From: Chloroflexota bacterium
GTDB taxonomy: Bacteria; Chloroflexota; UBA11872; VXOZ01
Reading direction: 5' to 3'
NCBI GenBank assembly: GCA_022824225.1
Contig: JAJEAH010000059.1
Coordinates: forward strand, 1-39,257
DNA: 39,257 bases
In this document: piece by piece, positions 1 to 39,257 of the stretch
Layout: every line of letters starts with the position of its first letter
How positions within the stretch are numbered: the first letter of the stretch is position 1
Notes under the pieces: generated by a model
The model's input: the letters and a program-made list of their open reading frames with translations, nothing else
Database searches by the model: none
What the model was told of the DNA's origin: nothing
Translations under genes and position numbers: made by a program

Positions 1-144
1 CCGCGCAACGTGCCGCCCGCTTGGCGCGGCTCCTTAGATTCCTCACTGCGCTGCGCTCCGTTCGGAATGACATTCGATACGCCCTTCGCGCAACCTCTTC
101 ACCCTCCCCCGTCTCCCCGCCTTCTACAAGATACAAATGACATG
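1..144. repeat. Dispersed repeat, left copy (inverted relative to right end)
   Basis: This stretch matches the reverse complement of 39075-39214, with about ten differences or small gaps counted by eye over roughly 140 bp. It contains 'tagattcctc' and 'cggaatgaca' near 35-72, one half of a palindromic module seen complete at the right end. No ORF with gene-like character lies in it. The other half would lie outside the window, so this copy is truncated by the window edge. The rest of 145-274 shows nothing recognisable apart from the Shine-Dalgarno of the next gene. Confidence 0.85.
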
Positions 145-274
145 AGATATAGCCCAACAAGGTGATCAAGTCAAGAGCTACTGATTCCCGGCAGCGGGGC
201 ATTTGACCTGAAGCCCGCCGGTATGCTGTGCTGGCTACGAACTAAGCGGTAGCGCAAGGAGCAACGGAGCACCG

Positions 275-1252
275 ATGGTACGACAACTGGCTGAGGTTAC
301 GCTCAAGAGCGGTGAGACGCTCCAGTGTCTCTTGGTGGAGGAACCGGAAGCGCGCTGGGCGCAGGATATTCGCGAACTACTCGTGCACAAAAGCGCACAC
401 GTGCACTGGCACATCGACCGCTGCGTTGCGGGGCCGCTGGACGACCTGGAAACACGCTTCTACCTGGGAGTCCTGGACGGCAGAGCGGTCGGCAACATCA
501 TGACCGTGGAACACGGCGGCATCGGCATACTCGGTCACGTCTTTACGCGGCCCGAACAGCGGCGCAAGGGCATTGCCAGCCACATCATGGCCGGCCAGAT
601 GGCGGACTTCCGGGCGCGGGGCGGGCGCGCGTTGACGCTGGGCACGGGGTTCGATTCGCCGCCGTATTGGATCTACCACAGCTTTGGCTTTCGCAGCAAT
701 TTCCCCGGCAGCGGCGCCATGGTCTACTGGTCGCAGCCCGACCGCGAAGCTGACCTGTGGCGCGCAGCGCCCACGGGCAGCGTGGCGCTGCGCTGGGACC
801 ACTGGCCGTTGCTGAACCTGCTCTGTCACCAGCCCGACGGCGACGTGATGCGCCACGCGGCCCGGCGCGTGTGGGGCCAGCGCAATTTCGAGGGCGACTA
901 CGTGGACTATAAGCGCGCGCTGGATGCGGCGGACTCCGGACTGGCGGCGCGGGTGCTGGAAAACGAGGCCGGACTGGTGGTGGGCTGGGCGAGCGTGGAG
1001 GATGACCCCATCTGGCGCGAACAGGCGGCATTGCTCGACCTCTTCGCGCATCCCGCGGCTTGGGACGCCGCCAGCGACCTGCTAGACGCGCTGCCCCTGC
1101 CGGCGAAACCCATATTTGCTTACGCCGACGCCGACTCGCCAAAGAACGACCTCCTGCGCGCCCACGGTTTTGCGCAGCAGGCCGCATGGCCGGACTGGCT
1201 TACCGTCAGCGGCCAACAAACCGGCGTAAACTGCTGGCTGCTGCGGCGTTAA
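275..1252 (+). CDS. GNAT-family N-acetyltransferase (325 aa)
   Basis: Predicted acyl-CoA-dependent N-acetyltransferase with unknown substrate, probably cytosolic. The acetyl-CoA-binding motif A of the GNAT fold is visible at about residues 88-104: a beta strand (LGHVF), then RPEQRRKGIAS, the pyrophosphate-binding Q/R-x-x-G-x-A type loop. An aromatic stretch follows (PPYWIYHSFGF, about 128-138), typical of the 'xxxYxxxGF' end of a GNAT domain. The remaining C-terminal ~180 residues do not show a second clear CoA motif; they could be a degenerate second GNAT-like half or a substrate domain. The ATG is preceded by AAGGAG (256-261) and CGGAG (265-269). It stands alone, with about 290 bp before the next gene. 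The family is certain enough; the substrate cannot be read from the sequence. Confidence 0.8.
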   Translation: MVRQLAEVTLKSGETLQCLLVEEPEARWAQDIRELLVHKSAHVHWHIDRCVAGPLDDLETRFYLGVLDGRAVGNIMTVEHGGIGILGHVFTRPEQRRKGIASHIMAGQMADFRARGGRALTLGTGFDSPPYWIYHSFGFRSNFPGSGAMVYWSQPDREADLWRAAPTGSVALRWDHWPLLNLLCHQPDGDVMRHAARRVWGQRNFEGDYVDYKRALDAADSGLAARVLENEAGLVVGWASVEDDPIWREQAALLDLFAHPAAWDAASDLLDALPLPAKPIFAYADADSPKNDLLRAHGFAQQAAWPDWLTVSGQQTGVNCWLLRR

Positions 1253-1445
1253 ATTCTGGAGCGAAAGCCGCACGGCTGCCCCATGCTGGATTCACTTAGA
1301 GGCCCTGCCCTGGCTCGAAGGTTCCGCGCAATCGCAAGTCACATTCCGCAAACTCCTGCCATGCCGAGACAGGCCTGGGAACAGACGAGCCTCGATGGAG
1401 TTGGTCTGCCGAGTCTCTGGTAGAACGCTTGCTATGGATTCTGAC

Positions 1446-1473
1446 TTGGCCGATTGAGATCTTGCGCTACAAT
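1446..1473 (+). promoter_or_regulatory. Candidate promoter for the first solute-binding protein
   Basis: A -35-like TTGGCC (1446-1451) and a -10-like TACAAT (1468-1473) are separated by 16 bp. The -10 is preceded by GC, as at several other candidate promoters in this window. It lies 72 bp before the GTG and 93 bp before the ATG candidate start of the downstream gene. The rest of 1253-1445 shows nothing I can interpret. Confidence 0.4.
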
Positions 1474-1566
1474 AGAAAACGTGGGCTTCAGGGCCTTCAA
1501 GTTGCGCCGATTGGCTGTGCGGGAGATGGAAGGGAACAGGGTAGTGTGCTGACTGAGAATATCGCG

Positions 1567-2853
1567 ATGCTTTCACGACGGACACTGTTGGCGGGCGCAA
1601 CGGCGCTGGCAGCGGCGGCTTGCGGCGCCCCCGGGTCTGCGCCGCCGCTGCCGGCCCGACAGAGCGAGGATGAACTCATTTGGGCGTCCCTGACGTTTGC
1701 CGACCTGCGCATATCGACCGGTTTTATGGGGCGCGTTCCCAATGCGATTCAGCAGGTGACGGCAGCACTGGTTGAGGACACGGAAAACCCCAACGGACCC
1801 GCCAAAGGGGGCTACACCCTCAGATCGGGTTTTGCCAGCCCCGAACAGGCCAGTATCCGTCCCCGAAACCGGACTGAACTGCTCGCGTGGTACCGGGACT
1901 TCGACGCGGACGTATTCACCGTGGGCCCGCACCAGGCGCAATTGCTGGGAGAGGAGGGCGTGCTCGCGCCCTTGGATGAACTGATCGCCGCCGACAATGC
2001 GGCGCTGCTCCAAGCGCACTACCCCTACCTGGTCGATCAGTTTCGGTCGGCGGGCGCGCTGTTCGCGTTGCCGGTCGATGCGAACCCCACCATGGTCTAC
2101 TATGATCCTGTGTACTTCGCGGAACGGGGCGTGCCGCCGGTGGACGACAGTTGGGGGTGGGACGACCTGGCGGCGAACGCGGCCGCATTGACCCAGCGCG
2201 ATGGAGACGGAGAAGCGCAGCGCTGGGGTCTGTTGACGCAAGAGGACGGCTACTGGTGGGCGTTGTGGCAAAACGAGGCGGAACTGGCCGACCCGGCGAC
2301 GCTGGCCTGCCGGCTGCAAGATGCGGCGGCTACGGAAGCCCTGCAATTTTGCCGCGACCTGCTGCATACCCATCGTGTTACGCCGCCTGCCACGGGATTG
2401 ATCGAGTGGCAGGTCTCCGCATCGTCGTCAAGTTTGTGGCCGGCAATGCTCTACCTGCCACATCAGAATTTCTCGCGAGACGGCTATCGCTGGGCGGCGC
2501 TGCCGCGCGGCAAGGTGCGCAGTGTGCCTGTGGCCGGCAACTTGGGCATTGCCGTTGCCGCCCGCGCTAAGAACACGGAAACGGCCTATACGGCGCTCAA
2601 GGGCCTTGTGGACGTCATGCAGCCGCTCGCCCTCGTGCCCGCGCGGCGAGATGCGGTGGCGCGACTTGGCGACTTCGAAAAAGACCTGCTCCCCGCGGAA
2701 GTCGCGGCCATCCAGCAATCACTGGAACACGGCCGCGGACTGCCCCCAAGCCCGGTCATGTGGGAGGCCATGCGCAGCATCGTGGCGGGCCTCGCGCGGG
2801 GTGATGACGTCGCCACGGTGGTGAGTGAGGCCTGCTCGGTAGTTGAAGCATAG
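1567..2853 (+). CDS. Extracellular solute-binding lipoprotein, family 1-like (copy 1)
   Basis: Predicted substrate-binding component of an ABC importer, anchored outside the membrane by lipid. From the ATG at 1567 the protein begins MLSRRTLLAGATALAAAAC: a twin-arginine motif (SRRTLL), a hydrophobic core and a lipobox ending at Cys19, so Tat export followed by lipidation is likely. The middle carries the family-1 signature 'ALPVDANPTMVYYD...W.WDDL...A..LT', and WWALWQNEA is shared with the next paralogue. A GTG at 1546, preceded by GGAAGGG (1528-1534), is an alternative start that would add 7 residues; translation from 1429 would bury the signal peptide and is unlikely. The ligand is unknown; sugar or oligosaccharide is a guess from the family. 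No permease or ATPase gene is adjacent, which is unusual for this family. Confidence 0.85.
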   Translation: MLSRRTLLAGATALAAAACGAPGSAPPLPARQSEDELIWASLTFADLRISTGFMGRVPNAIQQVTAALVEDTENPNGPAKGGYTLRSGFASPEQASIRPRNRTELLAWYRDFDADVFTVGPHQAQLLGEEGVLAPLDELIAADNAALLQAHYPYLVDQFRSAGALFALPVDANPTMVYYDPVYFAERGVPPVDDSWGWDDLAANAAALTQRDGDGEAQRWGLLTQEDGYWWALWQNEAELADPATLACRLQDAAATEALQFCRDLLHTHRVTPPATGLIEWQVSASSSSLWPAMLYLPHQNFSRDGYRWAALPRGKVRSVPVAGNLGIAVAARAKNTETAYTALKGLVDVMQPLALVPARRDAVARLGDFEKDLLPAEVAAIQQSLEHGRGLPPSPVMWEAMRSIVAGLARGDDVATVVSEACSVVEA

Positions 2854-3031
2854 CTACACACCTCGGTACGGGCGCTCAGAATACCCGTGCTCGAGTTTGA
2901 CTCTGCTCCTCTTTCCCACCCACGGGAGAGCGACGGTATGAGGAGTGAGGTCGGCGCGACCGAATACGGAGCGCGGCGCTCTCCCTCGCTTCGCGACACC
3001 CTCCGCGACTCTCGCCTGCCACTTGTGCCTG

Positions 3032-3043
3032 TGTCAATTGACA
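3032..3043. promoter_or_regulatory. 12-bp perfect palindrome with consensus -35 hexamer (candidate operator)
   Basis: TGTCAATTGACA is perfectly self-complementary, and its right half contains TTGACA (3038-3043), the sigma-70 -35 consensus. It opens an AT-richer stretch (about 3030-3160) in an otherwise GC-rich window, upstream of the mini-ORFs and of the second binding protein. No convincing -10 lies at 16-18 bp (3061-3066 reads CTGTCT), so promoter activity is doubtful. A dimeric repressor site is the alternative reading. Confidence 0.3.
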
Positions 3044-3132
3044 ACGATAGTCCGCATCGCCTGTCTGTTGGACATAATCCTAACTCTTATCTATTGGAAC
3101 TATAGACTCATTGCGACTAATGCGGTTTTGTG

Positions 3133-3155
3133 TAGTAGGATTTGTCAATCTACTA
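3133..3155 (+). promoter_or_regulatory. Leader hairpin upstream of mini-ORFs
   Basis: TAGTAG (3133-3138), a bulged G, then ATT can pair with AAT and CTACTA (3147-3155) around a TGTC loop, giving nine pairs with one bulge. The hairpin ends just before the strong Shine-Dalgarno GGAAGGAGGT (3161-3170). Its position suggests a structured 5' leader that could control ribosome access. It has no T tract and does not look like a terminator. Confidence 0.4.
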
Positions 3156-3175
3156 GGTGTGGAAGGAGGTGCGAC

Positions 3176-3232
3176 GTGGGCTGTCACTGTCCGTCGCTTT
3201 CTATGGGCGGCAAAGAGCAGGTCGTTCCTTAG
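3176..3232 (+). CDS. Possible 18-residue mini-ORF (leader peptide?)
   Basis: A GTG codon five bases after the near-perfect Shine-Dalgarno AAGGAGGT opens an ORF reading VGCHCPSLSMGGKEQVVP and then TAG. The peptide has two cysteines in a CxC arrangement. It ends five bases before the next Shine-Dalgarno (AGGGAGG), so the two mini-ORFs could be translationally coupled. I recognise no family. Only the strong ribosome site and tandem arrangement support it; it could be fortuitous. Confidence 0.3.
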   Translation: MGCHCPSLSMGGKEQVVP

Positions 3233-3250
3233 CTAACAGGGAGGTTAGCC

Positions 3251-3349
3251 ATGCGTAATCTGATTGGGGCACTTGCGGTCCTGTTTTTAATGGCAGCGCT
3301 GACCGTCCCCACAGTCTCTGTCCCCCTGTTCCGCGGATCTGTGGTATAG
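3251..3349 (+). CDS. Possible 32-residue small membrane or exported peptide
   Basis: An ATG is preceded at six bases by AGGGAGG (3238-3244). The peptide starts MRNLIGALAVLFLMAALTV and runs 32 residues: one positive residue near the N-terminus, then about 21 hydrophobic residues, then a short tail with one Arg. This looks like a signal peptide or single-pass microprotein. No cleavage-site call is firm and there is no lipobox Cys. It may be a leader peptide, a true small membrane protein, or the remnant of a decayed exported gene. Between it and the next gene (3350-3464) there is only a 7-codon ATG frame at 3410 and an ATG-TAA at 3448. Confidence 0.35.
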   Translation: MRNLIGALAVLFLMAALTVPTVSVPLFRGSVV

Positions 3350-3464
3350 GCAATTTGATCCTACATCTCGTAGTTGCTAGCAGCCATTTGGTGGAGAGCG
3401 AGATCAGGCATGAAGGGACGGCGCGAGTCTTGAGTCTCAAGGCGGCAATGTAAGGAGCGCTAGA

Positions 3465-4745
3465 GTGCTTACGCGCAGAACCTTGATGGTGATTACGGCG
3501 ACACTAGCCGCCAGTTGCGGCCCTTTTGGGTCTTCGCTGGAAGTACCGCAACTGTTGCAGCCAATTCCGCTGACTTGGCACGCAATGCCGGACGTCTATA
3601 GGTTTAGGGTGGGCCAGAGTTACCGAAATCCAGGGAGAATGCTCTCAGAGATTGTGGGCGCATTGGAGGAGGATGTGGAGAACCCACATGGCCCTCAGTC
3701 CGGACACTACACGCTGACAGGACACGCCTTAGAGTACCCGGCGCCGATTCCAAGGAGATTTGAAGAGATTGCGGAGTGGATCGGTGGCGTGGAAACGGAC
3801 ATACTTTCTGTAGATGCCAGATTGGCGAGTGCCCTGGGAGAGCGGGGCGTGCTGCTGCCCCTGGACCGATTCCTCGCGAACGATACGCCGACCTTCACAG
3901 AGTCGTTCTATCCGTATTTGCTCGGGCAGTTTCGCGGGAACGGCGGGCTTTACGCTCTACCGGCAAGCGCGGAACCGTTGCTGCTCCACTATGATGCCAG
4001 ATACTTTGCGCAAGAGAACGTGCCGCCGGCGGACGAGAGTTGGGACTGGGACGACTTGGTCGCGCACGCGAAGAAGCTGACGCGGCGTAGTGAAGACGGG
4101 GAATTGCTCCGCTGGGGGCTTATGTCCCACATGCAGGGGTTCTGGTGGGCACTATGGCAAAACGAAGCGGATGTCTTCGATATGACGACTGGGCGATGCC
4201 GGTTGCAGGAGCCTGCCGCTGGCGAAGCCCTGCGCTTTTGTTACGACCTGCTGCACACGCACCGAGTTTCCCCAGCTATTGGCGCGCAAGAGTCATTTCG
4301 CATTTTCACATTGCCAAACGAATCATGGCCGGCAATGTCTTATATTCCATACCAATCAATGTGGCAGCAAGGTTACGGCTGGGCGGAGTTGCCCAGGGGC
4401 AACCTGCGCAGCGTGCCGGTCCGGGCCGACGTGGGACTCGCCATTCACGCGCAAACGAAGCACACAGAAATAGCGTATATTGCGCTCAAAGGTCTGCTTA
4501 ATACCATGCAGCGGTTCGTCCACGTGCCCGCGCAGCGTGATGCGGTCGCGCGACTGGAGGAGTTTCACCCGAATCTCCCACCCGAAGAGGCGGCGGCCCT
4601 GCAACGCTCCATGGAACATGGACGCGCCCTGCCGTATAACTCGGTAGGTCCGACTATGTACCAGATTGTTGACGACATCGCGCGTGGCGCCAACGTGGCG
4701 ACCGTGGTAGACGAGGCCTGCTCCTTCTTGCGAGAGGGCAGCTAG
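3465..4745 (+). CDS. Extracellular solute-binding lipoprotein, family 1-like (copy 2)
   Basis: Paralogue of the protein at 1567-2853, clearly alignable over most of its length; for example both share WWALWQNEA and DLLHTHRV, and both have the W-x-WDDL helix. GTG start with AAGGAG (3452-3457) seven bases upstream. The N-terminus MLTRRTLMVITATLAASC gives a twin-arginine motif and lipobox with Cys18, so export and lipid anchoring are predicted. 426 residues, usual for the family. The gene reads less GC-rich than its sibling, particularly in its first half, hinting at a different history or relaxed codon bias. No transporter membrane subunits are nearby. It is preceded by the leader with two mini-ORFs, which may regulate it. 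Ligand unknown. Confidence 0.85.
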   Translation: MLTRRTLMVITATLAASCGPFGSSLEVPQLLQPIPLTWHAMPDVYRFRVGQSYRNPGRMLSEIVGALEEDVENPHGPQSGHYTLTGHALEYPAPIPRRFEEIAEWIGGVETDILSVDARLASALGERGVLLPLDRFLANDTPTFTESFYPYLLGQFRGNGGLYALPASAEPLLLHYDARYFAQENVPPADESWDWDDLVAHAKKLTRRSEDGELLRWGLMSHMQGFWWALWQNEADVFDMTTGRCRLQEPAAGEALRFCYDLLHTHRVSPAIGAQESFRIFTLPNESWPAMSYIPYQSMWQQGYGWAELPRGNLRSVPVRADVGLAIHAQTKHTEIAYIALKGLLNTMQRFVHVPAQRDAVARLEEFHPNLPPEEAAALQRSMEHGRALPYNSVGPTMYQIVDDIARGANVATVVDEACSFLREGS

Positions 4746-4840
4746 CCTGAGGTTAGATTGCAGCTAACGTCCTAGCCAACCGGCCCCGCCTCACCATGGC
4801 TGGTATTCGCCATTTGTGTCCGGCTTCCATTCTGGACCGA

Positions 4841-6436
4841 CTAGCCCCGTTCCACGAAGACCGGCGCGAGCATGTTGTCCACCGGCGCGTAGCTATCGGT
4901 GAGGATCACGGCCGGGCGGCTGTCCACGTACTCCCGCAGGCGCTCAGGGTCGAAGAACGTGCTTACCGGGCCGTCCGGCAGCAGGTCGCTTGCTGCGCCA
5001 TGCAGCGCCGCTTCTGTGAGCGGTTGCTTGCCCGCCACCAGCACGAAGGTGTTGCGGCCGGCTTGCTCCCAGCCCGGGCCGTCCGCCAGCAAGTAGACGT
5101 GGGGGAATACCTGCTCCAGGGTCAGAATCATCGATGGCAAGAAGACGCCGTGCTTAAACGTATCCACCAGGTTCAGCATGTAGTACCCGTCTGGGGTCAG
5201 CAGATCGTGGACGCTCTGCGCGAACTCTCTCGTGGTGAGGTGGTACGGCACGGAGAGGTCGTTGAAGGCGTCCCCGATGACGGCGTCGTACCCGCCTGAC
5301 GGCAGGCGCTTCACTACCAGGCGCGCGTCCTCGTTGTAGGTAATCACGCTCGTGTCGCGGGGGAGCCCCATTCGGGCGTGGGCGATTTCGGTGACGGCCG
5401 GGTCTATCTCCGCGACCTCTATCACCGAATCCGGGTAGACCACTTCCAGATAGCGGGGAAAGGTATAGCCGCCTCCGCCAATGGAGAAGGTGCGGATGCC
5501 GGTGCGGTCGCCGGCGATGTGCTTGACCAGTTCGGCGTATATCTTTACATAATCATAGTCAAGCCGGGTGGGGTCTTCCAGGATGCTGTAGCTGTGGATG
5601 AGGTGGTCGAGCACCAGCCGGCGTTGGGTGACGTTCTCGGCCAGCTTGCGTTCGGTCACGCGAATGCAGTAGTAATTCGTCTCCACGTGGCACGGCGCGG
5701 CGAATGCGCCGCGCGGCGCCAGCGTCAGGGCATCGCGGGTCATGGCCTGGACGTACGCCAGCCCGAACGGCAGGTTGTAGGCGTCGCGGCCGTAGCTATA
5801 GACGCCGACGGCCAGGAGCAGGAACACGCCGCCCACCAGCAGGCCGCGCCGCTGCCACAAGCCGCCAAAAAGCAGCGCCACCGCCAGCAAGAGCAGCGCC
5901 GCGAGCAGGATGATGGTGCGCGTGCCGAACCACGACACCAGAAAGAAGCCGGTGGCAAACGTGCCGGCGATTGCGCCCACGGTGGAGACGGCGTAGATGC
6001 GGCCCACCACGTTGCCGGTGCGGTCCAGGTCTTCCAGGGTTAGTTTGACCACCACCGGTGTAATCGTGCCCATGAAGACACTGGGCAGGAAGAAGACGAC
6101 CGTGGTGAAGAAGAGAATCTTGAACATGAGGTGCACGGGCAAGTCTTGCGCCACGCCGGAGAAGATGGCGGTCAAGGGCAGGATGGTGAGCGTCAGAATG
6201 CTGGAAAGCAGGAAGAGGACGCCGACCGTGGCGGTTGCCGGGAAGCGGTCGCCAATGCGGCCGCCGGCGTAATTGCCCAGGCTGATACCGGCCAGCATAA
6301 CGCCAATTACGCTGGTCCAGGTGTAGAGCGAAACTCCCAGATACGGGGCAACCATCCGCCCCGCCGTGAGTTCCACCACCAGCGTGCAGAAACTCGCAAT
6401 GAAGACGACCGTGCCCGCCCGCCAGGTTCCGCACAT
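4841..6436 (-). CDS. Fused membrane / spermidine-synthase-like protein (531 aa)
   Basis: The N-terminal ~215 residues form about seven or eight hydrophobic segments (for example residues 8-24, 40-58, 70-95, 103-130, 150-170, 172-192, 198-214), as in 'fused MFS/spermidine synthase' proteins. The C-terminal half is a Rossmann methyltransferase-type fold like SpeE: SIGGGGYTFPR (318-328), the acidic strand end VAEIDPAV (341-348), NEDAR (368-372) and YDAVIGDAFNDLSVP (383-397). It resembles aminopropyltransferases, but the true substrate is uncertain; such membrane fusions are poorly characterised. ATG 6436 is chosen because AAAGGG sits seven bases upstream; extension to a TTG at 6484 has no support. 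It converges on the second binding-protein gene and diverges from glycerate kinase. Confidence 0.8.
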   Translation of the reverse strand: MCGTWRAGTVVFIASFCTLVVELTAGRMVAPYLGVSLYTWTSVIGVMLAGISLGNYAGGRIGDRFPATATVGVLFLLSSILTLTILPLTAIFSGVAQDLPVHLMFKILFFTTVVFFLPSVFMGTITPVVVKLTLEDLDRTGNVVGRIYAVSTVGAIAGTFATGFFLVSWFGTRTIILLAALLLLAVALLFGGLWQRRGLLVGGVFLLLAVGVYSYGRDAYNLPFGLAYVQAMTRDALTLAPRGAFAAPCHVETNYYCIRVTERKLAENVTQRRLVLDHLIHSYSILEDPTRLDYDYVKIYAELVKHIAGDRTGIRTFSIGGGGYTFPRYLEVVYPDSVIEVAEIDPAVTEIAHARMGLPRDTSVITYNEDARLVVKRLPSGGYDAVIGDAFNDLSVPYHLTTREFAQSVHDLLTPDGYYMLNLVDTFKHGVFLPSMILTLEQVFPHVYLLADGPGWEQAGRNTFVLVAGKQPLTEAALHGAASDLLPDGPVSTFFDPERLREYVDSRPAVILTDSYAPVDNMLAPVFVERG

Positions 6437-6578
6437 GGGTTGCCCTTTCCGTGCTCCGATCGGCGTTGTGTGGATGGTGCGCAAATCGCCCGCACACAGG
6501 CGCGAGTGCCGGATGCGCTTGCGCTATTCCCCCATTGTAGCCGTGGACGTGCCCTACTCGCATCCCGGCACGCGCTTC

Positions 6579-6586
6579 GCTACACT
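6579..6586 (+). promoter_or_regulatory. Candidate -10 element for glycerate kinase
   Basis: GC followed by TACACT (6581-6586) lies 49 bp before the ATG of the glycerate kinase gene, inside the divergent spacer with the spermidine-synthase-like gene. No convincing -35 was found. Support comes from the same GC-TAnnnT arrangement at other gene starts here. Confidence 0.25.
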
Positions 6587-6635
6587 TAGGTGCAAGCAAA
6601 CGAACAAGCGCTCAGCTTGCATGAAGGACACGGTA

Positions 6636-7973
6636 ATGGGCGGCATCACGGCAAAACAACGAAAAGACATGATGGCGGTGCTGGCGGCGGCGTTGGAGGC
6701 GGTGGACCCGGCGCAGGCGGTGCGGAACTGCGTCCGTCGCGAGGGAGCCCGCTTAGTCATTGGCGACGATACGTATGATATCGATTCCTACAGGCGGGTT
6801 TTCGTCGTGGGCGCGGGCAAGGCCAGCGGCCCCATGGCCCAGGCGCTGGAAGAGATTCTCGGCGACCGCCTGGCGGGGGGCGTGGTCAACGTAAAGGATG
6901 GGTACGCCGTGCCCACGCGGAAGATCGAGCTCATCGAGGCGGCCCATCCCGTGCCCAACGAGCGGGGCCTGCTGGGCACCGACCGCATCCTGCGGCTGGC
7001 CGAGGAGGCCGGCCCCGACGATCTGGTGATTTGCCTGATCTCCGGCGGCGGCTCGGCGCTCATGGAACTGCCTGCCGCCGACATTACCCTGGACGATTTG
7101 CAGCAGCTCACGGACCTGCTCTTGCGCAGCGGCGCCACGATCAACGAGGTGAATACGGTCCGCAAGCACATTTCCCGGGTCAAAGGCGGCGGCCTGGCGC
7201 GGGCGGCGGCGCCGGCCACGCTCATTGCCCTCATTCTGTCCGACGTGGTGGGCAATCCGCTAGACTTCATCGCCTCAGGTCCCACCGTGCCGGACACCAC
7301 CACGTTTCAGGACGCCTGGGGCTTGTTGGGCAGATTCCGGCTGCAGGACGCCGTGCCCGCTCGCGTGCGCGCCCAACTCCAGCGCGGCCTGGCGGGTGAG
7401 ATCCCCGATACGCCCACGGAAGGCGACCCCATCTTTGCGCGCACCGCCGCCGTGCTGGTGGGCAGCAACGAAATCGCGGCGCGCGCAGCGCTGGACGCCG
7501 CGCAGAATCTGGGGTATAATGCTCTCCTAGTCACCACCTGGGTGGAAGGAGAGGCGCGGGAGGTTGCCAAGGTGATGGCTGGAGTCGCCAAGGGTCTGAT
7601 CCGTCACCATTCCCCCCTACCACCACCGGCGTGTCTTATCTTCGGTGGGGAAACTACCGTAACCGTGCGCGGCGACGGCGCCGGCGGGCGCAGCCAGGAG
7701 ATGGCGCTTAGCGCCGCAATCGCCCTGGACGGTTGGGAAAACGTGGCAGTCATGGCCGCCGGCACCGACGGCACCGACGGCCCGACCGATGCGGCCGGTG
7801 GCATTGCCCACGGTGAGGTGCTCGCGCGGGCGCGGGCGCTTGGGCTCGACCCACAAGCATTCCTGGACGCTAACGACTCCTACCACTTCCTGCGGCAAAC
7901 CGATACGCTCTTAGTCACCGGCCCGACCAATACCAACGTAAACGACCTCGTATTCGTCTACGCCTTCGACTAG
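6636..7973 (+). CDS. Glycerate 2-kinase, MOFRL family
   Basis: Predicted ATP-dependent glycerate 2-kinase (GckA/TtuD type, N-terminal DUF4147 plus C-terminal MOFRL domain), making 2-phosphoglycerate from D-glycerate for lower glycolysis. Visible signatures from the ATG at 6636: GAGKASGPMA (59-68), ISGGGSALME (135-144), then NTVRKHISRVKGGGLA, LSDVVGNP and ASGPT; and the MOFRL part with GGETTVTVRG, GAGGRSQEMALSAA and AAGTDGTDGPTDAAGG. 445 residues, normal for the family. ATG 6636 is preferred over ATG 6621 because AAGGA (6624-6628) is suitably placed before it. It stands alone with its own candidate promoter. Family assignment is confident; hydroxypyruvate reductase, an old name for this family, is not the expected activity. 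Confidence 0.92.
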   Translation: MGGITAKQRKDMMAVLAAALEAVDPAQAVRNCVRREGARLVIGDDTYDIDSYRRVFVVGAGKASGPMAQALEEILGDRLAGGVVNVKDGYAVPTRKIELIEAAHPVPNERGLLGTDRILRLAEEAGPDDLVICLISGGGSALMELPAADITLDDLQQLTDLLLRSGATINEVNTVRKHISRVKGGGLARAAAPATLIALILSDVVGNPLDFIASGPTVPDTTTFQDAWGLLGRFRLQDAVPARVRAQLQRGLAGEIPDTPTEGDPIFARTAAVLVGSNEIAARAALDAAQNLGYNALLVTTWVEGEAREVAKVMAGVAKGLIRHHSPLPPPACLIFGGETTVTVRGDGAGGRSQEMALSAAIALDGWENVAVMAAGTDGTDGPTDAAGGIAHGEVLARARALGLDPQAFLDANDSYHFLRQTDTLLVTGPTNTNVNDLVFVYAFD

Positions 7974-8040
7974 TCCCGTTCCGCCCCTTCCCTCCGCTCG
8001 CTCCTTGTCTTGATTCCCCCTTCGTTAGACTCCGCAAGCA

Positions 8041-8535
8041 ATGGCAGGAAACTTCCCCATGAAGTCGCAGGATGATTCACTCTCTCACCTCGACACGTCT
8101 TTTCTTCCCCGGGCGCCGAAGCAACGGTGGCACTCCGTTAGCCGGCGCAGCGACTTGCGTCCCCTGTCCCAGGGCCGCAGCTTCCGCAAGCCCCTGGCCG
8201 TAGTCCTGGCGATCGTCATGCTTGCGTTCATTGGCAGCAGCGCGGCGTGGATTGTCAACCGAGAATTTGCCAACGACGAGCAGGTCACGTCGGCCCAACC
8301 GGAAGAATCCGTCATCCCCACCCCCCAAGCGCCCACCGTCAGTCCGGCAGCCGCCAGTACCCCCGTGGCGTCGATTACGCCTGAATTCCACATCGTGCAG
8401 CCCGGCGAAGTGCTAAGCGCTATTGCGAGCAAGTATAATACGACTGTGGAAGTCTTGGCGGAAATAAACAACATAGAGAATGTCGATACCATCCGGGTTG
8501 GGCAACGGCTACGCCTCGTGCCTGCGCAACAGTAG
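8041..8535 (+). CDS. Single-pass membrane protein with C-terminal LysM domain
   Basis: A 164-residue protein: a polar, basic N-terminus (1-50), one transmembrane helix (about 51-72, PLAVVLAIVMLAFIGSSAAW), a Pro/Ala/Thr-rich linker (about 80-114) and a LysM module (116-161: HIVQPGEVLSAIASKY ... IRVGQRLRLVP). LysM modules bind N-acetylglucosamine-containing glycans, so it probably contacts the cell wall or envelope from the outer face of the membrane. ATG 8059 (residue 7), with AGGA at 8045-8048, is an equally plausible start. The next gene starts ten bases after its stop, so the two are probably co-transcribed and both act outside the cytoplasm. No catalytic domain is visible. Confidence 0.85.
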   Translation: MAGNFPMKSQDDSLSHLDTSFLPRAPKQRWHSVSRRSDLRPLSQGRSFRKPLAVVLAIVMLAFIGSSAAWIVNREFANDEQVTSAQPEESVIPTPQAPTVSPAAASTPVASITPEFHIVQPGEVLSAIASKYNTTVEVLAEINNIENVDTIRVGQRLRLVPAQQ

Positions 8536-8545
8536 GCCGGGGAAA

Positions 8546-10066
8546 ATGGGCGCCGGCCGCGAGCGCGCGATCCTTTCCGTGCCCATGGCGCTGGTTTTGG
8601 CGCTGGCGTTCTGGCTTGTGATGTTTGGCGCCGCCGGCGCTGCTTCCGGCACGCCATGGCACACCCAGGCAGACTCTCTCTCCGGAGTCGTGTTGCTCAA
8701 TTGGCAGGTGTGGTCGCGGGCATTTGCCGCGGAAACGTGGTCGGGCGACGCCCAGACCTGGCAGACCAGCGACCTCCCCTGGCTCGTGGCGCTGCATCCT
8801 ACCACGGCCAATGCCGCGCTGGCGGCCCACGCGCAGGGCGTGTTTCGGACGACGGACGGCGGCGTCACTTGGACAAAGTTGCCCGGCATTGTCGATCCCG
8901 TGCTCGCGCTGGCGCACAATACCCAGTCCGCGAGCATCGTATATGCGGGGACGGAACTGGCCGGTACCTACCGCAGCGCCGACAACGGACTGTACTGGCG
9001 CAGCATAGACAACGGTATGCCCCGTGACCGCCTCGGCCGCGTGGCCGGCGCGGTGGCGCTGGCGGCGGATCCCATCTTGGCCAATACGCTCTTTGCGGCC
9101 ACCACCACGGCGGGCGGCCTCTATCGTTCGCGAGACGACGGCGCCACCTGGTCGCTGGCAAACAGCGGATTGCCGGCAGAGTCTATCCTCGGACTTGCCG
9201 TTACCCACAGCGGGCAAAGCCGGCTCTACGCCGCCCTGACCAGCGGACTGTACCTCTCCAACGACCGCGCGGAAACCTGGACGCCGGTTGGGTCCTTGCC
9301 GACGGATACGCCGCTGGAGTTGCTGCTCGAGCCGGATTCGCAAAGTACGCTGCTGCTCGTGGCGGAGGATGCCCTCTACCGGTCCACCAACGGCGGCGTA
9401 ACGTGGATAGATCTCGACCTTCCGGCAGAGATGGCGCCCATTGGCGACGCCCTGTATACGGCGGACGCGGACTTTACGTATCTCTTCGTGGCGGGCGCCG
9501 GCGGAACGTATTGGCAACGCATCACGCCGGTATCGCCGGTATCGCCGCCGCAAACGGAATTGGATACGGAATCGTATGCAACCATCACCGGCCACACGAT
9601 TCGCGGCGGCTTCCTTGCGTATTACAATGAGAACGGCGGACTGGGGCGATTCGGCTATCCGCGCACCGATGCCGTGACGCAAGACGGCGTGACCGTGCAG
9701 TACTTTCAGCGGGGTCGCCTGGAGACCGTCGTTGAGGACGAAACGGAGCGTGTGGCGCAGTCGCCGTTGGGCGCGCTGCTGCGGGAGGCCACGTCACCGG
9801 GCGCAATGCAGTCCAGCGGCGATTCCGACCAGACACAGTACGCCGTCGACCAGGTCTTCGCGAGCTTCTACGTGAGCAACAACGGGCAGGAGGCGTTCGG
9901 CGCGCCCCTTGGACCGGCGGCGGACGAGGAACAGGTCAATGGTGGTACACTCTACACACAGTACTTTGAGTTCGCCCGCTTGGAACACCATCCGGGCGCG
10001 GAGAGTCCCGTCTTGCTGGGTCTGATCGGCGACGAGTACCTAGCGGAAATAGGCTGGCTGGAGTAA
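8546..10066 (+). CDS. Secreted Asp-box (BNR) repeat protein with Chloroflexota-type C-terminal repeats
   Basis: About 506 residues. A basic N-terminus and one hydrophobic segment (about 13-34) indicate export or membrane anchoring. Five Asp-box motifs (S/T-x-D/N-x-G-x-T-W type) occur at about residues 102-109 (TTDGGVTW), 144-151, 195-202, 238-245 and 280-287, as in beta-propellers of the sialidase/Ycf48/VPS10 type. The C-terminal part has two copies of a repeat reading GGFLAYYNENGGLGRFGYP ... VQYFQRGRLE (about 349-393) and a weaker copy ending TQYFEFARLEHHPG (about 435-484); this repeat is one I associate with Chloroflexota secreted proteins. No sialidase catalytic set is evident, so a binding or scaffold role is likelier than hydrolysis. 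It follows the LysM gene by ten bases and ends five bases before pyruvate kinase. The function is not known. Confidence 0.8.
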   Translation: MGAGRERAILSVPMALVLALAFWLVMFGAAGAASGTPWHTQADSLSGVVLLNWQVWSRAFAAETWSGDAQTWQTSDLPWLVALHPTTANAALAAHAQGVFRTTDGGVTWTKLPGIVDPVLALAHNTQSASIVYAGTELAGTYRSADNGLYWRSIDNGMPRDRLGRVAGAVALAADPILANTLFAATTTAGGLYRSRDDGATWSLANSGLPAESILGLAVTHSGQSRLYAALTSGLYLSNDRAETWTPVGSLPTDTPLELLLEPDSQSTLLLVAEDALYRSTNGGVTWIDLDLPAEMAPIGDALYTADADFTYLFVAGAGGTYWQRITPVSPVSPPQTELDTESYATITGHTIRGGFLAYYNENGGLGRFGYPRTDAVTQDGVTVQYFQRGRLETVVEDETERVAQSPLGALLREATSPGAMQSSGDSDQTQYAVDQVFASFYVSNNGQEAFGAPLGPAADEEQVNGGTLYTQYFEFARLEHHPGAESPVLLGLIGDEYLAEIGWLE

Positions 10067-10071
10067 CCGTC

Positions 10072-11631
10072 ATGCGCCGCACGCGGATCGTTGCCACCAT
10101 TGGCCCGGGTTCGGCCAACGAAGAAACGCTCCGCTCCATGCTGGATGCCGGCCTGGACGTGGCGCGCATCAATTTTTCCCACGGCAACCACGATACGCAG
10201 TCTCGCGCGATCGCCTTACTGCGCCGCCTGGCGGCTGCCCAAGGCGCAACCCTCCCCATTATTGCCGATCTGCAAGGCCCCAAAGTGCGCGTGGGGGCTA
10301 TCCCCGACGAGCCGCTGCAGCTCGCCCCCGGTGATTTGCTCATTCTCACGGCGGAAAGCGCGCCGGCGTCCGAGGATGAGGACGTAGCCGCGCCGGAGGA
10401 TGGGCAGGCCGACGCAAATGGCGACGACGTCGAAGACGAATGTCGCCGGCAGTTGCTCGAGTTTGCCGCCACACTCGACCCCGCTGCGCCCAACGCGGCC
10501 ATTGCGCCGGTGCGTTTTCCCCGCTTGGCCGCCGAGACCGGGCCCGGCGACACCATCTTGCTCGATGACGGCTTGATCGCGGTGGAAGTGGTGGAAAAGC
10601 GCATTGCCGCGGGGCGAGAGGCCGTGGTCACGCAGGTGAGCCGGGGCGGCGACTTGGTGGGCGGCAAAGCGGTGGTGGTGCGGGGGCGCAGCCTTAACGT
10701 GCCCAGCCTGACCGCAAAGGACTGGGAAGACGTGCGCTTTGCCGTGGAGCAGAAAGTGGACTGGGTGGCCCTCTCCTACGTGCGGGCGGCAACCGACATT
10801 GCCATTCTGCGGCAACTGATGCAGAACTACGGCGCGACGATCCCCATCATCGCCAAGATTGAGACGCAAGAGGCGCTGGCGCAATTCGATGACATTCTGG
10901 CGGCGGCGGACGGGATCATGGTGGCCCGGGGCGACCTGGGCGTGCAAGTGCCGCCCGAAGACGTGCCCCTGCACCAGAAGGACATCATTCGGAAAACCCG
11001 GGCATTGGGCAAGCCCGTCATCACCGCCACCCAAATGCTGGAATCCATGATGAGCCACTCGGTGCCCACCCGGGCGGAGGCCAGCGACGTGGCGAACGCA
11101 ATATTGGACGGCAGCGACGCGGTGATGCTCTCCGGCGAAACCGCCGTGGGCGCGTATCCCGTGGAAGCCGTGGCGGTCATGGCGCGTATCGCCAACCGTG
11201 TGGACCCGCACGTGGAGAGCTACACCGCGATTGACGACGCGAGCGACGCGACCGATGCCATTGCCGCGGCGACCCACCGCATTGCAATCAAGTTGGGCGC
11301 TACCGCCATCTTTGCCCTTACGCAATCGGGCTATACGGCGCGCATGTTGTCCCGCCTACGCCCCCACGTGCAGCTAATTGCGGTTACGCCCGACGAGGCG
11401 GTGTGGCGCCAACTCGGCCTGAGTTGGGGCGCCGAGCCCCTGCTGGCAACGGTGAAGACCGACACGGACCTGGCCCTGCGGGAGGCGGTCGCGCTGGCCA
11501 AGGCGGCGGGACACGTGAAGGACGGTGATACGGTGGTCTTCACCGCGGGTATGCCGTTCGGCGTGGGCGGCACGACGAACCTCATTCGCATCCACGAGAT
11601 CGGCCAGCCGCTGAGCTTGAGTGGCGATTAG
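10072..11631 (+). CDS. pyk: Pyruvate kinase with acidic B-domain insertion
   Basis: Converts phosphoenolpyruvate and ADP to pyruvate and ATP, the last step of glycolysis. Signatures: TKIVATxGP-like start (RTRIVATIGPGS, 4-14), ARINFSHG (31-38), DLQGPKVRVG (66-75), IIAKIE with the catalytic Lys (259-264), MVARGDLGV (283-291) and ITATQMLESM (317-326). 519 residues, longer than the usual ~470. The excess lies in the B (lid) domain: residues about 97-146 include a very acidic run (100-124, rich in E, D, A, G) where typical enzymes have a short loop. The segment normally reading 'KGVNLPG' is GRSLNVPS. ATG is five bases after the preceding stop, with GGAG at 10060-10063, so it may be translated from the same message as the secreted-protein gene. 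Confidence 0.93.
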   Translation: MRRTRIVATIGPGSANEETLRSMLDAGLDVARINFSHGNHDTQSRAIALLRRLAAAQGATLPIIADLQGPKVRVGAIPDEPLQLAPGDLLILTAESAPASEDEDVAAPEDGQADANGDDVEDECRRQLLEFAATLDPAAPNAAIAPVRFPRLAAETGPGDTILLDDGLIAVEVVEKRIAAGREAVVTQVSRGGDLVGGKAVVVRGRSLNVPSLTAKDWEDVRFAVEQKVDWVALSYVRAATDIAILRQLMQNYGATIPIIAKIETQEALAQFDDILAAADGIMVARGDLGVQVPPEDVPLHQKDIIRKTRALGKPVITATQMLESMMSHSVPTRAEASDVANAILDGSDAVMLSGETAVGAYPVEAVAVMARIANRVDPHVESYTAIDDASDATDAIAAATHRIAIKLGATAIFALTQSGYTARMLSRLRPHVQLIAVTPDEAVWRQLGLSWGAEPLLATVKTDTDLALREAVALAKAAGHVKDGDTVVFTAGMPFGVGGTTNLIRIHEIGQPLSLSGD

Positions 11632-11694
11632 GCTGCCAAAACGCCCCAAACAAGACTCTGGTTGAGTGTCCCCCGCGTGTCGTGCGGACGCGGT

Positions 11695-11724
11695 CCCCCC
11701 CATGGCTGTGCGCCGGGGCTTTTT
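11695..11724 (+). terminator. Possible weak terminator after pyruvate kinase
   Basis: A run of C (11695-11701) can pair with GGGG (11715-11718), and T5 follows at 11720-11724. The stem is short and the loop large, so it is only a candidate end for the pyruvate kinase transcript. Confidence 0.25.
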
Positions 11725-11786
11725 CCGTTGGGCTTCAACCGCAGACCGGCGCTGACCAATTGCTTACCAGAAGATGGAGTTGACAC

Positions 11787-13532
11787 ATGCATCCGGGCGT
11801 TCAACCCGTTGGGGTCTATCTACAAGAGGGGAGTTGCGCGCCGCGCAGCGCGTACGTATTGGAAGTCCTGGCGCACGCGGGCATTCCCTTCACCCGCGTC
11901 GACGCCGCGACGTTGCCTGAAGCGCTGGCTACGTTGCACGTGCTCATCCTGCCCCACCATGACGTGGCCACCCCGGAAATGGGACGGCTGTACGGCTTCG
12001 TGACCGGCGGCGGCGTGCTCATCGGGCTAGGCGGCACGAGCGGCTTGGATGACCTCTTTGGCGTGCGCGTGCAGACCGGGACGCATGAGGCGTTTCTCCG
12101 GGTTGCCCAGCCGGACCACCCGCTGGTGACCGGCCTCCATTCGTCCTTGCGCGTGTGGGACGCGGTCACAGCGCGGGCGGCGGGCGCGAGCGTGCTGGCC
12201 AATCTCAGCGATGAGGCCGGCAAACGCATCGGCGTTGGTGTGAGCGTCTACCGGCTCCAAAAGGGCGTGGGCGTCTTTTGCGCCGCAGACCTGCCCTGGT
12301 GCATCCTACACATGCTGCTCGGCACACCGGTCCACCGGGACGGCGCGCCCGCGCCCGATGGGACGGCGGACATCGACGAGGGCATACTCAAGTGCGACGA
12401 CGGCGTGGTGCTGGACTGGGAAATCGAACGGACTGCCGGCACGGAGGCGCCTTTCTTCTATGAGGCGGTGGGTGATGAGCTGCGCGCCATCCTCTTGCGC
12501 AGCGTCTTTTTCGGCGCGCTCCATACCCGGACCTCGCTCCCGTTGCTCTGGTACTGGCCCAGTGACCTGGAGGCCGTGGCCCACCTCTCCCACGATTCCG
12601 ACAACAACATTCTCGACCGCGCGTTTCAACTCCTGGAGAACACCCGTGCGCTGGACGTGCACTCCACGTGGTGCATCCAGTATCCGGGCTACCCGCGTGA
12701 ACTCTACGACGCCGTCAGGGAGTATGGGAGCGAGGTGTGTCTCCACTTCGATGCGCTCTCGGGGCAGGAGCCGACCCGCTGGCGCTACGACGACCTGGCG
12801 TTTCAAGCGGAGTACTTGCGCCGGGAAGCCGGACTCGACGTAATCGTGAGCAATAAGAACCACTACACGCGGTGGGAAGGCCACCTGGAATTCTATCGGT
12901 GGCTGGAAAAGGTGGGGATCGCCCTGGACCAGAGCAAGGGGCCGTCGAAGCGCGGCAACACCGGACATCTCTTTGGCAGCACCCATCCGTGGTTTCCCAT
13001 GGACCCGTCCCAGGGCCGCTTCTATGATGTCTTGGAAGTCAATTTGCTCACCCAGGACATGGTGCACACCATCAGCGATCCGGAGGCGCCCGTCGGCCTC
13101 TTTCCGCCTTACGCCATCGCCGAGCCGCTGGTGGACCGGGTCAAGCGGCATTACGGCGTCGCCCACTTTCTCTTCCATCCGCAGCATGTCTACCGGCCCG
13201 GCGTGCCCACGGCCATGGCCGATGTGGTTGCGTACGCCCGCGATCAAGCCATGCCGTGGTGGACCGCGCAGGAGATCAACGCCTGGGAGCGCGGCCGCCG
13301 GCAGTTGACCTTTGGCGACGTGGGTCCGGCGGACGCCACCGTGCGCGTGGGCGCCGACCTGCCCGAGGCAACTCTCATGGTGCTCCAGGGCGGCACGCAG
13401 GCCCACGGGATCTCTGTGGACGGCCGACCGGCGTCGGGGCGCAGTGTGGAACGCTACGGCTTTCGCTTCCAGGCAGTGACCGAGACTCTGACGGCCGGTG
13501 ACCATGCGCTGTGCTGGCGCAATGGCGCCTGA
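11787..13532 (+). CDS. Uncharacterised protein with amidotransferase-like N-terminus and polysaccharide-deacetylase-like core
   Basis: A 581-residue protein I cannot name. The N-terminal ~170 residues resemble class-I glutamine-amidotransferase-like (ThuA/BPL_N-type) folds: a strand ending VLILPHHDVATPE (52-64) and a glycine turn TGGGVLIGLGG (73-83), but no nucleophile Cys at the usual elbow. Residues about 260-470 look like a NodB-type deacetylase barrel: HLSHDSDNN (266-274) could supply the acidic/metal motif 1, and EVCLHFDAL (316-324) the His of motif 2. The C-terminal ~100 residues may be a small beta domain. There is no signal peptide, so it is probably cytosolic. ATG has GGAG eight bases upstream. 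The neighbours (pyruvate kinase, ribose-5-phosphate isomerase) suggest carbohydrate work, but this is inference. Confidence 0.6.
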   Translation: MHPGVQPVGVYLQEGSCAPRSAYVLEVLAHAGIPFTRVDAATLPEALATLHVLILPHHDVATPEMGRLYGFVTGGGVLIGLGGTSGLDDLFGVRVQTGTHEAFLRVAQPDHPLVTGLHSSLRVWDAVTARAAGASVLANLSDEAGKRIGVGVSVYRLQKGVGVFCAADLPWCILHMLLGTPVHRDGAPAPDGTADIDEGILKCDDGVVLDWEIERTAGTEAPFFYEAVGDELRAILLRSVFFGALHTRTSLPLLWYWPSDLEAVAHLSHDSDNNILDRAFQLLENTRALDVHSTWCIQYPGYPRELYDAVREYGSEVCLHFDALSGQEPTRWRYDDLAFQAEYLRREAGLDVIVSNKNHYTRWEGHLEFYRWLEKVGIALDQSKGPSKRGNTGHLFGSTHPWFPMDPSQGRFYDVLEVNLLTQDMVHTISDPEAPVGLFPPYAIAEPLVDRVKRHYGVAHFLFHPQHVYRPGVPTAMADVVAYARDQAMPWWTAQEINAWERGRRQLTFGDVGPADATVRVGADLPEATLMVLQGGTQAHGISVDGRPASGRSVERYGFRFQAVTETLTAGDHALCWRNGA

Positions 13533-13561
13533 CGTTGCGCGCTTTCTGCGGTGGCAACGGC

Positions 13562-13610
13562 TAGAATTGGGGGCTATGAATGCGCTCTGGCGGCGCAGCC
13601 GCGCTATCCT
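13562..13610 (+). promoter_or_regulatory. Candidate -10 elements upstream of rpiB
   Basis: Two hexamers preceded by GC occur before the rpiB start: TAGAAT (13562-13567) and TATCCT (13605-13610). A TTGCGC lies at 13535-13540, 21 bp before the first, which is longer than ideal spacing. Either could be a -10; neither is strong alone. Confidence 0.25.
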
Positions 13611-13634
13611 GTACGATGGAGCGGGAGATAGGGA

Positions 13635-14123
13635 ATGCGTATCGTTATCGGCGCCGACCACAACGGATTTGGCAGCAAGGCTGCGGTGCGGCAATGGCTT
13701 GAGGCCGCCGGACACGTCGTCACGGACGTCGGCCCGCATGAGCTCGACCCGCACGACGACTATCCAGACTTTGCCCGGCTCGTAGGCGAGGCCTTGCAGC
13801 GCGGCGAGGCCGATCGGGGCATCCTGCTCTGCGGCAGCGGCGTGGGCGCGAGCATTGCCGCCAATAAAATGGTGGGAATTCGCGCGGGTCTCTGCCACGA
13901 CGCGTATTCGGCTCACCAGGCCGTGGAACATGACAACGTCAACGTACTGTGTCTGGGCCCGCGCATCGTGGGACCGGCGCTGATGGAAGACCTGGTGATG
14001 ACGTTTCTCGCGGCTACGTATTCGGGAGAGGAGCGGCACGCGCGCCGTTTGGCGAAAGTCACGGCATTGGAGCAGGCAGAGCGAGTCCCCGCTCAGGGCC
14101 AGCCGGAGGAGGCCGCTCCGTAG
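13635..14123 (+). CDS. rpiB: Ribose-5-phosphate isomerase B (RpiB/LacAB family)
   Basis: Interconverts ribose 5-phosphate and ribulose 5-phosphate in the non-oxidative pentose phosphate pathway; cytosolic. The 162-residue protein has the family landmarks: GADHNGF (6-12), the phosphate/active-site loop LLCGSGVGASIAANK with Cys66, and AVEHDNVNVLCLG with His99, matching the catalytic Cys66 and His99 positions reported for the E. coli enzyme. The last ~20 residues extend beyond the usual ~145-150-residue core. It belongs functionally with the downstream tal, pgi and zwf genes, although two unrelated genes intervene. An allose-6-phosphate isomerase role is possible but less likely in this context. 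Confidence 0.92.
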   Translation: MRIVIGADHNGFGSKAAVRQWLEAAGHVVTDVGPHELDPHDDYPDFARLVGEALQRGEADRGILLCGSGVGASIAANKMVGIRAGLCHDAYSAHQAVEHDNVNVLCLGPRIVGPALMEDLVMTFLAATYSGEERHARRLAKVTALEQAERVPAQGQPEEAAP

Positions 14124-14207
14124 GTGAGCCCCCGTGACGTCCGCGCTAGCAACGTGCTGTGAACGGTGTCCAGCCAACCACACGGTGGGAGGCAGGGAAA
14201 TAGGCGG

Positions 14208-14690
14208 GTGGGTCCTGCGGTGAGAGAACAGATTACACTCCGCGCGCTGGCTGACGAATGGTTCTCTGTCTGGTCTAAGATGCGGCAAGATCTCTGGAAT
14301 GATTGCGACACGGAGCAAAACGCCGACGACTATAGGGCGTACGTGCGACGGCAGGCAGAGGGAAACGCGCTTACACTACTCGCGTTCAATGCCGCTGGAG
14401 CAATTGGCTTCATCGAGGCCGAGCAGCGGGCGGACTACGTCCCTGGCGCGAAAGGGCGGCCGATTTGGTACGTAGAGGGAATATTCGTCGAGAGTGATTA
14501 CCGGCGGCATGGCATCGGCTCGATTCTTATTCGTGGCTTGGCCGAGCGGGTTGGCGCCACGGAGATTGCCAGTGATTGCGAGATGGGCAATGAAGCAAGC
14601 CGTCTCTTTCACGAAGCTGCCGGATTTCAGGAGGTCGGCAGGAGCATTCATTTCTGGATGAGCCTCGAAGGTGACGCGGATTCCGCCTAA
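14208..14690 (+). CDS. AAC(6')-type aminoglycoside N-acetyltransferase-like GNAT protein
   Basis: A 160-residue GNAT protein resembling the AAC(6')-I family, which acetylates the 6' amine of aminoglycosides. Matching features: an N-terminal W...R..LW pattern (WSKMRQDLWND), GFIEAEQRADYVPG, the motif VEGIFVESDYRRHGIGSILI for acetyl-CoA, then ASDCEMGNEASRLFHEAAGF and a final aromatic strand. In-frame GTG codons exist at 14166, 14208 and 14220; 14208 is preferred because AGGGA (14194-14198) lies nine bases upstream. Length equals the family norm. This may be a true intrinsic resistance enzyme or a relative acting on another amine; chromosomal homologues are often not resistance determinants. The methyltransferase gene follows after about 145 bp. 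Confidence 0.72.
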   Translation: MGPAVREQITLRALADEWFSVWSKMRQDLWNDCDTEQNADDYRAYVRRQAEGNALTLLAFNAAGAIGFIEAEQRADYVPGAKGRPIWYVEGIFVESDYRRHGIGSILIRGLAERVGATEIASDCEMGNEASRLFHEAAGFQEVGRSIHFWMSLEGDADSA

Positions 14691-14836
14691 GTGCCAAATG
14701 GGATTGGCGGCTGGCCTGATCGGCATGGCAGCGAATGCGTCCGTACCCCGTTTCGATCTGCGCTAAGGGATTTGCCTCTACGCGGTTTGATGGTTGCTTG
14801 GACTCTTTACAGCGTGCTTGGGGGGTGCGCTGAGCT

Positions 14837-15643
14837 ATGAATGAGATGCACAACGCCAACCGACGTTACTGGGACAACGCCGCTGAGGGTTGGGAGAAGC
14901 TGCGCGACGAGGACGGCCTCTGGCTGCGGTGCCCCCGCGAACCGGAGCTTGGCTTCGCGGGCGGCGCGCTGCGGCTGATCCGCGAGGCCGCGGGTGACCT
15001 GGCCGACAAGGACGTGTGCATCGTTGGCAGCGGTGACAATTACGCGGCCTTCGCACTTGCCGGTATGGGAGCACGTGTTACCTCGATAGACATTTCTGAG
15101 AAGCAACTCGCGGTAGCGGCCAAACGGGCAAATCGCCTGGGCCTGGCAATCACCTTCCTGCAGGCCGATGCGGCCTGCCCGAGCCCGGTGGAAACTGAGA
15201 CGTTCGACCTCGTCTGCACTACCAACGGCTTCTTCGTTTGGCTGGCCGACTTGCGCGCGGTTTTCAGTGAGCTCTATCGCATCCTGCGGCCGGGCGGACA
15301 CTATATTTGCTATGACATCCATCCCTTCCAACGGCCTTGGAAAGACCAAAAGGGACCGGTTGAAGTTGGGAAGCCCTACTGGGAGACAGGCCCTTTTCGC
15401 GACTCGAAAGACGGCACGTTCGAATTCAACTGGACTCTCGCGGACATTCTCAATCCACTAGCGTCGGCGGGCTTCATCTTGCGGCGAATGTTGGAGAGTC
15501 CCGCCGGAGATTCCAGATTCTGGCAGGGCCACTCATACCTGCCGGGAACCGATGAAGACTTGCTGCATTGGCGTGAAAACCCCCGGTCGGCGCTGCCTGT
15601 TTGGCTTACACTAGCTTTGCAGAGACCGGCGCGGGGCACGTAG
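14837..15643 (+). CDS. Class I SAM-dependent methyltransferase
   Basis: A 268-residue cytosolic methyltransferase of unknown substrate. SAM-binding motif I is degenerate but visible (VCIVGSGDNYAAFALA, about 60-75), followed by the acidic end of strand 2 (VTSIDIS), the motif near strand 4 (FDLVCTTNGFFVWL) and the ILRPGGHYICYDIHPF strand of methyltransferase-11/25 proteins. Residues after ~160 form the substrate-side part, with several aromatic residues (PYWETGPF, FNWTL, WQGHSYLPGTDED). The spacer after it (15644-15818) contains no recognisable promoter; the Shine-Dalgarno of tal lies at its end. Confidence 0.82.
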   Translation: MNEMHNANRRYWDNAAEGWEKLRDEDGLWLRCPREPELGFAGGALRLIREAAGDLADKDVCIVGSGDNYAAFALAGMGARVTSIDISEKQLAVAAKRANRLGLAITFLQADAACPSPVETETFDLVCTTNGFFVWLADLRAVFSELYRILRPGGHYICYDIHPFQRPWKDQKGPVEVGKPYWETGPFRDSKDGTFEFNWTLADILNPLASAGFILRRMLESPAGDSRFWQGHSYLPGTDEDLLHWRENPRSALPVWLTLALQRPARGT

Positions 15644-15818
15644 AGGCTCACCACGGCTTCAGCCGGCGGGCTGTGTTGAAATCGCACTCGCCAGACACTC
15701 AGGGGGCGGACCTGCGGGGAACACGTTGCCCGTGTGGCCAATTGGGTGAAGAGTGCGTGCGCAAGAGAGTGAGCAAGACTGGCATACCGGCTGAGCAGAA
15801 CATATAGAGGAGACGACT

Positions 15819-16946
15819 ATGGCCGAAAGAAACCGGCTTGTACAACTGCAAGACTACGACCAGAGTGTGTGGCTGGATAGCATCAGCCGCGGCCTGATCC
15901 AGTCGGGCCAACTGCAAACGCTCGTTGACAACGACGGCCTGCGGGGCATGACGTCGAACCCCGCTATTTTCGAAAAGGCCATCAGCGGCAGCGACGACTA
16001 CCGCGAGCAGTTGCGCGCGTTGCATGAAGGCGGCAAGAGCACGGCGGAAATCTATGAAGCGGTGGCAATCACCGACATTCAGGCAGCGTGCGACGTGCTG
16101 CGGCCCGTCTACGACGGCAGTGACGGCGAGCATGGACTGGTCAGCTTGGAGGTCTCGCCGGAACTGGCGTTCGATACCGACGGCACCATTTCCGAGGTGC
16201 GCCGCCTGTGGCAGCAGGTAGACCGCCCCAACCTGATGATCAAGAGTCCCGCCACGGACGAGGGCCTGCCCGCGGTGCGGCAAATGCTCACCGAAGGCTA
16301 CAACGTCAACATTACACTGATGTTCTCGCTCACGGACTACGACAACGTGGCCGAAGCCTACATCTCCGCCTTGGAAGCGCGGGCGGCGGCCGGCAAGCCC
16401 ATCGATCGAATTGCTTCCGTGGCGAGCTTCTTCGTGAGCCGCATCGATACGCTGGCCGACGAGTTGCTGGAAGCGCGGGCGGCGGCAGGCGAGGCCCGCG
16501 CCCAAGAACTGGTGGGCAAGGTGGCGGTCGCGAATGCGAAGATTGCCTATCAGCACTTTCTCGAGTTCTTCAAGTCGGAGCGTTTCGCCAAGTTGGAAGC
16601 CAAAGGCGCCCGGGTGCAGCGTGTGCTGTGGGCCAGCACCAGCACGAAGAACCCGGCGTACTCCGACGTGATGTACGTGGATGACCTCATCGGCCCGCAC
16701 ACGGTAAATACCTTGCCGGACGACACCATGGACGCGTTCCGCGACCACGGCACGCTGGCGCAGACCGTAGACGTGGGTGTGGTGGAAGCACAGGCCGTGC
16801 TCGACGCCTTGGCGGATGTCGGCGTGGATTACGACGCCATGACGCGGCAACTCCAGCAGGAAGGCGTGGAGAAGTTCGTCCAACCGTACCGGGAACTCTT
16901 GGCGCGTATCGAGCAGGTGTGCGCTGAATTGGTCGCCGCGACGTAG
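15819..16946 (+). CDS. tal: Transaldolase (long form)
   Basis: Transfers a dihydroxyacetone unit between sugar phosphates in the non-oxidative pentose phosphate pathway. The 375-residue protein is of the long type found in actinobacteria and cyanobacteria. Landmarks: GMTSNPAIFEKAI (43-55), LEVSPELAFDT (110-120), the Schiff-base lysine in NLMIKSPATDEG (138-149; Lys142), GYNVNITLMFSL, and the late ASTSTKNPAYSD / NTLPDDTM segments. ATG follows GAGGAG. Its stop codon is two bases before the ATG of pgi, so tal and pgi are surely co-transcribed and probably translationally coupled. Confidence 0.95.
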   Translation: MAERNRLVQLQDYDQSVWLDSISRGLIQSGQLQTLVDNDGLRGMTSNPAIFEKAISGSDDYREQLRALHEGGKSTAEIYEAVAITDIQAACDVLRPVYDGSDGEHGLVSLEVSPELAFDTDGTISEVRRLWQQVDRPNLMIKSPATDEGLPAVRQMLTEGYNVNITLMFSLTDYDNVAEAYISALEARAAAGKPIDRIASVASFFVSRIDTLADELLEARAAAGEARAQELVGKVAVANAKIAYQHFLEFFKSERFAKLEAKGARVQRVLWASTSTKNPAYSDVMYVDDLIGPHTVNTLPDDTMDAFRDHGTLAQTVDVGVVEAQAVLDALADVGVDYDAMTRQLQQEGVEKFVQPYRELLARIEQVCAELVAAT

Positions 16947-16948
16947 CC

Positions 16949-18634
16949 ATGGCAGGTGAAGGCAACACGTACGCTGCCGTCGCCCAGGCAGTGGCGGCGC
17001 TGGCACAGTCGGATGCCGCTGCGCGCCTATGGCGTCGGGATGCCGGCCTGTGGAGCGGTGCCCCCGCCGCACAGGCAGCAATCCGCGACCGGCTCGGCTG
17101 GCTGAACGTCGTCGCCGACATGCGCCAAACTGGTCTGGCGGAAGTCACGGCCCTGGCGCGGGAGGTCCAGGCGGCAGGCTTCACCGACGCTGTCGTGCTC
17201 GGCATGGGCGGCAGCAGCCTCTGTCCGGACGTGTGCCGCGCCACGTTTGGCACGGCTCCCGGCTGGCTGCGGCTGCACGTGCTCGACAGCACCCATCCCC
17301 GCGCCGTGCGAGCCGTGCGGGACGCCGTGGACGTGACCCGCACGCTCTTCGTGGTCTCGAGCAAATCCGGCACAACCGGCGAATCCAACGCCTTCTACCG
17401 CTACTTTTGGGACCAGGTCGTCCGGGCCGGCGCGGCTGATCCCGGCACGCACTTCATCGCCATCACCGATCCCGGTACGGTATTGGACGCGGAAGCCACC
17501 GTGCGGGGCTTTCGGCACGTGTTTCGCAATCCGGCCGACATTGGCGGGCGCTACTCGGCCCTCTCATTCTTCGGCCTCGTGCCTATGGCGCTCTTGGGCA
17601 TGGACGTGGGTGGCTTTCTGGACAGCGCAGCGGACATGGCGGCGCGCTGCGGGCCGGAAGTCCCGCCGGCCGACAATCCCGGCGCCATGCTTGGGGCGCA
17701 CATTGCCGGCCATGCCCGGGCGGGGCGGGACAAGCTCACGCTCGTGTGCGCGCCGGAGATGGAAACGCTGGGCTGGTGGCTGGAACAACTGGTGGCCGAA
17801 AGCCTGGGCAAGCAGGGCATTGGCGTCGTGCCCGTCGAGGGCGAGGAGCTTGGCGAATCGGAGACCTACGGCGCCGATCGGGTCTTCGTGCACGTGGCGT
17901 TGCGGGGCGGGCCGCACGCCGCGCAGGCGGCGCGCCTCCGGGCGTTGGCGTTGGCGGGCCATCCTGTCATCCGTTTGGAATTGGCGGACGTGCGGGATTT
18001 GGGCCAGGAGTTCTTCCGCTGGGAAACGGCCACGGCGTTTGCCGGCCATCTCTTAGGTGTCAACCCATTCGACGAGCCGAACGTACAAGAGAGCAAGGAC
18101 AACACGTCCGCGCTCTTGCGGGACTTTGAGCGCCAAGGCGCGTTTCGCCAAGCAATTCCTACCGTCACTGAAGGGAGTCTCTCCCTCTATGGGGATGCGG
18201 AAAGTGACTCGGTGGTAGCTGGGTTGCGTGCCGTCTGCGCCCAGGTGGGTCGGGGCGATTACGTGGCGCTGATGGCGTACCTACCCCAGGAAGACGCCGT
18301 GCATGGCCGCCTGCAGACGATACGCGGCGCGCTCCAGGCTGCCACACGCGCCGCGACGACGCTGGGCTACGGTCCCCGTTTCCTGCACTCCACCGGACAA
18401 CTCCACAAGGGCGGTCCCAATACCGCCGTATGCTTGCAGCTTACTGCCGACATTCCTGACGACGTGCCCATCCCCGGCGAATCCTACACCTTCGGCACGT
18501 TCCTCGAGGCCCAGGCGATTGGCGACGTGCGGTCATTGGCCGGACACGGCCGGAGGGTGCTGCGGGTGCACCTGGGCGCTGATTGCGAGGCAGGACTTAC
18601 CGAACTGGCAAGCGCTTTGCGTGAGCTGAATTAG
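16949..18634 (+). CDS. pgi: Glucose-6-phosphate isomerase
   Basis: Interconverts glucose 6-phosphate and fructose 6-phosphate. The 561-residue protein resembles the Pgi half of bifunctional transaldolase/Pgi proteins. Landmarks: VVLGMGGSSLCPDV (about 87-100), SSKSGTTGESNAFYRYF with the phosphate-binding Ser/Thr cluster, NPADIGGRYSALSFFGLVP, VAESLGKQGIGVVPV, FRWETATAFAGHLLGVNPFD, and HSTGQLHKGGPNTAV near the C-terminus with the conserved lysine. It starts two bases after the tal stop. No fusion peptide connects them, but the arrangement mirrors the fused version known elsewhere. No terminator is evident after it. Confidence 0.93.
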   Translation: MAGEGNTYAAVAQAVAALAQSDAAARLWRRDAGLWSGAPAAQAAIRDRLGWLNVVADMRQTGLAEVTALAREVQAAGFTDAVVLGMGGSSLCPDVCRATFGTAPGWLRLHVLDSTHPRAVRAVRDAVDVTRTLFVVSSKSGTTGESNAFYRYFWDQVVRAGAADPGTHFIAITDPGTVLDAEATVRGFRHVFRNPADIGGRYSALSFFGLVPMALLGMDVGGFLDSAADMAARCGPEVPPADNPGAMLGAHIAGHARAGRDKLTLVCAPEMETLGWWLEQLVAESLGKQGIGVVPVEGEELGESETYGADRVFVHVALRGGPHAAQAARLRALALAGHPVIRLELADVRDLGQEFFRWETATAFAGHLLGVNPFDEPNVQESKDNTSALLRDFERQGAFRQAIPTVTEGSLSLYGDAESDSVVAGLRAVCAQVGRGDYVALMAYLPQEDAVHGRLQTIRGALQAATRAATTLGYGPRFLHSTGQLHKGGPNTAVCLQLTADIPDDVPIPGESYTFGTFLEAQAIGDVRSLAGHGRRVLRVHLGADCEAGLTELASALRELN

Positions 18635-18951
18635 GCGAACTGAGCCGGAGCCGGCGACGCTTATCCACACGTGCTCCCCCCTACGGCCTTGGGCCTGCCG
18701 CTAGCCGGCTTTCCTGCCGCGCCCATTGGCGCCAACGGGTGGCGCTGACCCGACTGCACATGGTTTGCCAAGTCCGGGGGCCGCTTGGCGTCCGTGAGAC
18801 TTCTCCCGTTCGGTCTTTCCCCGCGCGGGATGTGCCCGCACCTTGCGTCAACGTCATGGCCGTGGCGGTCCGGAAGTAGCCGGGCGTCGTGGACTACGCG
18901 CTATAATGTCTTCCAGGAAGATCGCAGGCAGCCGCAGAGGGGATGACAGCT
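18635..18951 (+). other. pgi-zwf spacer with palindrome and -10
   Basis: About 310 bp with no credible ORF. It holds a perfect 10-bp palindrome TTGGCGCCAA (18726-18735), which resembles a LacI-type operator core, and the -10 element described separately. No T-tailed hairpin was found, so transcription from tal-pgi may continue into zwf. Confidence 0.4.
18900..18907 (+). promoter_or_regulatory. Consensus -10 (TATAAT) upstream of zwf
   Basis: A perfect TATAAT at 18902-18907, preceded by GC, lies 44 bp before the ATG at 18952. The -35 region 17 bp upstream has no match to TTGACA. The flanking 'gactacgc' also occurs before the TATAAT on the opposite strand at 29885-29890. Confidence 0.45.
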
Positions 18952-20499
18952 ATGCAAGTCGCGACGCGCGTCGCAGAGCAGCCGGCAACGGCGACGGCGC
19001 AGCGAGAACTTACGGGCTGCGCCATTGTCATCTTTGGCGCTACCGGTGACCTGACCAGGCGTATGATCGTGCCGGCGCTGTACAAATTGCAGCAGCGCGG
19101 CCTGCTCCCCCATGATTTCGCCATCGTAGGATTCTCCCGCAGCAAATGGAACACCGCCGTCTTTCGCGACGAGATGGCGGCGGCCGTCCGGCAAGACGCG
19201 GGAGCGACGGCCTTTGACCGGGAGTCGTGGCAGAAGTTCGCCAAGCGGCTGCACTATATTTCCGGCAACTACGGGGAAGAGGCCGACTTTCACGATCTGG
19301 CCGCGCTCTTGGCCGACGTATCCAAAGAACACAATTGCGGCGCCAACTACATCTTCTACCTTTCCACGCCGCCGAGCGTCTACTCCGACGTAATCCGGCA
19401 GCTTGGCGTCGTGGGGCTGCACCAGACCCCCGCCGGCGCGGCTCCTTGGCGGCGCGTTGTCATCGAAAAGCCGTTTGGCCGGGACCTCGCCACTGCCCAG
19501 GCCCTCAATGCTCAGATCGCAAACGTCTTCGATGAGTCCCAGACATACCGCATCGACCACTATCTTGGCAAAGAGACGGTGCAGAACATCCTTGTGTTTC
19601 GCTTGGCGAACCATATCTTCGAGCCGCTGTGGAACCGCCGGTATGTAGACCACGTGCAAATAACGGCGTCTGAGAGTCTGGGGGTCGAGCACCGCGCGGG
19701 CTATTACGAGGAATCCGGCGCGATGCGCGACATGTTCCAAAACCACCTCTTGCAGCTCTACTCGCTGGTGGCTATGGACCCGCCGGTAGTCTTCGACGCG
19801 GAGGCAGTGGGAGCGGAGAAGATAAAGGTCTTGCGCGCAACGCGCCCCATCCCGCTTTCGCAACTCGACCAGTGGGCGGTGCGCGGGCAGTACGGCCCGG
19901 GCTGGGTGCAGGGCGAGTACGTCGAGGGCTATCAGGAAGATGAGAACACGGATCCCGGTTCAGACCGGGAGACGTATGCCGCGCTGAAACTGCACATCGA
20001 CAACTGGCGCTGGGAAGGCGTGCCGTTCTACCTGCGCTCCGGCAAGAGCATGGCCAAGAAGGTGACGGAGATTGCTATCCAGTTCAAGCGGGTGCCGCAC
20101 TTGCTATTCGGCCTCACCCCCGCCGATGTCCTCAATCCCAACGCCATCGTCATCCGCGTGCAGCCCAACGAGGGGTTTTCGCTCCAATTCCGGGTGAAGT
20201 CGCCGGGGCAGACCATTCGCGTGCATCCCGTGAGCATGAACTTCGACTACGAGTCGCTCTTCAACGGGGAAGCGCCGTCGGCCTACGAGACGCTGCTCCT
20301 CGACATTATGCGCGGCGACCGCACGCTATTCGCCCACAGCGAGTGGATCGAGTACGCTTGGGGGCTGATTACGCCCATCATAGAGGCGTGGGAATCCAGC
20401 CCGGCCAGCAACTTCCCGAATTACGAGGCTGGAAGCTGGGGGCCGCCGGAGGCGGATGCCCTCATAGCCCGCGATGGCCGCTCGTGGCGGCGGCCGTAA
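18952..20499 (+). CDS. zwf: Glucose-6-phosphate 1-dehydrogenase
   Basis: Oxidises glucose 6-phosphate to 6-phosphogluconolactone with NAD(P)+, the entry of the oxidative pentose phosphate pathway. Landmarks: the dinucleotide-binding IVIFGATGDLTRR (about 25-37), VIEKPFGRDL, the active-site RIDHYLGKETVQN, and later FYLRSGKSM and ESLFNGEAPSAYETLLLDIM. About 515 residues, normal. ATG 18952 is preferred because AGAGGGG (18936-18942) is nine bases upstream; ATG 18943 directly abuts that site. A TATAAT at 18902 suggests its own promoter in addition to readthrough from pgi. 6-phosphogluconate dehydrogenase and a classical lactonase are not in this window. Confidence 0.96.
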   Translation: MQVATRVAEQPATATAQRELTGCAIVIFGATGDLTRRMIVPALYKLQQRGLLPHDFAIVGFSRSKWNTAVFRDEMAAAVRQDAGATAFDRESWQKFAKRLHYISGNYGEEADFHDLAALLADVSKEHNCGANYIFYLSTPPSVYSDVIRQLGVVGLHQTPAGAAPWRRVVIEKPFGRDLATAQALNAQIANVFDESQTYRIDHYLGKETVQNILVFRLANHIFEPLWNRRYVDHVQITASESLGVEHRAGYYEESGAMRDMFQNHLLQLYSLVAMDPPVVFDAEAVGAEKIKVLRATRPIPLSQLDQWAVRGQYGPGWVQGEYVEGYQEDENTDPGSDRETYAALKLHIDNWRWEGVPFYLRSGKSMAKKVTEIAIQFKRVPHLLFGLTPADVLNPNAIVIRVQPNEGFSLQFRVKSPGQTIRVHPVSMNFDYESLFNGEAPSAYETLLLDIMRGDRTLFAHSEWIEYAWGLITPIIEAWESSPASNFPNYEAGSWGPPEADALIARDGRSWRRP

Positions 20500-20673
20500 G
20501 CGTGGGCGTCGAATCGTACTCGCCGCGGCAAGTCTCAGCCGTCCCGCGTCCCCCTGGCTGCGCGCTTCCGCGCTGACGTTGGTCGGTCGCGGGCGACCAT
20601 GGCCGATCGCCGGGAGAAAACTCTCTCTGATTCGCTGACCTGAAGATATGTACAGTGGAGCATACTGCCAACC

Positions 20674-22437
20674 ATGAGACGATCAACTTTGCTGTGTGAG
20701 ACCCTCCGCGACGATCCCGCGGAAGCGGACGTGCCCAACCACCGGCTGTTGGTACGCGGCTGCTACATTCGCCAATTGGCATCCGGCATCTACAGCCTGC
20801 TGCCTTTGGGGGCCCGGGTTGCGGCCAATATCGAGCAGGTCTTGCGCGAGGAGATGGACGCCATCGGCGGACAAGAACTCATCATGCCGGTGGTGCAGCC
20901 TGCCGAAATCTGGCAGCAGACGGGCCGCTGGTACGACATTGGCGATGACTTGGTGCGGCTGCAGGACCGGGCGGAGCACGACCTGGTGCTCGCCATGACC
21001 CACGAAGAGGTTATCACGAGCCTCATCGGCTACAACGTCCATTCCTACCGCCAACTCCCGGTAATGCTCTACCAAATCCAGACGAAGTTCCGCGACGAAC
21101 CGCGGCCGCGGGCGGGGGCGATTCGCCTGCGCGAATTCACCATGAAGGACGCTTACAGCGCCCACGTGACCCAGGAAGACCTCGACCGCTACTACCCGGA
21201 GGTGTATCAGGCCTATTTCAACATTTTCCGCCGCTGCGGTCTGGACGTCATGTCGGTGGATTCCGATGTGGGCATGATGGGCGGTACCATGGCCCACGAG
21301 TTCATGTCGCTGACGCCGGTCGGGGAGGATACGCTGGTGCTCTGCGACGCGTGCGGTTTGAGCGCCAACCGGCAGATTGCCACGTTCCGCAAAGACGTGT
21401 GCGATGGCGGCGCGCCGCGCCCGCTGGAGGAGGTGGCCACCCCGGACACCAAGACAATCGCCGAACTGGCGGCGCTGCTCGACGTGCCGGAAAGCAGCAC
21501 GGCGAAGGCGGCCTTCTTCATGGGCGACCAGGGCTTCATCTTTGCGGTGGTGCGGGGCGACATGGACGTAAACGAGACGAAACTGATGAATGCGGTGAAG
21601 TCCACCGCTGTGCGGCCCGCCACCGAGGGCGAACTGCGCGACGCTGGCATCGTGGGCGGCTATGCCTCGCCTATCGGCGTGCCCGACGTGCAGGTGGTCG
21701 TGGACGACCTGGTGGCGGAGTCTACCAATCTGGTGGCCGGCGCCAATCGGGAGGGCTTCCATCTCTACAACGTGAACTACGGCCGCGACTACCAGGCGGA
21801 TATCGTGGCGGACATCACCAGCGCCTACGAGGGCGCGCCCTGCCCCCGCTGCGGCGGCCCGGTGCGCTTGGAACGCGCCATCGAGGTGGGCAACATCTTC
21901 AAGCTGGGCACGAAGTACACGGCGGCGCTTAAGGCTCAGTACCGCGATGTGGCCGGTCAACAGCACCCGATGGTCATGGGCTGCTACGGCATTGGCGTGG
22001 AACGGCTCATGGCGGCCATCGTCGAGGCTTCACATGACGAGCGCGGCATCGTCTGGCCGGTGGCGGTCGCGCCGTATCACGTCTACTTGGTGGTGCTGAA
22101 CCAGAACGATGAGACGGTCATGCAGGCGGCGGAGCAACTCTATAGCGACCTTGGCAAGGCCGGTATGACCGTGCTGTTCGACGACCGCAACGAAAGTCCG
22201 GGAGTAAAGTTCACCGACGCCGATCTTCTGGGTATGCCGTTGCGTATCACGGTCAGCCGCCGCACGCTGAAGAACGAGGCGGTGGAACTGAAGCTCCGCA
22301 CGGACAAGGACTTTTCCCTGGTGCCCCTGGCGAATGCCGTCACCGCCGCGCAAGGGCGGATCGATGCGCTGCAGTCAGCTATTGACGAGCGCGTGGTCGA
22401 GGAAGAATTCGCGGTGGGGGCCGGTTCACAGTCTTGA
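20674..22437 (+). CDS. proS: Prolyl-tRNA synthetase (bacterial type with editing domain)
   Basis: Class II aminoacyl-tRNA synthetase charging tRNA-Pro. The 587-residue length and order match the bacterial type: catalytic core with motif 1 region (LPLGARVAANIEQVLREEM), motif 2 (TKFRDEPRPRAG... REFTMKDAYSAH), the inserted cis-editing domain (about 240-400) that hydrolyses Ala-tRNA-Pro, motif 3 (GCYGIGVERLMAAIVE), and the anticodon-binding domain. A CDACG and a CPRCGG flank the insertion and could bind a metal together. The 20500-20673 spacer has short GC hairpins (for example 20585-20598) but no T-box-like leader or clear promoter that I can support. Confidence 0.96.
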   Translation: MRRSTLLCETLRDDPAEADVPNHRLLVRGCYIRQLASGIYSLLPLGARVAANIEQVLREEMDAIGGQELIMPVVQPAEIWQQTGRWYDIGDDLVRLQDRAEHDLVLAMTHEEVITSLIGYNVHSYRQLPVMLYQIQTKFRDEPRPRAGAIRLREFTMKDAYSAHVTQEDLDRYYPEVYQAYFNIFRRCGLDVMSVDSDVGMMGGTMAHEFMSLTPVGEDTLVLCDACGLSANRQIATFRKDVCDGGAPRPLEEVATPDTKTIAELAALLDVPESSTAKAAFFMGDQGFIFAVVRGDMDVNETKLMNAVKSTAVRPATEGELRDAGIVGGYASPIGVPDVQVVVDDLVAESTNLVAGANREGFHLYNVNYGRDYQADIVADITSAYEGAPCPRCGGPVRLERAIEVGNIFKLGTKYTAALKAQYRDVAGQQHPMVMGCYGIGVERLMAAIVEASHDERGIVWPVAVAPYHVYLVVLNQNDETVMQAAEQLYSDLGKAGMTVLFDDRNESPGVKFTDADLLGMPLRITVSRRTLKNEAVELKLRTDKDFSLVPLANAVTAAQGRIDALQSAIDERVVEEEFAVGAGSQS

Positions 22438-22574
22438 TTGCCCTCCCGCCATTGTGCTCACGCGCAGGCGTGTTACCCTAATTCGTCAGCGGCGCCTTGC
22501 CTGCTCCTGTGGCGCCATACCTTGTTGGTGGCAGATCGCTCCGGCGGTGACAATATTCTCCTGTCCTAGCGTTG

Positions 22575-22627
22575 CGCCTCCTCACCATTCATGCTTCGAC
22601 AAGCTCAGCACGAACGGTGAGGAGGCG
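22575..22627. repeat. Imperfect inverted repeat (hairpin) after proS
   Basis: CCTCCTCACC (22577-22586) pairs with GGTGAGGAGG (22616-22625); the flanking GC at 22575-22576 also pairs, and inside TTC/GAA and TGCT/AGCA continue the stem past two A-C mismatches. The core 'gcttcgacaagctcagcacgaac' type sequence resembles dispersed repeats I recall from many bacterial genomes. It lies between the convergent proS and NmrA-like genes and could also act as a transcript end, but it lacks a T tract. Confidence 0.75.
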
Positions 22628-22693
22628 GAGTGGGGGTCACAGGTGAGGAGGCGCAGTGGGGGTCACAGGTGAGGAGGCGGAGTGGGGGTCACA
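22616..22693. repeat. Three tandem 26-bp repeats
   Basis: Three head-to-tail copies of a unit beginning ggtgaggaggcg and ending gggggtcaca occupy 22616-22641, 22642-22667 and 22668-22693. Only one base differs (gcgcag in place of gcggag in the second copy). The first twelve bases of each unit equal the right arm of the inverted repeat at 22575-22627, so the array seems to have grown out of that arm. No protein-coding role is likely. Confidence 0.9.
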
Positions 22694-22717
22694 GATCGAC
22701 GGCCAACCATGGTCGCT

Positions 22718-23614
22718 TCATGTGGGCGAGCCCGGCGGTTGTACCTCTAGTTCGATCCGCAGGTCGAGGGTCCAGCGCACCTCGCGGAGGTAGGTTGCGA
22801 AGTCCCTTGGCTGAAAGCCGAAGGTTTCCTGCATTGCCCCAACGTCCGCCGTAAAGCCTTCTTTCCACAGCCAGTCGTAGTAGGCCGCGTAGTCCGCGCC
22901 CATGCTCTCGGCCACCCACTCCGGCGGCAAGGGATAGAAGTCGATCGTGCGGCCGATAGCCGAGCCAATCGCGTTGGCGATTTCTTTCCATGGCAATGAG
23001 TCCCCGGCCAGATCGAGGGTCTTGCCCACCCACACTTCCGGTGCGGCCAGCACCGTGGCGGCGGCGCGGCCGATGTCGTCCACGGCGACGAGCTGGGTAG
23101 CCACGTGGGGCGGCATGGGCGCGTGGAGCCGGCCTGCCAGCAGGTTGCCCGCCAGCGCGTCCGCGCCGAAGTTGTCCATGAAGAACACCGGCCGCAGGAT
23201 CGTCCAGGGCAAGCCGCTGCTCTGGAGATACTGCTCGGCGCGCAGCTTTTGCGCATAGTGGGGCACTTCGGTGAGGTCTTGCGCACGCTGCACCGAAGAG
23301 TACACGACGTGCTGTACTCCCACAGCGTGTGCCGCGTCGATGCAGGTCTTGAGTTGCTGCCATTCCGCTTCCGGGCCGTCGGCATAGGGCGTGCCCATGA
23401 GAAAAAGGAATTCTACGCCCTGGCAGGCGCGTTGCATCTGCTGTGAATCGGTCATGTCGCCCACAACGACCCGCGCTCCGGCTTCTATGAGCGTCTCGGC
23501 GCGGGCAAAGTCACGCGTGAGCGCACGCACGGTCATTCCTGCAGACAAGAGCGCGCGCGCTACGGCGCCGCCTTGTTGTCCGGTAGCGCCGGTTACGAGT
23601 GTGGTTGCAGGCAT
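22718..23614 (-). CDS. NmrA-like NAD(P)-binding Rossmann protein
   Basis: A 298-residue atypical short-chain dehydrogenase of the NmrA/HSCARG type. It starts MPATTLVTGATGQQGGAVAR with the G-x-x-G-x-x-G dinucleotide loop, then a V-R-A-L-T-R segment for the NADP phosphate, VVGDMTD after strand 3, FLMGTPYADGPEAE, and HVVYSSVQRA where classical SDRs have the catalytic Ser. The later WTILRPVFFMDNF is typical of NmrA proteins, which often sense NADP/NAD ratio or act on quinones without a full SDR triad. ATG 23614 is chosen because GGGGGTG lies upstream and the nucleotide motif begins directly after it. About 155 bp separate it from the SMP-30-like gene, both on minus. Substrate unknown. Confidence 0.82.
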   Translation of the reverse strand: MPATTLVTGATGQQGGAVARALLSAGMTVRALTRDFARAETLIEAGARVVVGDMTDSQQMQRACQGVEFLFLMGTPYADGPEAEWQQLKTCIDAAHAVGVQHVVYSSVQRAQDLTEVPHYAQKLRAEQYLQSSGLPWTILRPVFFMDNFGADALAGNLLAGRLHAPMPPHVATQLVAVDDIGRAAATVLAAPEVWVGKTLDLAGDSLPWKEIANAIGSAIGRTIDFYPLPPEWVAESMGADYAAYYDWLWKEGFTADVGAMQETFGFQPRDFATYLREVRWTLDLRIELEVQPPGSPT

Positions 23615-23769
23615 AGCCGTCGTCACCCCCAATTGCCTTGGCCGTAGATAGGAGACTGTTCGCGTAGAACCGAATGCAGATTCTCCGCCCGTATGCATCC
23701 TTGGGCGGTTAGGGTCTCCCTCAGTTTCGGCCTGCTGAGCTCAGCGCAGCCGACGAGAACCAACCGGTG

Positions 23770-24660
23770 TTACGGTGCGGGCACGGGCATGCCGGTAGTG
23801 TTCAGCCGCACGCGGTAGAGGCTTGTGCGCGCCGTCACGTAGAGCGTCCGCCAGTCGTCATCTCCCCAGGCCAGGTTGGCGGGTTGTTCGTCCCCAATTA
23901 TCCTGCCCAGCACGCGACCCGCCGGATCCATCACCCAAATGCCGCCTGGGCCGGTGCAGAAGACGTTGCCGTTGCGGTCGACTTTCATGCCGTCCGGGCT
24001 GCCCTCGTCCGATGAGGTCATGTCCGTCCACACGCGGCTATCGGACAACGTGCCGTCGCCGCGCACCGTAAACGCCCGAATGTGCCGCCGCCGGCTGTCA
24101 TTGACGTAGAGCGTCCGTTCATCGGGCGCAAACGCCAGGCCGTTCGGCCGGTCGAAGTCCTTGACCAGCGCGTGCAGCGCGCCGTCGGCCGCAATCAGGT
24201 AGACGCCGCGAAAATCGAGATCGGGCGCGAGACCGAGGCCTTCCACGCCGTAGGGCGGATCGGTAAAGTAGATGCCGCCGTTGCTGTGGGCCACCACGTC
24301 GTTGGGACTATTCAGCTTCTTGCCCTGATAGTTGTCGGCCAGGGTGACGTAGGAGCCGTCGGCTTCCTGGCGGCTCACCCGCCGGGCGGAGTGCTCGCAC
24401 GAGATCAACCGGCCCGCGCCGTCCAGCGTCAGGCCGTTGGCGTTGCCCGACGGCGTGCGGTACGTGCTCACCGAGAAACCCTCAGCGGACTCCCGCCAGC
24501 AGACGGTGCGGCTGTTGGGTATGTCGTCGAACAGCAGATAGCCGTCGCGCCAGACCGGACCCTCGGTGAACGCGAACCCGCCTGCCACGCGGTCCAATTC
24601 CGCGTCACGGGGCACCAGGTCGAAGAAAGCCGGGTTGCGTACGTCGCATGCGGTTGCCAT
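23770..24660 (-). CDS. SMP-30/gluconolactonase/LRE-like beta-propeller hydrolase
   Basis: Predicted metal-dependent lactonase of about 296 residues. Expected metal ligands in order: Glu in FTEGPVW near residue 31, Asn in LNSPNDVV, the Asn of DRPNGLAFAPDE and Asp in EGSPDGMKVD; these match SMP-30 family ligands. The LYVNDSRRRHI blade is typical. It might hydrolyse an aldonolactone; because zwf lies about 4 kb away and no classical phosphogluconolactonase is seen, a link to the pentose phosphate route is possible but unproven. ATG 24660 has GGAG nine bases upstream; a TTG at 24675 is less likely. It starts 62 bp after the lpd stop on the same strand. Confidence 0.85.
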   Translation of the reverse strand: MATACDVRNPAFFDLVPRDAELDRVAGGFAFTEGPVWRDGYLLFDDIPNSRTVCWRESAEGFSVSTYRTPSGNANGLTLDGAGRLISCEHSARRVSRQEADGSYVTLADNYQGKKLNSPNDVVAHSNGGIYFTDPPYGVEGLGLAPDLDFRGVYLIAADGALHALVKDFDRPNGLAFAPDERTLYVNDSRRRHIRAFTVRGDGTLSDSRVWTDMTSSDEGSPDGMKVDRNGNVFCTGPGGIWVMDPAGRVLGRIIGDEQPANLAWGDDDWRTLYVTARTSLYRVRLNTTGMPVPAP

Positions 24661-24722
24661 AGTGCGTTGCTCCAAGCTAACGGTGGGAGACTGGTCTCAC
24701 GGGCGGATGGGCGTCGTTTGCA

Positions 24723-26138
24723 TTAGCGCCGCCGAAAGACGTGCACGGCGCGGCGGTCTACGTCCCACGCCGCTTCCATGATGGCCTCGGCTACGGTGGG
24801 ATGCGGGTGGACGTTGAGGCCGATTTCCGACGGCGTCGCTTCCAACAGTTGGGCCAGACCCATCTCAGCCACGATGTCCGTGGCGTTGGGGCCGATGGCG
24901 TGGGTGCCCAGGATTTCACCGGTCTTGGCGTCGCAGACCATCTTGACAAATCCCTCGGTCTGCCCCTTGATGAGGGCTTTGCCCAGAGCGGCAAAGGGGA
25001 ACCGGCCCACTTTCACGTCTTTGCCTTGCTGTGCGGCTTCTTCCTCGGCGAGTCCGATGCTGGCGATTTCCGGACGGCAGTACGTGGCGCGGGGCACGCG
25101 CAGAGGATCGATAGGAAACGGCTCCTCACCGGCAAGGCGCTCGACCACCACGTGGCCCTCGGCGGTGGCTTTGTGGGCGAGCAAGTAGCCGCCCGCCACG
25201 TCACCGATGGCGTAGACGTGGGGCACGTTCGTGCGCCCGTAGCCGTCAACCGGGATCACGCCCTTTTCCGTGTGGACGCCGACGGCCTCCAGGCCGATGC
25301 CCTCGACGTTGCCGGTGCGGCCCACGGCTACCAGCAGCGCGCTGGCTTGCAGGGCTTCCTGTTTGCCGTTGACGTCGATCTCTACCGCAATGCCGTCCGC
25401 GCCCGCCTGTACCGTCTCAACCAGCAGTTTTGCGTTCGCCTTTACGGTAATGCCGCGCCGCGTAAAGGACCGGCCGAGTTCCTTGCCGACGTCCTTGTCC
25501 TCCAGCGGTACGAGTGTGGGCATCACCTCGACGACCGTTACGTCCACACCAAAATCGTGGAGAAGGCTGGCCCATTCAACGCCAACGGCGCCCGCGCCCA
25601 GGATGATGATGGATTGCGGAAGCGTCGTAAGTTCCAGGGCGTGATCGCTGCTGATGACGAAGCGGCCGTCGATATCCAGTCCCGGCAGGCTGCGGGGACG
25701 CGAGCCAGTGGCGATGATGACGTTGGCGGCGCGCAGGTCTTGGGCCCCGTCCTCGTTTTCCACGCGCACGGATTGGGGCGAGGTGAGCACACCGGCGCCC
25801 GAGAACACGTCCACTTTGTTGCGATTCAGCAGCCCTTCCACGCCTTTGTGAAGTTGCCCCACCACCTGGGTCTTGCGCGCCAGCACCTTGGCGTAGTCAA
25901 ACGAAACGTCCTTGGCCACGACGCCAAAGGCCGCGCTCTCGTCCCGGGCGTCGTGGAGGTGCTCCGCGGATTCTAGTAGGGCTTTGGTGGGGATGCAGCC
26001 CTTGTGCAGGCAGACGCCGCCGAGCTTTTCTTTTTCGACGACAGCTACCTTGAGCCCGAGTTGCGCGCCGCGAATGGCGGCGGGATAGCCCCCCGGCCCA
26101 CCGCCAATGATGACAACGTCATAGGTATTTTCCGGCAT
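24723..26138 (-). CDS. lpd: Dihydrolipoyl dehydrogenase (E3)
   Basis: FAD flavoprotein that reoxidises dihydrolipoyl groups of the pyruvate dehydrogenase complex and reduces NAD+. From ATG 26138: FAD-binding VVIIGGGPGGYPAAIRG (8-24), redox-active disulfide GGVCLHKGCIPTK with Cys43 and Cys48, the NAD-binding GAGAVGVEWASL, the FAD motif VYAIGDVAGGYLLAHKA, and the dimer-interface NVHPHPTVAEAI carrying the His-Glu acid/base pair. 471 residues, normal. A GTG at 26144 is an alternative start. It follows pdhC but a terminator-like hairpin lies between them, so it may have separate control and could serve other 2-oxoacid complexes. Confidence 0.96.
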   Translation of the reverse strand: MPENTYDVVIIGGGPGGYPAAIRGAQLGLKVAVVEKEKLGGVCLHKGCIPTKALLESAEHLHDARDESAAFGVVAKDVSFDYAKVLARKTQVVGQLHKGVEGLLNRNKVDVFSGAGVLTSPQSVRVENEDGAQDLRAANVIIATGSRPRSLPGLDIDGRFVISSDHALELTTLPQSIIILGAGAVGVEWASLLHDFGVDVTVVEVMPTLVPLEDKDVGKELGRSFTRRGITVKANAKLLVETVQAGADGIAVEIDVNGKQEALQASALLVAVGRTGNVEGIGLEAVGVHTEKGVIPVDGYGRTNVPHVYAIGDVAGGYLLAHKATAEGHVVVERLAGEEPFPIDPLRVPRATYCRPEIASIGLAEEEAAQQGKDVKVGRFPFAALGKALIKGQTEGFVKMVCDAKTGEILGTHAIGPNATDIVAEMGLAQLLEATPSEIGLNVHPHPTVAEAIMEAAWDVDRRAVHVFRRR

Positions 26139-26249
26139 AGTCACTTTCTTTCACCATAGTGCGCCGCACCCAGGCGGGCTTCGCTCTTGTAATTTCCTAA
26201 TGTGGCGGTCCGCGCGCAGACTCCATCTTGCCGAATGCGGAGCCCCGGA

Positions 26250-26280
26250 ATCAAATAAGGCGAACCGAGCGTTCGCCCTA
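26250..26280 (-). terminator. Terminator-like hairpin between pdhC and lpd
   Basis: GGCGAAC (26259-26265) and GTTCGCC (26271-26277) form a perfect 7-bp stem with a 5-base loop; three further A-T pairs follow outside one mismatch. Read on minus, the stem is followed by TTATTTGA, a partial T tract. It sits about 37 bp after the pdhC stop. It may end or attenuate the pdhABC transcript before lpd. A 12-bp palindrome GCGGCATGCCGC (26302-26313) abuts the pdhC stop. Confidence 0.55.
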
Positions 26281-26313
26281 TGGCCCTGCGGCGCGGGTGC
26301 GGCGGCATGCCGC

Positions 26314-27546
26314 TTACCCGAGTAGATTGTAGGGATTCTCCAGCAGGTCCTTCAAGTCGCGCATGAACTCGGCGGCGGGAGCGCCGTAGAGGATGCGGTG
26401 ATCGGCGGAGATGCTGAGATTCATCATTTCCCGCACCACGATTTCACCATCGCGCACCACAGGCCTGGGCTCGATGCCGCCGACGGCGATGATGCCGGCT
26501 TGGGGCGGATTCACGATCGCGTAGAAGTCCCGGACGCCGAACATGCCAAGGTTGGAGACCGTAAACGACCCGCCTTCCAGGTCGCCGGGCCGGTTCTTGC
26601 CGGCACGGGTGCGCTCCACCAGCACCTTAGCTTCCGCCGCCAGTTGGCGCAGGGGCTTGGTATCGCAATCCTTGAGCACCGGCACCAGCAAGCCGTTGGG
26701 TACGGCCACGGCGACACCTATGTTCGCGCTTTGGTGGTAGGCAAAGCCGCCGTCTTGGTATGAACCGTTTGCGTCCGGATGCCGCATGAGGGCCAGGGCC
26801 GTGGCGCGGATGATGATGTCATTGAAGCTGATGCGTTCTTCCTCGCCCCAGGCCGCATTGATCTGGGCGCGCATCTCCTTGGCCGCGCTCATGTCTATTT
26901 CCAACGTAAGGTAGAAGTGGGGTACGGTGGTCTTGCTCTCCACCATGCGGCGGACGATGGTGGCCTGCATGCGAGAGAGCGACCCGACTTCCGCCGGAGC
27001 CGATGTTGCGGGAGCGCTGCTACCCGCCAGGGCCGCGGCTGCGTCCTCCACGTCTTGCTTGACGATACGGCCCCCAGGCCCGGTGCCGGCTAGGAGTGAA
27101 AGGTCAACGCCTTGTTCGGCGGCAATGCGGCGGGCGAGGGGGGAAGCCTTGATACGCTCGGCGGGGCTTGCGGGCGGCCGCGACTCGGCCTCGGGGGCAG
27201 CGACAGACGGCCGGCTTGGATCTTGCCCGTCGTCTGTGGCGCTCGGCGGGGGCGAGTCCGTGGCCGGCGCGCCGGCCGCGGGAATTGCGGTGGGTGCGCC
27301 TAGTTCGCTCGGATCGCCAACCAGCGCGATGGGCGCGCCCAGGGCAGCCGCGCCGCCCTCGGCCACGAGAAACTGGAGCAGCGTGCCCTCCTCCACCGAC
27401 TCGAGGTCCATGACAGCCTTATCGGTCTCGATTTCCGCAAGCAACTCGCCCTTTTCGACACTATCTCCCACCTGCTTATACCATTGCAGGACTTTGCCCT
27501 CTTCCATGGTGTCGCTCAGGCGGGGCATGGGAATCTCGCGTGCCAT
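26314..27546 (-). CDS. pdhC: Pyruvate dehydrogenase complex E2, dihydrolipoyl acetyltransferase
   Basis: Core enzyme passing acetyl groups from E1 to CoA. Domain order in 410 residues: one lipoyl domain with ETDKAVMDLES and lipoyl Lys43; a Pro/Ala-rich linker (about 80-130); the peripheral-subunit-binding domain (ASPLARRIAAEQGVDLSLL ... GPGGRIVKQDV, about 135-168); a second linker; and the catalytic domain (about 190-410). The catalytic signature is His383-R-I-L-Tyr387-G in place of the classical HxxxDG. The shortness and single lipoyl domain are normal for Gram-positive-like complexes. Follows pdhB by 31 bp. A branched-chain or acetoin complex cannot be excluded from E2 alone. Confidence 0.92.
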   Translation of the reverse strand: MAREIPMPRLSDTMEEGKVLQWYKQVGDSVEKGELLAEIETDKAVMDLESVEEGTLLQFLVAEGGAAALGAPIALVGDPSELGAPTAIPAAGAPATDSPPPSATDDGQDPSRPSVAAPEAESRPPASPAERIKASPLARRIAAEQGVDLSLLAGTGPGGRIVKQDVEDAAAALAGSSAPATSAPAEVGSLSRMQATIVRRMVESKTTVPHFYLTLEIDMSAAKEMRAQINAAWGEEERISFNDIIIRATALALMRHPDANGSYQDGGFAYHQSANIGVAVAVPNGLLVPVLKDCDTKPLRQLAAEAKVLVERTRAGKNRPGDLEGGSFTVSNLGMFGVRDFYAIVNPPQAGIIAVGGIEPRPVVRDGEIVVREMMNLSISADHRILYGAPAAEFMRDLKDLLENPYNLLG

Positions 27547-27577
27547 AGTGCGTCTTGATGCTCCTCTTGCAGCGGGC

Positions 27578-28555
27578 TCAGCGGCCCAGTGTCGCCCGCA
27601 CCGCGCCGGCGATTTTCTCCGGGCTGGGTATCACGGCCTGTTCCAAGGGTTTGGAGTAGGGCATGGGCACTTCCACGCCGCCCACGCGGGCGATGGGCGC
27701 GTCCAAATAGTCGAATGCTTCTTCGTAGATAGTTGCCGCTACCTCGGCGTTCACGCCAAACGAGCGGTGCTCTTCTTCCGCAATCACGCAGTGGTTGGTC
27801 TTCTGCACCGAGCGCACCAGGGTCTCCACGTCCAGGGGCCGGATGCTGCGCAGGTCGATGACCTCCACGTCTACGCCTTCTTCCGCCAGTTGGGCCGCGG
27901 CCTGTAACGCAAACAGGACCATGCGGGAGTGGGAGATCAGGGTGACGTCCGTACCGGGGCGCTTGACGTCCGCTGCCCCAAACGGCACCGTGTGCTCGCC
28001 GCCCGGCACCGCGCCCCTTGTGTTGTAGAGAGCAAGATGTTCCAGGAACATCACCGGGTTTTCGTCGCGGATAGCCGTCTTGAGCAGTCCCTTGGCGTCG
28101 GCGGGCACGGCGGGGGAGACGACTTTCAAGCCCGGAATATATGCGAACCACACGTCCAGGCTGTGGGAATGTTGCGCCGTGAGCTGTTGGCCGCCGCCGC
28201 CGGGCGCACGAATGACGATAGGACACTTGAGCCGGCCGCCGAACATGTAGCTGATCTTGGCGGCGTGGTTGGCAATTTGGTCCATGGCCACCATGCCGAA
28301 GTTGACGGTCATCAATTCGATGACCGGCCGGAGCCCCGTCATGGCCGCGCCGGCGCCAAGGCCGATGAAGCCTTCCTCGGCGATAGGCGTATCCACCACC
28401 CGCTTTTCGCCAAAGCGGTCCAGCAGTCCTTCGGTGACCTTATACGCCCCCTGGAAGACCCCTACCTCTTCACCCATGATGAATACGTCGGGGTCGAGGT
28501 CCATTTCCTCGATGAGAGCATCGCGGAGGGCTTCGCGGTACGTTATCTCAGGCAT
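27578..28555 (-). CDS. pdhB: Pyruvate dehydrogenase E1 component, beta subunit
   Basis: Beta subunit of the alpha2beta2 thiamine-diphosphate-dependent pyruvate decarboxylase. 325 residues from ATG 28555, the usual family length. Landmarks: TYREALRDALIEEMDLDP, FIMGEEVGVFQGAYKVT with the glutamate that activates the thiamine ring, DTPIAEEGFIGLGAGAA, RAPGGGGQQLTAQHSHS, GLKVVSPAVPADAKGLL, and EVIDLRSIRPLD in the C-terminal transketolase domain. An upstream in-frame extension to 28690 would overlap pdhA and is rejected. Lies 55 bp after pdhA and 31 bp before pdhC, a clear operon. Confidence 0.95.
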   Translation of the reverse strand: MPEITYREALRDALIEEMDLDPDVFIMGEEVGVFQGAYKVTEGLLDRFGEKRVVDTPIAEEGFIGLGAGAAMTGLRPVIELMTVNFGMVAMDQIANHAAKISYMFGGRLKCPIVIRAPGGGGQQLTAQHSHSLDVWFAYIPGLKVVSPAVPADAKGLLKTAIRDENPVMFLEHLALYNTRGAVPGGEHTVPFGAADVKRPGTDVTLISHSRMVLFALQAAAQLAEEGVDVEVIDLRSIRPLDVETLVRSVQKTNHCVIAEEEHRSFGVNAEVAATIYEEAFDYLDAPIARVGGVEVPMPYSKPLEQAVIPSPEKIAGAVRATLGR

Positions 28556-28610
28556 GCGTGGGTGTCCTTGACGGTGTCCGGATTCTTGCCGCTGTAGGCG
28601 TTGCGGCGAG

Positions 28611-29654
28611 TTACTCGTCCTCCGCGTACACGAACCGGTCCAGTTCGGCCACGTCCGGGAATGGGCTTGCTTCTGCAAAGTCCACGGCATCCTGCACGCG
28701 GGCGAGCACGTCCGCCTCGCACGCTTCAGCGTCCTTCTGCGTGAAGATCTCGCCCTCGATCAGGCGCTTGCGGAAATTCTCTACCGGATCGCGCTCGCGC
28801 CAGCTCTGCACTTCCTCGTCGGACCGGTAGTTCTTCCCCGCGTCGGCCATGGAGTGACCGCGATAGCGATAGGTCTGGCATTCCACGAAGATCGGCTCGC
28901 TGGTGCGTCGGACTTCCTCGACAAGCTTCTTCGTGAGCTGATAGACGGCCAGGACATCCATCCCGTTGACCTTGTAGCCGGGGATGTCGTAGGCGATGCC
29001 CTTCTTCCAAAGTTCGGTGACGGCGGAAGCGCGGTCCACGCTGGTGCCCATGCCGTACAGGTTATTCGTGCAGATGAAGAGGGTGGGCAACTTCCATAGC
29101 GAGGCCATGTTGAGCGCCTCGTGAAACGCGCCGATGTTGGTGGCGCCGTCCCCAAAGACGGACATGACGATTTCATCGCCGCCGCGATACTTGATGGCGA
29201 ACGCAACACCGGTGGAGAGCGGAATGCTGCCGCCCACAATGCCGTAGCCCCCCATGAAGCGGCGGTCGGGGTCCACCAGGTGCATCGAACCGCCGCGGCC
29301 GCGGGCGCAGCCGTCACGCTTGCCGAAGAGTTCCGCCATCACGGCTCCGGCCGGCACGTCGCGCACCAGGGCGAAACCATGTTCGCGATAGCTGCCGAAG
29401 AAATAGTCGTCTTCTTGCAGGGCCTTCAGCGTGCCCACCACAGTGGCTTCTTCGCCAATGTTGAGGTGGCAGTAGCCGCCAATCTTTGCACGAAGGTACA
29501 TTTCGGCAACGCGCTCTTCGAAGCGGCGCACGAAGAGCATGTTTGAATAGAAATCAATGAGTTGATCGTTAGCGTAATTCGCCAAATCACCAGCGTCGCG
29601 TACGGGTATATCCGTGTCGGTTGCCTGGTCGATCGGCTCTTGGCTCTGGCTCAT
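28611..29654 (-). CDS. pdhA: Pyruvate dehydrogenase E1 component, alpha subunit
   Basis: Alpha subunit of E1; binds thiamine diphosphate and carries the regulatory loops. 347 residues from ATG 29654, preceded by AGAGGAGG about nine bases upstream. Landmarks: FVRRFEERVAEMYLRAKIGG, GRGGSMHLVD, GGYGIVGGSIPLSTGVAFA, the thiamine motif GDGATNIGAFHEALNMA...N-N (GDG...NN) and YRYRGHSMADAGKNYRS. First gene of the pdhABC run. The upstream leader contains a GC-rich hairpin (29725-29752) about 70 nt before the start and a candidate TATAAT on this strand at 29885-29890. Confidence 0.95.
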   Translation of the reverse strand: MSQSQEPIDQATDTDIPVRDAGDLANYANDQLIDFYSNMLFVRRFEERVAEMYLRAKIGGYCHLNIGEEATVVGTLKALQEDDYFFGSYREHGFALVRDVPAGAVMAELFGKRDGCARGRGGSMHLVDPDRRFMGGYGIVGGSIPLSTGVAFAIKYRGGDEIVMSVFGDGATNIGAFHEALNMASLWKLPTLFICTNNLYGMGTSVDRASAVTELWKKGIAYDIPGYKVNGMDVLAVYQLTKKLVEEVRRTSEPIFVECQTYRYRGHSMADAGKNYRSDEEVQSWRERDPVENFRKRLIEGEIFTQKDAEACEADVLARVQDAVDFAEASPFPDVAELDRFVYAEDE

Positions 29655-29884
29655 TTCTGTGTTACCTCCTCTGGCGCCGCAGGTGCTCGTCCTGCGGGGA
29701 CAATGCCGTAACACACGCTAAGCGGCGCTTCCCAACCCCTCCCGGGAGGCGCCCGCCTCGTTTGTTGACAGGTTGTCCGGCCAGCGCACACCTAATCCAG
29801 TGGCGGCAATCGTGCCGGCAAAGCCGCGGCGGCTTCACGTATCGCCGCATATTGCGGCACCGATGCCCCACAATTCCTGCTCTC

Positions 29885-29892
29885 ATTATAGC
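29885..29892 (-). promoter_or_regulatory. Candidate -10 for the pdhABC operon
   Basis: On minus the sequence reads GC then TATAAT (29890-29885), about 230 bp upstream of pdhA, with no matching -35. It implies a long leader containing a hairpin in which GCGCTTCCC (29725-29733) pairs with GGGAGGCGC (29744-29752) with one G-T wobble. Confidence 0.35.
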
Positions 29893-29936
29893 GTAGTCGG
29901 CTGACTCGCTGCCCGGTGAGCAAGGGGCCGCCAAGT

Positions 29937-29944
29937 GCTATACT
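29937..29944 (+). promoter_or_regulatory. Candidate -10 for dtd
   Basis: GC followed by TATACT (29939-29944) lies 46 bp before the dtd ATG; no clear -35. Together with the minus-strand TATAAT about 50 bp away it defines a divergent promoter region between pdhA and dtd. The remainder of 29655-29990 shows no ORF. Confidence 0.35.
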
Positions 29945-29990
29945 GGCCACGATTGGCGGTAGCGGCTGGATTCCCCAATAGGGTACGCCT

Positions 29991-30458
29991 ATGTTGGCTG
30001 TGGTGCAACGGGTCAGTGAAGCGCGAGTTGAGGTCGGCGGCAAGGTGGTAGGCGCCATCGGCCGCGGTTTGGTGGCGCTGGTGGCGGTCAAGGCGGGCGA
30101 CGGCGCGGACGCAGCGGCGTATATTGCGGCGAAAATTGCGGCGCTGCGCATCTTCAGCGACGAAGCAGGCAAGATGAACCTATCGGTGCAGGACGTGGGC
30201 GGGAGCGTCTTGGTGATTTCGCAGTTTACGCTCTATGGTGAGACCCGCAAAGGCCGGCGCCCCAGCTTTACAAGGTCCGCGTTGCCAGCCGCGGCCGAGC
30301 CGCTCATTGAGGCGGTGATCGGCGCTGTGCGTGACCAGGGCATACCCGTTGCCAGCGGCGAATTCGGCGCCATGATGCAACTCTCCCTGGTCAACGATGG
30401 GCCGGTGACCATCATAATCGACTCGGACGACCGCGAAACACCCCGGCGCCGGGCCTAG
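29991..30458 (+). CDS. dtd: D-aminoacyl-tRNA deacylase
   Basis: Hydrolyses D-amino acids wrongly attached to tRNA, a proofreading enzyme acting in trans. The 155-residue protein is of normal length with family signatures: [15 protein letters not shown] at the start, [21 protein letters not shown] (SQFTLYG is the active-site strand), and [11 protein letters not shown], the Gly-cisPro-containing NxGPVT motif that gives chirality selection. It is a single gene divergent from pdhA, and convergent with rpoC, from which it is separated by a strong hairpin. Confidence 0.95.
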
Positions 30459-30502
30459 CGCGCCGCGCGACAGCGGCGACGTAGACCGGTTAGCCAAGCC
30501 GA

Positions 30503-30543
30503 AAGGGCGCGGGCCGCACAGTATCTGTGCGGCCCGCTCCCTT
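30503..30543. terminator. Two-sided terminator hairpin between dtd and rpoC
   Basis: GCGGGCCGCACAG (30509-30521) and CTGTGCGGCCCGC (30525-30537) form a perfect 13-bp stem around TAT; AAGGG (30503-30507) and CCCTT (30539-30543) add five pairs outside one mismatch. The plus side continues CTCTTGTTC; the minus side ends CCCTTTCGG. Its place between convergent genes fits a shared terminator for dtd and rpoBC. Confidence 0.8.
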
Positions 30544-30602
30544 CTCTTGTTCTGCCGGCCGGCGGGACGTCGTGTTTTCGCACAGACCCCCGCGGCGACC
30601 GC

Positions 30603-35219
<4,617 letters not shown>

Positions 35220-35253
35220 AGGTATATACGCCTCCTAGTGCTGATGAGGAAAA

Positions 35254-35308
35254 GCTGTGCCGGCGGCGGCGAAACGCCGCCTGGCGGGCACAGGATCCAC
35301 GCCTGTGC
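35254..35308 (-). promoter_or_regulatory. Possible attenuator in the rpoB-rpoC spacer
   Basis: Read on minus, three segments follow the rpoB TAG: GCACAGG (35308-35302, starting at the G of TAG), CCTGTGCC (35294-35287) and GGCACAG (35261-35255). Segment 2 can pair with 1 (7 bp, 7-base loop) or with 3 (7 bp, enclosing an inner 7-bp stem GGCGGCG-TTT-CGCCGCC, 35281-35265). The 2:3 structure is followed by CTTTTCC, like an intrinsic terminator. The two pairings exclude each other. A ribosome at the rpoB stop would cover segment 1. The pairing is directly visible; regulation is inference. Confidence 0.5.
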
Positions 35309-38300
35309 TATTCGTGGTGCTCTCGACCCTGAAGGTTGATGCCGCCCAGATCCGGGAGACCGTCCGCTTCGCCTTCTTCGGGGAAGCGGATTTCTTCTTC
35401 GTTCTCGTTGAGAACTTCCACTGCCAGGGCGAGGCTCTGTAGCTCTTTGACAAGAACTTTGAATGACTCCGGTATGCCCGGTTGGAGCACTTCTTCCCCT
35501 TTGACAATGGCTTCATAGGTCTTGACACGGCCATGCACGTCGTCAGACTTGACCGTGAGCATTTCTTGCAGTGTGTGCGCGGCGCCGTAGGCTTCCAACG
35601 CCCAGACTTCCATTTCGCCGAAGCGCTGGCCGCCAAATTGGGCCTTGCCGCCCAGGGGCTGCTGCGTGATGAGCGAATAGGGGCCGGTGGAGCGCGCGTG
35701 CACCTTGTTTTCCACGAGGTGGGCGAGCTTGAGCATGTACACCCAACCCACCGTGACCTCTTGGTCGAAGGCCTCGCCGGTGCGCCCGTCGTAGAGCGTA
35801 TCCTTGCCGGAATTGGGCAGGCCCGCGGCTTCCAACGCGTCTTCGATTTCATTCTCGGTCGCGCTGTCGAATACCGGCACGACGGCCTGGTAACCGAGTT
35901 CGTGGGCAGCCCAGCCGAGGTGGGCTTCCAGGATTTGACCGAGGTTCATGCGTGAAGGCGCGCCCAGCGGACTCAAGACGATGTCCACCGGCGTGCCGTC
36001 GGCGAGATGAGGCATGTCCTCAACGGGCATGATGCGCGCCACCACGCCCTTGTTGCCGTGGCGGCCCGCCATCTTATCGCCCGCCATGAGCTTGCGCTTG
36101 GAGGCAACCGACACCCGCACCATCTCGTTGACGCCGTTGGATAGCTCGTCGCCCAGGTCCTTATTGAACTTCTGGACGTCCACCACCTTGCCGTGCTCGC
36201 CGGCCGGCATGCGCTTGGAGGTGTCCTTTACGTCACGGGCGTCTTTACCGAAAATGGCGCGCAACAGACGGTCCTCGCCGGTGAGGTCGGTCTCGCCTTT
36301 GGGCGTAACCTTACCCACCAGAATGTCGTCGGGATGGACCTCCGCGCCGACGTAGATGACTCCGTTTTCGTCCAGGTTGCGCAAGGCTTCCTCGGCGACA
36401 TTGGGTATGTCCCGTGTGATTTCCTCGGGTCCCAGTTTGGTGTCCCGGGCCTCGCACTCATATTTCTCCACGTGAACCGAAGTAAAGTAGTCTTCCTGCA
36501 CCACGCGGTCGCTGATGATAATGGCGTCCTCGTAGTTGCTGCCTTCCCAGAACATGAAGGCGCAGAGCACGTTCTGTCCCAGGGCCAACTGGCCGCTATC
36601 GGTGGAAGAGCTATCCGCCAGCGGCTGGCCGGCCGCTACACGCTCGCCCTTGCGCACGATGGCGCGCTGGTTGAAGCAGGTAGCCGCGTTCGTGCGGGCG
36701 AATTTCTTCAGGGGATGCGTGTGCACCTGACCGTCGTCCCCCAACACCTCCACTTCACGGGCGGTCGCCTTGCTCACGATGCCGTCTACGGCGGCGCAGA
36801 GCACCTGCCCGGAGTCGGCCGCGGCCTTGGCCTCCATGCCGGTGGCTACCAGCGGCGCTTCCGGCGTGAGCAGCGGCACCGCCTGGCGCTGCATGTTGGC
36901 GCCCATCAAGGCGCGATTGGCGTCGTCGTGTTCCAGGAATGGTATGAGCGACGTGGGCACGCTCACGATCTGCTTGGGCGAAACGTCCATGAAGTCTATG
37001 CGCTCCGGCAGTTCTTGCAGGAATTGCCCGCCGGCGCGGCACGCAACGCGGTCTTCCACAAACTCACCCACGTCATTCACGCGGGCGTTGGCCTGCGAAA
37101 CGACGTAGAGGTCTTCCTCGTCGGCGGAAAGATAGGAGACACCGTCCGCGGCCATGCTGGCATAGGGACGCACGGCAATTTCCACGCCGTCCAGGCCGGC
37201 CTCTTGCAAGGCGGTAACGTCCGCGGCGCCGATCACCGTGCCGGCGGAAAGGACGACGCTATTGCCGCTCGTCACGTCGGCGGTGACCGTGTGTCCCAAG
37301 AGATTGGCGCCGTCGCCCTGTAGAGTCAGGGACTTGTACACGTGCCGGTAGGGAGTCTCGATGAAGCCGTAGTCATTCACCCGCCCGTAGCTGGCCAAGC
37401 TGCCGATGAGGCCGATGTTCGGGCCTTCCGGCGTCTCGATGGGGCAGATGCGGCCGTAGTGTGAGTGGTGCACGTCGCGCACGTCGAAGCCGGCGCGGTC
37501 GCGGGAAAGGCCGCCCGGGCCCATGGCCGAGAGGCGGCGCTTGTGCCCCAACTCGGAAAGCGGGTTCGTCTGGTCCATGAATTGGGAAAGCTGGCTGCCG
37601 CCAAAGAACTCGCGCACCGCGGCCACCACCGGCCGGGTATTGATGAGCGCCGCCGGCGTGACCGTGGCCGGGTCTTGCAGCGTCATGCGCTCTTTGATGA
37701 CACGCTCCATGCGCAGCAGGCCGATGCGGAACTGGTTCTGCAGCAGTTCGCCTACGGCGCGGACCCGCCGGTTGCCCAGATGGTCGATGTCGTCCGGCGG
37801 ATGCTGCGAGGTGTTGAGCTCGATGAGCCGCCGCACGATGTACACCAGGTCTTCCGGTGTCAACGTGCGCACGTCCGGTGACGTGGGCATCTGCAGGCGC
37901 TTGTTCAGCTTATAGCGCCCCACCCGGCCCAGGTCGTAGCGCCGGGAGTTGAAAAACGTCGACTCGATGAGGTTCTTGGCGTTTTCCAGCGTGACCGGAT
38001 CGCCGGGCCGGATGCGCTTGTAAACCTCGCGCAAGCCAGTCTCATGGGAGTTCGACGGATCGCGGCGCTGGGCGCCGTCCTGCCCGCCGATGGTCGTGGC
38101 AATGAACGGATGGTCCGGGTCGGTGTCTATGTCCTGAAAGAGGTCGAATATCTCTGAGTCCGAGCCGTAGCCCACGGCGCGCAGGAGCGCCGTCACCGGA
38201 ATGGTCCGGCGTTTATCTACTTTAACGGTAAGAATGTCTTTGGCGCTGGTCTCGAATTCCAGCCACGCCCCGCGATTGGGGATGAGCTTGGCGCTGTAGA

Positions 38301-38811
38301 GAAAGCGGCTGCCGGAGGGGTCCTCGCGCCGGGTATAGTATACTCCGGGTGAGCGCACCAACTGGCTAACGACCACGCGCTCGGTACCGTTGTAGATGAA
38401 GGTGCCGGCCGTGCTCATGAGCGGAAAGTCGCCCATGAATACGGTCATTTCCTTGATCTCGCCGGTCTGCTTGATGAGCAGTTTGGCTTTCACACGCAGC
38501 GGCGACTGGAATGTGAGATCGCGTTTGCGGCAGTCGTTCTCGTCATAGGGCGGCCGGTCGAATGGATTCTCCGGCACCTCGAAGCTCAATTCGAAGTTCC
38601 TACCGGTAAAGTCCTCGATAGGTGAAATCTCAGCGAAAACCTCGCGCAGGCCATCGGTCTGAAACCAGCGGAAGGATCGCATTTGCAGTTCTATAAGGTC
38701 AGGTAGCGGTAAAATTTCAGGCAACTTGCCATAGTTGCGTTGCTCGCGCCCGACGGACGACGATGGCGTCCCAGGGACGGAATCATGCAATGCGTTACCG
38801 CTCATGGCCAT
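35308..38811 (-). CDS. rpoB: DNA-directed RNA polymerase beta subunit
   Basis: Second catalytic subunit of RNA polymerase, 1167 residues from ATG 38811. Landmarks: the rifampicin pocket [20 protein letters not shown] and [95 protein letters not shown] and the C-terminal [22 protein letters not shown]. At the E. coli 516, 526 and 531 equivalents it has Asp, His and Ser, so the common resistance substitutions are absent. Start chosen from AGAGGA eight bases upstream; a TTG at 38835 is less likely. No rplJ/rplL genes precede it within the window; the 440 bp upstream end in repeats. Confidence 0.97.
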
Positions 38812-38879
38812 AATTGCTTTCCTCTCTCGAAACAAGGGAACTGTCCGCAGCGACTATTGCGCCAGGGTACACTATTCCC

Positions 38880-38908
38880 ATGGTACCAGTTTGGGCGCGC
38901 GGGAACAA
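38880..38908 (-). promoter_or_regulatory. Candidate promoter for rpoBC
   Basis: On minus, TTGTTC (38908-38903) and TACCAT (38885-38880) are separated by exactly 17 bp, about 70 bp upstream of the rpoB ATG. Both hexamers are imperfect (three and four matches). If used, rpoBC would have its own promoter independent of any ribosomal-protein operon upstream. Confidence 0.35.
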
Positions 38909-39074
38909 CTTCCGGCGGGTGGGGAAGCAGGGATAGGCTTGCGTAGGTAGAGGCTTCCAAGCGCTGCAGGCAGCGTTCAAGTCTGGTGACGCTCGAGCCG
39001 GGCAGCCACCAACCCAGGCGGCGCCCAAGCCAGACCGCCAACAGGCCAGACTGCCAATAGGCCGGGCGGCGGTT

Positions 39075-39214
39075 TATGTCATTTCTATGTTGTAGAAGGC
39101 GGGGAGACGGGGGGTGAGAGGAAGCGCGAAGGGTGTATCGAATGTCATTCCGAACGGAGCGCAGCGCAGAGAGGAATCTAAGGAGCCGCGCCAAGCGGGC
39201 GGCACGTTGCGCGG
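39075..39214. repeat. Dispersed repeat, right copy (inverted relative to left end)
   Basis: Reverse complement of 1-144 with about ten differences. The stretch 38909-39074 between the rpoBC promoter candidate and this repeat shows no gene, apart from short purine-rich and 'ccaggc/ccagac' iterations near 39008-39066. Confidence 0.85.
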
Positions 39215-39246
39215 GCGCTAGATTCCTCGCAGGGCTCGGAATGACA
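39143..39246. repeat. Palindromic repeat module at right end (MITE- or REP-like)
   Basis: TGTCATTCCGA (39143-39153) is complementary to TCGGAATGACA (39236-39246), and GAGGAATCTA (39171-39180) to TAGATTCCTC (39219-39228). The arms enclose a 38-base GC-rich loop, giving a ~104-bp hairpin element without coding capacity. The left end of the window holds only one arm of the same module. Confidence 0.75.
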
Positions 39247-39257
39247 AAAGACAGGGA

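Follow-up and report, generated by a model that had tools for sequence, protein, structure and literature searches.

A candidate leader cistron dispersed in front of unlike short frames in an uncultured Chloroflexota lineage

Between two solute-binding-protein genes of a Chloroflexota bacterium, SBP1 (1567-2853) and SBP2 (3465-4745; both Pfam SBP_bac_1/8), lies a stretch without a large gene (3032-3349) in which two Shine-Dalgarno (SD) sequences each stand directly before a very short open reading frame. What do these translation signals serve? The original prediction, made from the letters of the window (the whole 39,257-nt stretch of DNA that was analysed), had described a 12-bp palindrome, a hairpin and the two frames in this stretch, and had suggested leader-peptide control, an unannotated microprotein or the relics of a decayed gene. 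All of the items that it named are present in the sequence; they are given here with the other features of the locus.

3032-3043, no strand assigned: 12-bp palindrome TGTCAATTGACA, outside the conserved block
3133-3155, + strand: 9-pair hairpin with one bulge, TAGTA-G-GATT / TGTC / AATC-TACTA, upstream of SD1 and outside the stretch common to the other copies
3163-3255, + strand: conserved dispersed leader block (93 bp; SD1, ORF1, SD2 and the ATGCG opening ORF2), four copies
3163-3169, + strand: SD1, AAGGAGG, 6 nt before a GTG; identical and with the same 6-nt spacing in all four copies
3176-3232 (to the stop), + strand: ORF1, MGCHCPSLSMGGKEQVVP, GTG start, 18 codons; open in all four copies (15-23 codons)
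3193-3211, + strand: possible hairpin P1 inside ORF1, GTCGCTT / GGGCGGC, predicted in three copies; covariation not significant
3232-3249, + strand: possible hairpin P2 with SD2 in its loop, GCTAAC-AGGGAG-GTTAGC; covariation not significant
3238-3244, + strand: SD2, AGGGAGG, before ORF2; GGAG in all four copies
3251-3349 (to the stop), + strand: ORF2, ATG start, 32 codons, signal-peptide-like; putative cargo remnant or microprotein
3465-4745, + strand: SBP2, gene for a solute-binding protein, preceded by an AAGGAG SD of its own (3452-3457)

The region is AT-richer, as had been described: its GC content is 0.50 (0.40 in 3032-3160), whereas that of the window is 0.64. Two SD-preceded mini-ORFs, of 18 and 32 codons, within 318 bp also exceed chance: dinucleotide shuffles of the region held a mean of 0.04 SD-preceded ORFs of 15-60 codons, and at least two occurred in 6 of 2000 shuffles, with SD words and codon limits that had been picked after the region was seen. 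Throughout the window there are four such ORFs on the + strand, two of them being ORF1 and ORF2, and one on the - strand. The two translation signals are not chance. The palindrome and the upstream hairpin are ordinary. Perfect 12-bp palindromes number 18 in the window, including this one, and a centroid fold gives the hairpin 8 pairs, compared with the 9 read from the sequence; proposed as parts of a leader, both exist but lie outside the conserved block. The 318 nt taken whole showed no unusual structure (z -0.90), and an Rfam 15 covariance-model search of window positions 2700-3700 returned no family at E <= 1.

Four copies of the block were found, two in the window's own genome (G000: the window and C45) and two in one congener (G001: C8 and C9). 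The 611-bp intergenic region, used as a query against the window's genome and 60 relatives, matched G001:C8:18821-18912 at 82% identity over window 3163-3255; a 116-bp core query against 41 genomes of the class matched G001:C9:893316-893417, which is 70% identical to the window block. The fourth copy, G000:C45:37369-37467, was recovered at E 5.7e-8 by covariance model R1 and was not among the three copies that formed the model's input. Copies thus came from two genomes, the same two among the 41 of the class and among the 400 of the phylum, and none was found in the four other congeners or elsewhere among the class and phylum genomes searched, the phylum search having scored the best 10 candidates in each genome listed, from which weak copies could escape. 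Where the window and G001:C8 copies are compared, the common stretch runs from SD1 to the ATGCG that opens the second frame; blastn of the 39-kb window against 19 kb around G001:C8 at 1e-3 gave the block alone, and blastp of frames of at least 90 aa at 1e-6 gave no match.

Other candidates were weak. A sequence-only model of all four copies, run on six genomes of the genus, gave one further match, L112, at 12.9 bits, which we dropped, as we did L080 (14.3 bits) and a chance-like match, L039 in G013, that scored 39 bits over 31 bases and 9.7 bits by the model. A pattern search of the 41 genomes returned six matches in five genomes, of which three are known copies and the others lie in G035, G032 and G022. 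Searches of mobile DNA gave no match to two exact patterns or to the G001:C9 cargo among viral contigs, to the G001:C8 and G001:C9 copies among plasmids, or to the window copy among phages.

Within the block, what is conserved is the start signals and not visibly the first peptide. If the frames were real, the original prediction had held, relatives should keep their start signals, and substitutions should not be spread equally over codon positions. The start signals are kept: SD1 with its 6-nt spacing and the GGAG of SD2 occur in all four copies, the conservation of SD1 being partly ascertained, since three of the four came from searches with a block of which SD1 is part. The ORF1 translations are MGCHCPSLSMGGKEQVVP in the window, MVCSCSSPSMGGKDLGRSLVQGD in G001:C8, MVCPCSCRPQWRQNH in G001:C9 and MVCPYSGRPRQRQNHLVVS in G000:C45. 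Differences at codon positions 1, 2 and 3 number 3, 3 and 2 between the window and G001:C8 (codons 1-14), and 2, 4 and 2 between G000:C45 and G001:C9 (codons 1-16). With no third-position bias in either comparison, there is no visible selection on the ORF1 peptide, and on this count the expectation failed.

The frames that follow the block are unlike one another. Every copy directly precedes a frame of 19-134 codons, the second frames being of three unlike kinds in three genomic contexts, and the distance from the ORF1 stop to the second start is 18, 2, 30 and 19 nt in the window, G001:C8, G001:C9 and G000:C45, respectively, one of them very close. The frame measures 32 codons in the window; 19 in G001:C8, where it includes a lipobox-like LVGC; and 134 in G001:C9, where it is Cys-rich with a signal-peptide-like start. 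In G000:C45 it measures 66 codons and is a decayed orthologue of the G001:C9 cargo that has lost the signal-peptide start and an inner part in frame. The second frame opens like an exported protein in three of the four copies. Pfam and NCBIfam gave no assignment for window ORF2, the approximately 134-aa frame of G001:C9 or the 179-aa gene behind the G001:C8 copy. Descent of window ORF2 from the G001:C9 signal peptide is unproven: the peptide score was reached by 12 of 1000 shuffles and the nucleotide score by 274 of 500. Window ORF2 may be a micro-ORF, or else what is left of an exported-protein gene that has been lost.

We propose, with middling confidence, that the block is an upstream cistron, dispersed but restricted to one lineage, whose translation is coupled to that of the next frame, the target in the window being the 32-codon remnant or micro-ORF. 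The strong SD1 (AAGGAGG, 6-nt spacer) starts a mini-ORF of 15-23 codons whose stop lies 2-30 nt ahead of the start codon of another frame, which has an SD of its own. Ribosomes loaded at SD1 would terminate near SD2 and would then reinitiate there or keep SD2 open, and translating ORF1 would matter more than the peptide that it encodes. The block would load ribosomes onto a short neighbouring frame, rather than control SBP2 further downstream, which would only lie behind. An upstream ORF with its own SD and start is found in four of four copies. Weighing against coupling, three of the four gaps are 18-30 nt long, and there are four copies in two genomes; by the title of PMC10666635, coupling needs overlaps or very short distances. 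Judged as sequence, the block is a real, conserved, lineage-restricted leader unit, for which coupling is plausible. Should this reading be right, frames of different kinds, at several sites, would be served by one conserved leader cistron in this uncultured lineage of Chloroflexota, and a translation-start unit would be reusable across genes outside integrons.

Coupling through short upstream ORFs is established elsewhere (PMC5574718, PMC8876359). ORF27 of iraD in Escherichia coli has 27 codons and its own SD and is coupled to the next gene, whose SD lies in a hairpin; the likeness is that of a short upstream ORF with its own SD before the next frame. There, however, a single locus is controlled by CsrA, and the stop overlaps the next start (PMC5574718), whereas the block has dispersed copies, gaps of 2-30 nt, no known regulator and a hairpin that is only a candidate. 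The ORF-11, ORF-17 and ORF-18 type of class 1 integron attI1 is an SD-led mini-ORF of 11-18 codons that serves different cargo genes (PMC8876359) and resembles the block in placing one SD-led mini-ORF before different cargoes. Unlike attI1, the block carries no attC core site, GTTRRRY, where the cargo begins (window 3244-3250 reads GTTAGCC, and the other three copies differ there), and each copy has its own site. It is unlikely, in our estimation, that the block is a portable ribosome-loading cassette of about 95 bp that spreads within the lineage and captures unrelated frames for short or exported proteins, like integron ORF-11 but without an integron.

The proposed coupling mechanism rests on order and spacing and not on folding, because the stems are unproven and the predicted opening of SD2 is clear in one copy only. 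P2 counts 6 pairs in the window copy, as it does in G001:C9, where the bases differ; in G000:C45 it is broken. The energies of the SD2 hairpins in the four copies were reached by 115, 117, 40 and 560 of 1000 shuffles. RNAalifold gave different structures from three copies and from four, and the P1 plus P2 structure over four sequences paired 74% of cells, compared with 70% in shuffles (reached by 82 of 500; slid versions were worse), so we set RNA structure aside as a conserved feature; covariation of P1 and P2 over the four sequences was not significant, being reached by 127 of 500 shuffles. With ORF1 opened, the predicted exposure of SD2 rose from 0.44 to 1.00 in one copy and from 0.47 to 0.67 in another, and showed no rise in the window (0.14 to 0.13) or G001:C9 (0.31 to 0.30). 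Upstream promoters also varied in a consensus scan: in G001:C9 a promoter-like TTGACT-16-TACAAT ends 24 nt upstream of SD1 (two in the region vs. a chance mean of 0.4), G001:C8 has a consensus promoter about 160 nt upstream of SD1, and none was found upstream of the window copy.

The Cys codons of ORF1 could point to a different role, in which ORF1 is a leader peptide whose N-terminal CxC senses cysteine, redox state or a metal, and ribosome pausing alters access to SD2. The CxC to which the original prediction had pointed is indeed present in the window and is kept in three of four copies. Cys codon 3 occurs in all four, Cys codon 5 in three and a further Cys at codon 7 in one, and the longest cargo, that of G001:C9, is Cys-rich. 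However, two or three Cys codons are the most that any copy has (2, 2, 3 and 1 in the order given above); the CxC is lost in G000:C45, in which neither Cys5 nor Cys7 remains; the cargoes tested have no family assignment linking them to sulphur or metals; and covariation of the drawn stems is not significant. Precedents exist. Mycobacterial Cys-rich upstream small ORFs, candidates in PMC4633059, are leaderless, carry Cys clusters and stand before hypothetical or cysteine genes; they share with ORF1 a small upstream frame with Cys codons, whereas ORF1 is SD-led with one to three of them. Polycysteine attenuators are cited in PMC13236596. Copper-sensing upstream ORFs with CXXC or CxxxC are described elsewhere (PMC9426467, PMC9973294): CruR (DUF2946) carries a CXXC (residues 90-93) and a RAPP (139-142) and works by way of Rho, and CutF, which is exported, combines CxxxC with a proline-rich end and acts on a stem-loop shielding the next SD. 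Both are upstream ORFs with a Cys motif, as is ORF1, but ORF1 has 15-23 codons and CxC only, with no CXXC or CxxxC and no C-terminal stalling motif. For a cysteine, redox or metal sensor, CruR, CutF and the mycobacterial ORFs would be nearest in function, and ORF1 was placed with none of them. We regard sensing as quite unlikely.

The same copies can be read as having no function, as repeats or relics that arose by duplication of the 5' end of a gene for an exported protein and are decaying in place. ORF2 is short in two copies, the G000:C45 cargo has in-frame losses that include its signal peptide, and copies occur in two genomes only. Opposed to this, SD1, its spacing and an open frame are kept in four of four copies, and where flanks can be compared, the block is better kept than its surroundings. 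G000:C45 and G001:C9 are an orthologous pair, with adjacent DNA that aligns piecewise at 75-87% and, behind the cargo, a gene for a 103-aa lipoprotein that shares 77% identity. In this pair, 80 of 95 block columns are identical (84%). The aligned upstream flank has 101 of 162 (62%; 21 of 28 next to SD1 and 80 of 134 farther away), and the fourfold sites of three pairs of orthologous genes have 316 of 514 (61%). The excess over the pooled fourfold rate is significant (binomial, about 5e-7); when the comparison is with the fourfold sites of the lipoprotein gene alone (38 of 53), the margin is smaller (about 0.002); conservation reaches about 20 nt further upstream of SD1. Because the block is better kept than both flank and fourfold sites, the pair points to purifying selection on it, with the caution that one of the two copies seems to be decaying: having lost Cys5 from ORF1 and the signal peptide from its cargo, the G000:C45 copy may be dead. 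We consider it improbable that the block is a non-functional repeat or relic. The lipoprotein itself (L079 1791-2102; L040 799-1110, minus strand) has an acidic, DxDxDG-like end, and one of the two orthologues gave a sub-threshold Excalibur match (E 0.067).

If ORF1 were the coupled leader of a small hydrophobic peptide, ORF2, the pair would make a two-peptide module like the hok/mok type I toxin-antitoxin loci. Such a module would suit the dispersed copies, the hydrophobic 32-aa ORF2 of the window and the lipopeptide-like 19-aa ORF2 of G001:C8, both right behind ORF1. It is nonetheless very improbable: the G001:C9 cargo is a Cys-rich protein of 134 aa, the ORF2 peptides of the window and G001:C8 score no higher in alignment than shuffled ones (733 of 1000 shuffles do as well), and a simple consensus scan of three copies (window, G001:C8 and G001:C9) found no opposite-strand promoter-like site.

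Least probable of all, and far from likely, is the main suggestion of the original prediction, that the leader controls SBP2, which lies downstream on the same strand (302 nt from the start of the block and 115 nt from the end of ORF2) but has an AAGGAG of its own 7 nt before its GTG. No other copy stands directly before a binding-protein gene, and with SBP2 having its own SD, the block is probably not its leader. No SBP1- or SBP2-like gene was found within the 12-14 kb covered around the G000:C45 and G001:C9 copies, and the next SBP gene downstream of G001:C8 is about 6 kb away (a distant family likeness of 21-23%, tblastn at 1e-3). Nor was a copy found before other SBP genes of the six genomes, either by whole-genome model searches or by a scan for SD, start and CxC in 28 stretches that contain SBP paralogues with their upstream DNA, among 70 sequences and covering the better-scoring paralogues only. 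The sole hit of that scan beyond the three copies then known, L046, is a 91-residue frame unlike ORF1, and we took it as chance. In two of the three contexts, the window (SBP1) and G001:C8, an SBP-family gene does immediately precede the block, and some tie to SBP loci is conceivable. Among the functions first suggested, leader activity and partial decay fit the evidence, and SBP2 as the target does not; the conserved unit goes with the small frame right behind it, probably not with SBP2 further on.

The surroundings of the window copy vary among relatives. The junction between SBP1 and a spermidine-synthase-like gene (named by reading of the sequence; window 2854-4840, L101, L102 and L103) is filled by about 80 bp in G002, in G003 by a gene of 344 aa and in G001 by a 5.3-kb insert; because relatives carry other contents there, the block and SBP2 appear as one of several fillings of a variable site. 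The G003 gene (L103 2553-3587), which fills the site equivalent to that of the window copy, shares 62% identity, across 292 aligned positions, with a 314-aa gene (L041 9712-10656) adjoining the G001:C8 copy. This is suggestive only, on the sequences compared, of the window and G001:C8 copies being orthologues that once shared a location. Within the genus, the SBP family shows strong expansion: in each of six genomes the best 29 of 59-83 candidates all match SBP2, and many of these genes stand in tandem. At the junction in G001 (L101 1868-6873), a kinase-helicase gene of 1163 aa is followed by a PLD-like gene of 505 aa; they match PADLOC MkoA (2e-227) and MkoB (2.5e-43), respectively, and may form what we take to be a Mokosh-like defence module.
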